Positions 1 through 64,000 of a DNA stretch of 64,000 nucleotides are shown here, piece after piece. Source of the stretch: an uncultured bacterium (GTDB lineage: Bacteria; Elusimicrobiota; Elusimicrobia; Elusimicrobiales; Elusimicrobiaceae); NCBI GenBank assembly GCA_949291365.1, contig CASEVJ010000005.1:1-64000 (forward strand). The letters run 5' to 3'. A program made the position numbers and the translations under genes. The notes below the pieces were generated by a model. It was not told where the DNA came from. It saw nothing but the letters and a program-made list of their open reading frames with translations, and made no database searches. Numbering within the stretch: position 1 is the first letter of the stretch; every line of letters starts with the position of its first letter.

Positions 1-1
1 C

Positions 2-3000
2 GGGCACGGCTGGGCGTGGCTGTTTGCGCCGGTGGCGGTGACGCCGGAGTCGGAGCGGCGGCTGGGCTTGGGGAACTTCTTTAAGTTTAAAGTAGGCAAA
101 CCGCAGTTCCTGCTGGACTATGCCAAAGATTTAAAACAATATGAACAAAAAGCTGGCAATTATGAATATAGCCAAATGTCTGCCGAAGATCGGGATTTGA
201 TGTATGCTAATTCGGATTTATTTATATTTAAACAGTGGCTGCAAAGCAAACAAGATTTGGCTGTAAAAGAAAAGTCAATACAGTTGTATTGGAAGCAGCA
301 AGGGTACCCGGCGACCGGTAAAATGCAAGCGTTCTTGCAGCTGGCTAACCAACGGTTTGGTACTTACTTTTTGGCTCCCTTGGCTCTGAGCCAGAACCCT
401 TATTATCAAACGTATGTTAAATCTGTAGCAGAAAATGATAAGAAAAGAATTCAAAAGAAAATAATTGCTGCGGCAGGTACAAATGCGACTACAAGCGGCA
501 TTTTATATAGCGGCATTCCTGTAATGGCAATTGGAAAATTGATCAGGAAAGCTGCCGACAAACGTAGTATTTCTAAAGATAACACAAAAGCCAAATTTAT
601 TTTATCAAAACATGCACCTTTGGCTACGGATTTGCGGCAGATTTTGCAAGGGAAAGCAGATCTGAAATATAAGAAAGACGCTCTTGTAAAACTTTATGAG
701 GCGGGTGTCTTGGATGCAGTTATTTCTTCTTTACCTAATACAACTAGACAGATTACTCGTCAGGCATTGGAAAGCTTTCATACTAGCAAAAATCCTGAAA
801 AATTACAGAAGATTTTATTCCTTCTGTATGAGTCTGGGATTTTTACTGATGCTTTAAATAAAATAAAAAACTTTAATATTACCCCCCCAGAAACTTACTC
901 TCAGGAATTATCTGAAATTACTTCAGGAGAAGAATGGGAAGCCGAGCGCCGGGCTGTATACAAATATACAGAAGTGCTTTCCAGCCAAGCGGCAGACTTT
1001 ACCGGGGTAGTCGGCCATTTGCCCGATGTGGACGAAATTTTAATTTCTGCAGGAATTAGAAAAAGTGGTTTTGCGTTTGATAATGCATTTCAACCAAAAG
1101 AAATTGAGAAAGGATGGATGTATTATTCTAACAACATTCCTGTTTATTACCGTCAGTCAAATGGTAAATTGAGTGAACTTCCGGTAGCTATTTTGCACCA
1201 GCCCAAGAGTACCTGGTTTGGAAAAATGTTGTCTAAACTCCGTTTGTCGTCCCCTATAGGGTTTAAAGTACCTAAAGGGATGGTATTGGCTATTGATGAA
1301 GCTGGACAATGGAAATATGTCCGCCGCGCTGGTCATGAGGAAGATATACAAAACAGTAAGGCCGCCCGTAAAATACAGGAAGATATTTATAAAAAGGGCT
1401 CGGCTCCCGTGGCTGTAGACGTTCCTTATTCCACAACGGATATGCTTGCTATTGCTAAGTTAATAGCAAAAGACCCAAGCATTAATTTTGAGTTACTTTT
1501 AAATCCGTCTAACTCATTGGATCGGTTTATTGAGTTCTTGGCGCTGGGGGTAGGACTTAATGCTGATGGTGTATTAGTGGGCCCCTTAAAGAATGAAGCT
1601 AAAACTGCCGCTCCCGGTTACAACAATACGGCAACAGCCACCTTGGGCGGTATAGGTTATATAACACCGTTTATTGGCGGTTGGGCTTTACCTTTCATGT
1701 CTAAATTCGGTATGGAGAAGTCCATTGGTGTAGTTATGAGCGTAATTTTAGCCGGGCTCCTTTGGTCTATTTTTGGGGTTAATTTGTATGGCTTGTCCAC
1801 GCCTCATAACATGACAGACTTTATTGTTCCTATGGTTGCATTAGTATTGGGAGCAAGTTTGCTTCGTTCGGGTATGTCTGTTATTTTAAACTATCACAAA
1901 GATCCGCAAGCTCGTTCCAAAGCGTTTTTGAAAGTATCTTCGTTCCAGCAAGGGGCCCGTGTCGGTCTGTCAGCGCTGACTTTCTTATGGGGTATGGCTA
2001 TGGCCGGACAGGGGGATGCTTTTATAGCAATTCCTGTTGCAGCAGCATTATTTATAATGGCTCTGCTTTTATATGTTAATACACCTATGTTTAATGCTAT
2101 TATTCATCGTAATTCTGCTGCGCAAAATGTAAAAGAAGCATATGCCAAAAAAACAGGTGTTACTCTGGAGAAAGAAAAAAAGAAAGAAAATAGTAAAGAA
2201 GAAAGTCTTAAAGATAAAGAAGAAGCGCTTAAAAATAAAGAGGAATATAATAAACTTTTTCTGTCCTTGCCCGAAGTTAAAAGCATTAAATGGCGAGTTA
2301 GCTTGGTCTATGCTTCCTATGCGGCTTCTGTGATGTTGATGAATCAGCTGGCTAATACAATTTCTGATGATTGGGGCCAGTTAATAGTAGCTGCTTCTTA
2401 TGGGGCGTCTTGGATTGTGCGGCTTTTAGCTACCCGGTGGGTGGGATCTGGTAAATTTACAGATGACCAATTGACCGGAGTTTCTTTGCTCGGGCTTACC
2501 ACAACGGCGGGCCTCATGGCTGTATTGCCTTATCAGCACTGGTATTTTTTGCTGCCGTTGCTTTTCGTTGGGTTATTGCATAGTATGAGTACAGCGGTGC
2601 CTGGACAGTTAGATGCTGCCCGTTTGCAAAATATGGTAACAGCTATTTTGCAAAGAGAAAAAACAGCTGTACAAGATGATCCGACCTTGACGGAAGATGC
2701 AAAGAAGGAAAAAATGGAACGCCTTGAGCGGAAAGAAAAACAGTGGGCCGCGCTGGCTGGCCGTTCCTACTCTTTCTATAACGGTATGGGAATTATTGGT
2801 ATAGCTGCCGCTGTGATATTAGGTTTCTTTGTGGGGGATGCTCCAAATGAAACAGTGTTGGCTATTCAAAATGCGGTTCATTCTTTGCTTGGCATGGATA
2901 GCTTGGGCAAAGAAGCTAGCTTCCTGTTCTATGTTCGTTTAATATTTATCTATTCTTCCATAGGGGCTTTGATCTCGTACCTGCTCAATGCCAGTATGTT

Positions 3001-3808
3001 CCATAGTTTTTTGCAGGGCATAAAGAAAACAAGGATTACGCAAAAAAATATTGATGAAGGAAAAGTATCAGCCAAGACTTTCTCTATGACGGCTAAAAAT
3101 GCAGAAAGAAATTTGGTGGAACTCAAAAGCGGCAAAAAAGGTATTAAGAATTTGAAAAATATGATTGGGCCTTACAGTATGCAGACGCTGGTATCTGAGT
3201 CTAAAATGACTGTGGTACTCAATAGAATGATGCAAATTCATAACCGATTAGTAGCAGCTACCGAAGTGTTGGATAAAAAGCAGGTAACCCCTTATTTTGA
3301 AAGCTTCTATGAGCTGGTGAAGCAATATAATCAAATTTTGCTTTTCAGCAAAGGAATGTCTGTATCTTTGCAACGCGAGTATCAGAAGTTAATAGCGGCC
3401 TTATGTAAAGATGGTGTTTTAGAAAAGGGGATCGCCGCCAATCCTTCCTATGTGCCGGAAGGAGAATATGCTCGCCCTGAAGGATATGAGGATTTCTTGC
3501 ATGCGCAAGATTTGATTGTGGACTTGGAATATTTGGCTAAATTAATTATGGACAAAAATTCAAATCTGTCGCATGATACATATAGACTGTTTGTAAAATA
3601 TCATGCTCAAGCCCGGCTGGCATTGCAGAAATATACCGCTATTAATCCTAGCGAAACGCAGCCAGTGCAGTATTGGGAAGACCGTTTGACTAAAGTCTGC
3701 ATAGAGTTGAAAAATATCAACATTGCATCCAATATATTTCAGGAACATCAGGATTTCATTCCGAAAGAGGATAGACAGGCATTAGAAGATATTTTGCAAG
3801 CATATTAA
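2..3808 (+). CDS. Giant MFS-like multi-pass membrane protein, 5' truncated
   Basis: The frame is already open at base 2, so the true start lies upstream; 1268 residues are visible. The GTG at 32 is only an internal possibility. The first 540 or so residues are soluble and mixed charged. Hydrophobic segments follow at about 1640-2110, then a Lys/Glu-rich charged loop at 2140-2270, then more membrane segments at 2285-3020, which resembles two six-helix halves of an MFS fold split by a cytoplasmic loop. The last 260 residues are soluble and helical. The gene is clearly more A+T-rich than its neighbours. No transport motif was recognised, so the MFS label rests on topology only. A strong terminator follows the stop. 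Confidence 0.7.
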   Translation, partial: GHGWAWLFAPVAVTPESERRLGLGNFFKFKVGKPQFLLDYAKDLKQYEQKAGNYEYSQMSAEDRDLMYANSDLFIFKQWLQSKQDLAVKEKSIQLYWKQQGYPATGKMQAFLQLANQRFGTYFLAPLALSQNPYYQTYVKSVAENDKKRIQKKIIAAAGTNATTSGILYSGIPVMAIGKLIRKAADKRSISKDNTKAKFILSKHAPLATDLRQILQGKADLKYKKDALVKLYEAGVLDAVISSLPNTTRQITRQALESFHTSKNPEKLQKILFLLYESGIFTDALNKIKNFNITPPETYSQELSEITSGEEWEAERRAVYKYTEVLSSQAADFTGVVGHLPDVDEILISAGIRKSGFAFDNAFQPKEIEKGWMYYSNNIPVYYRQSNGKLSELPVAILHQPKSTWFGKMLSKLRLSSPIGFKVPKGMVLAIDEAGQWKYVRRAGHEEDIQNSKAARKIQEDIYKKGSAPVAVDVPYSTTDMLAIAKLIAKDPSINFELLLNPSNSLDRFIEFLALGVGLNADGVLVGPLKNEAKTAAPGYNNTATATLGGIGYITPFIGGWALPFMSKFGMEKSIGVVMSVILAGLLWSIFGVNLYGLSTPHNMTDFIVPMVALVLGASLLRSGMSVILNYHKDPQARSKAFLKVSSFQQGARVGLSALTFLWGMAMAGQGDAFIAIPVAAALFIMALLLYVNTPMFNAIIHRNSAAQNVKEAYAKKTGVTLEKEKKKENSKEESLKDKEEALKNKEEYNKLFLSLPEVKSIKWRVSLVYASYAASVMLMNQLANTISDDWGQLIVAASYGASWIVRLLATRWVGSGKFTDDQLTGVSLLGLTTTAGLMAVLPYQHWYFLLPLLFVGLLHSMSTAVPGQLDAARLQNMVTAILQREKTAVQDDPTLTEDAKKEKMERLERKEKQWAALAGRSYSFYNGMGIIGIAAAVILGFFVGDAPNETVLAIQNAVHSLLGMDSLGKEASFLFYVRLIFIYSSIGALISYLLNASMFHSFLQGIKKTRITQKNIDEGKVSAKTFSMTAKNAERNLVELKSGKKGIKNLKNMIGPYSMQTLVSESKMTVVLNRMMQIHNRLVAATEVLDKKQVTPYFESFYELVKQYNQILLFSKGMSVSLQREYQKLIAALCKDGVLEKGIAANPSYVPEGEYARPEGYEDFLHAQDLIVDLEYLAKLIMDKNSNLSHDTYRLFVKYHAQARLALQKYTAINPSETQPVQYWEDRLTKVCIELKNINIASNIFQEHQDFIPKEDRQALEDILQAY

Positions 3809-3813
3809 TGCTT

Positions 3814-3845
3814 CCCCCGGGATTATCCCCGGGGGATTTTTTATT
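3814..3845 (+). terminator. Terminator of the giant membrane-protein gene
   Basis: An 8-bp G/C stem (3814-3821 with 3828-3835) is followed by a T run at 3837-3842. It lies directly after the stop at 3806-3808. Confidence 0.85.
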
Positions 3846-3936
3846 AATACAAATTAAGTCAATATATTTTTTGTTTCAGTAATTGTGAATAAATAATATT
3901 TATTTTGCTGCAACTCAACAAAAAAGACAAATAAAA

Positions 3937-3966
3937 ACACCCTGCTGGCATAGCAGGGTGTTTTTG
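3937..3966 (-). terminator. Bidirectional terminator, mainly for pyk
   Basis: The arms ACACCCTGCT and AGCAGGGTGT (3938-3961) form a 10-bp stem with a T run on each strand. It lies between two convergent genes and ends the minus-strand pyk transcript. Confidence 0.85.
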
Positions 3967-3980
3967 TATGACAGGATAAG

Positions 3981-5399
3981 CTAGGCCCGGATAATATAGA
4001 GCAAGTTGGTTTCGCCAGAGCGTCCGAACGGAATACCGGCGGTGACCACAATTTGCTGGTCTTTTACCACCAGTCCGCTTTCCAAGGCCGCGCGGCTGGC
4101 TTCGGCAGAAATATCGTCAAAACTTTCCAAGTCTTTTACCACTACCGAAGTTACCCCCCACACCAGCGCCATATGCCGCGCTGTCGTGATTTTTGGAGTA
4201 AGGGAGAGTATGTGTACCCCCGGACGGAATTTAGCTGTTTTAAGCGTGGTTTTGCCCGAATCTGTAAAGTTTACAATGATATTGGCGGTTTGTACGGCCC
4301 GGGCGGAAATACCGGCAGCTATGGTAATGGCTGTTTCCGCATTGCGGTTTGCAATTTCGTCTTTGCGCAGCAGATTTTGACGGTAGCGTTCGTCATTTTC
4401 CACAGTGCGGATAATGCTGTGCATAGTTTTGACGGCTTGCACCGGGTATTTGCCGGCGGCTGTTTCTCCAGAGAGCATGACTGCGTCCACCCCGTCATAT
4501 ACGGCGGTGGCAACGTCGGAGGCCTCGGCGCGGGTCGGGGTTACATTGGTAATCATGGATTCCAGCATTTGCGTAGCAATAATAACCGGTTTGCCAGCTT
4601 TGCGGCATTGGTCTACAATGCGCCGCTGCAATACCGGCACCATTTCGGTACTGACCTCCACCCCTAAATCTCCGCGCGCTACCATGACGGCGTCTGCCAG
4701 GGAAACAATTTCTTGCAAATGTTCCACGGCGGAAGGTTTTTCAATTTTAGCGATGACGTGGGCCTGGCTGGTCATCAGCTTACGCAGCTCCAGCAGGTCT
4801 TCGGGCTGCTGCACAAAGGAAAGCCCGATAAAATCCGTGCCCAGTTTTTCCGCCAGTTTCAAATCTTCTTTGTCTTTGGCCGTCAGAGCGCTGATAGGCA
4901 GCTTGACCCCCGGCACGTTGACGCCTTTATGGTCGGACAACACCCCCCCCACTAGGACGGTGGTGTGGGCGACGCTGTCGGTATGGTCGTCAATGCGCAG
5001 GCGGATTAATCCATCGTTTAAAAGCAGTTCCAGCCCCGGCTGCATGGCCTTAAAAATTTCGGGGTGGGGCAGCGTGACACGGGTTTCGTCCCCGGGCTGG
5101 CCTGTCATATCCAAGGTGAATTTTTGGCCGTCCTGCAGGGTGACTGCACCGTCCTTAAAGATGCCTACGCGCAGCTTGGGGCCCTGCAAATCGCATAGTA
5201 TACCCAAACAAATCCCGTATTTTTTCTCCAAGGCGCGGATTGCGCTGACGCGGGCCGTCATTTCCGCCTCCGTCCCATGGCTGAAATTTAAACGAAATAC
5301 CGACACACCTGCCTGCACCAGTTTTTCCAAGGTTTCCGGGCTTTGGCTGGCGGGGCCCACGGTAGCGATAATTTTGCAAAAAGAGTCATGTATTAACAT
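3981..5399 (-). CDS. pyk: Pyruvate kinase
   Basis: Catalyses PEP + ADP to pyruvate + ATP in the cytoplasm, the last step of glycolysis. The 472 residues match the usual family length. Visible motifs are RLNFSHG (36-42), the catalytic-lysine region AKIEKP (217-222), the metal-binding MVARGDLGVE (239-248) and ATQMLESM (275-282). The start is supported by AAGGA about 10 nt upstream. The gene stands alone with a strong terminator. A pyruvate phosphate dikinase at 39068 can run the same conversion with pyrophosphate and AMP, so both enzymes are available, as in many fermentative anaerobes. Confidence 0.97.
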   Translation of the reverse strand: MLIHDSFCKIIATVGPASQSPETLEKLVQAGVSVFRLNFSHGTEAEMTARVSAIRALEKKYGICLGILCDLQGPKLRVGIFKDGAVTLQDGQKFTLDMTGQPGDETRVTLPHPEIFKAMQPGLELLLNDGLIRLRIDDHTDSVAHTTVLVGGVLSDHKGVNVPGVKLPISALTAKDKEDLKLAEKLGTDFIGLSFVQQPEDLLELRKLMTSQAHVIAKIEKPSAVEHLQEIVSLADAVMVARGDLGVEVSTEMVPVLQRRIVDQCRKAGKPVIIATQMLESMITNVTPTRAEASDVATAVYDGVDAVMLSGETAAGKYPVQAVKTMHSIIRTVENDERYRQNLLRKDEIANRNAETAITIAAGISARAVQTANIIVNFTDSGKTTLKTAKFRPGVHILSLTPKITTARHMALVWGVTSVVVKDLESFDDISAEASRAALESGLVVKDQQIVVTAGIPFGRSGETNLLYIIRA

Positions 5400-5550
5400 A
5401 TTTTACCTGTCCTTATTTTAGTTCTTTTTTATATTTTATTATTTTCTCCCCCTTCTGTCAGGTCATGGCGTCTCCAACAGCCATAGCGGCCCTGGGTAAC
5501 ATTAAAATCCGTTTTACAGCAGGCCTGCAAAACAGGTAAAATAAGAAAAT

Positions 5551-6039
5551 ATGACAACAGATTTTGTGGCTAAAAAAGACTATTTTTCCCCCATGCATAC
5601 GGCGGAACATGTGCTCAACCAGACTATGGTGCGTCTCTTTGGCTGCGCCCGCAGCAAAAATGCCCATATCGAAAAGAATAAGTCCAAATGTGACTATTTT
5701 TTGTCCGCCGCCCCCACCCAGGCGCAAATAGAGCAGGTGCAACGGCAGGTCAATGAAGTGTTGGCGCAGCATTTGCCCGTCCGCGCACAGACGCTTCCCC
5801 GTTTAGAAGCGGCCCGCATAGCAGGGCTTGATATGTCTAAACTGCCCGCAGACGCCGGGGATATGCTGCGAGTGGTGTTTATTGGGGATTACGATGCCTG
5901 TCCTTGTATTGGGGCCCACGTGCAAAATACGGCCCAGGTGGGGCGTTTTATGATTTCCAGCTGGGATTATGCCGACGGGCGCCTGCGTATCCGCTTTAAG
6001 CTGGAAGATTGTGTACCGCAGGAGAGCCAGCATTCATGA
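5551..6039 (+). CDS. AlaX-type trans-editing protein (Thr/AlaRS second additional domain)
   Basis: A 162-residue free-standing relative of the editing domain of threonyl- and alanyl-tRNA synthetases. The zinc-binding signature is complete: HTAEH (H16, H20) and C119-I-G-A-H123. Family members hydrolyse mischarged aminoacyl-tRNA, typically Ser or Gly on tRNA-Ala, or Ser on tRNA-Thr; the substrate cannot be decided here. There is no catalytic synthetase domain. Its stop overlaps the next start (ATGA), so translation of the outer-membrane protein gene is probably coupled to it, although no functional link is apparent. Confidence 0.85.
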   Translation: MTTDFVAKKDYFSPMHTAEHVLNQTMVRLFGCARSKNAHIEKNKSKCDYFLSAAPTQAQIEQVQRQVNEVLAQHLPVRAQTLPRLEAARIAGLDMSKLPADAGDMLRVVFIGDYDACPCIGAHVQNTAQVGRFMISSWDYADGRLRIRFKLEDCVPQESQHS

Positions 6040-6917
6040 AAAATATTTTGTTGACCGGAATATTATTGGCAGTCCTTTTGCTGCCGGCTTCAGCCCAGCA
6101 GCCCAACCCCAAACGCGGCTGGCAGGTGGTGCTGGACAGAGCGTCGCTGGATCTTTCTTCTACCGATGTTAAAAATGCCGCCGATTATGAAAATTTCCCT
6201 GAATCCCAATTAAATGCAGACTCCCAGCGGGTGGTAAAGGGTCATTTGGATATTACAGCCGACTATTATGCCCGCCATTTTGTCTGGGGTAATGAATTGC
6301 TGCTGGATTATGGCAAGACCACCCTCAAAAGCTACGACGGAGAGCAAACCACCAACGAAAGCGCCGATACCGTTCAGTTTACTTCTTCCTACACCCAGCG
6401 TTTGTGGAAAAATGACAGTTTTTTAGGCGGGTTTGAAGCCGGCCCCTACGGTTCGCTGTCTTATCAGACGGAGTTTAGTTCCGCGGCGGATACGCCGCTT
6501 AAAAAAGTGCTGCGGGCGGCGGCCGGAATTAAAATTTATGAAGGGGTGTATATCAAGAAATTCCATTTGGCCGGTTTTGCGGAAAACGATTTTACCTACG
6601 ACCCCTCTTCCGTCAAATATGGCTGGGAAACCGGGCTGGAAATACAGCATGTGCTGCGTGATGGGGTAAAAGCGGTTTATTCCGCCATGTTCCGAGACTA
6701 TTTAACGGAAAGCCGCAAAGAACCGACCGATTTGGATTATGTGTTTTCCGCCCAGGCCCGCTTGGACGTAAATGTGCTGGGAGAACTGGCCCTTTCCCCT
6801 TTTGTGGAATATTATACCGGGCAGGCGCGTGCTTTCGGCCCGCGCGGGCAGAACTTTTATATCGGCGTATCCTTGAATTTTAGCCATACATTTCTGGAAG
6901 CCAAAACCGTGGAGTAA
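6036..6917 (+). CDS. DUF481-like outer-membrane beta-barrel protein
   Basis: 293 residues. The ATG at 6036 is chosen because it opens a clear Sec signal peptide (basic start, hydrophobic core, cleavage after PASA near residue 20) and overlaps the upstream stop by 4 nt. The mature part alternates hydrophobic and polar residues with many aromatics, has repeated amphipathic strands, and ends in a strand-like segment, as in DUF481/YdiY-type barrels. The pattern resembles that family but no diagnostic motif can be named. Location is probably the outer membrane; function is unknown. Confidence 0.65.
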   Translation: MKNILLTGILLAVLLLPASAQQPNPKRGWQVVLDRASLDLSSTDVKNAADYENFPESQLNADSQRVVKGHLDITADYYARHFVWGNELLLDYGKTTLKSYDGEQTTNESADTVQFTSSYTQRLWKNDSFLGGFEAGPYGSLSYQTEFSSAADTPLKKVLRAAAGIKIYEGVYIKKFHLAGFAENDFTYDPSSVKYGWETGLEIQHVLRDGVKAVYSAMFRDYLTESRKEPTDLDYVFSAQARLDVNVLGELALSPFVEYYTGQARAFGPRGQNFYIGVSLNFSHTFLEAKTVE

Positions 6918-6939
6918 ACGCCTATAGGCAAATTATGCA

Positions 6940-6970
6940 CCCTCTGTTTTTCTTAAACAGAGGGTTTTTT
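6940..6970 (+). terminator. Terminator after the outer-membrane protein gene
   Basis: A 10-bp stem, CCCTCTGTTT (6940-6949) with AAACAGAGGG (6955-6964), is followed by TTTTTT. Confidence 0.9.
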
Positions 6971-7384
6971 GCGCCTTTCTAGCAGATAATTTCCGGCGGC
7001 AGCGGTGCGGTAAGGTAAAAGCAGGGCTTTGCAGATGCGTACAGGTGCCCACTGCGGCATACCGTGGCGGAAACAGAAAAATAGCTGTATGTTCTGTATT
7101 AGGATAAAAAGTTTTGGCACGGTATGGCAGAAACGTCAAACGGAAGCGGGTGTATTTAGACCCGTACCCAGAAGTGGTTGGGGCTTTCTGTTTGCAAGCC
7201 AGATGTCTCTGCAGCGTTGGCTGCCCGTTTTCAGAAAAGGGCCGCTTTTCCCTTGGACACCATGGCCCGGGTGCCATAGGGCAGGTTAACTATTTATTCT
7301 GACGGTTGTTTTGCCTTTATGTCATTGTCTGTTTGTCAGATTGGAAAAGAAATTTTTTCCGCCGCTGAAGTTTTTTTATATAAA
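6971..7384. other. Intergenic region without a convincing gene
   Basis: About 410 bases between convergent terminators. Short open frames exist on both strands, but none has a ribosome-binding site or protein-like composition. The only structure seen is a 9-bp inverted repeat, CATACCGTG (7058-7066) and CACGGTATG (7118-7126), 51 nt apart. Confidence 0.5.
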
Positions 7385-7416
7385 ACAAAACCCCGCGCTT
7401 TTAAACGCGGGGTTTT
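7385..7416 (-). terminator. Terminator of the sugar-phosphate transporter gene
   Basis: The arms AAAACCCCGCG and CGCGGGGTTTT flank an 8-nt loop and give a T run on the minus strand just after the stop. Confidence 0.9.
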
Positions 7417-7433
7417 AAAAGCAGTGCCGTCTT

Positions 7434-8810
7434 TTATTTCTTGGCAATGCCTGCGGCTTCTTTTTTCCATGTAGTAGCGATTAATGCCATCGCGATAATA
7501 CAGGAAATAATGCAGGAGAAATACACCCCTTTCCAGCCGTAGGAATGGCTGATATAGGCCGCCCCGGTGCTGGAAAGCATGGCCCCGAAATAACCGAACA
7601 TGCCCGTAAAGCCGCACGCGGCAGATACAGATTCCTGCACGGTTACGCGGGAGGCCTGCACGCCGCCGGCCAAGTTTTGCGGGCCGTCTACAAAGAAGCC
7701 GATGAACGAAGCCAACAGCGACGTCCAGAAGAAATGATTGGTGCCGGCAACCAAATAGAAGCCCCAGCAGCTGGCGGCCAAGATGATCAAATAAATAATG
7801 TTCATCTGGGTGCAGCGGCCTTGGAACCAGCGGTCAGCCAAATACCCGGCTACGATTCCGCCCGGCATGCCCAAAAACGGCATCCATTTCATGGCAGACA
7901 CAGCCGCTTCCTGGCTAAATCCGCGTTCCTGGGTGAGGAACATGGTGCCCCAGTCCAGCGTGGCAAAACGCACATAATAAACGAAAACATACGAAATGGC
8001 CAGCGCCCACAGGAACGGGTTTTTGAATACGTGTTTTTTCAGGATTTCCCAATGGGAAAGAGTACTTTTTTCTTCTACCGGCATTACGTCGTTTCTATAT
8101 ACTTCAATAGGAGGCAACCCCACGGTGGTGGGTTTGTCAGTCAAGAAAAAGAGCAGGAAAATGCTGTAGCAGATACCCATGATGGCGGGAATGACGAAAG
8201 CCATTTTCCACGCGTCAAATTTCAGCAAATAGGCAATCAATACGCCCACGAAAAAGGCGCCAAACGTGTGAGAAGAAGACCAAAGCGTCCATTTGGTGGC
8301 TCTTTCAGAAGGAGAAAACCAATAGACCAACCCTTTGGCTACCGGAGGAAATCCCATAGACTGGGCCACACCGTTCAACCCCCACAAAAGAGCGGCCAAA
8401 GCCACCAGCGGCAGGGTAATGCCCATATTGCCCAAAAAATGTTGGAACTGCGGCAGGAACGGGAAAGCCAGGTTGATTAAAGAGGAAGCAAATAAACCCA
8501 GCGCCATTACGCCGCGGATATTGCAGCGGTCGGCCAATACACCGCTTAAAAATTTGCCGATACCGTAGGTCAGATAAATCGTGGTGCCGATGTAACCCAA
8601 TTGGATTACGTCCAATCCCAGGTTTTCGCTTAAGGCAGGTTTTACATAATCCAAGTTTTTGCGGGTGAAATAAAACAAGGCATAACCAAAATACATGCCG
8701 AAGAACATCTTAATACGCCAATTACGGTATAGACGCTTAATCTGCTGCTCGTCGGACAATGGGGCACTGTCCGGCAGCGGTTTAAGCCAGTTTGCTAGCT
8801 TTGACAGCAT
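7434..8810 (-). CDS. Organophosphate:phosphate antiporter family MFS transporter (UhpC/UhpT-like)
   Basis: 458 residues with about 12 membrane helices. The N-terminal segment GYALFYFTRKN (42-52) is characteristic of the GlpT/UhpT/UhpC family, which exchanges sugar phosphates or glycerol phosphate for phosphate across the inner membrane. Among these it looks most like UhpC, but there is no UhpA/UhpB two-component pair beside it, so an actual uptake role is more likely than sensing. SD AGGAGA lies 5 nt before the ATG. The 5' leader carries a hairpin that shares its sequence with the SD, plus a palindrome near the predicted transcription start, so the gene is probably regulated. Confidence 0.88.
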   Translation of the reverse strand: MLSKLANWLKPLPDSAPLSDEQQIKRLYRNWRIKMFFGMYFGYALFYFTRKNLDYVKPALSENLGLDVIQLGYIGTTIYLTYGIGKFLSGVLADRCNIRGVMALGLFASSLINLAFPFLPQFQHFLGNMGITLPLVALAALLWGLNGVAQSMGFPPVAKGLVYWFSPSERATKWTLWSSSHTFGAFFVGVLIAYLLKFDAWKMAFVIPAIMGICYSIFLLFFLTDKPTTVGLPPIEVYRNDVMPVEEKSTLSHWEILKKHVFKNPFLWALAISYVFVYYVRFATLDWGTMFLTQERGFSQEAAVSAMKWMPFLGMPGGIVAGYLADRWFQGRCTQMNIIYLIILAASCWGFYLVAGTNHFFWTSLLASFIGFFVDGPQNLAGGVQASRVTVQESVSAACGFTGMFGYFGAMLSSTGAAYISHSYGWKGVYFSCIISCIIAMALIATTWKKEAAGIAKK

Positions 8811-8878
8811 ACACTCTCCTTATGATGTAAGTATAAAAACAAACTCTCCTGTTTTACCCGACATTAAACGGAGAGTTT
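8811..8878 (-). promoter_or_regulatory. Leader hairpin of the sugar-phosphate transporter with alternative pairing to the SD
   Basis: Reading the minus strand, AAACTCTCC (8878-8870) can pair with GGAGAGTTT (8849-8841), which is followed by GTTTTTAT. It can equally pair with the SD copy GGAGAGT (8819-8813). The two structures exclude each other, as in an attenuator or an SD-sequestering switch. Confidence 0.5.
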
Positions 8879-8918
8879 GCTGGCGGAGAAAATAAGAGAA
8901 TTTGTTTACTAACGCTCT

Positions 8919-8950
8919 AAACGGCTCAAGCCGTTTACCTCTTTATTATA
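8919..8950 (-). promoter_or_regulatory. Promoter -10 and palindromic operator of the transporter gene
   Basis: TATAAT reads on the minus strand at 8950-8945. Starting 8 nt downstream is a perfect palindrome, AAACGGCT-CA-AGCCGTTT (8919-8936), covering the expected transcription start. No good -35 is visible. A repressor site is the simplest reading. Confidence 0.5.
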
Positions 8951-9054
8951 ACAAATTATCCGTAAAAAGTTCGTATCCGTTTTACAGGATTTTTTACGTC
9001 TGGAAAATGGCGTCCGTGTTCCTATTTTTATGTATGTATCCTAGAGAGGAATAA

Positions 9055-9528
9055 TTAGAAAATGCGGGCCTGCAGGTTTTCCAGCAGCAGTAATTTGCGT
9101 TTAATATCCAATCCGCCGGCATAACCCGTCAGCGCACCGTTTGCTCCCACGACCCTGTGGCAGGGGATAAGCAATGCAATAGGGTTCTGGTGGCAGGCCC
9201 GCCCTACAGCCCGCGCCGCGCCGGGGCGGCCCAGCCGCCGGGCGACTGCTCCATATGAGAGGGTTTGCCCGTAAGGGATAGTGCATAACACATCCCACAC
9301 CTGCCGTTCAAAATCCGTTCCGTGGGCTGCCAGCGGCAGGTCAAAATAGAAGCGTGTTCCGGCGAAAAATTCATTTATCTGGCGGGCCGCTTGCCTCAAA
9401 AGGGGTGTTTGCGCCTGCGGCGCATGCGCCGGGGCCTGCTGGGCATGAAGAAAGAGATGAGTGATTTTCCCCCCTTGCTCCACAATGGCTATATCTCCCA
9501 GCACCGTGGGAATAATCAGCTTGTACAT
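9055..9528 (-). CDS. ogt: Methylated-DNA--protein-cysteine methyltransferase
   Basis: A 157-residue suicide DNA-repair protein that takes the alkyl group from O6-alkylguanine. The acceptor motif is IPCHRV with C123, and the helix-turn-helix region (85-112) is present. A short N-terminal ribonuclease-like domain precedes it. The frame can be extended upstream to a TTG at 9573, but the ATG at 9528 is preferred: the protein then begins as family members do, and a TATACT hexamer lies 6 nt upstream, consistent with a leaderless message. No SD is visible at either start. Confidence 0.93.
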   Translation of the reverse strand: MYKLIIPTVLGDIAIVEQGGKITHLFLHAQQAPAHAPQAQTPLLRQAARQINEFFAGTRFYFDLPLAAHGTDFERQVWDVLCTIPYGQTLSYGAVARRLGRPGAARAVGRACHQNPIALLIPCHRVVGANGALTGYAGGLDIKRKLLLLENLQARIF

Positions 9529-9534
9529 AAGCAA

Positions 9535-9540
9535 AGTATA
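9535..9540 (-). promoter_or_regulatory. Possible leaderless promoter of ogt (-10)
   Basis: TATACT on the minus strand, 6 nt before the ATG. No convincing -35 is visible. Confidence 0.4.
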
Positions 9541-9800
9541 TAAAAATGCGGCGTTGTTGCGCTGACTGCTCAACGGGGCAAACGGCCCCCGGCTCTGTTT
9601 TTACAATATAAAAGCGCTGTGCTGTCTGGGCTGTGTGAAGAATGCCAGCAGGTCGACTAGGAAGTAAAAGAGCAAATGGTATTTGTTTGGAAGTTAATCT
9701 CCCTCCAGCCGCTCTTACGGTACGGTGCCGTTTCCCGGGCATATCTGCGCAGGCGGGACGGAGATAGTTGTAGCTAGTTTAGGGCTGCACGTTTTATAGA

Positions 9801-9834
9801 CAAAAAAACCGCGCCCGGAACAGGGCGCGGTTTT
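9801..9834 (-). terminator. Terminator of the alcohol dehydrogenase gene
   Basis: An 11-bp stem, AAACCGCGCCC with GGGCGCGGTTT (9806-9833), has a T run on the minus strand right after the stop. Confidence 0.9.
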
Positions 9835-9846
9835 GCCGGATAAAAC

Positions 9847-11061
9847 TTATTTGTGGCAAGGTTTCAAAGAAGCGGCGTAAATTTCCCGCACGGCTTCTTT
9901 GGTGGCTTTGGTCGGGGCGATGGCCAGCAGCCCGTCCAAAGACGGCGTGGTGAAGGCCAGCTCCACCATTTTATCCACGTCTTCTGCCTTAAAACCTTCG
10001 TCTTCCAGTTTATGGTCGGCTCCTACGCTGAAAAGCCATTTTTCCACTTCCTGGGCGGCTTTTTCGGCTTCGGCAGGGTCGCCGGTTAAGCCCGGAGCAA
10101 TGGGTTTGAGCACGGCAGCCAGCGTGGCGCCTTTGACGGTATAGATGTTTTTAATCACCGCCGGCAGCAGCATAGCCAGCCCCAGGCCGTGCGTCAGGTT
10201 CGGGTTGACGCCGGAAAGCGGGTGTTCCAGCGCGTGCGTGTAGTGCAAGAGCCCGTTGTCAAAGCTGATACCAGCAATGAGCGCCGCATAGGCCAGGAAA
10301 TAGCGCGCTTCCAAATCGGCGGGGTCTTTTAACGCTTTGGGCAGATATTGCGCCACCAGCTCTACGGTGGAAAGTGCCAGGTCCACGGCATAGGGGCTGG
10401 TCAGTACCGTGGTGGACGCTTCCACCACATGGTTTACCGCGTCAATAGAGACGTAGCGGGTCTGCTTTTCGCTTAAGCCCGTCATCAGTTTCGGGTCGTC
10501 AATGGAATAAAGCGGGTAAATGCAGTCGTAGGCGATGGCCGGTTTGAAATCTTTTTCTTCAATAGTTACCACCGCAAAACGGTTGGCTTCCGAGCCGGTG
10601 CCGTGGGTAAGGTTTATGGCCACGATAGGGGCCGCTTCCGTCGGGGTAAATTTGAACTCATAAAGTTCTTCTGCGGTTTTGCCGGGATTTTTCATCAAGA
10701 TGGCGGTGCTTTTGCCTGCGTCAATGGCAGAGCCGCCTCCAATGGCGATGACGGCCTGCGCACCGAATTCGGCCGCTTGTTTGGCCGCGGCATTGACTTG
10801 GTGCGTATTGGGGTTGGGGGTTACGCCGTCATATAGGGTATAGGCGATACCGTGTTTGTCAAAGGCCTGGGTCACATAGTCCCACGCGCCCGTTTTCTTA
10901 TAAGAACCATGCCCGGTAACCGCTAATATTTTGCTGATGCCGCGGGCTTTTAAATCTTTAGCGATGTCGTCCATCTTGGCAATGGCACCTGCACCGAAAT
11001 AGACCAACGTCTTGCTGCGTATTTCGCGTACGGCGTTAATATCAATATCTTTCTCCCACAT
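9847..11061 (-). CDS. Iron-containing alcohol dehydrogenase
   Basis: 404 residues, family III NAD(P)-dependent alcohol dehydrogenase. The dinucleotide site GGGSAID (108-114) and the iron ligands D207, H211, H276 and H291 are all visible. It likely reduces an aldehyde to an alcohol (ethanol or butanol type) to re-oxidise NAD(P)H in fermentation. A single-domain enzyme, not the AdhE fusion. SD CAGGAGGG is well placed before the ATG, and the gene is monocistronic with a strong terminator. The exact aldehyde substrate is not evident from sequence. Confidence 0.93.
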   Translation of the reverse strand: MWEKDIDINAVREIRSKTLVYFGAGAIAKMDDIAKDLKARGISKILAVTGHGSYKKTGAWDYVTQAFDKHGIAYTLYDGVTPNPNTHQVNAAAKQAAEFGAQAVIAIGGGSAIDAGKSTAILMKNPGKTAEELYEFKFTPTEAAPIVAINLTHGTGSEANRFAVVTIEEKDFKPAIAYDCIYPLYSIDDPKLMTGLSEKQTRYVSIDAVNHVVEASTTVLTSPYAVDLALSTVELVAQYLPKALKDPADLEARYFLAYAALIAGISFDNGLLHYTHALEHPLSGVNPNLTHGLGLAMLLPAVIKNIYTVKGATLAAVLKPIAPGLTGDPAEAEKAAQEVEKWLFSVGADHKLEDEGFKAEDVDKMVELAFTTPSLDGLLAIAPTKATKEAVREIYAASLKPCHK

Positions 11062-11176
11062 AAAACCCTCCTGTAATTGTGGCGGAAGTTATCCCCCGCC
11101 TTCCTCTTTACTCTAATACTTTTTTAGCCGGCTTTGCAATGGGCATTTCTGTTCCTACACGAGCATGGGGTAATAT

Positions 11177-11206
11177 AAAAAAGGGAACGCTGTGCGTTCC
11201 CTTTTT
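11177..11206 (-). terminator. Terminator after the 306-residue exported protein gene
   Basis: The arms AAAAAGGGAACGC and GCGTTCCCTTTTT with a TGT loop form a strong stem. T runs are present in both directions. Confidence 0.85.
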
Positions 11207-11223
11207 TAAGATGTATTATGGGG

Positions 11224-12144
11224 TTAATCTTCCATGTATTTTTCTATTAGTTCTTCTTGCGGGGTTTGCTGGATAATCTGAAGGGCTTTTTGCCGGACGC
11301 TTACCGGACGTCTTTTCTTGCGCATTTCCTGCTTGGACGGAATAACTCCTTTTTTGCGCAGGATACGGCGCACTTCCTTATCCACCTGGTTTTCTTGTTT
11401 GAGGGAAGTGAACAGATATTCCAAACTTTGCAGGGCCAATTTTTCCTGTTTAGCAGTTTCCAGCTCTCGCAGGGTATATTGGGCCAGCAATTCCCAGGTT
11501 TTGAACACATCATCTTTGCCCGCTCGGGAGATACGTTCTATTTTTTCTATATTTTGGTTAAAATCTTCCCCCAGCACAACCGAACGGTGGTGAAAGAAAA
11601 TGTACATGTTGTTAAAAAGCTGTTCCACTTTGGGGTGTAATTTGCATAATTCGTTAAATTCTTCTTCGCTGATGTAAAGCAACAGAAAAGGTTTTTGTTT
11701 AATCTTCTGGTAAAGCTGTTCCAGCGTCACGCGCGGAATAAGATAGACGTTAAAGTCTTGCTCTGCATTTTCTTTCAAATATTCAATGTCTTTATCAAAG
11801 AATTTAACAATTCGGGTAGACCAGCCCTGCGTCAGCTCTTCCATAAACACACTGCTTAACCCCAGCGTAATTACATTTAAAACGGTGGTAAGCGGGCGGC
11901 GATCGCGCTCTGTCAAACCGACGCGGGTGCGGTAATTAATGTCTTTTACCCAAGAGGCCAAATATTCCTGCCGGTGAATAAAACTGGCGTCATTTACATT
12001 GGCGGCTACTTTAATTTGGGCAGGCGGCTCTTCTATGACGGCATACAACGGGCCGTCCTCCTGCGCGTAAAATACGGCGCCGGCATGAGCAATCTGCGGA
12101 CAATAAAAGAGGGCACAGAGAAATATACCAAAAATCTTTTTCAT
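11224..12144 (-). CDS. Exported protein of unknown function
   Basis: 306 residues starting with a clear Sec signal peptide, cleavage likely after AHA near residue 21. SD AAGGAG precedes the ATG. The mature part is charged, with a weakly hydrophobic stretch near 90-105, and becomes rich in Lys, Arg, Glu and Gln towards the C-terminus (residues 205-306), suggesting long helices. No domain was recognised. It has its own terminator and stands alone between adh and a lipoprotein gene. Confidence 0.75.
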   Translation of the reverse strand: MKKIFGIFLCALFYCPQIAHAGAVFYAQEDGPLYAVIEEPPAQIKVAANVNDASFIHRQEYLASWVKDINYRTRVGLTERDRRPLTTVLNVITLGLSSVFMEELTQGWSTRIVKFFDKDIEYLKENAEQDFNVYLIPRVTLEQLYQKIKQKPFLLLYISEEEFNELCKLHPKVEQLFNNMYIFFHHRSVVLGEDFNQNIEKIERISRAGKDDVFKTWELLAQYTLRELETAKQEKLALQSLEYLFTSLKQENQVDKEVRRILRKKGVIPSKQEMRKKRRPVSVRQKALQIIQQTPQEELIEKYMED

Positions 12145-12312
12145 GCTTTTCTCCTTATATAAACGCTATATGTTTATTTTGTGAGATTTAGCCCGCTTTC
12201 ACAAGGGACAAAAGACCTAAAAACATAGGGCAATAGGGCCTATTCCCGCATTGGGAAAAGACAAAATCCGCTGTTAGCCATTCCCTTTTGGAAAGATACG
12301 CCGCAGCAACTG

Positions 12313-12660
12313 TTATGGCTGGCGGCTAAAAGTCATTTCCGCGCCGTTTTCATCGCTCAGCAGCAGCGTATTTTTATCCGGGAAAGAAAAAGTATACGTC
12401 TTGGAGAAAGCAATCGTCTGTCCGTTGCCTATGCTTTGTCCGTATAGTACCAGTGTATCTCCCTGCGTGCGCCAGCTTTTGTAAAGCAGGGTGGCCATGT
12501 TGATACTTTGGGCACTGCCGTCTGCATGCAGAGCAAACCCCTGCACATGGTTTTCCTGTCCGGGAATGGGCTGTATCCATTTCCCTTCCATGGTGCCGGG
12601 GCCTGCGGCGCAGGCGGCAGTAAGAATTGCGGCACATAAAGGTAAAAGCAGGCGTTTCAT
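12313..12660 (-). CDS. Small lipocalin-like lipoprotein
   Basis: 115 residues. A lipoprotein signal ends in a lipobox with Cys17 (LTAAC). The remainder reads as a short beta-barrel: a GKW start motif after the anchor, then alternating strands and a C-terminal MTFSR strand, resembling small lipocalin-family lipoproteins of gut bacteria. SD AAGGAG is 7-8 nt before the ATG. Probably anchored to a membrane facing the periplasm; ligand unknown. Confidence 0.7.
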   Translation of the reverse strand: MKRLLLPLCAAILTAACAAGPGTMEGKWIQPIPGQENHVQGFALHADGSAQSINMATLLYKSWRTQGDTLVLYGQSIGNGQTIAFSKTYTFSFPDKNTLLLSDENGAEMTFSRQP

Positions 12661-12672
12661 TTTTTCTCCTTT

Positions 12673-13767
12673 TTATTTTTGATGACGTTTATTCCAAAAA
12701 TCAGCCGTCCGTATACGCTCCTGCAAGGCAAAGGCCTTTTGGGAGGCAGTTCCCCCGTCTTTGCAGAGCTTATTTTTCAAGCGGTATCCCCACTGCATCA
12801 GCCAGTAAAGTCCGCGGCGGCGAAAGTGGCGGCGCATGGTGTGCGCGTATGTCTCTTGCGCTTGGAGTATTTCCGGCAAAAAAGGCGTTTGGCGGGCGCA
12901 TTGCCACCAAAGATCAGCATAGGGCATATCCGGGTAAAGCCAGGGTTTTTCTATGCTGGCATAGTGAATGATGACGGGGCTTTCCTGTGCCTGGGCGCGG
13001 TCTTTGAGATACGCCAGCCACGGCCGCGGAAGAGTAAGCTCCGCCAATGCCAGCGGCTGCGGAAATAAATTAAACCGCTGCGGTAAGAGGGCTGTGTTTC
13101 CGTAAAAAGCCGCATTTAAAATATCCTGATCCATGTGGGGCGAGCCGGAAAATTTTTCCCGGCATTGCTGCAAGCGCCGGGATAAATTTTGGCGCCGGAA
13201 TTCTTTTAAATCCCACAGCAGGACGCCGGAATTGAAATATTCAAACGGGCTGTTAAGCCCCAGCTGGCGGGTGTGTTGGGCAAAAAACTCCCGCTGGGCG
13301 GCACTGGCGGCATAGGCCAAAGCGTCGGGCACGGCCCCCAGTACATAACCGGCGGGCAAAGCCGTGTGATAGAGCTGGGCTATGTCCTGCCGCAGCAGAA
13401 CGTCTGCGTCCAAATAGATAATTTTATCGTAATGCTGCATTATTTGCGGCAGTACCAGCCGGTAATAGGCGCTGTAAGAAGTGTTCTCCCGCAGCAGCAT
13501 TTGCCCTATCCAGCGGCCGGTTAGCTCGGCCACGTCTATAAAACGGATTTGTGCATGGGAATATGCTTGCCCAAGCTGTTGGAATTTGCCGGCGGTATGA
13601 GCCGGCAGTGTGCCGGCATATAAAATAAAAATATCGTAAAAGTGGTGTTTTTGCGCCTGCGCCAGCAAGCTAGCCACCGCTACGGCACAATAAGGCAGAA
13701 AATGGGCGTCGCAGGCAAAGACCACGGGAATATTGTTTTTGGACTTAAAAGGAATAGGCAAATCCAT
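12673..13767 (-). CDS. Glycosyltransferase family 8 protein
   Basis: 364 residues from the chosen start. GT8 enzymes transfer sugars from UDP-activated donors with retention, often to the LPS core. Visible features are the N-terminal PVVFACD strand, the metal-binding DxD in YLDADVL, the HMDQDILN segment and the C-terminal IHYA...KPW donor-site motif. The frame extends to an ATG at 13860, but the ATG at 13767 gives the normal family N-terminus and has TATAGT exactly 6 nt upstream. No other LPS genes are adjacent. A basic C-terminal tail (about 60 residues) may bind the membrane. Confidence 0.88.
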   Translation of the reverse strand: MDLPIPFKSKNNIPVVFACDAHFLPYCAVAVASLLAQAQKHHFYDIFILYAGTLPAHTAGKFQQLGQAYSHAQIRFIDVAELTGRWIGQMLLRENTSYSAYYRLVLPQIMQHYDKIIYLDADVLLRQDIAQLYHTALPAGYVLGAVPDALAYAASAAQREFFAQHTRQLGLNSPFEYFNSGVLLWDLKEFRRQNLSRRLQQCREKFSGSPHMDQDILNAAFYGNTALLPQRFNLFPQPLALAELTLPRPWLAYLKDRAQAQESPVIIHYASIEKPWLYPDMPYADLWWQCARQTPFLPEILQAQETYAHTMRRHFRRRGLYWLMQWGYRLKNKLCKDGGTASQKAFALQERIRTADFWNKRHQK

Positions 13768-13773
13768 ATATAC

Positions 13774-13779
13774 ACTATA
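13774..13779 (-). promoter_or_regulatory. Possible leaderless promoter of the GT8 gene (-10)
   Basis: TATAGT on the minus strand, 6 nt before the ATG; a weak TTGGCC lies 18 bp further upstream. There is no SD. Confidence 0.4.
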
Positions 13780-13860
13780 ACAATTTCTCTGTGCAAAGGC
13801 CAAGCCGCGTGCCACAGTATTCGCACAGACAGTTCTTTTTTTAATTAGTGCATTTCCCAT

Positions 13861-14481
13861 TTTTCGCCGCTTCCAGCCGCGTCTGCCGGCCCCGCAAGAC
13901 AGGTAGTTTTTAGCTGGCGCATTCTCCGGTTTACTCTACTCTTCCCCGTGCCTGTTGTGTTCGTTACTAGCGCATGCTTCGTTTGGCTCGGTTCCCTGCG
14001 GCTGTGTCTGCTGCGTTCGTAAAGGCAGGGAGTTATCTGGGGAGTTATCTAATAAGGACATTCTCCGTTTTTGCCCCACTCCCCGTCGCGTCGGCTGTGC
14101 CGTGTTTCCCGCCGTTGTGGACGGGGACGACAGCCGGAACTAAAGCAATCTCCTTGCGCCCACTGGCAGGGTTTTCCGGGGCAAATACGGACAGCGGAGC
14201 AAAAGAAAACACTGCCCCGGCCGGGTATACTTTGGGGCTGGGATAAGGGCGAAGACCTTTGCTCTTCTTTGCTCTGGAGATAATATATTCTTCCGCTGTC
14301 CAGAGCCCGGCGCGTGTGCGACGGAACTTGTGATAAAACCAAACCGGGTGCCGGCCCGGCCTGTGCAGGGCAAAGATGTAATGGCGGTGTTGGGGCTTGT
14401 GCTTGGAGCTAGAGCCGGCTCCAGCATAAGCCAAACCCGGCATTAATCTGCCAAGAGCAGACCGCTAAAATAAAAAAATGC
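13861..14481. other. Intergenic region without a convincing gene
   Basis: About 620 bases between divergent genes. Several overlapping open frames exist (the longest on the minus strand, 14045-14443), but none has a ribosome-binding site or recognisable sequence. The stretch may be decayed coding sequence. Confidence 0.4.
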
Positions 14482-14512
14482 TTGACTTAAAGCCAGCTCC
14501 AGAGTTTACAAT
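14482..14512 (+). promoter_or_regulatory. MerR-type promoter with 19-bp spacer
   Basis: TTGACT (14482-14487) and TACAAT (14507-14512) are separated by 19 bp. An overlong spacer is the hallmark of promoters activated by MerR proteins that untwist the DNA. It precedes a merR gene, so autoregulation of the whole operon is likely. Confidence 0.7.
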
Positions 14513-14529
14513 ATATACAGGGAGAGGTT

Positions 14530-14922
14530 ATGAATATTTCAGAAGTAAGCAAAAAATACGGTATTTCCATAGATACCCTGCGCTATTATGAAAAAGAAGG
14601 GTTTATCCCCCCTGTGCGCCGCAGTGAAAGCGGCCTGCGTGATTACAGCGAGCAGGACTGCGGCTGGGTGGAGTTTATTAAATGCATGCGCGGGGCGGGG
14701 CTTTCCATAGATACGCTGCGTCAATATATTTTGCTTTACGGCAAGGGCAACCGCACATTGCAGAAGCGTAAAAATTTGCTTATTGCCGAGCGCGACAAAC
14801 TGCAAGCGCGCATAACGCAAATGCAGCAGACGCTGCAGCGGTTGGATTATAAAATAGAAAGTTATGAAGAGCGCATTGTTGCGTGTGAAAAAGAATTGTT
14901 ACAAAAGAGGAAAACGAAATGA
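14530..14922 (+). CDS. MerR family transcriptional regulator
   Basis: 130 residues. The N-terminal winged helix has the MerR signature (SKKYGISIDTLRYYEKEG, about residues 7-24), followed by a long coiled-coil dimerisation helix (80-125). There is no C-terminal ligand domain. It resembles the short MerR proteins that respond to electrophiles or redox stress, such as the NmlR/AdhR group; two cysteines are present (near 45 and 52), with another near the end. SD GGAGAGG. Its stop overlaps the start of the next gene (ATGA), so it is the first gene of the redox operon. Confidence 0.92.
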   Translation: MNISEVSKKYGISIDTLRYYEKEGFIPPVRRSESGLRDYSEQDCGWVEFIKCMRGAGLSIDTLRQYILLYGKGNRTLQKRKNLLIAERDKLQARITQMQQTLQRLDYKIESYEERIVACEKELLQKRKTK

Positions 14923-15458
14923 GCAAAAAGGTATTAATTGTATCTGCCAGCCCGCGCAAGGGCGGCAATTCTGATGTTTTGTGCGACCGTTTTCTGGCAG
15001 GGGCTTTGGAGGCGGGCCACCAGGCGGAAAAAATATTCCTGCGCGATTATAAAATTAATTACTGCATGGGCTGCGGTCTGTGCAACAGCAGCCACAAATG
15101 CCTGCAAAATGACGATATGCCCCCCCTGCTTGATAAAATGGTGGAGGCCGACGTCATCGTTTTCGCTACGCCCGTATATTTTTATTCCTGCAATGCGCAG
15201 CTGAAAACATTTATTGACCGCTGTCTGCCCAGATATACGGAGATAAGCCACAAAGATTTCTATTATATCCTTTCCGCCGCAGATACGGACAAACGAATGC
15301 TGCGCCGCACACTGGAAACCTTGCGCGGCTTTAGCGAAGACTGCCTTGACGGCACCCGCGAAAAAGCCGTCATTTACGGCACCGGCGCCTGGCATACGGG
15401 AGATGTAAAGAAACTGCCCGTCTATCAAGAGGCCTACGAAGCGGGAAAAAACTGCTAA
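14919..15458 (+). CDS. Flavodoxin-fold NAD(P)H-dependent FMN reductase
   Basis: 179 residues. SASPRKGGNSD (9-19) is the FMN-phosphate loop of the NADPH-dependent FMN reductase / iron-sulfur flavoprotein group. A Cys cluster follows (C50, C53, C57 and C63), as in iron-sulfur flavoproteins, and the PVYFYS segment packs on the flavin. Cytoplasmic: no signal. It overlaps merR by 4 nt and is the first enzyme of the operon. Whether it binds an Fe-S cluster cannot be decided without alignment. Confidence 0.85.
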   Translation: MSKKVLIVSASPRKGGNSDVLCDRFLAGALEAGHQAEKIFLRDYKINYCMGCGLCNSSHKCLQNDDMPPLLDKMVEADVIVFATPVYFYSCNAQLKTFIDRCLPRYTEISHKDFYYILSAADTDKRMLRRTLETLRGFSEDCLDGTREKAVIYGTGAWHTGDVKKLPVYQEAYEAGKNC

Positions 15459-15554
15459 CCCCCTCTTAACGGCTGTTGTATTTTGGCGCTCTGTTTGCAG
15501 AGCGCGGGAGGGTTTTGTGCCAAATTGTCCCGTAATTATAGGAGCATAATATAG

Positions 15555-16058
15555 ATGAAAAGAAAAATACTTACAAAACTGGTCTTATGTATGGCGCTGT
15601 GGACTGTAGCTGGCTGCGCCAGTGTAAACTATACAGAAGAAAAAGAGGTTAAAAAAATGAATAAATCCCCCATAGATACCGTCTTTGCACAAGGAGAGCT
15701 TAATCCGTACGGAAAATTTTTCACGGGTACGACGTATTTGACCATGTTAAGCCCGGGCGGGGACGAATTTAACGCTCCCATAGGCAATGTAACTTTTGAA
15801 CCGGGCGCGCGGACAAACTGGCATAAACACGCCGGCGGGCAAATCCTGCTGGTGCTCAACGGAGAAGGACGCTATCAAGAAAGAGGCAAAGCTATTCAGA
15901 TTTTGCACAAAGGCGATGTGGTGCGTATTGCACCCGATGTGGAGCATTGGCACGGGGCTGCGCCGCAGAGCTGGTTTGTGCATATTTCACTGGAGACCAA
16001 CCCGCAGCGGGGGGCTTCCACCTGGCTGGAGCCCGTGGCTGATAGCGATTACCGCTAA
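15555..16058 (+). CDS. Cupin-domain lipoprotein with an internal start
   Basis: 167 residues. A lipoprotein signal ends in VAGC (Cys21). The cupin domain carries the metal-binding pattern WHKHAGGQ, then E...G and HWHG, as in carboxymuconolactone-associated cupins often found with flavodoxins and reductases. A second in-frame ATG at 15657 (residue 35) has its own GAGG 8 nt upstream and lies just before the conserved region, so a cytoplasmic 133-residue form is also possible. SD AGGAG lies somewhat far from the first ATG. Metal and substrate unknown. Confidence 0.85.
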   Translation: MKRKILTKLVLCMALWTVAGCASVNYTEEKEVKKMNKSPIDTVFAQGELNPYGKFFTGTTYLTMLSPGGDEFNAPIGNVTFEPGARTNWHKHAGGQILLVLNGEGRYQERGKAIQILHKGDVVRIAPDVEHWHGAAPQSWFVHISLETNPQRGASTWLEPVADSDYR

Positions 16059-16112
16059 CGCGCCTTTGGCCCCGGTTGCTGCGGGGCAGAAAGCAGGTAT
16101 ATGGAGAGAAAC

Positions 16113-16736
16113 ATGAACTATAAAAATCTATTATTAGCGGCCGTTGGATTGTGCGGGATAGCGGCTTGTTCCCCGGCGCCGCAGGCGGAGTCAAACGCTT
16201 CCGCCTCGCAGCCCAATCCCGCTCCGTCCGCCGTCCGCCAGCTGGAGGAAGAACCTATGCAGAGTAAAATATTGGTGGCCTACTTTTCTCATTCCGGCAA
16301 TACGGCCGCCGTTGCCCGCCAAATTGCGGACAAAACAGACGCCGTGTTATATGAAATCCGTCCCCAAACGGCTTATCCCAATGAATACAGCCAACTGCTT
16401 GATCAGGCCAAAGAAGAAATCCGCTCCGGCTTTCTTCCCCCGTTGCAGCAGCCGTTGCCGGACATATCTAGTTATGATATCGTGTTTATTGGCTCCCCCA
16501 ATTGGTGGGGCACCTATGCTCCGGCAGCAGGAGCGTTTTTGGCACAATATGACTGGAGCGGCAAGACCGTGGTACCCTTTTTTACCCATGGAGGAGGCGG
16601 CATGCAAAATTGCAGCCGCGATATACAAAAACACTTAACCCAAGCCAATATAGGGCCGGCGGCGGCTTTCCGCGGGCGCTCCGGCGGGGCGGATGAAAAA
16701 GAGCTGGAAAAGTGGCTTACAAAAATAGGATTATAA
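16113..16736 (+). CDS. Lipoprotein flavodoxin with an internal start
   Basis: 207 residues. The ATG at 16113 is chosen over 16101 because GGAGAG is placed just before it. A lipoprotein signal (IAAC, Cys19) is followed by a 30-residue Ser/Pro/Ala linker and then a flavodoxin domain with the phosphate loop FSHSGNTAAV and the aromatic segment PNWWGTY. A second ATG at 16257 (residue 49) starts exactly at the flavodoxin domain with GGAGG 8 nt upstream, so a cytosolic form is plausible. The gene lies 54 nt after the cupin gene and immediately before the DUF4405 gene. Confidence 0.87.
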   Translation: MNYKNLLLAAVGLCGIAACSPAPQAESNASASQPNPAPSAVRQLEEEPMQSKILVAYFSHSGNTAAVARQIADKTDAVLYEIRPQTAYPNEYSQLLDQAKEEIRSGFLPPLQQPLPDISSYDIVFIGSPNWWGTYAPAAGAFLAQYDWSGKTVVPFFTHGGGGMQNCSRDIQKHLTQANIGPAAAFRGRSGGADEKELEKWLTKIGL

Positions 16737-16737
16737 T

Positions 16738-17379
16738 ATGCGCAATGGGCAACGTTTGGTGAAAATAACGACCGATGCGGTCATTCTGGGGCTGTTAATT
16801 ACGCTGTTGGCTTTCCCGTGGACAGGACACCGGACGCATGCCTGGGCGGCATACGGCTGGGCCTCGGCTGTATTGCTGCATGGGATATGGAACAGAAAAT
16901 GGTACGCCGCACTCTGGCGCGGAGCGTATGATTGGCGGCGTATGATTGGCACCTTGCTGGCGGTATTATTGTGGCTGGCGGCGCTGGGGGCGGTGCTTTC
17001 CGGCGTATGTTTGGCGCATTTTCGCCAGGAGCTGGGGCATGCTTTGTGGTGGCGGCAGCTGCACATTGGGTGCGCCTATTGGCTGTTGGTGCTGTGCGGG
17101 CTGCATTTTGGCCTGCATATAGAGGCATTGGCGGGCCCTTTACGCCAAAAAATGTGTTTTATTAAAATAAGGAAAGTTCTTCCCTGGCTGGGTGCTGTGC
17201 TGGCCGCAGCCGGGCTGTGGGCCGGCTGGCGTTTAGCCGTAGGGCCGGCGCTGTTGTTTGGCTCTTCTTTTGTCCCGAACGGAGGGAGCTGGTATTGTTT
17301 CGCCGCGCAGGCAGTGGCGGTGTTTTGGCTGTGTGCATTTGCGGCCTATGTTTTTACAAGGAGAAAAATATGCAAATAA
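16738..17379 (+). CDS. DUF4405 membrane protein, probable b-type cytochrome
   Basis: 213 residues with about six hydrophobic helices. The HGIWNRKWY segment and the later pair of histidines in LHIGCAYW and HFGLHIE match the DUF4405 pattern, which resembles membrane b-type cytochromes with His haem ligands. It begins 1 nt after the flavodoxin stop and overlaps the next gene. Such a protein could pass electrons across the membrane to the exported flavodoxin and DUF362 protein; this is inferred from context. Confidence 0.78.
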   Translation: MRNGQRLVKITTDAVILGLLITLLAFPWTGHRTHAWAAYGWASAVLLHGIWNRKWYAALWRGAYDWRRMIGTLLAVLLWLAALGAVLSGVCLAHFRQELGHALWWRQLHIGCAYWLLVLCGLHFGLHIEALAGPLRQKMCFIKIRKVLPWLGAVLAAAGLWAGWRLAVGPALLFGSSFVPNGGSWYCFAAQAVAVFWLCAFAAYVFTRRKICK

Positions 17380-18347
17380 GAAAACATGGATACGGGATTT
17401 TGGGTTTAGCCGGCGTGTGCGCCTGTTTGTGCGCGTGCGCGGCCGAAACGGAGCACGGGGCGGCTCCGGTGCAGCCGGCCAAAGCGGTGGTGTATTTTAC
17501 GCGGGATTTGTCGGCGGAAGGATTGCAAAAAGTTTACAATAAAATCAACCAAAACTTGACCGGCAAGGTGGCTATTAAACTGCACACCGGGGAGCCGCAC
17601 GGCCCCAATATTATTCCGCGGGAGTGGGTCAAAGCCCTGCAGGCCCAAATCCCCAACAGCAATATTGTGGAAACCAATGTGCTCTACGAGAGCCCCCGCC
17701 AAACTACCGAGGGGCACCGGGAAACTTTAAAAATTAACGGCTGGGATTTCTGCCCGGTGGATATTATGGACGAGGACGGCGCCATCATGCTGCCCATTAA
17801 AGGCGGTAAACACTTTAAAGAAATGTCCATGGGCAAGAATATTTTAAATTACGATTCTATGCTGGTGCTAACCCATTTTAAAGGGCATACCATGGGCGGA
17901 TACGGCGGTTCTTTAAAGAATATTGCTATCGGCTGTGCAGACGGCAAAGTGGGCAAGGCCCTCATTCATGGCAGTGTACCGGAAAACACGTGGGCTACCA
18001 GCGGAGAACGATTTCAGGAAAATATGGTAGAGTCTGCCAAAGCGACGGTAGACCATTTTGCCCCGCATATTGCCTATATTAATGTGCTGCGCAATATGTC
18101 GGTGGACTGCGACTGTGCCGGCACGTCGGCCGCGCCGGTTAAGGCCGGGGATATCGGCATTTTGGCCTCTACGGATGTGGCAGCGGTAGACCAGGCCTCC
18201 ATTGACATGGTGTGGGCCTTGCCGGAAGAAGAAGGCCATGACCTTAAAGAGCGTATCCTTTCGCGTAAGGGGCTGCGCCAGCTCTCTTATATGAAAGAAC
18301 TGGGCATGGGAGACGGCCAGTACGAACTAGTGGATTTGGACAAGTAG
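17370..18347 (+). CDS. DUF362-domain lipoprotein
   Basis: 325 residues. The ATG at 17370 is chosen for its SD AAGGAG and the following lipoprotein signal (Cys-rich end, LCAC). The mature part fits DUF362 (uncharacterised Fe-S centre proteins): VAIKLHTGEP near the start, a VLTHFKGHTMGGYGG segment, a DCDCAG motif and LASTDVAAVDQAS. A classical ferredoxin CxxCxxC motif is absent, so cluster binding is uncertain. It overlaps the DUF4405 gene by 10 nt and ends the operon before a strong terminator. Confidence 0.85.
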   Translation: MQIRKHGYGILGLAGVCACLCACAAETEHGAAPVQPAKAVVYFTRDLSAEGLQKVYNKINQNLTGKVAIKLHTGEPHGPNIIPREWVKALQAQIPNSNIVETNVLYESPRQTTEGHRETLKINGWDFCPVDIMDEDGAIMLPIKGGKHFKEMSMGKNILNYDSMLVLTHFKGHTMGGYGGSLKNIAIGCADGKVGKALIHGSVPENTWATSGERFQENMVESAKATVDHFAPHIAYINVLRNMSVDCDCAGTSAAPVKAGDIGILASTDVAAVDQASIDMVWALPEEEGHDLKERILSRKGLRQLSYMKELGMGDGQYELVDLDK

Positions 18348-18363
18348 TTCCCGCTTATATAGT

Positions 18364-18395
18364 ATACGGCGGCTTAAAAGCCGCCGTATTTTTTG
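18364..18395 (+). terminator. Terminator of the redox operon
   Basis: A 12-bp perfect stem, ATACGGCGGCTT with AAGCCGCCGTAT (18364-18389), is followed by TTTTTT. Confidence 0.92.
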
Positions 18396-18503
18396 TATCA
18401 GCAAGTCATAAAACAAGGCCCCGGGGTCTTTTGCACGTATAACCCCAAAGTAGTTTCGGAGACGAAGAAAGCACAAAACAGTATTTGTTTGGGGGCCGGG
18501 GAT

Positions 18504-18536
18504 AAAAAACTCCCCGGCGTGTAATCCGGGGAGTTT
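18504..18536 (-). terminator. Terminator of the small regulator-like gene
   Basis: An 11-bp stem, AAACTCCCCGG with CCGGGGAGTTT (18507-18536), has a T run on the minus strand. Confidence 0.88.
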
Positions 18537-18550
18537 GCTTGGGGCACAGA

Positions 18551-18787
18551 TTAAGAAAAGCGCATAGTTTGTACGTCAAATTGGGCGGAAAGCTCTTTTA
18601 TCATTTCTTCCTCTTTGCTGATTATTTCCAGCAAAATAATCCCCCCCGCGGCGCATTGGCCTTCGGCTACGTCATGCAAACCGATGCGGGTTTTAATACT
18701 GCAGCCATAGCGGGTTAAGATTTCCTGCAGGGCTCCGGCCTGCTGGGTGCGGTTTTTCAGGCAAATACCAAGAATGGTGTGTGGCAT
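18551..18787 (-). CDS. Small ACT-like protein, TM1266-type
   Basis: 78 residues. The pattern (LGICLKNR, then a helix, TRIGLHDV, ILLEI and a final strand) looks like the beta-alpha-beta ferredoxin-like fold of small ACT/TM1266-type proteins, some of which are annotated as regulators of the iron-only hydrogenase system. SD AAGGAGGG before the ATG is very good. No hydrogenase genes are in this window. The family assignment is from remembered pattern only. Confidence 0.6.
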   Translation of the reverse strand: MPHTILGICLKNRTQQAGALQEILTRYGCSIKTRIGLHDVAEGQCAAGGIILLEIISKEEEMIKELSAQFDVQTMRFS

Positions 18788-18864
18788 AGTCCCTCCTTAT
18801 TTTTTACACTGTAGCATAATAAACCTGTTTTGTGGTGATATAATCAAAAAAAGCGGAGGCGCCT

Positions 18865-19413
18865 ATGGGATACAGAGAAATTGCACTGGCAAAAGCCCTG
18901 ACGTTTATAGAGCCCGGACCGGTGGTGTTGGTCACTACTTTTGACGGGAAAAAGAATAATGTCATGACTATTTCTTGGATTATACCGATAGATTTTGACG
19001 GGCATTTTGTCATAGCCAGCGGGCCGTGGAATTATTCTTTTAATACCTTGTTGAAAACCAAGGAATGCACGGTGTGTATCCCGGCACAGGATATGCTGCA
19101 GACCGTGGTTAAAATAGGAGATGTAAGCGGTGCAGATTGTGATAAATTTGCGCGCTTTGGCCTGCAGGCGCAGCCCGCCAAGACAGTTCAGGCGCCGTTG
19201 ATAGCGGGCTGCCAGGCCTGCCTGGAATGCCAAGTGACAGACGTCATCAGCCGCTACGGCTTTGTGGTGCTGCAGGCCAAGCGCCTGGTGCGAGACAAAG
19301 CCAAATCCTGCGGACGGCTGTGGCATGCCGTCGGAGACGGAACATTTACGTTAGACGGCAAAAAAAGCAACTGCCGCCGGCTCATGAAAGACAAACTACC
19401 GCCGGGGCTGTAA
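18865..19413 (+). CDS. Flavin reductase family protein
   Basis: 182 residues, flavin-reductase-like (FMN-binding split barrel) domain. The N-terminal GPVVLVTTFDGKKNNVMTISW segment, with the following SGPWNYSFN loop, matches this family, which uses or reduces FMN. SD GGAGG lies 6 nt before the ATG. It is divergently transcribed from the small TM1266-type gene, sharing a 77-bp promoter region. Unlike the nearby redox operon it has no export signal. The electron partner is unknown. Confidence 0.88.
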   Translation: MGYREIALAKALTFIEPGPVVLVTTFDGKKNNVMTISWIIPIDFDGHFVIASGPWNYSFNTLLKTKECTVCIPAQDMLQTVVKIGDVSGADCDKFARFGLQAQPAKTVQAPLIAGCQACLECQVTDVISRYGFVVLQAKRLVRDKAKSCGRLWHAVGDGTFTLDGKKSNCRRLMKDKLPPGL

Positions 19414-19433
19414 CAAATTTTTGGGAAATAAAA

Positions 19434-19455
19434 CCCCACTTTAAGTGGGGCTTTA
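19434..19455 (+). terminator. Weak terminator between convergent genes
   Basis: An 8-bp stem, CCCCACTT with AAGTGGGG (19434-19450), has only a short T-rich tail. Confidence 0.5.
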
Positions 19456-19517
19456 TATTCCTCAGAGTTTTTGCTACTCATTTCCGCCCATGCACGGACG
19501 GGCGGAGAATAACCGGT

Positions 19518-20039
19518 TCAGAAATTTTGGGAGCCAGCGGGGTTTACCAGCTGTTCAAACCCTGCTTTAATTTGCGGGTAGGCGCTTTGGGCGTTGTCTA
19601 AATTGCGGGCCACCGTTTCCATGGGGCAGCTGCCGGTTTTACTTCGGTTTAAAATATAAGGCACGGTTTTGGGGGCGGTATATTTAATACCGTATTTTTC
19701 CAAAATGGGGATAGCTTCCTGCGATAAAAGCCCCGTATGCAGCTCTTTGGCTCCGCCATAGGCCAGCAACAGCGAAGAAGCCCGTCCGGTCACTTTATCA
19801 TACACATAAGCGTCTTTTACCCCATTATTTGCCAGCGCGTCAAACAGGGGCTGTAAGCCCCGCCCGTCATAGGTGCGGATTTGTCCGTCCGGCAGCGCCA
19901 CCACCAGCGCATGATGGGCAGAAAGCTCCTGTACGCGTTTTTGCACGGCAGAAGAGATGTCCACCTGGGGGTGCCGGGTGGCACAGCCAGCCACAAATAG
20001 TCCGACGGTAAGTACGGCTAAGAATGGTATGTGTTTCAT
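19518..20039 (-). CDS. Lipoprotein with DUF1893 domain
   Basis: 173 residues. The lipobox is VAGC (Cys19). The domain (about 35-145) starts with LVVALPDGQIRTYDGRGL and contains a conserved-looking segment, LHTGLLSQEAIPILEKYGIKY, then NRSKTGSCPME, all typical of DUF1893 proteins, which are usually small cytosolic proteins of unknown function. Here the domain is exported and lipid-anchored. SD AAGGAGG. Divergent from the exported metzincin-like gene. Confidence 0.8.
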   Translation of the reverse strand: MKHIPFLAVLTVGLFVAGCATRHPQVDISSAVQKRVQELSAHHALVVALPDGQIRTYDGRGLQPLFDALANNGVKDAYVYDKVTGRASSLLLAYGGAKELHTGLLSQEAIPILEKYGIKYTAPKTVPYILNRSKTGSCPMETVARNLDNAQSAYPQIKAGFEQLVNPAGSQNF

Positions 20040-20173
20040 ATCAATTCCTCCTTTTTATAGTATACCTGCTGGAGTGGGATAGAGGTCAAGAAATTTTTGA
20101 TTTTCATGGGCCCCTATCCCCCCTTGATTTACGGGTGTTTTGGCCTAGACTATGGGTAACAAGGAGGCGGCTT

Positions 20174-21199
20174 ATGAAAAAGATACTTTTCCTATTCGTC
20201 TTTTTATGTGCCGCTTTTCCACTCAATGCGTGGGTCTTTTTGGACAGCGTGGAAAAGGACGGCAGCGGCTGGCTGTTGCCCAAAATGCTTTCCGGCCAAA
20301 CCGTACGTGTATGTGTGGACGTACTGGAGCCCTCGCAAAACGGGAAGCCGGTTCTTTATACCGGCCCGCAGCAGGACGCATATTATGCCATGAGCGCTCA
20401 AATTGTCTACAGCGCTTACCAGAGCTGGTTTGATAATGCGTGGAATCAAATCCGCCATTCGGGCCGTAAGAAAGAATTTAAAGATATTTTGGCTGTTTTA
20501 CCTAAAAAGCCCCCTATCCAGTTTATTAACATCAGCCCTTCCGCCAAAGTATACAAATCCTGCCGTGACTATGCGCCGGAAGAAGTGGATTTAAAGGTAC
20601 AAGCTACGCTTTATAAGCCGAAGGCGCCTTCTAACCGCACAACAGTGGCTTTTGAACTACTGCCCGATAATACCGGCTTGACCAATGTGAAAGATCCGGC
20701 CCCGTCTTCTTCGCTGGAAATGGCTTTGCGGGAAACCGGATATACGTTGGGCCTGGCAGACCAAAATGCGCTTAAAAAAGGATTGGCAAGCCCGGTTTAT
20801 ACTTTTGCTGCGGCACAGGAAGGCAAAACGGTTGCTGTGGGTGAGAGCCCTGTGCTTGGCTGTGATGAGGCGGAAGGATTGATAAATCTGGTAGATTTCT
20901 TTTCCCGCACTCCCTCACAACGGGTACAGAGCGGCTGGCTGGGCTTCTGCCCCAACCGCCCTGTTGTCTATTCGCAGGGGGTGGGCGTTGCGATAGATGC
21001 CCAGCAGGCGCAAGCCCAGCAGGAATTTGTGGCCCAAGGCCGCCAAGACCCGGCACCGTTGGCGGCGGAGCTGGCAGCCGCACGCGACAATGCCGCCCGC
21101 TACCAGCGTGTGAAGAATGCCGCCCAAGACAAGCAGAAAGAAGGGTTCCGCCGCGATGTGGCACAAGCCATATCTGCCGCACGCCAAACGCAAAAATAG
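20174..21199 (+). CDS. Exported metzincin-like protein lacking the zinc histidines
   Basis: 341 residues. The ATG at 20174 follows AAGGAGG and opens a signal peptide (cleavage near LNA, residue 19). A domain of about 200 residues contains VRVCVDV, an AYQSWFDNAW helix and the segment RETGYTLGLAD (186-196). This segment has the spacing of the metzincin motif HExGHxLGLxD, but the first two zinc ligands are Arg186 and Tyr190; only Glu187, Gly193 and Asp196 remain. It is therefore probably a catalytically dead relative. The C-terminal 80 residues are Ala/Gln-rich and helical. Confidence 0.68.
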   Translation: MKKILFLFVFLCAAFPLNAWVFLDSVEKDGSGWLLPKMLSGQTVRVCVDVLEPSQNGKPVLYTGPQQDAYYAMSAQIVYSAYQSWFDNAWNQIRHSGRKKEFKDILAVLPKKPPIQFINISPSAKVYKSCRDYAPEEVDLKVQATLYKPKAPSNRTTVAFELLPDNTGLTNVKDPAPSSSLEMALRETGYTLGLADQNALKKGLASPVYTFAAAQEGKTVAVGESPVLGCDEAEGLINLVDFFSRTPSQRVQSGWLGFCPNRPVVYSQGVGVAIDAQQAQAQQEFVAQGRQDPAPLAAELAAARDNAARYQRVKNAAQDKQKEGFRRDVAQAISAARQTQK

Positions 21200-21217
21200 T
21201 CCCATGTCCACGATGTC

Positions 21218-21246
21218 AAAACCCCGGTTTTACCGGGGTTTTGTTT
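21218..21246 (+). terminator. Terminator after the metzincin-like gene
   Basis: A 10-bp stem, AAAACCCCGG with CCGGGGTTTT (21218-21242), ends in a T run. Confidence 0.85.
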
Positions 21247-21456
21247 CGTTTGAAGAAGCACCGACAGATTACGCAAGATACCAGCATAAGCCCGGTATAA
21301 TGTAGCGTGCTTATCTGCCATAAGCTCACCCCGGCCTAGGCGGGGCCTGTCCAATATGTACGAAATCAGGGATTTACAAGTACGTCCCTGGCCATGGAGG
21401 GCTCAAGCGGTTTGTTTCTTTCAAAGAGAATATAAAATAACCTCAAATATTTAAAG

Positions 21457-22520
21457 TTATTTTTCCCGATAATTCATTTCTTTTTGGTATTCATGAATTT
21501 GTTGAATAGTAAATTGCCGCATAGGCAGTCTCTGGTAAAAGTGCTTATCCCACTGGACAGCAGAGCCAATGGTTTTCTCCAGGTTATAGGCGGGAGCCCA
21601 ACCCAACATGGATTTGGCTTTGGTATTATCCAACAAAAGCAGCTGGGCTTCGTGCAGTGCATCAGAGGAAGAAAATTGGATATTCCCTTTTCCGTAAGCC
21701 CGCACCAGCTGCCGGGCCAGCTCCGCGGCGGTGATTGGGGAAGTGTCCGGCCCTATGTTGAAACTTTGGGCATATTTTTGGCCTTTGGCATACAGATAAT
21801 GCCCCAGCAGCAAATATCCGCCCAACGCATCTAGCACATATTGCCAAGGGCGTATGAACTGTGGGTGGCGGAGCAGAATGTCTGTGCCGGATTCTATAGC
21901 GCGTACGCAATCGGTCACTAAACGCCCTTCCGCCCAATCCCCCCCGCCTATAGCATTCCCCGCCCGCACGGAAGCAAGGGCATAGCCCCCGTCCAAAAGA
22001 AAGCTGCGCCTGTAAGAAGCGGCCAAAATTTCCGCGCAGGCCTTGGAGGAGGAATACATATCATATCCGCCCAGCGCATCGCTTTCCGGGTAATGATAGG
22101 TTGTTTCCGCATTTTCATAACATTTGTCGGAAGATACCAGCACAAAGGCCTTTACCGAAGGGGTGTGGCGGGCCGCTTCCAACATGTTAATCGTATCGAT
22201 GACATTGGTCTGATAGGTTAGCAGCGGTTCTTTGTAGGAAAGACGCACCAGCGGCTGTGCGGCTAAATGGAATACTATTTCCGGCTGGAAATGCTGAAAA
22301 GCGGATTTCAGATTTTCTTTATCTGAAATATCCCCCGTTATGTGCAGAATGCCTTCTTCCGTCTGGACGGCCTGGCAGATGCTTGGCGTTGTGTTTGGGG
22401 GCAAAGAATATCCGCATACTTGCGCGCCCAGCTCCTTTACCATAATGTCAGCCAGCTGCCCTTAAAACCACTGTGTCCGCTGACAAATACGCGTTTGGAT
22501 TGATAGGTTTGTTTCCACAT
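21457..22520 (-). pseudogene. rfbG: CDP-glucose 4,6-dehydratase, frameshifted near the 5' end
   Basis: The enzyme would convert CDP-glucose to CDP-4-keto-6-deoxyglucose, the entry to dideoxy sugars of O-antigen. Its start, ATG 22520 with SD GGAGC, encodes 27 residues including the NAD loop GHSGFKGSWL, then hits TAA at 22437-22439. The remaining 328 codons continue in another frame from 22443, joining seamlessly (W, then KELGAQVCGY) if one base is added. The rest is intact, including the catalytic YxxxK in YDMYSSSK. The total would be about 354 residues, normal for RfbG. No rfbF or rfbH is beside it. Confidence 0.85.
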
Positions 22521-22675
22521 TTATTTGCTCCGCCAGATTAAAATATGCATGGCTGGCTCTATTTTTGCCGGGATAATAAGTTTTTTTATTGTATTAATTT
22601 TGCCGCTGCATTCAACAGCAATTTATAATAAAGAAATGTTTCTTTTTGTTTTTAAGCAAATTTACTAAAAAGAAT

Positions 22676-22684
22676 TGCTATAAT
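22676..22684 (+). promoter_or_regulatory. Extended -10 promoter of ppa
   Basis: TGCTATAAT, 30 nt before the ATG. The A+T-rich upstream region has no clear -35, as expected of extended -10 promoters. Confidence 0.6.
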
Positions 22685-22714
22685 CTAAATACTTTACTGC
22701 TAAAAGAGGTCAAA

Positions 22715-23293
22715 ATGTTTGCAAATTTTAATCCGTGGCATCACGTTTCTCCCGGCAACAAAGATACTCTGCCCTATGTGGTAAACGGCATTATTGAAAT
22801 TCCTAAAGGCACCCGCGCCAAGTACGAACTGGACAAAGCCAGCGGGCTGCTGCGCCTGGACAGAGTATTGTATTCATCGGTATATTATCCTGCCAACTAC
22901 GGCTTTATTCCCCGCACTTTGGGCGAAGACAAAGACCCATTAGACATTTTAATCCTTTCTCAGGCGGAGGTAGTCCCCATGTGTATCGTGCCGGCGCGCA
23001 TTATTGGCGTTATGCGCATGTTGGACAACGGGGAAGCCGACGATAAAATTATCGGCGTAGCACAAGGCGACCCCAACGTAAGCCACTATACGGATGTCTC
23101 CCAGTTGCCGGAACATCTGGTATCGGAGACCATGAGCTTTTTTGAGGATTACAAAAAGCTGGAAAATAAAACCGTTGTGGTGGAAAAAATCTTTGATAAA
23201 AAAACCGCTATCAAGATTTTGCAGGAAGCGTTTATGGCTTATGAGGAAAAATTTGTCACTTACAGCAATTTTTCCCACCTTGCAGAGAAATAA
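22715..23293 (+). CDS. ppa: Inorganic pyrophosphatase (family I)
   Basis: 192 residues; a soluble Mg-dependent enzyme hydrolysing pyrophosphate. The active-site segments [23 protein letters not shown] and [10 protein letters not shown] contain the conserved Asp, Lys and Tyr residues. The ATG at 22715 is supported by AAGAGGT; the longer frame to 22646 would overlap the promoter. It may influence the direction of the PPi-using pyruvate phosphate dikinase by setting PPi levels. Monocistronic with its own terminator. Confidence 0.95.
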
Positions 23294-23321
23294 GCGCGCC
23301 CCACGCCTATCCATTCCTTTG

Positions 23322-23346
23322 CCCCGGCCTAGGCCGGGGTTTTTAT
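23322..23346 (+). terminator. Terminator of ppa
   Basis: The perfect palindrome CCCCGGCCTAGGCCGGGG (23322-23339) is followed by TTTTTATT. Confidence 0.85.
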
Positions 23347-23525
23347 TGGGCCGCCTTGTTGAAAAAGAGCTTTGTTCCGCCGGTCAAACAGACGACGCTT
23401 ACAAGATTTTAAAGCACCCACGCGCGTAAGCCCGCCTAAAGAAAAACGTTTGGGAACAAACCGCGCTTTTATACGCCAAACACCCCCGCCATGCGCGGAG
23501 GTGTTTAGAAGGAGCCAAAAGGGTT

Positions 23526-24941
23526 TTATTGGCGTTCTCCGGTAAAATCGTAGCCCGCTTTGTTAATGATTTTGGCGGTTTTCTCGTTGATTTTATGGGG
23601 CTGAATATTGACAATATCCTGTGCATTTTTGACCAGCCCGCTGTTGGCGTCTGCGCCTACCACCTCAATAGTTTCTTTGTGGGCGGCAAGGGCTTCCTCT
23701 ATTTTTTTGCCCACTCTAATCCACGAAGCCAAAAAATTGCCAAAAGAAGTGATAAATTTTTGGGCGGCGGAGCGGATTTCTTCATTTTTTTCATCGTCCC
23801 GGAAATTGAGCCAAAGCGCATCTACAATCTGCAGCGCGCCCATTAATGTGCTTTGGGACACCAGCACAACATTGTGTTCTTTGGCATAATCCAACAGCGA
23901 AGAATCTGCCGCCAGCGCGCAGCTTAAAGCGCCTTCCGGGTGGACGTACATCAGCACCATTTCTACCGGATCTCCGGTTTCTTCTATATTTAATTTCTTG
24001 CAGATTTTTTCTATAGATTTCTGGTAGGCCTTGGTACCCAAGGTGTGAATAGTGTTAAAGACCGCAGAAACATGCTCTTTTAATTCCTTTTTTTTGGTTT
24101 CTTCGTTGGTGGCCTGTACATAAGCGTCATAATGGCTGAAAATCGTTTTAGAATCTATCACAATGAGTTTATTGTTGGGCAGGCGGACAATAAAGTCTGG
24201 GCGTTTGTCATCTTGGGCGGTCTGCTCAAAATAGGTAATGTCTTTTTGCAGGCCGGAGCTTTCCAACAGCTGGCGCAGGGACTCCTCCCCCCATAAACCA
24301 CGGGCCTGTACCTGATTGGTAATGCTGGACACAAAATCCCGCGTAATTTTCTCAATCAGCTGGATTTTGCTATTCAAATTGGTCTTGTCTTCGCGTTGGT
24401 CTTTGGCGTATCCGTCTATTTTGGCTTTAAAATCGCGCAGTTGCTCTTCCAGCTGTTGACGCATGGGGGTCAGCACGTGGCCCAGCTCTTCTTTGTTGCC
24501 TTGTTTAAAAAGCTGGGTCTGTTTATTCAGGATATCCGTAGCCAGCGTTTCAAATTGGCTTTTATAAGTTTCCAATAGATGCTCTTTTTCTTCGTTAAAC
24601 TTGCTTTTCTCTTCCAGAAGCGTTTTCTTTTCAGTTTCAAAAGTGGCGCGCTCCACCTTGATATTAGCCAACGTTTCCTGTATTTGTTTGAGCTCGTTTT
24701 GCTGGTGGTTTTTTTCTATTTGCAATGTCTCTATTTGTTTGTTTAAAGTTTCGTTAATACCCTGATAAGAGGCGCATTTTTCCGCCGTAGCCAGGTACTG
24801 CCCCTCAATTTCTTCTTTGGCGGTGCGCAAATGCTGTAGCTCTTCCTGCAATTGGGCCAGATTTTGTCGTTTGCCCCGGCCTATAAAAAACGCCAGCACC
24901 CCCACGAGCATAACAATAATGATAAAAGCAAAAATTTCCAT
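23526..24941 (-). CDS. rmuC: DNA recombination protein RmuC
   Basis: 471 residues from the ATG at 24941, chosen for SD GGGAGA and because it opens directly into a membrane anchor (residues 2-20). A long coiled coil (25-150) follows, then the RmuC nuclease-like domain with ARGLWGEESLRQLLE, the core VIDSKT and the MYVHPEGAL segment. RmuC proteins limit inverted-repeat rearrangements and belong to the PD-(D/E)xK nuclease superfamily. An imperfect hairpin at 23478-23506 may terminate the transcript. Confidence 0.93.
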   Translation of the reverse strand: MEIFAFIIIVMLVGVLAFFIGRGKRQNLAQLQEELQHLRTAKEEIEGQYLATAEKCASYQGINETLNKQIETLQIEKNHQQNELKQIQETLANIKVERATFETEKKTLLEEKSKFNEEKEHLLETYKSQFETLATDILNKQTQLFKQGNKEELGHVLTPMRQQLEEQLRDFKAKIDGYAKDQREDKTNLNSKIQLIEKITRDFVSSITNQVQARGLWGEESLRQLLESSGLQKDITYFEQTAQDDKRPDFIVRLPNNKLIVIDSKTIFSHYDAYVQATNEETKKKELKEHVSAVFNTIHTLGTKAYQKSIEKICKKLNIEETGDPVEMVLMYVHPEGALSCALAADSSLLDYAKEHNVVLVSQSTLMGALQIVDALWLNFRDDEKNEEIRSAAQKFITSFGNFLASWIRVGKKIEEALAAHKETIEVVGADANSGLVKNAQDIVNIQPHKINEKTAKIINKAGYDFTGERQ

Positions 24942-25086
24942 AACTGTTCTCCCTGCGGCACATAGACAGAAAACCGTCCGCCTCCGCTCCAAAACCTTGC
25001 CTATATTTTACTAAAAACACTAGTATATGAAATGTATAATGGGCATTTTTTCGTCAGTCAAAAATTGTTATTGACCGTAATTTTTA

Positions 25087-25160
25087 CAGTCCCCCACTTT
25101 TTTGCCAGTGTCCCCAGTTTTCAAATCAAACAGTGTCCCCAGTTTTTGTCCCCAGTTTTG
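25087..25160. repeat. Tandem GTCCCCAGTTTT repeats
   Basis: Copies at 25108-25121, 25134-25146 and 25148-25159, plus a diverged GTCCCCCACTTTT copy at 25089-25101. Intergenic between rmuC and tRNA-Ser. It resembles the ends of REP/RAYT or IS-type elements, but no transposase gene is nearby. Confidence 0.6.
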
Positions 25161-25230
25161 ACCTTGTTTTTTCTTAATTTACCTTAACACCCCTTAACAC
25201 ATCTTACTATGTTTCTCGTCGTAAAAAGGC

Positions 25231-25266
25231 AAAAAAAGAGCCCGCTTCGTCTAAGAAACGGGCTCT
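25231..25266 (-). terminator. Terminator of tRNA-Ser
   Basis: An 8-bp stem, AGAGCCCG with CGGGCTCT (25238-25266), is followed on the minus strand by seven Ts, right after the tRNA. Confidence 0.88.
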
Positions 25267-25275
25267 CGTCAGAAA

Positions 25276-25366
25276 CGGAGAGGGAGGGATTCGAACCCTC
25301 GATACGGGAATTAACCCGTATAACGGTTTAGCAAACCGCCGCTTTCGGCCTCTCAGCCACCTCTCC
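25276..25366 (-). tRNA. tRNA-Ser (GCU)
   Basis: 91 nt. The acceptor stem GGAGAGG/CCTCTCC, the anticodon loop TTTGCTAAA between CGG/CCG arms, a long class II variable arm (ACGGG...CCCGT) and the T loop GGTTCGAATCC are all visible. Anticodon GCT reads AGC/AGU codons. CCA is not encoded. Confidence 0.97.
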
Positions 25367-25481
25367 CAAATCGTTTTTTACGTCTAAAAATGCTTCAGCA
25401 ATATTATTATAACAAATAATAAAACACTTGTCTGCTCTCTGCTGCGGCTTGCGCGGTATTAGCAGGGCGGAAACACAGTGG

Positions 25482-26438
25482 TTAAAAACTCTTTTTTAAC
25501 CCGTCTTCTAAAGACGTAAAATCCTGCCCGCTGATTTGCTGCCATTTTTTGCCGCTGCAAATCCAATGTCCGGGGATAATGGCTTCTCTTACTTTGTCAT
25601 AATTTAAAGCCGGCTGTGCCCCGGTAATACGGGCCGTACAAGAGTAAACACAAGCGGCCAGTTTAAGCAGCCAGACCGGGGCATTGGGCATAAAAGGTTT
25701 TTGCACGCCCATGGCGTGGGCCATTTTTTCAATAAACACCGGCCAAGGATAGGTTTGCTCTTCGCAGATAAAGAAAATTTGGCCTTCCGTGCCTGGCAAT
25801 TTGGGGATATCGGTCAGTGCGCGCACCAAGTCGTCCACATACACAAAGCTAAATAATCCCTGGCCCGAGGTATTTACCATTAAACCGCGTTTAACCCAGG
25901 CGGCGATTTTAGACACGCCGGAATCATTTTTGCCATACACAATGGGCGGCCGGACTATTGTCCATTTGACGGAGGGTTTAAGCGTTTTGACGGCTTTTTC
26001 TCCCGCTAATTTGGTAATTCCATAGTCCGACACCGGGACAGGGGCCATATCTTCGGTGCGGGGCTGGGCCGGGTCTGTGGCGTAGCCGCTGGCAGCCAAG
26101 CTGGATACATACACAAAACGCTCCAGTCCCGGCGTCAAATTTGCCGCGCAGACCATATTTTGGGTGGAGCGGGTATTGGCTTTGGCAAAATCTTCCTGGT
26201 TAAAGCCAAATATAGCCGCAGCCAAATGGTAGATCATGCTGCACCCTTCCATGGCCTTTTGCAGGGAAGCGCAGTCCTGATAATCCGCCTGGACGATGCT
26301 AACATCGGGATTGAGGGGTTTTTGCTTGCTGGGCCGGCGGGAAACGATACGCACCTTGTATCCTTCCTTTAGCAACGCTTCCGTCAGACGGTGCCCGATA
26401 AATCCTTTGCCGCCCGTTACCAAAACCGTCTTTTTCAT
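25482..26438 (-). CDS. Extended short-chain dehydrogenase / NAD-dependent epimerase
   Basis: 318 residues. The Rossmann motif VTGGKGFIGH (7-16), the ADYQD acidic position, HLAAA and the catalytic pair in DYGITK (YxxxK) are all present. This is the extended SDR fold of nucleotide-sugar epimerases and related sterol or dihydroflavonol-type reductases; the substrate is unknown. Its start overlaps the end of the upstream membrane protein gene by 4 nt, placing it last in the exbB operon, without an obvious functional tie. Confidence 0.85.
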   Translation of the reverse strand: MKKTVLVTGGKGFIGHRLTEALLKEGYKVRIVSRRPSKQKPLNPDVSIVQADYQDCASLQKAMEGCSMIYHLAAAIFGFNQEDFAKANTRSTQNMVCAANLTPGLERFVYVSSLAASGYATDPAQPRTEDMAPVPVSDYGITKLAGEKAVKTLKPSVKWTIVRPPIVYGKNDSGVSKIAAWVKRGLMVNTSGQGLFSFVYVDDLVRALTDIPKLPGTEGQIFFICEEQTYPWPVFIEKMAHAMGVQKPFMPNAPVWLLKLAACVYSCTARITGAQPALNYDKVREAIIPGHWICSGKKWQQISGQDFTSLEDGLKKSF

Positions 26439-26932
26439 TTTTCCCCCTCCAGTTTCTCCACAAAAGTGTCCAGCTTTTCTTTTTTCTCTTTTAATTCTTT
26501 GCGTATTTCCGCGGCGGTATCCGCCGTACCGTCTATTTTCTGGTTTACAAAGTTGGCTTCCCGGTGTACGTTGCGCCGCACAAAATCAAAATTAAATGTT
26601 AGCCGCCGGGCCCCTTCTTTTACGTCTTCTACCGTGGGCCATTTATTATACTGAATGCGTTTGGCGGGGGTTTCGCCATCTTTAAGCGGAAAATAGAACA
26701 GCAGACAGGTCAATAGCGCCCCTAAATACAAAATACTGATAAAACGGTTTAAAAATTCAAATTTATAAATACCGAAAATACCGCTCAACACCGACAGCAT
26801 AATAATCACACACGTCCACAAAATAGCAGACATTAACATAAACGTCAGCCCGGCGCTGTCATATTGCGGCCACAAAATCAGCGTCAGCAGACAACACATA
26901 ATCAGAAGGAAAAAGCGTTGCCAGCCCGTCAT
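26435..26932 (-). CDS. Three-helix membrane protein in the exbB operon
   Basis: 165 residues. Three hydrophobic helices (about 5-22, 28-52, 62-82) are followed by a soluble, charged C-terminal part ending in a coiled coil (130-165). No family was recognised. It begins 1 nt after the tonB-like stop, with GAGAG upstream, and overlaps the SDR gene. Position suggests a role with the ExbB/ExbD/TonB motor, for example as an accessory subunit; this is inference. Confidence 0.7.
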   Translation of the reverse strand: MTGWQRFFLLIMCCLLTLILWPQYDSAGLTFMLMSAILWTCVIIMLSVLSGIFGIYKFEFLNRFISILYLGALLTCLLFYFPLKDGETPAKRIQYNKWPTVEDVKEGARRLTFNFDFVRRNVHREANFVNQKIDGTADTAAEIRKELKEKKEKLDTFVEKLEGEK

Positions 26933-26933
26933 A

Positions 26934-27653
26934 TCAGCTCTCCTGTTTAAATTCCACCGTCACCGTCAGTTCGTCTTTCTCATACATCATGGGCAGCGGA
27001 GGAAAGGGGCCTGCGTTAATCACAGCGGAGGTGGCGGCGAAGTCAAAGCTGTCGTCCCCGGAGGATTTTTGTACCTTTAAATCTTTTATTTTCCCGTCCC
27101 GCGCAATCGCAAAAGACACCAAACTCCCGCGCACTACGCCGGCGGGGCGGCGTTTTTCCCACTGGCTCCACAAGCTGTTGCGTACCTGGGTAATATACCA
27201 GGGATAGGGGAAAGTGGCAAAATCGGTGCGGATATTGCTGCCTTCAAATTCCCCTTCTCCCCCCTCGCCTGCGGCGGGCTTTGGATCTTCTTTGGCTTCG
27301 TCCAAAATGCTGGGCGCCGCCAACGGGGCCTGCGGTTTGGGCGGAGATTTCTTTTTGGGTTGTTTTTTGGCGGAAATTTCTTCCTTGGAATTATAGGCCT
27401 TTTTATCCGGTTTAGCGGCCGGCTCTTTGGGGGCGGCAGGCGGCTGGGCCACCTCTTTTTTAATTTCTTTATCAGCAGGGGCAGCGGCAGGGGCCGGTTT
27501 ATTCTGGGCCTGCATAGACACCACTTTGCTGTTGCCTATAAAGTCAATAGTATAGGTAACGTGCAAGTCCGCCGCAGAAGGGCTCAATATGCCTATCACG
27601 GTCAGGGCCAGCGCTAAATGCAATATGCAGGAGAGAACGAAATAGCGGTTCAT
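26934..27653 (-). CDS. TonB/TolA-type energy transducer
   Basis: 239 residues. One N-terminal helix (about 5-25), then a Pro/Lys/Ala-rich periplasm-spanning stretch (50-120), and a C-terminal TonB-like domain (150-239) with WYITQVRNSLWSQWEKRRP and GSLVSFAIARDGKIKDLKV. It transmits the proton motive force from ExbB/ExbD to the outer membrane. TonB versus TolA cannot be separated by sequence here: no TolB or Pal gene follows, but no TonB-dependent receptor is near either. Its ATG shares a base with the stop of exbD. Confidence 0.88.
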   Translation of the reverse strand: MNRYFVLSCILHLALALTVIGILSPSAADLHVTYTIDFIGNSKVVSMQAQNKPAPAAAPADKEIKKEVAQPPAAPKEPAAKPDKKAYNSKEEISAKKQPKKKSPPKPQAPLAAPSILDEAKEDPKPAAGEGGEGEFEGSNIRTDFATFPYPWYITQVRNSLWSQWEKRRPAGVVRGSLVSFAIARDGKIKDLKVQKSSGDDSFDFAATSAVINAGPFPPLPMMYEKDELTVTVEFKQES

Positions 27654-28054
27654 TAGTTTTTAGAGAGCACTCCTATTCCCAGTTTGGCCGCGCCAAGTTT
27701 TTTGGCTATATCAAATACGTCCACTACGGTTTGTATCGGCACATTTTTGTCGGCTTCTACCAAGATAGTTTTTTTGTTGGCCTTGCCCATACGCAGTACC
27801 AGTTCACGTTCCAAATTTTTAACCGTATAGGTGCGGTTTTCAATACGGATGACCCCGTTTTTTTGTACTTCTATGCGGATAACGTCATCCTCCGCGGTTG
27901 TGTTTACCGCGTTGGATTTGGGCAAATCCACATTCATCTGCATTTGCACCAGCATAGGGCTCATCACCATAAAAATAATCAGCAAAATCAACGTGATGTC
28001 TATAAAAGGCACCATGTTGATTTCAGCCATAACGGTTCTGTTCTTATGCGCCAT
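27653..28054 (-). CDS. exbD: ExbD/TolR biopolymer transport protein
   Basis: 133 residues. A short cytosolic start is followed by one membrane helix with the essential Asp in PFIDITLILLIIFMV (17-31). The periplasmic domain has the usual pattern VEADKNVPIQTVVDVFDIAKKLG. A stator subunit that couples proton flow to movement of the TonB/TolA protein. It lies 3 nt after exbB and overlaps the tonB-like gene by 1 nt, so the three are one translation unit. Confidence 0.93.
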   Translation of the reverse strand: MAHKNRTVMAEINMVPFIDITLILLIIFMVMSPMLVQMQMNVDLPKSNAVNTTAEDDVIRIEVQKNGVIRIENRTYTVKNLERELVLRMGKANKKTILVEADKNVPIQTVVDVFDIAKKLGAAKLGIGVLSKN

Positions 28055-28057
28055 AGA

Positions 28058-28699
28058 TTACCCGCGGTTCTGCTGGAAAATGATTTCATCGGCAATATTT
28101 TCCAGCTCTTTTCCGAAATAATTGGTTTTGGACAAGAAATAGTTATAGGCGATTACCGCCGGGATAGCCACAAACAGCCCCGCCGCCGTATTGACCAGTG
28201 CCTCGGCAATACCGGCCGCCACTACGGAAGCCCCCGCCGCAGAGGCCGAAGCGCCCGCCAAGTCTTTAAACGCGTGCATAACCCCGATTACCGTACCAAA
28301 CAACCCGATAAACGGCGTAATGCTGCCCAGCGTACCCAATACGGTCAGTTTGCGCTGGAGTTTGGTCACTTCCCAGTCAATGGCAGAGTCGGCTATTTCT
28401 TTGAGTTCTGCTTTGGAGCGGTCGCGCTTTTCCACCAGTGTCATAATAACATGCGCCGCCGGCGTGTTGCGGGTCATTTCGCGGGTGCAGGCATCGGACA
28501 CTTTTTCATAGTTGTCCGAATGAATGGGGTGGCGGCAATACGCAATTAGCTTGCGGGAAACGCCAATGCTTTTCTTAAACTTAAAAAAGCGTTCCAGAAT
28601 AATGGAAAGCGAGTAAATGGAAAGCAAAATCAGCAGCACCAACACCGGGCCGCCGGCCGCGAATAATTCACGCAGATTGGTCATGTTGGAAAAGTCCAT
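28058..28699 (-). CDS. exbB: ExbB/TolQ MotA-type proton channel subunit
   Basis: 213 residues with three membrane helices and the conserved ITPFIGLFGTVIGVMHAF segment plus NTAAGLFVAIPAV. The ATG at 28699 (residue 9 of the longest frame) is chosen because AAGGAG lies between the two possible ATGs. It forms the proton-conducting stator with ExbD. First gene of the operon exbB-exbD-tonB-membrane protein-SDR. Confidence 0.93.
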   Translation of the reverse strand: MDFSNMTNLRELFAAGGPVLVLLILLSIYSLSIILERFFKFKKSIGVSRKLIAYCRHPIHSDNYEKVSDACTREMTRNTPAAHVIMTLVEKRDRSKAELKEIADSAIDWEVTKLQRKLTVLGTLGSITPFIGLFGTVIGVMHAFKDLAGASASAAGASVVAAGIAEALVNTAAGLFVAIPAVIAYNYFLSKTNYFGKELENIADEIIFQQNRG

Positions 28700-28783
28700 G
28701 TTTTTTATTCTCCTTATTCTCACGCCTTGCGGCGCAGATATATGATTTATAACAAATTCAAATAGGGCGTTTTTCCTTACGGA

Positions 28784-29275
28784 TTAAAAGCCGCTTTGCC
28801 GGGCAATAATTATAAACAGCTGTATCACTATATTCGCCAACAGCCCTGCCGACACATCATCAAACACCACCCCAAAAGCGTTGGGCATACGGTCAAAATT
28901 TTTCACCGGCCAGGGCTTCAGCGTGTCAAACGTGCGGAACAGCACAAACGCCGCCAGCAAATACGGCCATGTACGCGGTAAAAACAGCACGGCCGTAAAG
29001 TAACCCGCTATTTCGTCTATCACAATACGCGGGTTGTCATGTCCTTTATAGGCGCCACCCAGCCGCGCCCGCTGGCACACCCACACCGAAAACGCCCAAA
29101 ACGCCATCAGACACACCAAGTACAGTATATAATCCTGCGGCAGCAAAAACACAAACGGCACTGCCAGCAGCGTCCCCAAAAAACCGGCGCCCGTATTTTT
29201 TTTGAACGGGATAACCAAAGCCGGCAAATAACTGATATAAAACCCCGTGGCTAATGCATTAATTACTGTTTGCAT
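28784..29275 (-). CDS. pgpA: Phosphatidylglycerophosphatase A
   Basis: 163 residues, membrane protein. The catalytic region KGHDNPRIVIDEIAGY and the later KPWPVKNFDRMP...DDVSAG match PgpA. It removes the phosphate from phosphatidylglycerol phosphate, directly after PgsA, whose gene overlaps it by 13 nt. Together they make phosphatidylglycerol at the inner membrane. Confidence 0.93.
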   Translation of the reverse strand: MQTVINALATGFYISYLPALVIPFKKNTGAGFLGTLLAVPFVFLLPQDYILYLVCLMAFWAFSVWVCQRARLGGAYKGHDNPRIVIDEIAGYFTAVLFLPRTWPYLLAAFVLFRTFDTLKPWPVKNFDRMPNAFGVVFDDVSAGLLANIVIQLFIIIARQSGF

Positions 29276-29886
29276 ACGGGCAAACTCCAGGATTTTTTCA
29301 GCAGTTCCCAGTTATTTTTCAAATACGAAATCGCACTAATCCAGGTAATCACGGCAGCTATAGCCGTAATGGCGTAGGGGATTTTGCGCAAAGTCAAAAA
29401 GGAAATTGTGCACACGGTTTTCGCTTCTCCCGTCAGCAAATGGGAGAAATGGTATAAATCCAGCACAAAGAAAATAGTCCCCACCGCTACCATTTGGATA
29501 ACAGTTTTAAATTTGCCCCAGCGTTCCGCCGCCATGACCTTGCCTTCCAGCGCGGCAATCACGCGCAAGGTGGAAATCATCAGCTCACGCAGCAGAATGA
29601 AAAACACGGCCCAGATGGGAATGTCCAGCTCCCGTATACCCACAAAAGCAAATAAGGCCGCCGCAACTAAAATTTTATCCACAAACGGGTCTACAATCGC
29701 CCCAAACGGAGTGATAGTGTTGGTTTCGCGGGCTATTTTTCCGTCCACCCAGTCGGTGCTGGCCGCCAGGATAAAAATCAGCGTAGCCGTCAGCCGGGCC
29801 CAGCCATAAGGTATTAAAATAAACAGAAACATCACAATAGAAAGCCCGGCGCGGGTTAGGGTAATTTTATTTGCAAGCGTCATCAT
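29263..29886 (-). CDS. pgsA: CDP-diacylglycerol--glycerol-3-phosphate 3-phosphatidyltransferase
   Basis: 207 residues with several membrane helices. The CDP-alcohol phosphotransferase signature DG-x2-AR-x8-G-x3-D-x3-D is complete in the segment starting DWVDGKIAR (about 45-68). It makes phosphatidylglycerol phosphate from CDP-diacylglycerol. It overlaps lolA upstream by 4 nt and pgpA downstream by 13 nt, giving a membrane-biogenesis operon. Confidence 0.95.
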   Translation of the reverse strand: MMTLANKITLTRAGLSIVMFLFILIPYGWARLTATLIFILAASTDWVDGKIARETNTITPFGAIVDPFVDKILVAAALFAFVGIRELDIPIWAVFFILLRELMISTLRVIAALEGKVMAAERWGKFKTVIQMVAVGTIFFVLDLYHFSHLLTGEAKTVCTISFLTLRKIPYAITAIAAVITWISAISYLKNNWELLKKSWSLPVCKQ

Positions 29887-30554
29887 GGGTTCATCCCCTT
29901 AAAAACTTCTTTTTTCAGATTTCCGTTAAGCCGTTTATCAGTCAGCTCTGCGGTGGTTTTCATTAATTCGGCTTGTATGGTAATATAGACCGGGAAGCAG
30001 TCTTGCTCCCCTACGGCCACATACAGCGTATAGTCCTGCTTTTTTTCTTTGGGCTGCAGGCGCAAAATAGCCAGCCCGTCTTTATGTTCCAAAACGGAGG
30101 CGTCATGGCGCGCAATAAGCGCGGTGTAATTGCCAAAATCAAACAGGGCCTGGTTGGGCTGCCCTTTGAGCCAATCCCTCCAGCTGACTCGGGTCACCTC
30201 TTTCCCATTTTCGTCCAATATCCAGATTGCTTTTTTATCGGTCAAAGCGGTCTGTGTCACTTTCCCCTTTTCCAAATTGTCCAAGCGCAGCTTTTGCCCG
30301 TCCTGCATATAGTAGATACGTCCTTCGGAACGGCTGATAAGCACGCCGTCGTATTCGGTAGTCTGCACAAAGTCCGTACGCAGCGTACGCATATTCTTAT
30401 CCCAGGCAGTAAAGCATGCCAGATAATCTTTTTCCTGCGCAGCCGGGGGTACCAGCGGTACAGAAGGGACTGGCTGCTGTGCCTGTGTCCACAGGCCGCC
30501 AGCCAGCAGCAAGGATGCCGCGGCAAACAATGAATTATTTATAAACCGTTTCAT
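29883..30554 (-). CDS. lolA: Outer-membrane lipoprotein carrier LolA
   Basis: 223 residues. The signal peptide is cleaved near residue 25, then comes a Pro-rich linker and the LolA domain (45-215) with LRTDFVQTTEYDG and GRIYYM near its start and the closed-barrel strand pattern. It shuttles lipoproteins from the inner to the outer membrane through the periplasm; the many lipobox proteins in this window need such a system. It overlaps the end of ftsK by 20 nt. Confidence 0.88.
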   Translation of the reverse strand: MKRFINNSLFAAASLLLAGGLWTQAQQPVPSVPLVPPAAQEKDYLACFTAWDKNMRTLRTDFVQTTEYDGVLISRSEGRIYYMQDGQKLRLDNLEKGKVTQTALTDKKAIWILDENGKEVTRVSWRDWLKGQPNQALFDFGNYTALIARHDASVLEHKDGLAILRLQPKEKKQDYTLYVAVGEQDCFPVYITIQAELMKTTAELTDKRLNGNLKKEVFKGMNP

Positions 30555-32853
30555 ATTCAGGTTCCTGATATTTGTCCGTATCTCTGTTTTCCAGAGCGGT
30601 AATTTGTTCTTCTATTAAATCGTAATGGATTTCCCAGCGGTTGGAGCCCTCGGGCTTGGTAATAAAGCCCTTCATTTCCAGCACGCTTAAAATATTGGTC
30701 GCCCGGGCGGAAGAGCCAAAATGCGCTTTGAGCAAATCCTGCGACACGCGCCGCCGCTCGGTAATAAGCTTGAGCGCCTGCAGCAGCTCTTCCGGAGAGG
30801 TGCCCAGCCCGTCCTGCGGGCGCTGCATGCTGTGGTCGGCCATAATCTGCACCGGATAATCCGGCGCTCCCTGGCTGCGCAAAAAGTCCGCCACGGCGGT
30901 AATTTCGCTTTCGCTGACGTATGCCCCTTGGATACGGTGCGGCTTTTGGTCAGACGTGCCCTGATAAAGCATGTCCCCGCGGCCCAACAGCAGCTCCGCC
31001 CCGGCGCCGTCCAAAATCACGCGCGAGTCGGTCTTGCTAGCCACCTGCAGCGCAATGCGCGAAGGCAGGTTGGCTTTGATTACGCCCGTAATTACGTTTA
31101 CAGAGGGGCGTTGCGTGCACAAGATCAGATGAATGCCCACCGCACGGGCCATTTGGGCCAAACGTTGGATGGAGTCCTCAATAGCGGCGCGGGTTTGCAG
31201 CATTAAATCCGCCATTTCGTCAATAATGACTACAATGTAGAACATCTTTTCTTCGCCTTTTTTCTCGGCCCACGCATTGTAGCCCTCAATATTTTTCACT
31301 TTGGCTAGTTCCATGATTTTCAGGCGTTTTTCCATCACTTTGACCAGCATTTGCAGCGATTTGACGGCTCCCTGCGCGTCGGTAACCACGTTGACATCGT
31401 CGCAGGAAGTTTTGGGGTCGTACAAGTGCGGAATGCCTTCATAAAGCGTCAGCTCCAGCCGTTTGGGGTCTATCATTAAAAATTTGACCTCATTGGGTTT
31501 GGCATGGTACAACACGGACATGATAATCGTGTGCAGACAAATGGATTTGCCGCTGTTGGTGGCGCCGGCAATTAAGATATGCGGCCATTTTTCCAGCATA
31601 GCGCCGGCCGGGCGTCCGTCTGCAAAACGGCCCAGTGCCACCGGCACGCGCGCCTTGGACTGGGTATAGACCGGGTCTTGCAAGATTTCTTTCATCGTGA
31701 CCATGACAGGCCGGTCGTTGGGGATTTCAAAGCCGATGGCGTCTTTGCCCGGGATAGGGGCTTCCACGCGGATAGACTTGGCTTTCATCGCCAAGGCAAT
31801 ATCATTGGAAATGGACACGATAGAGGCAATTTTGACGCCCGGATCTGGCTTTATTTCATAGCGCGTTACCACTGGGCCGGGCGAAACGCCGGTCACGTGG
31901 GCGCCAATTTCAAAATTCTTTAAGGTTTCTTCCAGGCGTTTGGTGGCCTCGGCTATTTCTTCGTCCGTGGGGCCGACTACGCCGTTATTGACCGGGTCTG
32001 CCAGCAAATCCAAAGAAGGCAGCTGGAAAGTGGCCGGGTCAAAGGGTTTGGTCTGCTGCGGGGTTTCCTCTTCCTGCGGCGTTTCCTGCTTGGCGGCAGG
32101 CTGTGCGCCGGAAGAGCGCGGCAGCTCTTTAACCATTTCCGCCACGGGGGCTTTTATTTGGGCATGCGGACGGTAAATTTTGGGCTTGGACGGGCGGGGT
32201 GCTTCGTCCGTTTCTTCGGACGTTGCCTGCGGCACCGGGCTGACAGCTTGGCGTTTGATTTCCTCTTTGCCTTCTTTGACCTTTTCTTTCAGTTCGGCAC
32301 GCGCCTGCATCCACCCTTGGAAATCATCGCGCAAAAATTCGGCGCTTTTGCTTACCAGCACCTGCCACGGTATAGCAAATAAAATGTGCAGCCCCACCAA
32401 CAGTAGCGCCAAGGAAAACAGAGAAGCTCCCACCGGTCCCACAATTCCTTCAAACCAATAGAACACTTTTTGTCCGGCTAGACCGCCGGTAATCTGCGAG
32501 CCGGTAAAAATCAGCTTGAGCATGGTCAGCACCGAAGAGAATGCCGTCAGTGTCAACAAAGAACCAATGAGGAAAAAGACAAACGCACCGCTTTTTTTAA
32601 TCAAGCTGCGCACCAGCCAATAGGTAAGCAACAAAGGGATTAACGGCGCGCTTTGCCCAAAGAACTGCCGCAGTACCCGGCAGGAGACCTCGCTAAAACT
32701 CCCTTGGGAAAATCCAAACCATAACATGGCAAACAACCACGCAGTCACGGCAAAGCCAAAAATATACAGGGCCGATGCCAGCCAGCGGACGGAGGAAGCT
32801 TGTTTTGATTTTTTCTTGGATTTCTTACGCGCGTAATAATATTTTGTTGCCAT
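30535..32853 (-). CDS. ftsK: DNA translocase FtsK/SpoIIIE
   Basis: 772 residues. Four or five membrane helices (about 25-165), a charged linker (170-290), then the RecA-type motor with Walker A GATNSGKS near 426-433 and Walker B VVIIDEMADLM, and a C-terminal winged-helix gamma domain (about 700-765) that reads orienting sequences. It pumps chromosomal DNA through the closing septum. No SD precedes the ATG, but an extended -10 lies 6 nt upstream, suggesting a leaderless mRNA. First gene of ftsK-lolA-pgsA-pgpA. Confidence 0.96.
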   Translation of the reverse strand: MATKYYYARKKSKKKSKQASSVRWLASALYIFGFAVTAWLFAMLWFGFSQGSFSEVSCRVLRQFFGQSAPLIPLLLTYWLVRSLIKKSGAFVFFLIGSLLTLTAFSSVLTMLKLIFTGSQITGGLAGQKVFYWFEGIVGPVGASLFSLALLLVGLHILFAIPWQVLVSKSAEFLRDDFQGWMQARAELKEKVKEGKEEIKRQAVSPVPQATSEETDEAPRPSKPKIYRPHAQIKAPVAEMVKELPRSSGAQPAAKQETPQEEETPQQTKPFDPATFQLPSLDLLADPVNNGVVGPTDEEIAEATKRLEETLKNFEIGAHVTGVSPGPVVTRYEIKPDPGVKIASIVSISNDIALAMKAKSIRVEAPIPGKDAIGFEIPNDRPVMVTMKEILQDPVYTQSKARVPVALGRFADGRPAGAMLEKWPHILIAGATNSGKSICLHTIIMSVLYHAKPNEVKFLMIDPKRLELTLYEGIPHLYDPKTSCDDVNVVTDAQGAVKSLQMLVKVMEKRLKIMELAKVKNIEGYNAWAEKKGEEKMFYIVVIIDEMADLMLQTRAAIEDSIQRLAQMARAVGIHLILCTQRPSVNVITGVIKANLPSRIALQVASKTDSRVILDGAGAELLLGRGDMLYQGTSDQKPHRIQGAYVSESEITAVADFLRSQGAPDYPVQIMADHSMQRPQDGLGTSPEELLQALKLITERRRVSQDLLKAHFGSSARATNILSVLEMKGFITKPEGSNRWEIHYDLIEEQITALENRDTDKYQEPEYETVYK

Positions 32854-32859
32854 AGCTAT

Positions 32860-32868
32860 ATTTTAGCA
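32860..32868 (-). promoter_or_regulatory. Possible leaderless promoter of ftsK (extended -10)
   Basis: TGCTAAAAT on the minus strand, ending 6 nt before the ATG. There is no SD and no clear -35. Confidence 0.5.
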
Positions 32869-32990
32869 ATTTTACAGGGCAAAATATAGCACGCTTCCAA
32901 CATGCTTCTGCGCGGTAATGCGCCGGGAGAAAAGCTCTTTGCCGGCCGCTTGCCGCCTCTCCCCGCCGTGAGAGAAATTTCCACCCATAA

Positions 32991-33017
32991 AAAAGGCCCC
33001 CTTCCGGGGGCCTTAAG
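32991..33017 (-). terminator. Terminator of the accB operon
   Basis: A 9-bp stem, AAGGCCCCC with GGGGGCCTT, has a T run on the minus strand, just after the winged-helix gene. Confidence 0.9.
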
Positions 33018-33022
33018 CCAAA

Positions 33023-33259
33023 TTAGAACTGCTGGGGCGTTTCCACATCCGGCTGCGGCAGAGAAACCTTGTAATTTATATCATCTGCTTCCAGACGTAT
33101 TTTGCCTTGTTCGTACAAAACGCCCAACGCCAAATACAGCACCGAACTGGATAAATGCAGGGCCAGCTTTAACTGCCAGGACGTGGCCTGCTTTTTATCC
33201 TGCAAATACTCTAACATGCGCCCGCAGGCGGCCTGAATGCTTTCTTGCAGCGGCGTCAT
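33023..33259 (-). CDS. Small winged-helix protein (DUF2582-like)
   Basis: 78 residues. A helix-helix-wing pattern (QATSWQLKLAL, then SSSVLYLALGVLYEQGKIRLE) resembles the DUF2582 winged helix-turn-helix proteins. It starts 2 nt after the accB stop, so the two are cotranscribed. Whether it binds DNA or regulates fatty-acid synthesis is not evident. Confidence 0.7.
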   Translation of the reverse strand: MTPLQESIQAACGRMLEYLQDKKQATSWQLKLALHLSSSVLYLALGVLYEQGKIRLEADDINYKVSLPQPDVETPQQF

Positions 33260-33261
33260 AC

Positions 33262-33765
33262 TTACACCCGTTCAATGGCAAACAAGGCATCGCCCTGTTT
33301 AATGGGTTTGCCGTTTTCCACCAGCACTTTTTGCACGATGCAGTTGAAATCGGCGCGGACTTCATTGAATACTTTCATGGCTTCAATTAGGCAGATTACA
33401 TCGCCTTTTTTCACCTGGGCGCCTTCTTTGACAAACGGAGGTGCAGACGGCGTAGAGCCGCGGAAGAAAATGCCCATCAGCGGCGATTTAATCACTTCTT
33501 TATATTGCTCCTGCGCCGGGGCGGCGGCTGCAGCCGGGCCTGCCGCGGCGGCAGTACCTACATTTACCGGCACGGGCACCATGGCGGGTTTGGCCTTCAC
33601 CAGGCGCAGATACAGACCGTTCTGGTCGTATTCAATGGTATCAATGGAATTGTCCTGCATGAAAGAATAAAGTTGTTTGACTTCCTTCAAAATCGGGGAT
33701 TCTTTCACAGCCGGCTTTTTAGCGGCGGCTTTTTTGGGTGCGGCTTTCTTAACAGTTTTTTTCAT
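33262..33765 (-). CDS. accB: Biotin carboxyl carrier protein of acetyl-CoA carboxylase
   Basis: 167 residues from the ATG at 33765; the longer frame begins with GTG at 33786. The C-terminal biotinyl domain (90-167) has the biotin site EAMKV with Lys131. Before it is the usual Ala/Pro linker. The first 21 residues are an unusual Lys/Ala/Pro tail not needed for the fold, similar to the tail on the pyruvate phosphate dikinase here. It carries CO2 for malonyl-CoA synthesis. accC is not adjacent; a winged-helix gene follows instead. Confidence 0.93.
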   Translation of the reverse strand: MKKTVKKAAPKKAAAKKPAVKESPILKEVKQLYSFMQDNSIDTIEYDQNGLYLRLVKAKPAMVPVPVNVGTAAAAGPAAAAAPAQEQYKEVIKSPLMGIFFRGSTPSAPPFVKEGAQVKKGDVICLIEAMKVFNEVRADFNCIVQKVLVENGKPIKQGDALFAIERV

Positions 33766-33878
33766 AAAGAAAATGCCCTCTTGCACATGGTCTGGGCCAG
33801 TGCGGCCCGAACAATCTTTTAATATTTTACATAATTTTGGCCGTTTTGGCGCGTCCGGCAGGCAAAAAGGCCCCCTGT

Positions 33879-35267
33879 CTAATCCGAAGGAAGCGGAAAA
33901 TCATCGGGGTCTACCGGCTGTGTTACGCCCAGCGTGCGCTGTACCTCATAAGAAGAAACTGCAAAATTTAAATTTTCCACTCCGCTGCGCAAATCCCCTA
34001 TATCAGCCGAAGGAACTATTGCCCAGCTATTCACACCCAGCACGCGCCCAGTTTGCAAGCTAATCAACGGGCCACCGCTGTTGCCGCTGTTGACGGCGGC
34101 GTCCGTTTGCAAGGTATCTATGCCGTTATGGTCGCGCGCGGCGCTGATAATGCCACGGCTGACGCTCCACTCCACCCCGCGGGGGGCGCCCACGGCCAGC
34201 ACTTCCTGCCCGGTAACATAGGCGGAACGGTCTGTTTCCAACTCCAAATACGGCAGGTTTTCCCCCTCCATTTTAAGCAAAGCCAAATCCCGCGTTTGGT
34301 TGGTTTTGAGCACTTTGGCAAAGCGGACTTTGTTGTTGGTGGCTGTTGGGTTGGCAGATTTGCCGGGCTCGGTTTTGTCCATCAGACGGCGCTGGTCATA
34401 TAAAATGACGGACACGTCGCGTGCGTCTTCCACCACATGGCGGTTGGTGATGATATAGCCGTCTGGACTAATCAGAAAGCCGGAGCCAAGCCCCGTATCG
34501 GTATAAATATACACCGTGGCCTGCATAAAGGGAATGTATTTGCCGTCTACGCGCACATTGGTCTGCTCGGTAAGGTGTGTTTTGCTAAAATTGACGCGGT
34601 CTTCTTCCATGGCGGGCATGATTTGTGAAGAAAGGTTTTTTACAATGCCTTCCTCTAATAATTGGCGTATATGGCCCCCGTAGGCCTGAATGTGCAGCGG
34701 CGTAAGCAACCCCAGCGTAATTACCCGCAAAAATCCAGTCATCCACAGCAGTGAGCTGCTGGAAGCGTCCTCTAGGAAAACGTCGGACGTTTCCTGATAG
34801 CGCGCCGCCGCATAGCCGCTTTGCGGGTTGCGCACGGTCAGCGTCAGCTCCGTACGCAGAAACGGATGGAAGATAACCTGACTGAAAAAAGTGTTTTCCA
34901 GGCGCACTTCCGCCAGGCCTGCATGCAGGGCCGCTTTATAATCCAGCTCCACAATATAATCGTAATTTTTGCGGTATTTATATTCGTTTACTTCCACCTC
35001 GGTAAACAGCGTACCCAAGGCCTCCGCTACAGCGATGGGAAGACCGTCGGAAAGGCGGAAATAGTATTGGCTATCGCCCTGCAACGTCAGCGTCTGAGGA
35101 AAAAATTTATCCGCCACCACCATCACGCGGGCGTTTATTTTTTCTTCATAATCGGAATGTTTATAAATGTCGCGGTGTATTTTGCCGTGATAGGTACAGC
35201 CGCCGCACAACAGTACAGCCAAAAGCCCAACTAGAGAGCAAAAGCGGAAATAAAAATGGATTTTCAT
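33879..35267 (-). CDS. Lipoprotein with C-terminal trypsin-like (S1C) protease domain
   Basis: 462 residues. Lipobox LLCGGC (Cys24). Residues 25-245 form an unrecognised domain with alternating beta pattern and a hydrophobic stretch near 175-195. Residues 250-445 are a DegP/HtrA-like serine protease with an intact triad: H277 (TNRHV), D327 (RDLALL) and S397 (GNSGGP). No PDZ domain follows. Likely a membrane-anchored periplasmic protease. No SD is visible; TACAAT lies 7 nt before the ATG, so the mRNA may be leaderless. Confidence 0.85.
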   Translation of the reverse strand: MKIHFYFRFCSLVGLLAVLLCGGCTYHGKIHRDIYKHSDYEEKINARVMVVADKFFPQTLTLQGDSQYYFRLSDGLPIAVAEALGTLFTEVEVNEYKYRKNYDYIVELDYKAALHAGLAEVRLENTFFSQVIFHPFLRTELTLTVRNPQSGYAAARYQETSDVFLEDASSSSLLWMTGFLRVITLGLLTPLHIQAYGGHIRQLLEEGIVKNLSSQIMPAMEEDRVNFSKTHLTEQTNVRVDGKYIPFMQATVYIYTDTGLGSGFLISPDGYIITNRHVVEDARDVSVILYDQRRLMDKTEPGKSANPTATNNKVRFAKVLKTNQTRDLALLKMEGENLPYLELETDRSAYVTGQEVLAVGAPRGVEWSVSRGIISAARDHNGIDTLQTDAAVNSGNSGGPLISLQTGRVLGVNSWAIVPSADIGDLRSGVENLNFAVSSYEVQRTLGVTQPVDPDDFPLPSD

Positions 35268-35274
35268 AGCGTTT

Positions 35275-35280
35275 ATTGTA
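35275..35280 (-). promoter_or_regulatory. Possible leaderless promoter of the lipoprotein protease (-10)
   Basis: TACAAT on the minus strand, 7 nt before the ATG. There is no SD. Confidence 0.4.
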
Positions 35281-35412
35281 CCTTATTTGCAGCTGGGAAT
35301 ATAAAAAATATAATTTTGAGGCCTTTGTTATGCCAATCTATCGGGACGTATAGGGCTGGTGGGATATTGCAGAGCGAGGAAGCGGGTGCTGCTCACGGGA
35401 CGGTCTGTTGTT

Positions 35413-35446
35413 TTTGCCTTTCACTGCGCTTTGAGCGCAAGGCAAA
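35413..35446. other. Intergenic bulged stem-loop
   Basis: TTTGCCTT (35413-35420) pairs with AAGGCAAA (35439-35446), and an inner GCGCT-TTG-AGCGC (35426-35438) pairs too, with a 5-nt bulge. It lies in the 230-nt gap between the protease promoter and the pnp terminator. Role unknown. Confidence 0.45.
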
Positions 35447-35513
35447 GATTAGAAAAAGCGGGTTTTATTGGAAATAAAATTTCTTAAAAAATTTGCCATA
35501 ATTGGGCGGAAAT

Positions 35514-35543
35514 AAAAACCCCGGGATATGCCCCGGGGTTTTT
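35514..35543 (-). terminator. Terminator of rpsO-pnp
   Basis: The arms AAAAACCCCGGG and CCCGGGGTTTTT form a strong stem with T runs, directly after pnp. Confidence 0.9.
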
Positions 35544-35557
35544 GACGTTCTTTGAAA

Positions 35558-37669
35558 CTATTTCAACAGAACTTTTCTGGACAGGCGGACTTTGCCGTTG
35601 GTGTCAATTTCCACACATTTGACTTCCACCACATCGCCCAAGTGCAGTACGTCTTCCACTTTGTTGATGCGGTGTTTTTCAATTTCGGAAATGTGCAGCA
35701 AACCGTCTTTGCCGGGCAGAATTTCTACAAACGCGCCAAAGGGCTGTATAGACACCACTTTGCCTTTGTAAATCTTGCCCACTTCAGCTTCGGCCGTCAT
35801 CATTTCAATTTCGGCTTTGGCCTGATCCAATTTGTCACCGTTGGAGGCGGCGATAGTTACGGTGCCGTCTTCTTCAATGTCAATCTTGGTGCCGGTAGAT
35901 TCGGTGATGCGTTTAATGTTCTTGCCGCCGGGGCCTATTAAGGCGCCAATTTTGTCCACGGAAATTCTCATCTTGAATATGACCGGGGCAAAACGGGAAA
36001 CGTTCTGTTTCGGCGCGGCGATGGTTTTTTCCATATGATCCATGATGTGCATGCGGCCGCGGGTCGCTTGTGCGATGGCCTGGCGCAAAATGTCCAAAGG
36101 AATGCCGGTTTTGAGTTTGACGTCCATTTGGAAGGCCGTAATACCTTTGCGAGAACCGGTCAGTTTAAAGTCCATATCGCCCAGGTGGTCTTCCAGCCCC
36201 ATAATATCGGACAGGACGACAAATTTGCCCTCACCCGAAATGGCGCCCATGGCAATACCGGAGCAGGCCGCTTTCATCGGCACGCCCGCATCAAAGAGCG
36301 ACAAGCTGCCGCCGCAGACGCTGGCCATGGAGGAAGAGCCGTTGGACTCCATAATATCAGACACTACGCGGATGGTATAAGGGAAATCCGCTTCGCTGGG
36401 CAAGAGGGGCATCAAAGCGCGGCGAGCCAATTCCCCGTGGCCGATTTCGCGGCGGCCGGGGCTGCGGTCCGGTTTGCATTCGCCCGTGGCAAATCCCGGG
36501 AAGTTGTAGTGCAGCATAAAGCGTTCATAGGTGGTTTCGTCCAATCCTTCCACCATTTGCTGGTCATCGGGCGTACCCAAGGTGCACACCGCCAAAGACT
36601 GCGTCTGACCGCGCGTAAAGAGCGCAGAGCCGTGGGCGCGGGGCAAAAGCCCTACCATGGAGCTCAAGGGGCGGATTTCTTCGGGTTTGCGTCCGTCCAC
36701 GCGCACGCCTTCGTGCAGCACCATGTTGCGGGATTCTTCATACATAATGTTTTCCAGCGCAACGGCTGCGTAGGTGGCGGCATTGTCGCCATAGGTCGGG
36801 GTCAGCTCTTCGGTAAAAGAAGCTTTGAGCTGGGCCACCTGCGTGTCGCGGGTTTGTTTGTCAGAAAAAGCGTGCAAAATGTTGCGGGCTTCCTGGCGGA
36901 ATTTACCGTTAGCTAAATCGGCCACTTCCTGCGGCAGTTTTTCCACCACATAGGGGAATTTGGGCTTGCCGCAAAGTTCGCGCAGTTTAAGCTGCACGGC
37001 GCACATTTTGTCAATTTCCGGCTTGGCCACTTCCATGGCTTTGATAATGGCTTCTTCTTCCACTTCTTTGGCGCCGCCTTCCACCATCAACAGCCCCTGC
37101 GCAGAACCGGCGATGACCAGGTCCATGTCACATTCTGCTTCCTGGGGTTTAGTAGGATTGACGATGTACTGCCCGTTAATGCGGCCAATGCGCACCGCGG
37201 CGACCGGCTCATTAAACGGAATGGAAGAAATCACCAGCGCGGCCGAAGAGGCCAGCACGCTGATAACATCAGAGCCGTGCAAATCATCGGAAGAAAGCAC
37301 CATCGCCGTCACGTTGGTTTCGCAGGTGAAACCTTCCGGAAAAATCGGGCGCAGGGTGCGGTCAATAATGCGCGAAGAAAGGGTTTCTTTCTTGCTGGCG
37401 CGGCCTTCACGCTTAAAAAAGCCGCCCGGTATTTTGCCGGCGGCATAGGTGCGTTCTTTATAGTTGACGGTTAAGGGCATAAAATCAGAAATGCCCGGCT
37501 TTTGTTCTTTGGTGCACACAGCGGTGGCGAGCACTTTGGTGTCGCCCCACGTCACCATGACAGCACCGTCAGACTGGCGGGCGATGAGGCCCGTCTGCAA
37601 ATTCAGCTTCTGACCGCCGACTTCCACATCTAGCGAGTGAATGTCAAAATTATGGTTAAAATTTTCCAT
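35558..37669 (-). CDS. pnp: Polyribonucleotide nucleotidyltransferase
   Basis: 703 residues, the standard length. Two RNase PH-like domains (the second with GRREIGHGELARRAL and the MASVCGGSLSLFDAG segment), then a KH domain (IGALIGPGGKNIKRI) and a C-terminal S1 domain ending at residue 703. It degrades RNA phosphorolytically from the 3' end and is part of RNA turnover. It follows rpsO by 5 nt, the classical rpsO-pnp pairing. Confidence 0.98.
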   Translation of the reverse strand: MENFNHNFDIHSLDVEVGGQKLNLQTGLIARQSDGAVMVTWGDTKVLATAVCTKEQKPGISDFMPLTVNYKERTYAAGKIPGGFFKREGRASKKETLSSRIIDRTLRPIFPEGFTCETNVTAMVLSSDDLHGSDVISVLASSAALVISSIPFNEPVAAVRIGRINGQYIVNPTKPQEAECDMDLVIAGSAQGLLMVEGGAKEVEEEAIIKAMEVAKPEIDKMCAVQLKLRELCGKPKFPYVVEKLPQEVADLANGKFRQEARNILHAFSDKQTRDTQVAQLKASFTEELTPTYGDNAATYAAVALENIMYEESRNMVLHEGVRVDGRKPEEIRPLSSMVGLLPRAHGSALFTRGQTQSLAVCTLGTPDDQQMVEGLDETTYERFMLHYNFPGFATGECKPDRSPGRREIGHGELARRALMPLLPSEADFPYTIRVVSDIMESNGSSSMASVCGGSLSLFDAGVPMKAACSGIAMGAISGEGKFVVLSDIMGLEDHLGDMDFKLTGSRKGITAFQMDVKLKTGIPLDILRQAIAQATRGRMHIMDHMEKTIAAPKQNVSRFAPVIFKMRISVDKIGALIGPGGKNIKRITESTGTKIDIEEDGTVTIAASNGDKLDQAKAEIEMMTAEAEVGKIYKGKVVSIQPFGAFVEILPGKDGLLHISEIEKHRINKVEDVLHLGDVVEVKCVEIDTNGKVRLSRKVLLK

Positions 37670-37674
37670 GAAAA

Positions 37675-37944
37675 CTATTTCCTTAATTTGAGTTCTTTGG
37701 TCACTTGCTGGTATTTGGCAAAGTCAGATCTTTTCAAATAAGCGAGCAAGCGTTTGCGCTGGCCGACCAGTTTATTGAGGCCGCGTTCGCCGGCAAAGTC
37801 TTTCGGATTGGCTTTGAGGTGATTGGAAATGTAGCTGATGCGTTCGGTAATCAAAGCAATCTGTACGGCGGCAGAGCCGGTATCGTTGGGGCTGCTCTGA
37901 AATTTACCGATAATGTCTTTTCTGTCTTGTACGGAAAGTACCAT
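37675..37944 (-). CDS. rpsO: Small ribosomal subunit protein uS15
   Basis: 89 residues, the exact family length, with the S15 signature around ISYISNHLKANPKDFAGERGLNKLVGQRKRLLAYL. It binds 16S rRNA early in 30S assembly. The SD is poor (TAAGTG). A better AAGGAG lies 46 nt upstream, so the leader may be structured or translated, in line with the known leader autoregulation of S15 in other bacteria. Confidence 0.97.
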   Translation of the reverse strand: MVLSVQDRKDIIGKFQSSPNDTGSAAVQIALITERISYISNHLKANPKDFAGERGLNKLVGQRKRLLAYLKRSDFAKYQQVTKELKLRK

Positions 37945-38057
37945 TTTATTTTACACTTAGGTTGAAAACTGTAGCGACCAAGCGTCCCATCTCCTTAGGA
38001 AACGCCGAGCCGGAGTCCAACCTTCTCCTTTTTAATTTTTGTACTAGAGTACAGCAT

Positions 38058-38063
38058 ATTATA
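38058..38063 (-). promoter_or_regulatory. Promoter -10 of rpsO-pnp
   Basis: TATAAT on the minus strand, directly after the T run of the terminator at 38066-38106. It gives an rpsO leader of about 110 nt. No clear -35. Confidence 0.55.
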
Positions 38064-38065
38064 CC

Positions 38066-38106
38066 AAAAAAAAGCCCAAAGAGCATATCCCTGCCCTTTG
38101 GCTTTT
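38066..38106 (-). terminator. Terminator of the candidate RNA gene upstream of rpsO
   Basis: AAAAGCC(A)AAAG-type arms (38070-38081 with 38096-38106, one bulge) are followed on the minus strand by an eight-T tract. The rpsO -10 begins 2 nt later. Confidence 0.75.
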
Positions 38107-38259
38107 ATATAGTATAGCAAATTAACATATCGGCCGGGCTTATTGGGTGAGAGCTGGCCTGTATATGTATGGGGCAGAGGGGCCCTTTTCTCCCGCAATC
38201 CACGGCAGGTGGCCCTTGGATGAACAGCAACTAGGATACATTGCGCCCGGTGCTCCGCC
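38066..38259 (-). ncRNA. Candidate structured small RNA, unknown family
   Basis: About 190 nt between a good minus-strand promoter and an intrinsic terminator, with no open frame. Proposed helices: P1, 38253-38261 with 38171-38179 (9 bp including one G-U); P2, 38240-38245 with 38194-38199 (6 bp); P3, 38217-38221 with 38198-38202 (5 bp, competing with two pairs of P2); P4, 38156-38167 with 38126-38135 (GGCC/GGCC and CATAT/ATATG). On the plus strand the P1 wobble would be an A-C mismatch, which favours the minus strand. Size and position would suit a 6S-like RNA, but no known family was recognised. Confidence 0.5.
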
Positions 38260-38263
38260 CCTT

Positions 38264-38293
38264 ATTATACCAGCGCCGGGCAGCCGCTGTTAA
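38264..38293 (-). promoter_or_regulatory. Promoter of the candidate small RNA
   Basis: On the minus strand, TTAACA (38293-38288), an 18-bp spacer, and TATAAT (38269-38264) preceded by TGG (extended -10). It is one of the best promoters in the window, yet no coding gene begins directly downstream. Confidence 0.7.
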
Positions 38294-38487
38294 AAAGTAT
38301 TGATGTTTACTAGAAAAAAATCATAAAACTGCCCTATTTTTTTCCGCTACTCCCACGCCCCCGGTATTCAACATCAGCCCCAGCGGGAAACAGGCAAAAT
38401 ATCCCCGTTTTCGCCCTCCCCCCTCCCGCATATCAGCTCCGGCAGGCGCTTTTCAAAAAGCCACCTGTTTTTTAAATACGAAATGAA

Positions 38488-38526
38488 CGCCCGCCGGAAG
38501 GGTTAGGCCGGCGGGCGAGGGGTTTT
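38488..38526. terminator. Strong intergenic hairpin, possible terminator
   Basis: A perfect 10-bp stem, CGCCCGCCGG with CCGGCGGGCG (38488-38517), is followed on the plus side by AGGGGTTTT. It lies about 30 nt after the small minus-strand open frame. Confidence 0.5.
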
Positions 38527-38546
38527 GTAGGAGGAAGTATGAAAAA

Positions 38547-38723
38547 TTAAATCAAACTGGCGCCTAAATGCAAGCTGGCATAGCGCTCCGTATTGTATAG
38601 ATCCAAGTCACTCAATGTTTTAAAATCTCTAAATTCGCGTTTAACCCAGCTGATTTCCCGCTCCAAGCGGCGTTTTTTCATAATTTGTACTTTACGGGTT
38701 ATAATCATAGTATTTGTTTTCAT
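38547..38723 (-). CDS. Small basic hypothetical protein
   Basis: 58 residues from the ATG at 38723, which has a GGGGG run 6 nt upstream; an inner ATG at 38681 would give 44 residues. The sequence is basic and charged (KKRRLEREISWVKREF), then ends in ASLHLGASLI. The composition is protein-like, but no family was recognised. It stands alone between the small-RNA region and ppdK. Confidence 0.4.
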   Translation of the reverse strand: MKTNTMIITRKVQIMKKRRLEREISWVKREFRDFKTLSDLDLYNTERYASLHLGASLI

Positions 38724-38799
38724 AAACAACCCCCATACGGCTTTGGGTATCTCTTGCTTTCTTATAAACAGAATAACTTTTACGAAGAAAACCTACCAG

Positions 38800-38940
38800 G
38801 GTCATTGGGCCCAAAAGGGGCTGTTTTTTGGGCCCACTGTTTTGCGCATGCCAGGGCCTACTTTACATGCCGGCTTTGGGCCCTGTTTTTCCGCTTGCAG
38901 GGCCTAGGCATTAGATAGGCCCTTTTGGCCCGGGGCTTTT
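38800..38940. repeat. Cluster of GGGCC-type repeats before ppdK
   Basis: At least six GGGCC(C/T) or GGCCC motifs in about 130 nt. One pair forms the inverted repeat GGGCCCAAAA / TTTTTTGGGCCC (38808-38836). No gene; it lies upstream of the ppdK promoter. Confidence 0.5.
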
Positions 38941-38982
38941 GCAGCAAACGCCGGAAAAATTCCCTTTTCTTTAAATAGGAAA

Positions 38983-38988
38983 TATAAT
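38983..38988 (+). promoter_or_regulatory. Promoter -10 of ppdK
   Basis: TATAAT, 79 nt before the ATG. The -35 position reads TTCCCT and is weak. Confidence 0.5.
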
Positions 38989-39067
38989 ACAATATGAAAG
39001 TGCAAAACCTGTTTTACGGGGTGTTGTATGGCCCCGCACGCTATTCTTTACGGAGAAAATAAACACA

Positions 39068-41863
39068 ATGGCAAAGAAAACTGTAAAAAAGCCCGCCAAA
39101 AAAGCTGTTAAACCGGCGGCAAAGAAATCCGTTAAAATGGTATACGCTTTCGGCGGCGGCAGAGCCGACGGAAACGGAAAAATGAAAGAACTGTTGGGCG
39201 GCAAAGGCGCCAACCTGGCAGAAATGGCAGGTCAGCTGAAACTGCCCGTCCCTCCGGGATTTACCATTACCACCGAAGTCTGCACCTACTACTGGAACAA
39301 CAAAAAGACCTATCCCAAAACCTTAAAAGCCGATGTAGAAGCCAACCTCAAAAAAGTAGAAAAACTAACCAAAAAAGAATTTGGCTCTGACAAAAACCCG
39401 CTCTTGGTGTCCGTACGCTCCGGTGCGCGCGCTTCCATGCCGGGCATGATGGAAACGATTTTAAACATCGGTCTGACGGAAAAAACCATTCCGGGCATGA
39501 TTGCCAAAACCGGCGACGAACGCTTTGTGTACGACGCTTACCGCCGCCTGATTATGATGTATTCCGACGTGGTAATGGAAAAAGCCGCCGGCATTGAGCC
39601 CAAAGACGGCGAAGGTATCCGCAAAATCTTGGACGGCATGATGGGCGATGTAAAAGTCAAATTGGGCGTCAAAGACGACACCGGCATTCCGGCGCAGGAA
39701 CTCAAAAAACTGTGCGTAGAATTTAAGAAAACGGTTAAAAAAGTGCTGGGGAAAGAATTCCCCGATGACCCGACCGAACAGCTCTGGGGCGCCATTGGCG
39801 CGGTGTTTGCTTCTTGGAACGGCAAACGCGCCATCGCCTACCGCAATATTGAAAACATTCCGCACGATTGGGGCACCGCCGTCAACGTGCAAACCATGGT
39901 GTTTGGCAACATGGGCGACACTTCCGCCACCGGCGTGGCCTTTACCCGCAACCCGGGCAACGGCGACAGCCATTTCTACGGCGAATACTTAATCAACGCC
40001 CAGGGCGAAGACGTGGTGGCCGGTATCCGCACCCCCTCCCCGATGAACAAATGGTCTGCCAACGCCCACTCGGCCCACTTGCCCACGCTGGAAAAAGTGA
40101 TGCCTAAAGTGTACAAAGAGTTGGACACCATTCAAAAGCGTCTGGAAAAGCATTTCCACGATATGCTGGATATTGAATTTACCATTGAACACGGCCGCCT
40201 GTGGATGTTGCAGTGCCGCGTAGGCAAACGCAACGGCACGGCTGCGGTGCAAATGGCGCTGGACATGCTTAAAGAACGCCTTATTAATAAGGAAACGGCT
40301 GTCCTGCGCGTGACCCCGCACCAATTGGGCGAGCTGTTGCTGCCCGCCATTGACCCCAAAGCCGAAGCCCAAGCCAAACCGATTGCCAAGGGCTTGCCGG
40401 CGGGCCCGGGCGGAGCCAGCGGCAAAATCGTGTTCACCTCTGACGACGCCATTAAACTGCAAGCCAAAGGCGAAAACGCCATTTTAATCCGCGAAGAAAC
40501 CAACCCCGAAGACATTGAAGGGATGCGCGCCGCGGCCGGTATCTTGACGCAGCGCGGCGGCATGACCTCCCACGCGGCCTTAGTGGCCCGCGGCTGGGGC
40601 AAATGCTGCATTGTGGGCTGCAGCGAGCTGGAACTCAACACCGTCAAAAAGACCGTCAAAATGGGCGGCAAAACCTTTAAAGAAGGCGACTTTTTGACCT
40701 TAAACGGCACCAAGGGCTGGGTATATGACGGCGCCTTGAAAATGTTGGAAGCCGGCGAAGGCAACAAAAACTTGGCCGCTTTCCTCAAGTTGGCAGACTC
40801 TGTACGCACGATGAAAGTGCGCGCCAACGCCGACACGCCCGAAGACGCCGCCAACGCGCGCAAATTCGGAGCAGAAGGCATTGGGCTGTTTCGCATTGAA
40901 CACATGTTCTACGGAAAAAACTCCGATGAGCCGTTGTTCATTTTGCGCAAGATGATTTTGTCCGGCAACGAAGCCGAACGCAAAGCGGCTGTTAATGAGC
41001 TTTTCCCGTACATGAAGAAAACCATTAAGGCCACCATTAAAGCCATGGCGCCTTACAGCGTGACCATTCGCTTGATGGACCCCCCCTTGCACGAGTTTGT
41101 GCCTACCCTGCTGGCTAAACAGCAAGAGCTGGCCCAGGCCCTGGGCATTGACGCCAGAACCTTCCAGGAACGCGCCGCCGGCCTGCACGAAGTCAACCCG
41201 ATGATGGGCCACCGCGGTATCCGCTTGGGTGTGACCTATCCGGAAATCACGGAAATGCAGTCCCGCGCTATTTTTGAAGCGGCGGCCGAGCTGATTAAAG
41301 AAGGCGTCAAAGCCGTACCGGAAGTGATGATTCCGCTGACCTGCGACGTCAACGAAATTATCAAACAAAAAGAAATTATCCGCAAAGTCTATGAAGAAGT
41401 AGTGGCTAAAACCAAAGTCAAAAAACTCAACTTCTCCGTCGGCACGATGATTGAAATTCCGCGCGCTGCGGTCTTGGCTTATGAAGTGGCGCAGGAAGCG
41501 GATTTCTTCTCTTTCGGCACCAATGACTTGACGCAGATGACGTTCGGTTTCTCCCGCGACGATATCGGCGCTTTCCTGCCCGAATATCTCAAGCAGGGCG
41601 TGTTGGAAGCCGACCCGTTCCAAACGCTGGATCAGCGCGGCGTGGGTATGCTCATTGAGCATGCCGTAGCCGAAGGCCGCGAGTCTAAACCGAACCTCAA
41701 AATCGGTATCTGCGGCGAACACGGCGGCGACCCCGAAAGCGTGGAGTTCTGCCACCGCGAAGGATTCAGCTACGTCTCCTGCTCTCCGTTCCGCGTGCCC
41801 ATAGCACGTTTGGCCGCGGCGCAGGCAGCCGCTAAAGACGCGTTGGCTAAAAAACGCAAATAA
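39068..41863 (+). CDS. ppdK: Pyruvate phosphate dikinase
   Basis: 931 residues. Interconverts pyruvate + ATP + Pi and PEP + AMP + PPi. After a 25-residue Lys/Ala/Pro tail, the ATP-grasp domain begins (GGKGANLAEMA). The phosphohistidine domain has GGMTSHAALVARG with His502, and the C-terminal PEP/pyruvate barrel has the acid Cys882 in GICGEHGGDPES. Codon use is strongly biased, suggesting high expression, and the gene has its own promoter and terminator. In fermentative anaerobes it often works in the glycolytic direction. Confidence 0.98.
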   Translation: MAKKTVKKPAKKAVKPAAKKSVKMVYAFGGGRADGNGKMKELLGGKGANLAEMAGQLKLPVPPGFTITTEVCTYYWNNKKTYPKTLKADVEANLKKVEKLTKKEFGSDKNPLLVSVRSGARASMPGMMETILNIGLTEKTIPGMIAKTGDERFVYDAYRRLIMMYSDVVMEKAAGIEPKDGEGIRKILDGMMGDVKVKLGVKDDTGIPAQELKKLCVEFKKTVKKVLGKEFPDDPTEQLWGAIGAVFASWNGKRAIAYRNIENIPHDWGTAVNVQTMVFGNMGDTSATGVAFTRNPGNGDSHFYGEYLINAQGEDVVAGIRTPSPMNKWSANAHSAHLPTLEKVMPKVYKELDTIQKRLEKHFHDMLDIEFTIEHGRLWMLQCRVGKRNGTAAVQMALDMLKERLINKETAVLRVTPHQLGELLLPAIDPKAEAQAKPIAKGLPAGPGGASGKIVFTSDDAIKLQAKGENAILIREETNPEDIEGMRAAAGILTQRGGMTSHAALVARGWGKCCIVGCSELELNTVKKTVKMGGKTFKEGDFLTLNGTKGWVYDGALKMLEAGEGNKNLAAFLKLADSVRTMKVRANADTPEDAANARKFGAEGIGLFRIEHMFYGKNSDEPLFILRKMILSGNEAERKAAVNELFPYMKKTIKATIKAMAPYSVTIRLMDPPLHEFVPTLLAKQQELAQALGIDARTFQERAAGLHEVNPMMGHRGIRLGVTYPEITEMQSRAIFEAAAELIKEGVKAVPEVMIPLTCDVNEIIKQKEIIRKVYEEVVAKTKVKKLNFSVGTMIEIPRAAVLAYEVAQEADFFSFGTNDLTQMTFGFSRDDIGAFLPEYLKQGVLEADPFQTLDQRGVGMLIEHAVAEGRESKPNLKIGICGEHGGDPESVEFCHREGFSYVSCSPFRVPIARLAAAQAAAKDALAKKRK

Positions 41864-41879
41864 AACCTATATCTGTAAT

Positions 41880-41911
41880 CCCGCCTTGCCTAAAACAAGG
41901 CGGGATTTTTT
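41880..41911 (+). terminator. Terminator of ppdK
   Basis: A 9-bp stem, CCCGCCTTG with CAAGGCGGG (41880-41904), is followed by ATTTTTT. Confidence 0.92.
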
Positions 41912-41919
41912 AGATTTTT

Positions 41920-42429
41920 ATGGATAACCCCGAAGAAATTATTATTAAACCGGCTCTCTTCAACAGGATATTCATTTTCTTGTTTGGAATTATTTGTATA
42001 TGGTTCGCTTTTGCGACGGATTTTCTGCCTCAAACGGCAGGAGAGATGATCCTGAAAAACGGCCTGCTTTCTCCTGGGATTTGGCATATCGTTCTGCTGG
42101 TTATTTTTGGGGCGATGGGGCTGTCTGCCTTTATTGTTTTTTTTGCGCCTTATAAAGTAAAAATTACGTCGGCAGGTATTCAGGGCCCTATCTGTATTTT
42201 CCCCGTGCCGTGGCATGAAATTAAACATGTAGACTATCACAAAATACGCCGTACGGAAATTTTGACTTTTTATATGAAAGAAGGTTGTTTTGCGCGCGTA
42301 CGCATATTATATCTGTTTCCCGCTAAACAAAAATCCTTTGCAATTGTTCTTACCCAGTATAATGCTGACAGTCAGCAAAAAATTTTAGAAACCGTGAAAC
42401 AATATGCCATTTTGAGAAGAAAATTATGA
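41920..42429 (+). CDS. Two-helix membrane protein, first of an ankyrin cassette
   Basis: 169 residues. Two hydrophobic helices (about 15-37 and 55-77) are followed by a soluble beta-rich domain of 90 residues (KVKITSAGIQGP...VPWHEIKHVDYHKI), like bacterial PH-type domains of small membrane proteins. The ATG sits 9 nt after the ppdK terminator T tract without an SD, so how it is expressed is unclear. It overlaps the ankyrin gene by 4 nt. Similar in plan to the 180-residue protein at 43083. Confidence 0.65.
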   Translation: MDNPEEIIIKPALFNRIFIFLFGIICIWFAFATDFLPQTAGEMILKNGLLSPGIWHIVLLVIFGAMGLSAFIVFFAPYKVKITSAGIQGPICIFPVPWHEIKHVDYHKIRRTEILTFYMKEGCFARVRILYLFPAKQKSFAIVLTQYNADSQQKILETVKQYAILRRKL

Positions 42430-43001
42430 AAAAAGCAAAAGATATTTTTTGGCTGTTATTTTGGGGCATTATTGCCGGTGCTGTGTTTGTGGGCTGTATT
42501 TTAGGTTTTGGCAGTTTTGTAAACTGGCTCAATACCGCTAAAAATGCTCCGCTGTCTGCCATGGGGTTTAAGGTGGCATTGCTTGTATTTATTTGTGCCG
42601 TTTTATTTGTCTTATTTAAAGTGGCGCTTGTCTTTAACAATAAAATCACGCATAAGCAAGCAGCCAAAGTTTTCCCGCCGGAACTGTTAGATTTTATTTA
42701 TAAAGCACCTGTGGCTAGGGCAGTGGTGCAGCAGCGTGAAGACCAGCTGGACGGCCTGCGCTTTCTGCCGCCAGACGCCTGCGTTCAAGCTGTCAATGCC
42801 CCCGTGCACAACGGCATAACCCCGCTGCATGTAGCCGCGGCCTTGGGGCGCAAAAAATTCTGCGCGCGGCTGCTTAAACTGGGAGCGGATTTGCAAGCCA
42901 AAGATGCACACGGACAAACGCCTGCAGATTATGCCGCGCGCTTTAACCAGCGGGAAACCTTGCAATTTTTGCAGTCTTATCATATAAGCAATGTCTATTA
43001 A
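42426..43001 (+). CDS. Membrane-anchored ankyrin-repeat protein (1)
   Basis: 191 residues. Two N-terminal helices (about 8-32 and 46-68), then a soluble part with ankyrin repeats: NGITPLHVAAALGRKKFCARLLKLGADL and a following DAHGQTPADYAARF repeat. Ankyrin repeats bind proteins; the partner may be the protein encoded just upstream, with which the gene overlaps (ATGA). More A+T-rich than its neighbours. Confidence 0.8.
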   Translation: MKKAKDIFWLLFWGIIAGAVFVGCILGFGSFVNWLNTAKNAPLSAMGFKVALLVFICAVLFVLFKVALVFNNKITHKQAAKVFPPELLDFIYKAPVARAVVQQREDQLDGLRFLPPDACVQAVNAPVHNGITPLHVAAALGRKKFCARLLKLGADLQAKDAHGQTPADYAARFNQRETLQFLQSYHISNVY

Positions 43002-43082
43002 AAGGGTTAAAACGCTTTTAGCCGTACCGTTTGCACACAATACGGCACCAGGCAAAGGCAACTTTGAACAGAGGGATATTAA

Positions 43083-43625
43083 ATGAATCCGGAAACAACC
43101 AAACCAATAACTTTCAGCTCTTCTTTTGTCTCCAAACTTCTCTTTTTTCTGTTAGGCATAGGATGTTTTTGTTTGCTGGGCTCCGGCGAAATGTCTACTT
43201 TTATTGCCTCCAAAGTACAGGCCGATTTTTTTATCCCGCCGTTTCTTTTTAAAATACTTCTTTTTCTGTTTGGAATCAGTTTTTTCCTGATGATTTTTTC
43301 CACCATTAAGATAAACCGGCATGGCATCAGCACGTCTTTTCTATTGATTTTTATAGAACCTATTGCTTGGGAAAACATAGAAAAAATAAAAATAGAGCAA
43401 ATGCGTGTAAAAAAGCAACAGCTCTTCCAGATACACATCTTTTTTAAAAAAAACCATTGCGCTCAGAGAAGAATATTGTGGCTTTTTACACAAAAAATAG
43501 ACCAATGGAGCTTTTCCTGGCCTGCTAACCTTACAAGCAAAAAGATGACCTTGCCCCAAGCCCTTGAAAAATACGCGCGGGAAAACAATGTCCCCGTCTT
43601 TAACCATAGCAATCCGCTTATCTAG
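43083..43625 (+). CDS. Two-helix membrane protein, first of the second ankyrin cassette
   Basis: 180 residues. Two hydrophobic helices (about 15-36 and 52-76), then a soluble domain with IKINRHGIST and IEPIAWENIEKIKI, parallel to the PH-like domain of the 169-residue protein at 41920. SD AGAGGG lies 7 nt upstream. Unlike the first copy it is separated from its ankyrin gene by 133 nt with a new promoter. Confidence 0.65.
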   Translation: MNPETTKPITFSSSFVSKLLFFLLGIGCFCLLGSGEMSTFIASKVQADFFIPPFLFKILLFLFGISFFLMIFSTIKINRHGISTSFLLIFIEPIAWENIEKIKIEQMRVKKQQLFQIHIFFKKNHCAQRRILWLFTQKIDQWSFSWPANLTSKKMTLPQALEKYARENNVPVFNHSNPLI

Positions 43626-43705
43626 ATCCTACCCGGCGCCTGCCACCTTTCCCCCGCTTTTACGCGGGGCTGTGGTGCAGGCGTTCCCGCTAAAAAATTT
43701 AATTA

Positions 43706-43734
43706 TTGACACTTCCCCGTCTTAAGATTAAACT
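43706..43734 (+). promoter_or_regulatory. Promoter of the second ankyrin gene
   Basis: TTGACA (43706-43711), a 17-bp spacer and TAAACT (43729-43734), 24 nt before the ATG. Confidence 0.75.
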
Positions 43735-43758
43735 AATATCAGAGAAACGGAGGCGTCT

Positions 43759-44343
43759 ATGTCGTGGGCTCTTTTTTTTGTATTTCTTTTTTGCTTATTT
43801 TGGCTTAATCCCACTTTTACCGGCCTGCTTTTGTGTCTGGCACTGGCTGTGGTGTTTTTCTTTACGCGGCAGCTGTTAATGGGTATTGTTTGGCGAATTG
43901 GCCTGCACAAAGGGGTCAACCCGGAAATCGTCAAGTTTTTGACAAAAGAATTACAGCGTTTTCCGCTGCATCAGGCCGTTTTTTGGAATAATTTTTACAC
44001 CGCAGACAAACTGCTTGACGATGGCTATACCGTGGCCCATGAAACTGACGACGGGCAAACCCCGCTTCATATTGCGGCGGAATGCAATCAGCCGGCTATG
44101 TGTCTGTTCTTGCTTAAAAACGGGGCGGAAATAGACGCACTGGATAATTTTGGCGGCTCGGCCCTGCATGCCGCCGCGGCCTGCCAAAGCCAAACCCGGG
44201 TTATTAAGCTGCTGCTTAAACACGGCGCCAATCCCCATTTGCGCGATTCGGAAGGGCTGACCCCGCTGGAGGTAGCCCGCAAATACAAACATACGCAGGT
44301 GGAGCAATTTTTGCTTGCCCGGCTGCCTGGGCACAGCCAGTAA
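43759..44343 (+). CDS. Membrane-anchored ankyrin-repeat protein (2)
   Basis: 194 residues. A strongly hydrophobic N-terminus (about 2-45, one or two helices) is followed by three ankyrin-type repeats (DGQTPLHIAAECNQPAMC; GGSALHAAAACQ; EGLTPLEVARKYKHTQ). SD CGGAGG lies 6 nt before the ATG and a consensus promoter is upstream. It parallels the 191-residue protein at 42426. The repeats face the cytoplasm or periplasm depending on topology, which cannot be settled here. Confidence 0.82.
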   Translation: MSWALFFVFLFCLFWLNPTFTGLLLCLALAVVFFFTRQLLMGIVWRIGLHKGVNPEIVKFLTKELQRFPLHQAVFWNNFYTADKLLDDGYTVAHETDDGQTPLHIAAECNQPAMCLFLLKNGAEIDALDNFGGSALHAAAACQSQTRVIKLLLKHGANPHLRDSEGLTPLEVARKYKHTQVEQFLLARLPGHSQ

Positions 44344-44418
44344 CTGGCCCGGCCTTGCCTGCCGGGGCCCTCTGGAGATAGCGGAGACGGAGCGCCCGTT
44401 TGCGGGGCGGGCGGGTAT

Positions 44419-44447
44419 TTACCAAAAGCCCCTTATTTTACTAAAAT
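44419..44447 (+). promoter_or_regulatory. Promoter of the gmk operon, probably leaderless
   Basis: TTACCA (44419-44424), a 17-bp spacer and TAAAAT (44442-44447), which ends 6 nt before the ATG. There is no SD. Confidence 0.6.
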
Positions 44448-44453
44448 AGATAA

Positions 44454-45053
44454 ATGAAACCTTTTCCCATTATAGTATCCTCCCCTTCCGGCGGCGGCAA
44501 GACTACCGTGGTGCAGCATTTGCTCAAGCACGATAAAACGCTTTGCCGCGTCATTACCGCCACAACACGAGCGCCGCGGGACGGAGAAAAAGACGGGAGA
44601 GATTACCATTTCTGGACGGATAAACAGTTTTTAACCGCCGTGAAAAAAGGCCAAATGCTGGAATGGGCCCAGGTACATGCCCATTATTACGGCATTCCTA
44701 AAAAATCGGTAGACGGAGTGATGAAAAAGGGGCTTTGTCCCGTGCTGGTCATAGACGTACAAGGCGCCAAAACAGTATCCGCCAAATATCCGCAAGCGGT
44801 CAAAATTTTTATTGTGCCGCCCAGTTTGGAAATATTAAAAGAGCGCATCGCCGCACGCAAAGACCATACGCAAGATGTGGCCCTGCGCTTAAAAACCGCT
44901 AAAAAAGAGCTAAAAGAAATCGGCTGTTACGATTATGTGGTGTTAAATGACAACTTGAAAAAAGCCGTTTCCGATACAGCCGCTATTGTCCGTGCGGAAC
45001 AGTTGAAAACAGCCCGCCGGATAAAAGATTTAAAACTATCTAAAGTTATTTAG
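44454..45053 (+). CDS. gmk: Guanylate kinase
   Basis: 199 residues, the usual length. The P-loop SPSGGGKTT (9-17), the GMP-binding TTRAPRDGEKDGRDYHF and the lid region with KERIAARKDH are present. It phosphorylates GMP to GDP. First of the operon gmk-rpoZ-udg-priA, a common bacterial order. The start has no SD but a -10 six bases upstream. Confidence 0.97.
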   Translation: MKPFPIIVSSPSGGGKTTVVQHLLKHDKTLCRVITATTRAPRDGEKDGRDYHFWTDKQFLTAVKKGQMLEWAQVHAHYYGIPKKSVDGVMKKGLCPVLVIDVQGAKTVSAKYPQAVKIFIVPPSLEILKERIAARKDHTQDVALRLKTAKKELKEIGCYDYVVLNDNLKKAVSDTAAIVRAEQLKTARRIKDLKLSKVI

Positions 45054-45063
45054 GGAGCCAACC

Positions 45064-45363
45064 ATGCCGAATACCAAGAATGAGAAAACCTTTGAGTCCG
45101 AACTCATGAACTTTGACGGAGACCGCTATGATGTGGTGGTGCTTGCTTCAATCTGGGCCAAAGAACTCAAAAAGAAATCCGAATACAGAAACCAACCCAA
45201 CGCCGCAGTTATTAAAGTGGCCCTGGACGATATTCTTTCGGGCCGCATGAGCAAAGACGCCGTGCTGGAAATCAGCCGCCAAAACCTGGAAGCCGAGCTT
45301 AAAGCCCAGGAAGAAGCCCGCAAAGAAGCCGAGCGCAAAGCCAAAGAACCCATGAAACTGTAA
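45064..45363 (+). CDS. rpoZ: RNA polymerase omega subunit
   Basis: 99 residues. The omega fold is visible in DRYDVVVLASIWAKEL and the later AVIKVALDDILSGRM. Omega helps assemble the beta' subunit. SD GGGAG before the ATG. It follows gmk by 10 nt, the usual arrangement. The C-terminal 30 residues are a charged Glu/Lys helix. Confidence 0.93.
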   Translation: MPNTKNEKTFESELMNFDGDRYDVVVLASIWAKELKKKSEYRNQPNAAVIKVALDDILSGRMSKDAVLEISRQNLEAELKAQEEARKEAERKAKEPMKL

Positions 45364-45365
45364 GT

Positions 45366-46382
45366 ATGAAAGACGACGTGCGTGCACTCGCGGCGGAATT
45401 TAAAGCATTTCTGTCCAGCAGAGAAGAAGACGATTTGACGCCGGCGGCCTGCCATCAGGCCGCCGCGCACGTCTCTGCCGCGGCGCAGGGCCACGAAGGA
45501 CAACTTGCCGGACGTCAGGCCGCTGCACCCCGCTCCGACGATAACCACGGGGCCGCGTCCCAGCCGCAAGACCACCTGACTATTGAATTTGTACGGGCGG
45601 GCAAACACCCCTTTCATACCGTTTCCGCCGCTTCGGTGCCAACGGCAGCTCCCGCAGCTTCCCAGCCGCATGCTGCCCCGGCCGTTTCCGCCGCCCAAAC
45701 GCAGGAAAAGGCCGCTTCGCAGGACGCACTAACACCGCAGAGCACTGACACTATGCAAGACAAACAAGCCGCGCTGAACCAAATTGCAGAAGAAATAAAA
45801 GCATGCCGCCGCTGCCCGCTGGGGCAAACGCGTTTAAACGCCGTCCCCGGAGAAGGCAACCCCTCCGCAGAGCTGATGTTTATCGGTGAGGGCCCCGGCT
45901 TTGACGAAGATCATAAAGGCCGTCCGTTTATCGGCCGGGCCGGACAGCTTTTAGACAAAATGATAGCCGCCATGGGGCTCAAGCGGGAGCAAGTGTTTAT
46001 CGGCAATATTGCCAAATGCCACCCCATGGTCAACCCCGCAGACCCCGAAGCCCGCGGCAATGACCGCGCACCCAACGCAGGCGAAATAGCCGTCTGCCGC
46101 AAATATATAGAGCGGCAAATTGCAGTTATTTCCCCCAAATACATTGTGGCCTTGGGCGGAGTGGCCGCCAAAGCGCTTATCAGCGATACCAAATCGCTCG
46201 GGGCGCTGCGTGGCAAATTTCATCTGTTGCACTTGGATACGGTGGAACTCAAAACGCCCGTCAAAATCATCGCCACCTATCACCCCGCCGCGCTGCTGCG
46301 CAACCCGGGGTGGAAAAAAGACGCCTGGGCCGATTTGCAGATGGTCATGGCGGAAATGGGGCTCAAACGCCCGCAGGCATAA
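45366..46382 (+). CDS. Uracil-DNA glycosylase, family 4, with long N-terminal extension
   Basis: 338 residues. The catalytic part (about 135-335) has the family 4 (Fe-S) motifs GEGPGFDED and GRPFIGRAGQLL and the conserved ATYHPAALLRNP. Cysteines at CRRC, NIAKCHP and in AVCRKYI can hold the 4Fe-4S cluster. It removes uracil from DNA. The first 130 residues are Ala/His/Gln-rich, low complexity and probably disordered, much longer than in typical members. It begins 2 nt after the rpoZ stop. Confidence 0.92.
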   Translation: MKDDVRALAAEFKAFLSSREEDDLTPAACHQAAAHVSAAAQGHEGQLAGRQAAAPRSDDNHGAASQPQDHLTIEFVRAGKHPFHTVSAASVPTAAPAASQPHAAPAVSAAQTQEKAASQDALTPQSTDTMQDKQAALNQIAEEIKACRRCPLGQTRLNAVPGEGNPSAELMFIGEGPGFDEDHKGRPFIGRAGQLLDKMIAAMGLKREQVFIGNIAKCHPMVNPADPEARGNDRAPNAGEIAVCRKYIERQIAVISPKYIVALGGVAAKALISDTKSLGALRGKFHLLHLDTVELKTPVKIIATYHPAALLRNPGWKKDAWADLQMVMAEMGLKRPQA

Positions 46383-46385
46383 CCC

Positions 46386-48338
46386 ATGTTTTGCAAAGTC
46401 GTTTTTGACGTACCGCTGGACAGGGACTTTGACTATGCCGTCCCGGAAGCGCTGCGCGCCCAAGTTAAGCCCGGCATACGCATTACGGCCCCGTTCGGCC
46501 CCATGCTGACCACCGGGCTGGTCACCGCCACGGCCCAGCATTCCAGCTTACCTCCCGGAAAAATTAAAGAAATTGCCTGCGTTCTGGACGAAAAACCCGT
46601 TTTTGGTTCAGACTTGTTTGCCTTGGCACGATTTATGAAACAAACATGGGGCGGCCCGATAGGACAAATTTTATTTTCTTTGGTGCCGGCGCAGGCCTAT
46701 TTCAAGTTATCCCCCTCCATCCCACTCCCGGCTACGCCTTTTTCCGCGCCTTCTTTTTCATTTGCTCCTTCCCGCCAGGCCGCTTGGGAACAGGCGGAAA
46801 AACAGCTGGACCGCGGGTTTAAGCAGATAGTGTTCTGCGGGCCGGACGCCGAAGGGCAAACCCAAAGCGTTCTGCGCCTGGCGGCTAACGTGCTATCCCA
46901 ATGCGGGCAGGCGCTTATTACCTTGCCGGACGTGCTGGCGGCGCAAAATTTGGCGGCGCAATTAGAGAGCTCTTTTGGAAAAGAGTGGGTCTGCTGCTGG
47001 CACAGCAAAATGCTTATCAGCCAAAAGAAAAAGATTTTTTCGCGCGTGTCTGCCGGACACCCCTTGCTGGTTATTTCCGCACGTTCCGGCGGGCTGCTCC
47101 CGTTTAAAAACCTGCAGCTGGCCGCCATGCTGGAAGAAGAAAACGATAATTATAAACAGGAAGAAAACAAACCCTATTTCCATTTGCGCGATTTGCTGGC
47201 TTTCCGCTGCCAGCAGCATGAGGCGCTGTTTATTTGTGCGTCGGATACCCCTTCCCTGGAGACACTGCGCCTGGTGCAGGAAGGCAAGTGCGGCTCTGTT
47301 CATTTCCCTTTATCTTCCGGCCAAACCCAGCTAAAAGTAACCGCTAAAAAAGGAGAACATTCACCCCTGCTTTCGGACTTTTTGCTGCAGCAGCTTAAAG
47401 ACACCCGCCAGGCCGGGCAGGCCAGCGTCATTATCCTTAACCGCCGGGGCTATTCCAACGCTTATTACTGCTTAAACTGCGGCGCATACGCCAAATGCAA
47501 AAAATGCGGGGCAATTCTGGCGCGTGAAAAAAATGAAAAAGCGGAAGATATCTTGATTTGTAAAAAATGTGGGCACAAGGAGCCGCTGGAACAAACCTGC
47601 CCGCTGTGCCAGAATAAAATTTTTAAATCACGCGGCGGCGGCACCCAAAAAATCGTCAGTGAATTAAATAAATTGTTCCCCGGGTGGCGGGTGCTGCGCC
47701 TGGACTCGGACACGCTGAAAAATAAAGACGGACAGGGCCGCGCCGTACGCCGCGCGCTGGACGCCGCGCAAGCCGATGTGGTGGTAGGCACCCGCCAGGC
47801 GCTGGAAGCCGCACTTTCGCCGCGGGTTACTTTGTGCGCGGTGGCCGATGCAGATTTAGAGCTAGACAGCCCGGATTTCCGCGCGTCAGAAAAGTTTGGG
47901 CAATTGCTGTTCAAATTAAAAAACCGCCTCGCTGGCCGCCCCAACGGCCGCTTGGTAATACAAAGCTCTTGCGCCGACATCTACCCCTTTGAAGCCCTAA
48001 AAACCGCCTATGAAGACGCCGCCAGCGAGGAACTGCTTGCGCGCGAAAGCTTTGGTTATCCGCCCTATGTGTCTTTGGTAAAGGTATTGGTCAGGAGCAA
48101 AGACCCCGTCCTGCTGTCGGCGGAAACAGCCCGCATTGTAAGCGCCGCCGCGCCTTTCTGCCAAAGCACGCTGGGCCCCACGCGCACCGGCAAAAAAACA
48201 GATGTTTACCAAAAGCAATATATACTGCTCAAAGCCGCCCCCGGCCGCTATGCTGAACTGGTGCACGCCCTGGACACATTGCCCGCAGTAAAAAGAGCTG
48301 AATTTAAACTTATTGCAGACCCGTACGATTTTTACTAA
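46386..48338 (+). CDS. priA: PriA-like primosomal protein with eroded ATPase motifs
   Basis: 650 residues, short for PriA (about 730). The N-terminal DNA-binding domain (FDVPLDRDFDYAVP), the eight-Cys zinc module (CLNCGAYAKCKKC ... CKKCG ... CPLC) and the NRRGY helicase segment are clear. Walker A reads GPDAEGQT (152-159, Lys replaced by Gln), the DEEH box reads EEEN (250-253), and motif VI QVxGRAGR reads as KLKNRLAGR. It probably keeps a structural role in replication restart without helicase activity. It begins 3 nt after udg. Confidence 0.9.
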   Translation: MFCKVVFDVPLDRDFDYAVPEALRAQVKPGIRITAPFGPMLTTGLVTATAQHSSLPPGKIKEIACVLDEKPVFGSDLFALARFMKQTWGGPIGQILFSLVPAQAYFKLSPSIPLPATPFSAPSFSFAPSRQAAWEQAEKQLDRGFKQIVFCGPDAEGQTQSVLRLAANVLSQCGQALITLPDVLAAQNLAAQLESSFGKEWVCCWHSKMLISQKKKIFSRVSAGHPLLVISARSGGLLPFKNLQLAAMLEEENDNYKQEENKPYFHLRDLLAFRCQQHEALFICASDTPSLETLRLVQEGKCGSVHFPLSSGQTQLKVTAKKGEHSPLLSDFLLQQLKDTRQAGQASVIILNRRGYSNAYYCLNCGAYAKCKKCGAILAREKNEKAEDILICKKCGHKEPLEQTCPLCQNKIFKSRGGGTQKIVSELNKLFPGWRVLRLDSDTLKNKDGQGRAVRRALDAAQADVVVGTRQALEAALSPRVTLCAVADADLELDSPDFRASEKFGQLLFKLKNRLAGRPNGRLVIQSSCADIYPFEALKTAYEDAASEELLARESFGYPPYVSLVKVLVRSKDPVLLSAETARIVSAAAPFCQSTLGPTRTGKKTDVYQKQYILLKAAPGRYAELVHALDTLPAVKRAEFKLIADPYDFY

Positions 48339-48696
48339 TCTCCGCATCAATCTGCCGCCCGCCGTTTTTTCACAGGGCTTTGCCTGCCGCTTAAAATGTA
48401 ACGCTCTCAAATACTGCCCCGCGGCCCCGTTGTTCATCGGGCATTTGCCAGCGCTGCTAAAGCATACACTTTCTGCGGCGGCAGCGGACTTGGCGCTAAA
48501 CGGGCCGCGCTTGTGGCTTTGGCCCGGCACGCAGCGGGCGGAGAAATTCTTTTCCCGCGCCAAACGCTTCTCCGGCTTTGAGGACAAACAATACACCTGT
48601 TTTCTTTTGCCGCATGCACCGCAATTTCCATTACCCCGCTTTGCCGACAAGCCCGCGCGCCTAGTTACTTTTCCCTTACGCGCGCGTATATGCTAA
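48313..48696 (+). CDS. Hypothetical protein between priA and tyrS
   Basis: Up to 127 residues from a TTG inside the end of priA (26-nt overlap); no ATG exists near the start. Codon choice resembles real genes of this window (many AAA, GCG and CGC). The sequence contains FIGHLPALLKHTL and GPRLWLWPGTQRAEKFFSRA, which look structured, but no family was recognised. It could be a coupled small gene or a decayed one. Confidence 0.45.
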   Translation: MQTRTIFTNLRINLPPAVFSQGFACRLKCNALKYCPAAPLFIGHLPALLKHTLSAAAADLALNGPRLWLWPGTQRAEKFFSRAKRFSGFEDKQYTCFLLPHAPQFPLPRFADKPARLVTFPLRARIC

Positions 48697-48699
48697 AAT
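48691..48699 (+). promoter_or_regulatory. Extended -10 promoter of tyrS
   Basis: TGCTAAAAT at 48691-48699 (TG plus TAAAAT), with a poor -35. It overlaps the stop of the upstream open frame and gives a leader of about 70 nt. Confidence 0.5.
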
Positions 48700-48774
48700 A
48701 GAAAGTAGAGATTTTGCCGCCGCACACGCGCTAAAACCGCCGGCGGCAGACGTTAAGACGGAGATAAAACCTGT

Positions 48775-49935
48775 ATGAATATCCAAGAACAAATTTCTTT
48801 TTTAACCCGCGGCTGTGTAGACGTAGTCAATAAAGAAGGACTGCAGAAAAAGCTGGAAAGCGGAAAAAAATTAATCGTCAAACTCGGCTGTGATCCTACC
48901 AGCGCTGATTTGCATTTGGGGCACAGCGTGGTGCTTTCCCTATTGCGCCGCTTTCAGGATTTGGGGCATACCGCCGTACTGGTAATTGGGGATTTTACTG
49001 CCGCTATCGGCGACCCTTCGGGCCGCGACTCTACGCGCCCTGTCCTGCCGCGGGAAAAAATCTTGGAAAATGCCAAAACCTATACCGAGCAGGCCTTTAA
49101 AGTATTAAAGCCGGAGCAAACCCAAATCTGCTTTAACAGCCAGTGGCTTGACCCGTTTGTCAGCGGAAAAGACCTGTTGATGACGCTTTCCAAAGTTACC
49201 GTTGCCCAAGTGCTGGAGCGCGACGATTTCAAAAAACGCATGCAGGAAGGCAACCCTATCAGCATGCTGGAAATTTTATACAGCTTATTCCAGGGGCAGG
49301 ATTCCGTGGCGCTCAAAGCCGATGTGGAGCTGGGCGGCACAGACCAGATTTTCAACTTGCTCGTCGGCCGCCAACTGCAAAAACAAAACGGCCAAGAGCC
49401 GCAGATTGCCCTGACGGTGCCGCTTTTGGTGGGCATTGACGGCCTGAAAAAAATGTCCAAATCCTACGGCAATTATGTGGGATTAAACGACGCCCCCAAC
49501 GATATGTTCGGCAAGCTGATGTCGGTATCTGATGAAATGATGATGAATTATTATGAACTGCTGACGTCAGAAAACATGGACGAAATCAAGGCCATGCATC
49601 CCATGCAGGCCAAAAAGAAACTGGCCGCCCTGCTGACGGAGCGTTTCCACGGCAAGGAAGCCGCGCAGGCCGCACGTGACCATTTTGAGAAGGTATTTTC
49701 CAAAAAAGAAAACCCCGATGAAATGCCTGTTTTTACCCCCGCTGACGGCGCCATGCTTTCGGCTGTGCTGTTTGAAGCCGGCGCCGCCCAGAGCAAAAAC
49801 AAAGCCCGCTCTTTAATAGAGCAGGGCGCGGTGCGCTTAAACGGCGAAAAAATTACGCAGGACGGCCCGCTTTCTTTCCAAGACGGAGATGTATTGCAGA
49901 CCGGCAAACGCGCATTTTTTAAATTAACCCACTGA
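48775..49935 (+). CDS. tyrS: Tyrosyl-tRNA synthetase
   Basis: 386 residues, class I synthetase. The HIGH-type motif HLGHS is in DPTSADLHLGHSVVL, and KKMSKSYGNYVGL carries KMSKS. A C-terminal S4 RNA-binding domain (about 325-386) ends the protein. It belongs to the shorter TyrRS type with the GCDPTSADLHLGH start. SD CGGAG lies 12 nt before the ATG. mltG follows by 2 nt. Confidence 0.97.
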   Translation: MNIQEQISFLTRGCVDVVNKEGLQKKLESGKKLIVKLGCDPTSADLHLGHSVVLSLLRRFQDLGHTAVLVIGDFTAAIGDPSGRDSTRPVLPREKILENAKTYTEQAFKVLKPEQTQICFNSQWLDPFVSGKDLLMTLSKVTVAQVLERDDFKKRMQEGNPISMLEILYSLFQGQDSVALKADVELGGTDQIFNLLVGRQLQKQNGQEPQIALTVPLLVGIDGLKKMSKSYGNYVGLNDAPNDMFGKLMSVSDEMMMNYYELLTSENMDEIKAMHPMQAKKKLAALLTERFHGKEAAQAARDHFEKVFSKKENPDEMPVFTPADGAMLSAVLFEAGAAQSKNKARSLIEQGAVRLNGEKITQDGPLSFQDGDVLQTGKRAFFKLTH

Positions 49936-49937
49936 AC

Positions 49938-50909
49938 ATGAATAAACGGCTCCTTATCTCCGGCATTGTTTTTTTGGCGTGTGTCATTGCTTGTGGCTTA
50001 TTTATTAAGCTGCACTATTTCAGCAAAGGCGACGCGCTGGTGTTTGAGATAGAGCCCGGGCAGACCGCTTCCCAGGTGGCCCAAAACCTCAAAGAGGCCG
50101 GTGTCATTTCAAGCACCATCTGGTTTAAGTTGATTTTAAAACTTTCCTCTTCTGCCAAAGATTTGAAAGCTGGCAAATACGATTTATATAAAAACATGCC
50201 TTCCGAATCGGTGCTCAACTGCATTAAAAGCGGCCAATGCCTGCACCTGACCAAGCTGACCACGCTGGAGGGCTGGAGAAGCGAAGAAATTGCCGAAGTG
50301 CTGGCCGCCAACGACATTACCGATCCGCACGCTTTTTTGGATATCGTGCGCAAACGGGAGCTGGAAGGACAGCTGTTCCCCTCCACCTACTATTTTTCCG
50401 AAAACACCCCCGCCTGGGCCGTGGTGGACGCCATGCTGGCACAATATAATAAAAAAGTAAAACCGCTGTTTTCCCAATATAAAACCAATCTGACGGAAAA
50501 AGAAGTACTTACCGTGGCCTCCATTGTAGAGCGGGAAGCTATTTTTCATGATGAGCGGCCCAAAATAGCCGCCGTCTATTTAAACCGTCTGAAAATTGGC
50601 AAACGTTTGGAAGCCGACCCTACAGTACAGTACGCGCTGGGCTTTAATTTCCGTGAAAACCGCTACTGGAAAAAAGGGCTCACATACCGGGATTTGCGCA
50701 ATAAATCCCCCTATAATACTTACCGCTACAACGGCCTTCCTCCGGGGCCGATAGCCAACCCCAGCTATGAATCAGTCAAAGCGGTGTTAAACCCGGAGCC
50801 GGATTTTGATGCGCTTTATTTTGTGGCGGACAATACCGGCCGGCATGACTTCAGCCGCACCTATAACGAACATTTGATAAAGAAAAATAAATACCGCCGC
50901 AAAAAATAA
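49938..50909 (+). CDS. mltG: Endolytic murein transglycosylase MltG
   Basis: 323 residues. An N-terminal membrane helix (5-25), a LysM-like subdomain (35-110) and the YceG fold with the catalytic Glu in LTVASIVEREA, then TYRYNGLPPGPIANPS, typical of MltG. It cuts nascent peptidoglycan strands at the inner membrane and ends their growth. It has no SD and starts 2 nt after tyrS, so translational coupling is likely. Confidence 0.96.
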   Translation: MNKRLLISGIVFLACVIACGLFIKLHYFSKGDALVFEIEPGQTASQVAQNLKEAGVISSTIWFKLILKLSSSAKDLKAGKYDLYKNMPSESVLNCIKSGQCLHLTKLTTLEGWRSEEIAEVLAANDITDPHAFLDIVRKRELEGQLFPSTYYFSENTPAWAVVDAMLAQYNKKVKPLFSQYKTNLTEKEVLTVASIVEREAIFHDERPKIAAVYLNRLKIGKRLEADPTVQYALGFNFRENRYWKKGLTYRDLRNKSPYNTYRYNGLPPGPIANPSYESVKAVLNPEPDFDALYFVADNTGRHDFSRTYNEHLIKKNKYRRKK

Positions 50910-51301
50910 TCCCGGCTCTCTCCCTCTTTGCCACGCCCCGCTTTGTCCGGCGGGTTTTGTATCTATCTTCAGGATCAGGGATAGCAGAACATTGCGTCAA
51001 TGCAGCGCTTTATTTTAGCAGACAAATGCATGTCCAAACGGAAAAAGCCATGGAGCCAGCGGGATAATGCCGTGCTTTTCAGCACGATACTTCTTACCAA
51101 GGAAGAAAATGCCGCTACACAGCCGCGGGAATAAACAAAAATCCCCCGTGGAAACAACGGCGGCCCCGTTCTCCGCACCGCACATACAGAAATGCAAAGG
51201 GTTAACCATTTTTGGGGCCGAAAATATCCCCTCTAATCAGGGAATATATAATGGCGCTGTCCGGCGGGTTTTTTGCCCGCCGGGACAGACACTTTATTCC
51301 A
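50910..51301. other. Intergenic region between convergent genes, with hairpins
   Basis: About 390 nt without a convincing gene. It contains a small perfect hairpin, CGTGCT-TTTC-AGCACG (51071-51086), and a strong one, CTGTCCGGCGGG with CCCGCCGGGACAG (51257-51288, one bulge), whose loop is TTTTTTG. The second may end transcripts from either side. Confidence 0.5.
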
Positions 51302-53143
51302 CTATTTCTTATAAACCAAAGGACGCAGAGAATTGAGCACCGCCAGCACCGCCACCCCTACATCTGCAAATACCGCTTCCCATAAATTAGCCATGCCCAA
51401 CACCCCCAACGCCATGACAGCGGCTTTAACCAACAGAGAAAACCAAATGTTTTGTTTTACAATATGCAGCGTAAAACGGCTTAAAGCCACGGCTTGAGGA
51501 ATTTTGGACAATTGGTCGTCTGTAAGTACCACGTCTGCCGCTTCTATGGCCGCGTCCGAGCCCAAAGCCCCCATGGCTATGCCCACATCGGCGCGGGCCA
51601 ATACAGGGGCGTCGTTAATGCCGTCTCCGGCAAACAGCACGGCAGTGCCCGGTCTTTTATTGTTTAATAATTCTTCCACAATGCGTACCTTGTCGGCCGG
51701 AAGCAAAGAAGCATACACCTGTTCCACCCCCGTCTGCTGTGCAACGGAAGCGGCTGTTTCCGCCCGGTCTCCGGTCAGCATAACGGTTTGGTCAAACGCC
51801 AGCGTTTTTAGGCCGGCTATAGCAGCCGCGGCGTCTTTTTTTACCGTATCAGCCAAGGCCAATACCCCGGCAGCATGCCCATCCACCGTGACAAATACCT
51901 CCGTATGAGCTTGCTGGGGCGGCACAGCAAAAGCCAGAGCCGCGGCATCAGAAGCGTCTTTTCTGCCGGCAAACACTTCTCTGCCGTCTATCCGGGCCCA
52001 AACACCCGCACCGGCTTTTTCATGCACTTGGCTGATACGGGAGCGGTCTATTTCTTTTCCATAGGCCTGTACAATCGCCTGTGCCAACGGGTGAGAGGAG
52101 GCGCTTTCTGCATAGGCGGCTATTTCCAGCAACTGCTGTTTGGAAAATCCTTCCGCCGGATAAACAGCGCTTACGGAAAAACGCCCCTGGGTCAGTGTGC
52201 CGGTTTTGTCAAATACCATAACTGACCCTTTCGCCAGCCCTTCCAAACTGTTGCTGCCCTTTATCAGTATGCCGCGTCGGGCCGCCGCCCCAATCCCGCC
52301 AAAAAACCCCAGCGGCACCGAAAGCACCAGCGCACACGGACAGGAAATTACCAAAAAAATTAACGCCCGGTACACCCATACTTTTAATAAGGCGTCCGGC
52401 CATATCAAAGGCGGCACAAAGGCCGTCAGCACGGCGGCCGCCACTACAGCCGGGGTATACCAGCGGGCAAAACGGGTAATAAAGCGCTCGGTGGGAGTTT
52501 TCTTGGCGGAAGCATTTTCCACCAATTCCAAAATTTTAGCCACAGCGGAGGCGGCATAAGGGCGCAGCGCTTTGAGCTCCAGTTCTCCGTCCAACACAAT
52601 AACCCCGGCAAACAATTCCTCTCCCGGGGTGGCTTGCTTCGGGAGCGACTCTCCCGTCAGAGCAGAAGTATCCACCAGACTCTGACCACTCTGTATAACT
52701 GCATCCAAAGCCGTCCTTTCCCCAGGTTTAACACGAAACACTTCTCCCGGCTCCACGCTTTGTGCCGGGACGTGCCTCCAGTCGCCTTCCCGGCGCACCA
52801 GCACCGTGTCCGGCTGCAGCTCCAACAAGGCCCGCACACTGCGGCGGGAGCGGTGCAGTGCCCAATGCAGGAAAAATTCTCCCGTCTGGTAAAACAGCAT
52901 AACCGCCACCGCTTCCGGATATTCCCCTATTACAAAAGCCCCCACCGTGGCTAAAGACATTAAAAAATTCTCATCCAGCCACTCCCCTTTACGCAGGTTT
53001 TTGGCGGAACGCCACAGCACATCTCCCCCGCAGATAAGATACGCCGCCACAAACAACGCCAATTTAACCGTACCTGCGGACAGACAAAGGGCCAGCGCAT
53101 ATACACCCCCCCCAATTAAGATTTGTCCCGCTTGTCTTTTCAT
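51302..53143 (-). CDS. Zinc/cadmium/lead P1B-type ATPase
   Basis: 613 residues. The CPC metal motif in ISCPCALV, the phosphorylation site DKTGTL and a hinge GDGINDAPVLA are present, as is the C-terminal VGVAVLAVLNSLRP preceded by Asp, which marks the Zn/Cd/Pb class (ZntA/CadA). The N-terminal heavy-metal-binding domain is missing; the protein starts directly with membrane helices. It exports divalent metals from the cytoplasm. It lies 9 nt after the arsR-type gene and shares its promoter. Confidence 0.95.
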   Translation of the reverse strand: MKRQAGQILIGGGVYALALCLSAGTVKLALFVAAYLICGGDVLWRSAKNLRKGEWLDENFLMSLATVGAFVIGEYPEAVAVMLFYQTGEFFLHWALHRSRRSVRALLELQPDTVLVRREGDWRHVPAQSVEPGEVFRVKPGERTALDAVIQSGQSLVDTSALTGESLPKQATPGEELFAGVIVLDGELELKALRPYAASAVAKILELVENASAKKTPTERFITRFARWYTPAVVAAAVLTAFVPPLIWPDALLKVWVYRALIFLVISCPCALVLSVPLGFFGGIGAAARRGILIKGSNSLEGLAKGSVMVFDKTGTLTQGRFSVSAVYPAEGFSKQQLLEIAAYAESASSHPLAQAIVQAYGKEIDRSRISQVHEKAGAGVWARIDGREVFAGRKDASDAAALAFAVPPQQAHTEVFVTVDGHAAGVLALADTVKKDAAAAIAGLKTLAFDQTVMLTGDRAETAASVAQQTGVEQVYASLLPADKVRIVEELLNNKRPGTAVLFAGDGINDAPVLARADVGIAMGALGSDAAIEAADVVLTDDQLSKIPQAVALSRFTLHIVKQNIWFSLLVKAAVMALGVLGMANLWEAVFADVGVAVLAVLNSLRPLVYKK

Positions 53144-53152
53144 AATTGCCCC

Positions 53153-53506
53153 CTATTCCAATATGTGTTCCAGCCCTTGTTTAAATATGGAATGAACATG
53201 AGCGTCTGCCAATGAATAGAAAATAATTTTCCCCTCCCGGCGGCTTTTGACCAGCTTGGCCTGCTTTAAAATGCGTAGCTGGTGCGAAAGGGCGGACTGG
53301 CTTATCCCTAAAAGTGCCGCCAAATCCAGTACACACAGTTCTTTCACCTGCAGCGCAGCCAAAATACGCACCCGGGTAGAATCGGCAAATATCTTATACA
53401 AATCGGCCAAATCGCAAAGCGCCGGTTCCGCAGGCATATTCTTGGCCAATGCACGCGCCTGGGCGGGAGTTAAATGCAAAAAAGACGGTATGGTTTCTGT
53501 TTTCAT
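53153..53506 (-). CDS. ArsR/SmtB family metal-sensing repressor
   Basis: 117 residues. The winged helix contains ELCVLDLAALLGISQSALSHQLRIL. Two possible metal sites are visible: the alpha-5 zinc motif D101-x-H103-x10-H114-x2-E117, complete and characteristic of SmtB/CzrA-type zinc sensors, and N-terminal/alpha-3 cysteines C31 and C58, as in CadC/ArsR sensors. Zinc is the most likely inducer. It represses itself and the ATPase gene through the palindrome at 53563-53582. Confidence 0.95.
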   Translation of the reverse strand: MKTETIPSFLHLTPAQARALAKNMPAEPALCDLADLYKIFADSTRVRILAALQVKELCVLDLAALLGISQSALSHQLRILKQAKLVKSRREGKIIFYSLADAHVHSIFKQGLEHILE

Positions 53507-53562
53507 ATAGTCCTCTCTTTTTACAACCCTGCCGTAAAAGCAGAAAGAGAAAATAATTTAAC

Positions 53563-53582
53563 ATATGAACAAGTGTTCATAT
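53563..53582 (-). promoter_or_regulatory. ArsR/SmtB operator
   Basis: ATATGAACA-AG-TGTTCATAT is a perfect 9-2-9 palindrome of the classical SmtB/CadC type. It lies just downstream of the -10, over the transcription start. Confidence 0.9.
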
Positions 53583-53584
53583 AT

Positions 53585-53613
53585 AGTATACGTCATTTTT
53601 TCTTTTCAGTCAA
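53585..53613 (-). promoter_or_regulatory. Promoter of the metal-efflux operon
   Basis: On the minus strand, TTGACT (53613-53608), a 17-bp spacer and TATACT (53590-53585): a near-consensus sigma-70 promoter. Confidence 0.9.
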
Positions 53614-53721
53614 GTGTTTATAAATTGTTTTTAGAATCTGTGTATACCGTTTCCCGTCAGCAGCTTATCTGGGTCTCCCTAAGCGCGGCCCGGGGCTTTT
53701 GTGTGCCTTCAGAGAGGAGAT

Positions 53722-53745
53722 AAAAAGCCCGGGGATCCCCGGGCT
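53722..53745 (-). terminator. Terminator after murG
   Basis: The perfect palindrome AGCCCGGGGATCCCCGGGCT (53726-53745) is followed on the minus strand by TTTTTATC. It ends the cell-wall gene block. Confidence 0.88.
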
Positions 53746-53753
53746 GGTGAAAG

Positions 53754-54848
53754 TTAAAGTTTTTTGAGCAATTTGGCTATCGTGTCCGTCGCGTCCATGG
53801 GATTAGGCAAATCCAGCTTGGCGTAGCTATCATGCATGGTTTGTAATATGGAATTATTGGGCGCGTTTAATATACGGTTAAGCAACGTATACAAATCCCC
53901 CCGCAAACCGGGCCCTTGCAGTGCCAGGGCGGCACAGCCCATGCTTTGCAATACTTTGGCATTATAATACTGGTGATTGGCTGCCGCCGTCGGAAGTGGC
54001 ACCAACACAGCGGGTTTTTGGCAGTAAATCAGCTCCGCCAGCGTCCCTGCCCCGCTGCGGCATACCGCCAAATCACAGGCATGCATTAAATCATAGATTT
54101 CATTGGAATAGGGCAGTACTTTGACGCAGCGCGTCTTGCCATATTGGTCGGAAATCATCTGGTACCAGCGCTCCCCGCTGATGTGGATAAACTGCAAATT
54201 TTCATTTTCCGCCACCAGCTGCTTGACCGCCTCTATCAGTGCCTGGTTCAGCGCTTTGGCCCCCTGGCTGCCGCCAAAGAGCAGCACCGTTTTGTATTCG
54301 GGATTTAAGCCCAGGGCAGACAGCGTTTCTTTGCGGTTGACCGGCTCGGCAAATTCCGGGCGGATAGGGGTGCCCACCAGCTCGGCATGCGGGATTTTGT
54401 CATTTACTGGCAGCCCTAACAAAAACAAATCCGTCCAGTGGGAGCAAATTTTGTTTGCCAGCCCGATTTTGGTGTTGGAGTCGTGCACAGCCGTTTTTAT
54501 CCCTTTAAAATGAGCGGTAAAAACCAACGGAAACGAGATATATCCGCCCGTTCCCACCGCCACGTCCGGGGCAAATTCCGTTATAATGCGGCGCGTCTGC
54601 CGGAGAGCTTTATAAAACTTGATGGCAAATTTAAAGTAACGAAACGGATTAAAAGAACGCGGCAAAGAACAAAAATCTATTTCCCGGTACTTCAGTTTGC
54701 TTTCTTCCAGCACGCGGCAGGAAGGGTCGCCCCGGCGCACGATAAACAGCACGCTGCAGCCCTGTTTATTAAGCAAGCGGCCCAGCGAAAACCCAGGATA
54801 GAAATGGCCGCCCGTTCCGCCGGCGGCAATCAAGAAACGTTTATTCAT
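53754..54848 (-). CDS. murG: UDP-GlcNAc:undecaprenyl-pyrophosphoryl-MurNAc-pentapeptide transferase
   Basis: 364 residues. GGTGGHFYPG (10-19) and the C-terminal GGSQGAKALN and RSGAGTLAELI segments are the MurG donor and acceptor loops. It makes lipid II at the inner face of the membrane. It begins 2 nt after ftsW and is the last gene before a strong terminator; murC does not follow, as it does in many other genomes. Confidence 0.97.
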   Translation of the reverse strand: MNKRFLIAAGGTGGHFYPGFSLGRLLNKQGCSVLFIVRRGDPSCRVLEESKLKYREIDFCSLPRSFNPFRYFKFAIKFYKALRQTRRIITEFAPDVAVGTGGYISFPLVFTAHFKGIKTAVHDSNTKIGLANKICSHWTDLFLLGLPVNDKIPHAELVGTPIRPEFAEPVNRKETLSALGLNPEYKTVLLFGGSQGAKALNQALIEAVKQLVAENENLQFIHISGERWYQMISDQYGKTRCVKVLPYSNEIYDLMHACDLAVCRSGAGTLAELIYCQKPAVLVPLPTAAANHQYYNAKVLQSMGCAALALQGPGLRGDLYTLLNRILNAPNNSILQTMHDSYAKLDLPNPMDATDTIAKLLKKL

Positions 54849-54850
54849 GC

Positions 54851-56074
54851 CTATCTGTTCCTGTTTTTATAATCCGTAAAATCGTCCGTCCGGCGCGTTT
54901 TGGGGGCGGCGTCGCTGGCGGCCAAATTTAAGATAATGCCCACCATCACCAGCGTCATAATGACGGAAGAGCCGCCGTATGAGAAAAATGGAAGCGGAAT
55001 GCCTTTGGTCGGGATAAGCCCAATAGCCATAGACATATTAAAAAAGGCCTGAATACATACCGTCATGGTCAGCCCAAAAATGACCAAACTGTTAAATCCG
55101 TTTTTAGACACCCGCGCCAAACTCACCCCGCGCACCAAAAACCAACAGAAAAAGAAAATCACCATCAACACACCAATCAATCCGATTTCCTCACACATTA
55201 TAGAAAAAATAAAGTCCGTATGCGCCGCCGGCAAATATTCCAGCTTCAGCTCGCTGTTGCCTAGCCCTTTGCCAAACCAGCCGCCGGAACCCACTGCCAA
55301 AAAAGACTGCATCAGCTGGTATCCGGCACCACCGGCCTGCGCTTCCGGATTTAAGAAAGAGAGCAAGCGCTCCAAACGATATGTATAAAAAATAAGCTGG
55401 TAGAGGATAATCGGCACCGTACAGGCAAACAGCACCGCTAAATGTTTTAAGCTGGCTCCAGCTACAAAAAGCATCAGCACCACCACCGCCCCCATCAGCA
55501 TAGGCGTTCCCAAGTCCGGCGCTTTCATCATCAGCGCAAACGTAATGCCGCTTACAACCAGCGGTTTAATAAGCAGCTTCCAGTTTTTGGCCAGTTTGCC
55601 CTGTACGTTATTTAAATAATCGGCCACATAAATCACCAGCGTCACTTTGGCCACTTCGGAGGGCTGCAAATTAAAAAACCCCAAATTAATCCAGCGGTGC
55701 ACATTGGCTATCGGCTCAGTAAACAACACTATGAGCAAAAGCGCCCAGGTACCATACATCAGCCACAAAGGTTTTACAATACGCTGCAGCGGCAAATACG
55801 TTTGGGACAAAAACAAAGCCGCCGCTATGCCCAACGCGTCAAAAATTACCTGGCGCTTAAAATAGGCCGTAGAGTCAAACGCGGAGGAAGAATAGGTAAA
55901 TATCAGCCCAAAGCAAATAAACGCAAATACAATAAACGCCAGCCGTTTGTCTATTTTAAGCGGCTGCCAGGGCTGCTCCGCCCGCATGTTGCGCCGGGCG
56001 GGCTGCCCGAATAAGGCCGGCTGCCGTCTGGCAAATGTATTTTGTTTTTTGGCTTTGGAAAAAAGTTTGACCAT
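54851..56074 (-). CDS. ftsW: Peptidoglycan glycosyltransferase FtsW (SEDS family)
   Basis: 407 residues. A basic cytoplasmic N-terminus (1-45), then about ten membrane helices with SEDS features: WINLGFFNLQPSEVAKV, LGTPMLMGAV and the C-terminal GLIPTKGIPLPFFSYGGSS. It polymerises septal glycan with its partner FtsI. It follows mraY by 17 nt; murD, which often lies between them, is absent. Confidence 0.96.
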   Translation of the reverse strand: MVKLFSKAKKQNTFARRQPALFGQPARRNMRAEQPWQPLKIDKRLAFIVFAFICFGLIFTYSSSAFDSTAYFKRQVIFDALGIAAALFLSQTYLPLQRIVKPLWLMYGTWALLLIVLFTEPIANVHRWINLGFFNLQPSEVAKVTLVIYVADYLNNVQGKLAKNWKLLIKPLVVSGITFALMMKAPDLGTPMLMGAVVVLMLFVAGASLKHLAVLFACTVPIILYQLIFYTYRLERLLSFLNPEAQAGGAGYQLMQSFLAVGSGGWFGKGLGNSELKLEYLPAAHTDFIFSIMCEEIGLIGVLMVIFFFCWFLVRGVSLARVSKNGFNSLVIFGLTMTVCIQAFFNMSMAIGLIPTKGIPLPFFSYGGSSVIMTLVMVGIILNLAASDAAPKTRRTDDFTDYKNRNR

Positions 56075-56091
56075 ATTTATTCCTGCATAAA

Positions 56092-57177
56092 CTAACGTAT
56101 TTTAAGCGACGCCAGCGCCAGCAGCATCAGCATAGCGCCCATAATCCAAAAACGCACAATCACTTTGGGCTCCGGCACGCCGCTTAACTCAAAATGGTGA
56201 TGTATGGGGGCCATTTTAAAAAGCCGTTTGCCATGAGTCAGTTTAAAGTACCCCATCTGCAGCATGACAGAGAGCGTTTCCAGCACAAAAATTCCTCCGG
56301 CAATGGGCAAAAGCAGTTCCTGCTTTACAATCAGCGCCGCCGTACCCAGCACGCCGCCCAAAAACAGGGAGCTGGTATCTCCCATAAACACACTGGCCGG
56401 ATAGGCATTAAACCACAAAAATCCCAAACAGGCCCCGACCAGCGCCCCTAAAAATACGGAAATTTCCCCCGCGCCCGGCACATAAATAATTTTCAGGTAA
56501 TCGGCAAAATTAATATTGCCCGCCAGATAGGCAAACACCGCATACGTAATTGAGGCAAACACCATGCACCCGCTGGCCAGCCCGTCCAGCCCGTCCGTCA
56601 GGTTTGTGGCGTTGGAAGCGCCTACAATAACCAACATGGAAAAGGCAAAATAAAACACGGACAAATCCAAAAAGGTTTTGCTCACATACGGAATAATCAG
56701 AGAGGTGGCATATTCCCCGTTAGGCGGGTTTAAGGCCAAATAGCCCACCACGACCACAGCAGTAAAAATTTGTATAGCCAGCTTTAAGGAAGAAGGCATT
56801 CCTTCGGGATTTCGTTTGACCAGTTTGGTATAGTCGTCTACAATCCCGGCAAACGCCAAACATACGGTGGTAAAGAGCATCAGCCAAATATAGGCGCTGT
56901 CCAGCCGCGCCCAAAGCAGCACGCTGCCCAGCAGCGCCAGCAAAATCAGCAGTCCGCCCATAGTGGGAGTGCCGTTTTTAGACAGGTGGGACGCCGGGCC
57001 GTATTCACGCTCTATTTGCTGTATTTTAAACGCGCGCAGCCGCGCTACCAAAGACGGCCCCAACAAAAGCGACAGGATAAACGCCGTCACAATCGCGCCA
57101 CCGGTGCGGAAGGTAATGTAGTTAAAGATATTTAAAAAGCTTATATCGTCTTTAAACAAAGAAAGGTAATAGAGCAT
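56092..57177 (-). CDS. mraY: Phospho-MurNAc-pentapeptide-transferase
   Basis: 361 residues from the ATG at 57177, chosen because AAGGAG precedes it and the longer frame would run into murF. About ten membrane helices. The signatures GTPTMGG, DDYTKL, NATNLTDGLDGLA and the HHHFE motif (IHHHFELSG) are all present. It makes lipid I. Its start is 1 nt after the murF stop, so the two are translationally coupled. Confidence 0.97.
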   Translation of the reverse strand: MLYYLSLFKDDISFLNIFNYITFRTGGAIVTAFILSLLLGPSLVARLRAFKIQQIEREYGPASHLSKNGTPTMGGLLILLALLGSVLLWARLDSAYIWLMLFTTVCLAFAGIVDDYTKLVKRNPEGMPSSLKLAIQIFTAVVVVGYLALNPPNGEYATSLIIPYVSKTFLDLSVFYFAFSMLVIVGASNATNLTDGLDGLASGCMVFASITYAVFAYLAGNINFADYLKIIYVPGAGEISVFLGALVGACLGFLWFNAYPASVFMGDTSSLFLGGVLGTAALIVKQELLLPIAGGIFVLETLSVMLQMGYFKLTHGKRLFKMAPIHHHFELSGVPEPKVIVRFWIMGAMLMLLALASLKIR

Positions 57178-57178
57178 C

Positions 57179-58525
57179 TTATATCTCCTTGAGCAGGGTC
57201 TCAAACTGCATACCGCGCGAGGCCTTGAGCAAACAGGTGCCCCCGCGTTTGGCAAGCAATTCTTTCAACTCATGCAGCCACGGCTGCGGCGTTTGGGCAT
57301 AATATACTTTCACAGAAGTGTCTTCTTCAAGCGCTTGGGCGGCATATTTCATTTCCTGCCCGGCCAAGAAAGCATAATCCACTTTGTTATCCAACAGCCA
57401 GCGCGCCACCAGGCGGTGGTAATTTTTAGACGTTTCCCCCAGCTCTTTCATATCACCCAGTACGGCAATGCGCGGACTGGCGGCTTCCCGGCCCAGAATT
57501 TCCAGTGCGTTCTGCATGCTGGCCGGGTTGGCATTATAGCAATCCAGAATAAACCGCGTCTCTCCCCGCTGTATGCGTTCCATGCGCATAGGCATAGGAG
57601 TATAGGAGAGAAGGCCCTTTTTGATATCGTCCATAAACAACCCCAGCGCAATGGCTGCGGCGCAGGCGGCTGCGGCGTTTAATTTGTCATGGCGCTGCAA
57701 GCGCACGGGAATAAGATAGGCCTCATTTTTATACGTAAACGAAAAATTTTCCGTCTCCAAAATACGCAAATCCGCCGTTGGAGAAAAACCGAAACTAATC
57801 GCTTTCCCTTTATAAGCCCCCAGCTGGCGCAGCCACTCGTCGTCTGCGTTATATACCAGGGTGCCGCCGGGCGCTAAACAGGAAACGATTTCCGTTTTGG
57901 CCTTATATACTGTTTCCAAATCTTTAAAAAACTCCAAATGCGCCGCCGCTATATTGGTAATCACCGCTACGTCCGGCACTGTCAGGCAGGCCGTTTCGGC
58001 AATATCGCCGGGGCGGGAAGCCCCCAGCTCAAACACGCCAAACTTATGTTTGGGCTGTATTTCTAACAAAGAGAAAGGTACGCCGAACTGATTATTAAAA
58101 TTGCCCATGTTTGCCACCGTTTCCCCGGCTTGCTGGCAAATGGATTTAAGCATTTGCTTGGTGGTGCTTTTGCCGTTAGATCCGGTGATAGCCGCTATTT
58201 TAAGCGTGCTGTTCAAGCGGTGGTATTTGGCCAGGGCCTGCAGGGCGCGCAAGGAGTCCTCCACTTCCAACGTATCCACCCCGGCGGCGGAAGCATCCGC
58301 CATGCGGCCTTTTTCCCCCACTATCAGAACGGCCCCCTTTTGCACGGCCTGCGTGATGAATGCGTGCGCGTCATGCTGGCGGCCTTTAAGCGCCCAAAAA
58401 ACGTCCCCGGCAGCCAGCACGCGGCTGTCCGTTACAAAAGAATGAATTTTGCTCTGCGGGTCTTTGGCGTGCAGCACCCCTCCGGTCACGGAAGCGAGTT
58501 TAGATAAAGTGAGATTTAATTTCAT
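57179..58525 (-). CDS. murF: UDP-MurNAc-tripeptide--D-Ala-D-Ala ligase
   Basis: 448 residues. The ATP loop ITGSNGKSTTKQML, the carbamylated-lysine region LGASRPGDIAE and the NANPASM segment mark a Mur ligase of the MurF type. It adds D-Ala-D-Ala to the UDP-MurNAc-tripeptide in the cytoplasm. It follows ftsI directly; murE, which normally sits between them, is missing here and must be elsewhere. Confidence 0.95.
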   Translation of the reverse strand: MKLNLTLSKLASVTGGVLHAKDPQSKIHSFVTDSRVLAAGDVFWALKGRQHDAHAFITQAVQKGAVLIVGEKGRMADASAAGVDTLEVEDSLRALQALAKYHRLNSTLKIAAITGSNGKSTTKQMLKSICQQAGETVANMGNFNNQFGVPFSLLEIQPKHKFGVFELGASRPGDIAETACLTVPDVAVITNIAAAHLEFFKDLETVYKAKTEIVSCLAPGGTLVYNADDEWLRQLGAYKGKAISFGFSPTADLRILETENFSFTYKNEAYLIPVRLQRHDKLNAAAACAAAIALGLFMDDIKKGLLSYTPMPMRMERIQRGETRFILDCYNANPASMQNALEILGREAASPRIAVLGDMKELGETSKNYHRLVARWLLDNKVDYAFLAGQEMKYAAQALEEDTSVKVYYAQTPQPWLHELKELLAKRGGTCLLKASRGMQFETLLKEI

Positions 58526-58553
58526 AGGTTCTCCTTACAATTTACGGTTAAAT

Positions 58554-60266
58554 CTATTTCTTTTTGGGTGGCTCCTGCAGTTCCTCGGGCCGGTCTGGAG
58601 CGATGCCTTCCATAGCCAGCAGCCCTTCCGCCACTTCTTTAAACACCGGCGCCGCCGCCGTACCGCCAAAGGTATATTTGGCCGGATTATCCAACACAAC
58701 CAAAATGGTAAAGCGCGGGTCGTCTATCGGGGTAAACCCGCAGAAAGACACCACATGATGGCGTTTGGCGTAGCCGCCTTCTTTGCTCAATTTTTCTGCG
58801 GTACCGGTTTTACCGGCTACACTGTAGCCCTTGATTTGGGCTTTTTTGCCGGAGCCCTCTTTAACCACATGTTCCAGCACTTTTTTCATGGTCTGCACGG
58901 TTTCGGGCTTAAGGACGCGGCGGATGCGGCGCACGTCGGCTTTTTTCTGCACGCGCCCGTCGGCGTACTCAATACGGTCTACCAAATGCGGCTGCATCAA
59001 ATATCCGCCGTTGGCTATGGCGGAATAGGCACCGATAAGCTGTATAGGCGTCAAGGCAATCCCGTAACCATATCCTTTGGTAGCGGTATCCACTACCGTC
59101 CATTTGCTGTACGGAGGGACATACCCTTTGGACTCACCGCTGAAATTGATGTCTGTTTTGGTGCCGAAACCAAAAGCCGTAATATAATAAAACAGGTTTT
59201 TGGCGCCCAGCTCCAACGCAATTTTGCCGGCGCCGATATTAGATGAAACCGCCATAATTTCCGGTATAGTCAGGGCTTCTTTGTCGTGCTGATTGTCCCG
59301 CACTACGACCCCGCGGGCTATTTCCCATTTGCGCCCACTCATGTCTATCGGGTCATTAATCGTGACCACACCAGCGTCCAGAGCAGAGGCAATGGCTATA
59401 GTTTTAAAAGTGGAGCCCGGCTCATAAGTAAACTGGAATGGCAAAGACTGCCCGTCCTTGCGCGGATAGGACGCCGCCGCCAAAATACGCCCCGTTTGCG
59501 GCTGCTGCACAATAATCAGCCCGTGCTCCGGCTCATAATCTTTGACGGCTTTTGCCAGGGCTTCTTCCGCATAGTACTGGGCCAAAATATCCAGCGTCAA
59601 ATATACGCTTCCCACGGAACGCTCTTCCTTCAAGCTCCGGTCATAAATCAGCTCCCCCCGCCGGGCCCGTTTGGCGCGGCGGCGGCTAATCTCCTGGCTG
59701 AGCTCACTGTTAAACATCAGCTCTATGCCCGAAAGTCCGTAATTTTTGGAATTAGCCGCCCCTAAAATATCTATAGCGCTGTCCCCATAGGGGTGCACCC
59801 GTTCATACTCCGGCGTTAAATCCAGCCCCTGCCCCAGCGAGGTGCGCAATACGGGCAAAATATCCATATACACATCGGGCTTAATCTTTTTGGCGACGAA
59901 AAAGAAATTGCGGTTTCTGTTCCACTTGCGTTCTATGTCCTTGCGGGAAACGCCCAGCGTTTCAGAGAGGAAATCCAGCGTTTGCTTTTTATCTTTCACA
60001 TAGCGTTTGCTAATCCCGCACGAATGGGTGCGCACGGATTCGGCCAAAAAGTGCCCGTTCGTGTCGTAAATTTTGCCGCGGATACGATCTTCGTCCAGAA
60101 AATTGTAAATGGCTCTTTCCGCTTTGGAAGCCAATTCATCATGCTGGAACGTTTGCATATAAAACAGCCGCACGCCAATGCACAAAGGAGCCAGCAGGCA
60201 CAAAAGACCGCAGAGCTTCATGCGGGCTTTGGCATTATAGGCAAAGGGACTGTTCTGTTTAAACAT
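58554..60266 (-). CDS. ftsI: Septal penicillin-binding protein FtsI (PBP3)
   Basis: 570 residues. One N-terminal membrane helix (about 15-35), a pedestal domain and the transpeptidase domain with the catalytic S285 in GSTFKT, the SSN triad and the KTGT box (VAGKTGTAEK). It crosslinks septal peptidoglycan. It starts 1 nt after ftsL. There is no C-terminal PASTA domain, so it is of the Gram-negative FtsI type. Confidence 0.96.
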   Translation of the reverse strand: MFKQNSPFAYNAKARMKLCGLLCLLAPLCIGVRLFYMQTFQHDELASKAERAIYNFLDEDRIRGKIYDTNGHFLAESVRTHSCGISKRYVKDKKQTLDFLSETLGVSRKDIERKWNRNRNFFFVAKKIKPDVYMDILPVLRTSLGQGLDLTPEYERVHPYGDSAIDILGAANSKNYGLSGIELMFNSELSQEISRRRAKRARRGELIYDRSLKEERSVGSVYLTLDILAQYYAEEALAKAVKDYEPEHGLIIVQQPQTGRILAAASYPRKDGQSLPFQFTYEPGSTFKTIAIASALDAGVVTINDPIDMSGRKWEIARGVVVRDNQHDKEALTIPEIMAVSSNIGAGKIALELGAKNLFYYITAFGFGTKTDINFSGESKGYVPPYSKWTVVDTATKGYGYGIALTPIQLIGAYSAIANGGYLMQPHLVDRIEYADGRVQKKADVRRIRRVLKPETVQTMKKVLEHVVKEGSGKKAQIKGYSVAGKTGTAEKLSKEGGYAKRHHVVSFCGFTPIDDPRFTILVVLDNPAKYTFGGTAAAPVFKEVAEGLLAMEGIAPDRPEELQEPPKKK

Positions 60267-60521
60267 TTACTCTTCCAATATCACTACATTCTGCGGCGGC
60301 GTACGGCGCAGGTGCAGCTTTTCCTGTGCCATTTGCTGCACCGTCTGCGGGCTTTGCAAGCGGATGACTTCCAGCTCCAAATACTGGTTGCGGGCACGCT
60401 TGATGTCCACTTCGTTTTGCAGCTGTCCAATTTCGCGCCCGGAGCGGTTTATCTCTATACGCATCATCACCACTCCAAATGCAAAAACACTAATAGCAAA
60501 TACTATCCCAAATAATTTCAT
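60267..60521 (-). CDS. ftsL: Cell-division protein FtsL-like
   Basis: 84 residues. One membrane helix (about 3-21), then a coiled coil with heptads (QLQNEVDIKRARNQYLELEVIRLQSP). Size, topology and position between rsmH and ftsI identify it as FtsL, although the family has little sequence conservation. It overlaps rsmH by 4 nt and abuts ftsI. Confidence 0.85.
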   Translation of the reverse strand: MKLFGIVFAISVFAFGVVMMRIEINRSGREIGQLQNEVDIKRARNQYLELEVIRLQSPQTVQQMAQEKLHLRRTPPQNVVILEE

Positions 60522-61399
60522 AGGCGCTCTATTACCCGCAGTTTGGCACTGCGGGCCCTCGGGTTACGGCGTACTTCTTCGTATTGCGGCGCCACTACAT
60601 GTTTTGTCACCAGACGCCAGCCGCCTCCGGCAGCCAATTCTTTCAAACGGGTTTTCACCAGGCGGTCTTCCAACGAATGGAAAGTGATAATGCCAGCCCG
60701 GCCGCCCGGCTTTATAATGTCGGGCAATACGTCCAATACCGTACGCACACAGCCCAGCTCATCGTTTACCGCAATGCGCAAGGCCTGAAAGGTTTGGGTG
60801 GCGGGATGTATTTTGCCGCGGGCGCGCACCACACTTTCCACTATTTTTTTCAAGTCAAACGTCGTCTCTATGCGCCCCTGCCGCCGCGCGGCCATAATGG
60901 CCATTGCAATAGCGTGGGCATTTCTTTCTTCCCCGTATTCATTCAAAATACGTTCCAACTCCGCAAGCCCCCAGCCATTGACTATCTCTGCCGCCGTCAC
61001 CGATGACGATAAATCAAAACGCATATCTAACGGCCCGTCCCGCAGCAAGCTAAATCCGCGGGCGGGATTATCCAGCTGGTAGGAGCTTAACCCCAAGTCA
61101 AACAACGCTCCGTCCGCTCCGTCTACACCGGCCTCTTTCAGCACCTGTGCCGCTTGCGTGTAGGAGGCGTGCACCGCCGTCAAACGCGGGTCATGGATCT
61201 TGGTGCGGGCCATAGCCAGGGCTTCTTCGTCTTTGTCAAAGCCAAACAGCCGGGCGCACGGCCCCAGCCGTTCCAGAAAATAGGCCGCATGTCCGCCCAA
61301 CCCTAATGTCCCGTCCACATACACCCCCTCGGGACGGGTGAGCAACAGTCCGGCCGCTTCTTGGGCCAATACCGGGATATGCGTCCACTGCGCCGCCAT
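60518..61399 (-). CDS. rsmH: 16S rRNA (cytosine1402-N4)-methyltransferase
   Basis: 293 residues. VDGTLGLGGHA is the SAM loop; DGALFDLGLSSYQLDNPARGFS and ALRIAVNDEL are typical of RsmH (MraW), as is the C-terminal FHSLEDRLVK. It methylates C1402 of 16S rRNA. Its ATG overlaps the stop of the upstream peptidase gene (TAATG). mraZ, the usual first gene of the cluster, is not here. Confidence 0.97.
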   Translation of the reverse strand: MAAQWTHIPVLAQEAAGLLLTRPEGVYVDGTLGLGGHAAYFLERLGPCARLFGFDKDEEALAMARTKIHDPRLTAVHASYTQAAQVLKEAGVDGADGALFDLGLSSYQLDNPARGFSLLRDGPLDMRFDLSSSVTAAEIVNGWGLAELERILNEYGEERNAHAIAMAIMAARRQGRIETTFDLKKIVESVVRARGKIHPATQTFQALRIAVNDELGCVRTVLDVLPDIIKPGGRAGIITFHSLEDRLVKTRLKELAAGGGWRLVTKHVVAPQYEEVRRNPRARSAKLRVIERL

Positions 61400-62679
61400 T
61401 AAAATCCCCCCTTATAGCCATTGGTTTCCACCATTTTCAATTTTGGGATAACCGTTTTCTGCGGGGTTTTGGCCTGTGCTGGCTGCGGTTTGGGCTGGGC
61501 AGCCGGCACCGCAATCGTCTGCGTAGAAGAAATTACTTCCGGCGGAACCGGGTTTTTAGGCGCTTGTTTGGAATAGAGATGCCCTTTGGGATGTTTAGCC
61601 AAGTCATGCAGCCAGACGTTTTGCAGCACGGACACCTTGGTAAACGGCATGCCGTAGGCGCGGTAAAGCGCCTGGTGCAAGGGGGTGCCGGATTTGAGCT
61701 CATTGCAGAAGCGGTAAAATTCGTCGCGGCTGCGCTCATTAAGCAAATAGTCCACTACGCTGTAGGCCTGGGAATACCACATTTCCGCCTGTTCGGTATT
61801 CAGAGAGGACAAGTCGTCCATTTCCACCAATGTTTCCAACGGTATATACCGGCCCTGCAGGACATTGTTTAAGCTCTTGTCCACCCAGCTGGGTTTCTGG
61901 CGGGTGGCGTATATCTGCATATACACGGCCATGCCCTCCGAAAGCCACAGCGGCGAAATAGTAGGCAAAAAGTATCCGTCAAAATACAAATGCGTCAGCT
62001 CATGCACCGAAAGCGGATAAAAACTCTTTCCCTCCAACACATACATTGTGTCTGCCTTCAAGTCAGAGGCCGCCCCCGACCAGGGCGGACGTTTGGTAAA
62101 ACTCATATAGCTGTCTTTCTGTCCAAAAAGCATTACTAAAATTTTATTGGGCTTGGACACCAGGGTAAAAGGCGTCAAATCCAGCATCAGATTGCCGTGA
62201 ATGGTGTCCAGCACGTCTTTAAGCTTCTCTCCGACGGGTTCCTTTTCGCGGTAAATCAAATAATTAAACGTTTCCCCTGTCAAAAATCCCGGCGGCGGAG
62301 GCAGCCAGCGCACTTTTTGCTGGGCATCAGGCGCGGTGCGCACCTGGGCCGGCACTCCCATAATGTGGTGTTTTTCTTCCGGCACTGCCACCGAACCTAC
62401 GCGCTCCAGCCCGGAAATCAATTCTTTAAATTCCTCTTCCGCCGCGGCACGCTGCTGCGGGGTTTCGGGCTGATGTTCTTCAAAAAGTTCATCAAAAATT
62501 TGGGGATCAATTTTTTGTTTTTTAGCCGGCTCCGCCGGTTTTTCCGCCGGTTTGCCCACCATCAGCACCTTGCGGTAAGCGGCCTGCACATCAATATCAA
62601 AATAGCGCAGTATAGGCGGAGCGATTAAAATAGCGCCCAGCACCCACAACAGCACGGTAATTTGTTTGACTACATCCAT
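61399..62679 (-). CDS. Membrane-anchored M1-like (gluzincin) metallopeptidase
   Basis: 426 residues from the ATG at 62679 (GGGG 7 nt upstream); an ATG at 62694 is also possible. One membrane helix (about 5-25), a Pro/Lys/Glu-rich linker, then a peptidase-MA-like domain with H226-E227-L-T-H230 and, 18 residues on, E248 in WLSEGMAVY: the HExxH-x18-E pattern of gluzincins. The C-terminal 70 residues are Pro/Gln/Lys-rich. It sits between rsmG and rsmH, tightly coupled to both. Its substrate in the envelope is unknown. Confidence 0.85.
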   Translation of the reverse strand: MDVVKQITVLLWVLGAILIAPPILRYFDIDVQAAYRKVLMVGKPAEKPAEPAKKQKIDPQIFDELFEEHQPETPQQRAAAEEEFKELISGLERVGSVAVPEEKHHIMGVPAQVRTAPDAQQKVRWLPPPPGFLTGETFNYLIYREKEPVGEKLKDVLDTIHGNLMLDLTPFTLVSKPNKILVMLFGQKDSYMSFTKRPPWSGAASDLKADTMYVLEGKSFYPLSVHELTHLYFDGYFLPTISPLWLSEGMAVYMQIYATRQKPSWVDKSLNNVLQGRYIPLETLVEMDDLSSLNTEQAEMWYSQAYSVVDYLLNERSRDEFYRFCNELKSGTPLHQALYRAYGMPFTKVSVLQNVWLHDLAKHPKGHLYSKQAPKNPVPPEVISSTQTIAVPAAQPKPQPAQAKTPQKTVIPKLKMVETNGYKGGF

Positions 62680-62683
62680 CGGC

Positions 62684-63340
62684 TTACCCCACATGTCCCC
62701 GCGCTTCTTTGGCAAATACAGCCAAATAACGCGCTCTCTCTTCCCCCGGCAGCGTATAGGCCACCGGTTCTTTTTCCCGCAAAGCACAACGCTCCACCAG
62801 CTCCGGCTGCGCCTGGCAAGGCCGGCTCTGGTACGCGGCAAAAAGGCCGCCTTCTTTTACGGCGGGCGCAATCAGGGGCAGCACATCGTTTAGTTGCCCC
62901 ATGGCGCGCTCTGTTACAAAATCAAACGGGCCTATTTGTTTTTGGCCCAAACGCATACATACTACAGTAACATTTTTTAAGCCCAATTTTAATACGGCCC
63001 AGTTCAAAAAAGAACACCGTTTTTCCAAGCTTTCCACCAGCGTTATCCGCGCCAGCGGCAAAGCCGCTGCACACGCCAGCCCGATGTATCCCGCCCCGGA
63101 GCCCATATCCGCTATAGAAAAGCTTTCTTTTTCCCCCGCCGCGCGCTTAAAAAAAGCCGCCGCGGCCAGCCCGTCGCATATATGGCGGGTAAAAAGTTCC
63201 TCTTTGGCGGCTACGCTGGTCAAATTCAAATAATCCTTTTTTATCCACACCAGCTCCGCATACGCCTGCAGCTGCTGCGTCTGTGTTTGGGTTATGTTCA
63301 GCCCTAACGAGGCCGCAAAATCAGACATGCTGCTGGGCAT
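62684..63340 (-). CDS. rsmG: 16S rRNA (guanine527-N7)-methyltransferase
   Basis: 218 residues. The SAM-binding IADMGSGAGYIGLACA, LVESLEKRCSFLN and FDFVTERAMGQL segments are typical of RsmG (GidB). It methylates G527 of 16S rRNA. It overlaps the end of mnmG by 20 nt; an inner ATG at 63328 would shorten the overlap. The gidA-gidB order is classical. Confidence 0.96.
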   Translation of the reverse strand: MPSSMSDFAASLGLNITQTQTQQLQAYAELVWIKKDYLNLTSVAAKEELFTRHICDGLAAAAFFKRAAGEKESFSIADMGSGAGYIGLACAAALPLARITLVESLEKRCSFLNWAVLKLGLKNVTVVCMRLGQKQIGPFDFVTERAMGQLNDVLPLIAPAVKEGGLFAAYQSRPCQAQPELVERCALREKEPVAYTLPGEERARYLAVFAKEARGHVG

Positions 63341-64000
63341 GTTTCAGTCTCCGGTAACGCTCTATATGAATGGCCAGCAACTGTATATCCGCCGGTGTAA
63401 CGCCCGGGATACGCGCCGCCTGCCCCAAGGTGCGAGGGCGGACGGTTTTGAGTTTTTGGCTGCTCTCTATCAAAATGCCTTTGACGGCGGACGGGTCAAA
63501 CCCTTCCGGAATAACGATGTTTTCCGCCTGGGCCAGTTTTTCCGCGTCTTTGCGGTTGCGCTCATAATAACCGGCGTATTTTTGGAATACGTCCACATGA
63601 AAACGCACCTTTTGCTCCGTCCACGGGTACAGATCTGTTTCATCAATCACATGGTGGGGATTGGCTTTGAGCAATTCCACCTGTTTTTGGTAATTTTCAA
63701 ACGCTTTTTTGTATTTTGCATTCAGCGTGCCCAATTCAAACCCATAGGGGCACAGACGCAAGTCGGCATTGTCGTTGCGCAGCAGAATGCGGTATTCGGC
63801 GCGGGAAGTGAACATACGGTAGGGCTCATTGACGCCTTTGGTTACCAGGTCGTCTATCAACACGCCGATATACGCCTCGTCACGGCGCAGGACAAAGGGC
63901 TCCTGCCCGCGTGTTTTGCGGGTGGCATTAACACCAGCCACAAAGCCCTGCCCGCCGGCTTCTTCGTAGCCGGTGGTACCGTTGATTTGCCCGGCGCAGA
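63321..64000 (-). CDS. mnmG: tRNA uridine 5-carboxymethylaminomethyl modification enzyme MnmG, 5' truncated by the window
   Basis: The frame is open to the window edge; 225 residues of the C-terminal part are visible. The end starts with GQINGTTGYEEAGGQG and continues with FVLRRDEAYIGVLIDDLVTKGVNEPYRMFTSRAE, both diagnostic of MnmG (GidA), then the C-terminal helical domain that binds MnmE. It modifies U34 of several tRNAs. Confidence 0.96.
   Translation of the reverse strand, partial: CAGQINGTTGYEEAGGQGFVAGVNATRKTRGQEPFVLRRDEAYIGVLIDDLVTKGVNEPYRMFTSRAEYRILLRNDNADLRLCPYGFELGTLNAKYKKAFENYQKQVELLKANPHHVIDETDLYPWTEQKVRFHVDVFQKYAGYYERNRKDAEKLAQAENIVIPEGFDPSAVKGILIESSQKLKTVRPRTLGQAARIPGVTPADIQLLAIHIERYRRLKHAQQHV

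Follow-up and report, generated by a model that had tools for sequence, protein, structure and literature searches.

An inner start maintained by selection probably lets one cupin gene of Elusimicrobiales encode both exported and cytosolic forms

A cupin gene in an Elusimicrobiales genome is likely to yield two versions of a small enzyme-like protein from one mRNA, an exported form and a cytosolic form initiated at an inner start under selection; the adjacent flavodoxin gene probably does likewise in this clade, most of the genus being without its inner start. The genes lie in a stretch of 64,000 nucleotides (the window) from a 1.39 Mb genome, the close relatives of which are Elusimicrobiales, Candidatus Avelusimicrobium. 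In both genes, a Shine-Dalgarno (SD) sequence and an in-frame ATG are located downstream of the export signal, at the border between signal or linker and domain. The inner ATG corresponds to Met35 of the cupin and Met49 of the flavodoxin, and 8 nt separate each from its SD (Table 1), exactly, to the base, as described in the initial annotation. Ribosomes initiating at the outer cupin start would produce the exported, membrane-anchored protein, and those loading at the inner SD would produce a signal-less cytosolic form with the entire cupin domain. That the short form is translated, and that the cupin is used in both compartments, we infer from sequence.

The two genes belong to a cluster with the order MerR regulator, FMN reductase-like protein, cupin, flavodoxin, DUF4405-like membrane protein, and DUF362 lipoprotein. 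The regulator scored 141.4 bits against NmlR (NF041849; NCBIfam cut-off, 175 bits) and falls short of membership. The cupin scored 125.2 bits against the (R)-mandelonitrile lyase cupin NF049940 (NCBIfam cut-off, 140 bits) and is a related cupin outside that family. The flavodoxin matched Flavodoxin_4 (PF12682) with 99.9 bits, above the Pfam gathering score of 24 bits. The family names suggest a redox or electrophile response with activity on either side of the membrane, with the MerR and FMN reductase-like proteins in the cytosol and the flavodoxin, cupin, and DUF362 protein exported. The anti-SD CCTCC is present at the 3' end of the full-length 16S in three genus relatives (G065, G030, and G068); the pattern was not found in the window's own assembly.

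Table 1. Features of the cupin-flavodoxin cluster (window coordinates; duplex energies in kcal/mol)
Feature	Position	Strand	Basis
MerR-type regulator	14530..14922	+	best NCBIfam match NmlR, under cut-off
NADPH-dependent FMN reductase-like protein, cytosolic	14919..15458	+	family profile match
Outer SD GGAG of cupin start	15541..15544	+	sequence; duplex -6.5
Cupin ORF, long exported form, 167 aa	15555..16058	+	Cupin_2 match, 44.6 bits
Cupin signal peptide and lipobox VAGC, lipidated Cys21 (15615-15617)	15555..15617	+	sequence
Cupin inner SD GAGG, within codons Lys-Glu-Val	15645..15648	+	duplex -6.5; SD glutamate codon GAG in 29/29
Cupin short form, 133 aa, predicted cytosolic	15657..16058	+	inner ATG in 30/31 orthologs
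Outer SD GGAG of flavodoxin start 16113	16103..16106	+	sequence; duplex -6.4
Flavodoxin ORF, long lipoprotein form, 207 aa (211 aa from upstream ATG 16101)	16113..16736	+	Flavodoxin_4
Flavodoxin signal peptide and lipobox IAAC, lipidated Cys19	16113..16169	+	Cys invariant in 25/25 aligned orthologs
Flavodoxin inner SD GGAGG	16244..16248	+	duplex -9.3
Flavodoxin short form, 159 aa	16257..16736	+	inner ATG in 10/30 orthologs; fold from residue 51
DUF4405-like membrane protein	16738..17379	+	score under Pfam cut-off
DUF362 lipoprotein, negative control without inner start	17370..18347	+	family profile match

Because the structure model of the cupin is confident only from about residue 78, the domain border was taken from solved homologs, among which 2f4p aligns from residue 39. 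The TM1010/cupin 2 conserved barrel proteins (2f4p, 4bif, 4uxa, and 8oz8, the last three of which we take to be hydroxynitrile-lyase-type cupins) share the same cupin domain with E-values down to 2.3e-36; their matches begin at residue ≥39, leaving the signal and linker outside. For the flavodoxin, the solved homologs 3klb, 4j8p, and 4ici align from residues 45-51, and the pLDDT of the model rises from ~50 to 95 at residue 51. Around the cupin inner start, a segment of 50 nt is almost unfolded (-1.7 versus -10.5 kcal/mol), although A-rich linkers by themselves lower structure.

The chance level was assessed in 424 kb of the same genome (the window and 18 stretches, 411 called genes), with a site defined as an in-frame ATG located no more than 45 codons past the hydrophobic core and preceded by an SD duplex of ≤-5.8 kcal/mol. 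Seven of the 68 genes with a signal or anchor contained such a site: the cupin, the flavodoxin, one wrong start call (DUF362), and four others, that is, 4 of the remaining 65 (~6%). Such an SD also preceded 11 of the 204 early in-frame ATGs in genes for cytosolic proteins. The two adjacent sites are suggestive, indicative rather than decisive, and the window alone is weak evidence. The earlier contention that the same layout in two neighbors is unlikely to be a coincidence has weak backing from this genome, in which a single instance is a ~6% event; the case becomes strong through conservation, and for the cupin.

Cupin matches were detected in 40 of 66 genomes (the assemblies are MAGs), and all 31 places scoring ≥238 bits were analyzed with their neighborhoods, the window being used for G000. 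Weaker matches comprised a paralog, CMD-cupin fusions, and fragments, among which L122 and seven CMD-cupin loci of the genus were examined; a further CMD-cupin locus (G052) and a cupin (G048, L117), from another family, were added. Signal peptides were called by a hydrophobicity rule and reading by eye; by eye, 29 of the 31 close orthologs carry an in-frame signal or anchor. All but one retain the inner ATG, in each case with an SD duplex of ≤-5.8, and once the two without an in-frame signal are set aside, SD and ATG are both present in 28 of the 29 signal-bearing orthologs. The linker and lipobox are not conserved: the lipobox Cys is found here, but most orthologs have a Cys-less signal or a membrane anchor, so that the lipoprotein signal described earlier, seen in both window genes, is not general.

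Among these 31 cupins, 28 have both elements, one has the signal only, and two have the inner start only. In the G016 gene, the inner ATG is changed to ATA and the signal is retained, and for this reason the short form is dispensable in that genome. The G075 gene (L149:3966-4367) lacks the signal and keeps the inner SD and ATG; it sits away from the MerR cluster, flanked by YbaK-like and transketolase-like genes (named by eye), with imperfect repeats upstream. The G079 gene keeps the inner SD and ATG as well, and its signal-like stretch lies in another frame that ends at a TAA between the two; this frame change could be an assembly error. All eight exported CMD-cupin fusions (L113-L116 and L118-L121) have an SD and ATG between the signal and the CMD domain, with differing linkers, and the related exported cupin paralog (L122/L023) lacks the inner Met. 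In G065, a fragment corresponding to the first 21 residues of the cupin domain (G065:C4:59728-59790; 86% identical, one stop) precedes the intact gene by ~1 kb.

Codon choice points to purifying selection on the cupin inner start. We kept the linker amino acids fixed and redrew the codons by genome usage, after removing two duplicates from the 30 sequences: all 28 distinct contexts reach -5.8, whereas 6.7 would be expected, and the highest count in 4,000 synonymous randomizations was 16. The SD glutamate is invariably encoded by GAG (G075 and G079, in which the SD is built otherwise, are outside this test), whereas other glutamates in the same linkers use GAG in 1 of 13 cases and GAA in 12, and GAG accounts for 28% of Glu codons; the Fisher exact test on these linker codons ignores phylogeny. 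The codon before the SD glutamate varies with the codon that comes next. Where the latter does not begin with G (n = 15), the former is AAG in 9 sequences and CAG in 6; where it does (n = 14), AAA occurs in 12, with one AAG and one CAG, such that lysine is AAG in 9 of 9 cases in the first set and AAA in 12 of 13 in the second. The neighboring codon compensates so that AGGAG or GAGG always stays. On the tree, the three inner ATG columns show 0, 0, and 1 changes, compared with 8, 8, and 10 for the three preceding bases; by parsimony, four conserved Glu columns in the cupin domain show 8, 6, 1, and 2.

An alternative that we regard as unlikely, at least as a full account, is that genes for cytosolic proteins acquired an export signal recently, so that their former start signals have yet to decay. 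Origin by addition fits several observations: the signal-less relatives G075 and G048 begin at the same Met as the inner start (the comparison proposed in the initial annotation bears this out, and G075 keeps the SD), solved homologs align from the domain onward, export modules vary between groups, and the absence of the inner start from 20 of the 30 flavodoxins resembles decay. However, when neutral decay was simulated as F81 drift along the cupin tree at the codon-alignment rate, SD and ATG survived in a mean of 5.0 of 29 tips, and none of 300 runs reached 28. The same held at half the rate (0/300), with 3 of 300 runs at a quarter and 75 of 300 at a tenth of it, rates that are implausible because changes in the linker are roughly as frequent as those at third codon positions. 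The compensating codon changes, moreover, require selection, so that for the cupin a mere relic is largely refuted. What survives of the earlier suggestion of a recent export gain is the addition itself: most likely, an export module became attached in frame ahead of the intact ribosome-binding site of a cytosolic gene, after which selection would have kept the inner cupin site, as the codon and decay tests support. Related sequences are non-independent; the tree-based change counts, the decay simulation, and the repeat of the pattern in a second group address kinship in part.

That second group emerged from a contig scan beyond the genus, in which 80 of 552 confirmed stretches were kept; counts on other phyla refer to these 80, and the non-Elusimicrobial cupin loci among them are mainly from gut Alphaproteobacteria. 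In alphaproteobacterial and unnamed proteobacterial loci, the ATG is present in 37 of 38 (the exception is L212), and removal of eight duplicates leaves 29 distinct contexts, 24 of which pass -5.75 where 6.1 would be expected (at most 14 in 2,000 randomizations); the other five (L156, L169, L170, L176, and L178) have a weak inner SD (-4.9 to -0.2). The alphaproteobacterial signal typically ends with Gly-Ala-Gln-Glu, Glu-Ala-Gln-Glu, or similar straight before the Met, and the SD is formed by codons like GGA-GC. or GAG-GC. in the Gly-Ala or Glu-Ala of the cleavage site. The mature long and short products of this type may be just a few residues apart. Four alphaproteobacterial or proteobacterial loci (L146, L147, L148, and L151) lack a signal of their own. 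In these, the frame of an upstream membrane protein continues into the cupin over a strong SD and ATG, fusing the cupin to the C-terminus of a polytopic, presumably metallophosphoesterase-like, protein (in L146:1949-3475, a single 509-aa frame), and the junction retains AAGGAGGAGAAT-ATG or a variant. A similar phosphoesterase-like tail in L188:1-1479 continues in frame into a DUF362 domain via a poly-Glu stretch (gaggaggaggaagaagaggaaATG). The inner SD and ATG are also found in three of four Gastranaerophilales loci and in one Rickettsiales locus. Most betaproteobacterial and gammaproteobacterial relatives lack the inner Met: L189, from the cultured Succinatimonas hippei, is the one locus with an inner SD and ATG in a set that also includes L177, L201, L213, and L217, and a contig end truncates L210. 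We would give even odds to the broader reading that the cupin carries its ribosome-binding site and start along as one unit among gut bacteria from several phyla, with unrelated export modules joined upstream and translated through, dual production being old, selected, and independent of the module. These modules would include lipoprotein or anchor signals, cleavable Sec signals, and the membrane phosphoesterase, and the linker or the signal-peptidase site would conceal the SD.

Alternatively, the SD-like sequence could make elongating ribosomes stall during delivery of the signal to the membrane, in which case the ATG would be incidental. The cupin inner SD is located at about codon 30, and in the consulted part of a study on Escherichia coli (PMC4359368), inner-membrane proteins more often show SD-like pauses within codons 16-60 (69%) than cytosolic proteins do (50%), but periplasmic proteins are lower (41%). 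Pausing would not account for an ATG that is conserved as well as the SD, for signal-less and frame-shifted genes that keep both, or for the other signal families of the neighborhoods, which mostly lack the site, and we consider it quite improbable. Least probable is chance combined with composition, in which Lys/Glu/Gln-rich linkers easily give AGGAG and a Met follows by accident: the linkers are indeed rich in these residues and some 6% of other signal genes have a site, but synonymous randomization by genome codon usage, the GAG/GAA contrast within linkers, and the repetition of the pattern in Alphaproteobacteria with other peptides refute it for the cupin, and only single flavodoxin sites may possibly have arisen in this way.

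The preferred reading, initiation at two starts of one cupin mRNA, has parallels. In E. coli SpeA, according to PMC9825163 and PMC13245402, an in-frame inner start removes a 26-aa N-terminus with the secretion signal and gives a cytoplasmic isoform, as the cupin inner start would do. SpeA was shown by profiling, whereas the evidence for the cupin is evolutionary, from several phyla and with a variable export module. Salmonella OmpX, PagC, and YfhG have short N-terminal proteoforms without the signal peptide or lipoprotein anchor, like the predicted cupin short form; these are different families, and the sections consulted of that report (PMC11005335) contain no comparable codon-level selection test. 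Enterobacterales orthologs differ in having a signal peptide, through gain or loss (PMC5952966, in part), whereas the cupin appears to keep both states in one gene. Titles and abstract beginnings in the literature yielded no published account of the cupin inner start. In bacteria, dual localization through internal initiation has been documented in individual profiled examples, for which the part played by selection is usually hard to judge; for the cupin, codon usage in two groups of bacteria makes selection directly readable, and naturally occurring losses of one form or the other can serve as controls. Gene callers that choose one start would place such proteins wholly in one compartment.

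The flavodoxin appears to present the reverse of the cupin, export being constant and the inner start variable. The lipobox Cys is invariant across the genus in all sequences that could be aligned (25 of 30), and 10 of 30 orthologs retain the inner ATG, which makes the inner start lineage-limited. These ATGs occur in eight distinct contexts, all with an SD, against 2.3 expected (single contexts, P = 0.02-0.22 each). The SD and ATG are kept in all six genomes nearest to the window, the linkers of which have diverged (combined synonymous p = 0.0014), and are missing in most others. In the clade of the window, the flavodoxin thus probably uses both starts too, most of the genus being without the inner one. 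Loss of inner sites under retained signals, part of what the initial annotation had named as evidence against its reading, is seen for the flavodoxin in the genus at large and not in this clade; conservation of the inner SD is borne out for the cupin. Dual localization, one of the two readings proposed there for both genes, is well supported for the cupin, the inner SD and ATG of which are under selection in two groups of bacteria; for the flavodoxin, it is probable in the clade of the window.

Inner sites are not a general trait of exported proteins in the genus. Across 11 signal- or anchor-bearing ortholog groups from 41 neighborhoods, SD and ATG were found in 27 of 29 cupins (rather than 28, as the strict -5.8 cut-off may have dropped one borderline site), 6 of 6 CMD-cupins, 14 of 51 flavodoxins (the whole superfamily, including paralogs), and 4 of 18 members of an exported CMD-like group (named by eye); the other seven groups, with 17, 13, 8, 7, 7, 6, and 6 members, had none or one. 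The DUF362 lipoprotein of the cluster was considered for the same two-start layout and rejected, with an ATG at the domain border in 0 of 13 orthologs. Elsewhere in the genome of the window, a Lactamase_B_3 lipoprotein (L134:14711-15424, minus strand) has a strong SD and ATG just past the lipobox Cys and is a third candidate.
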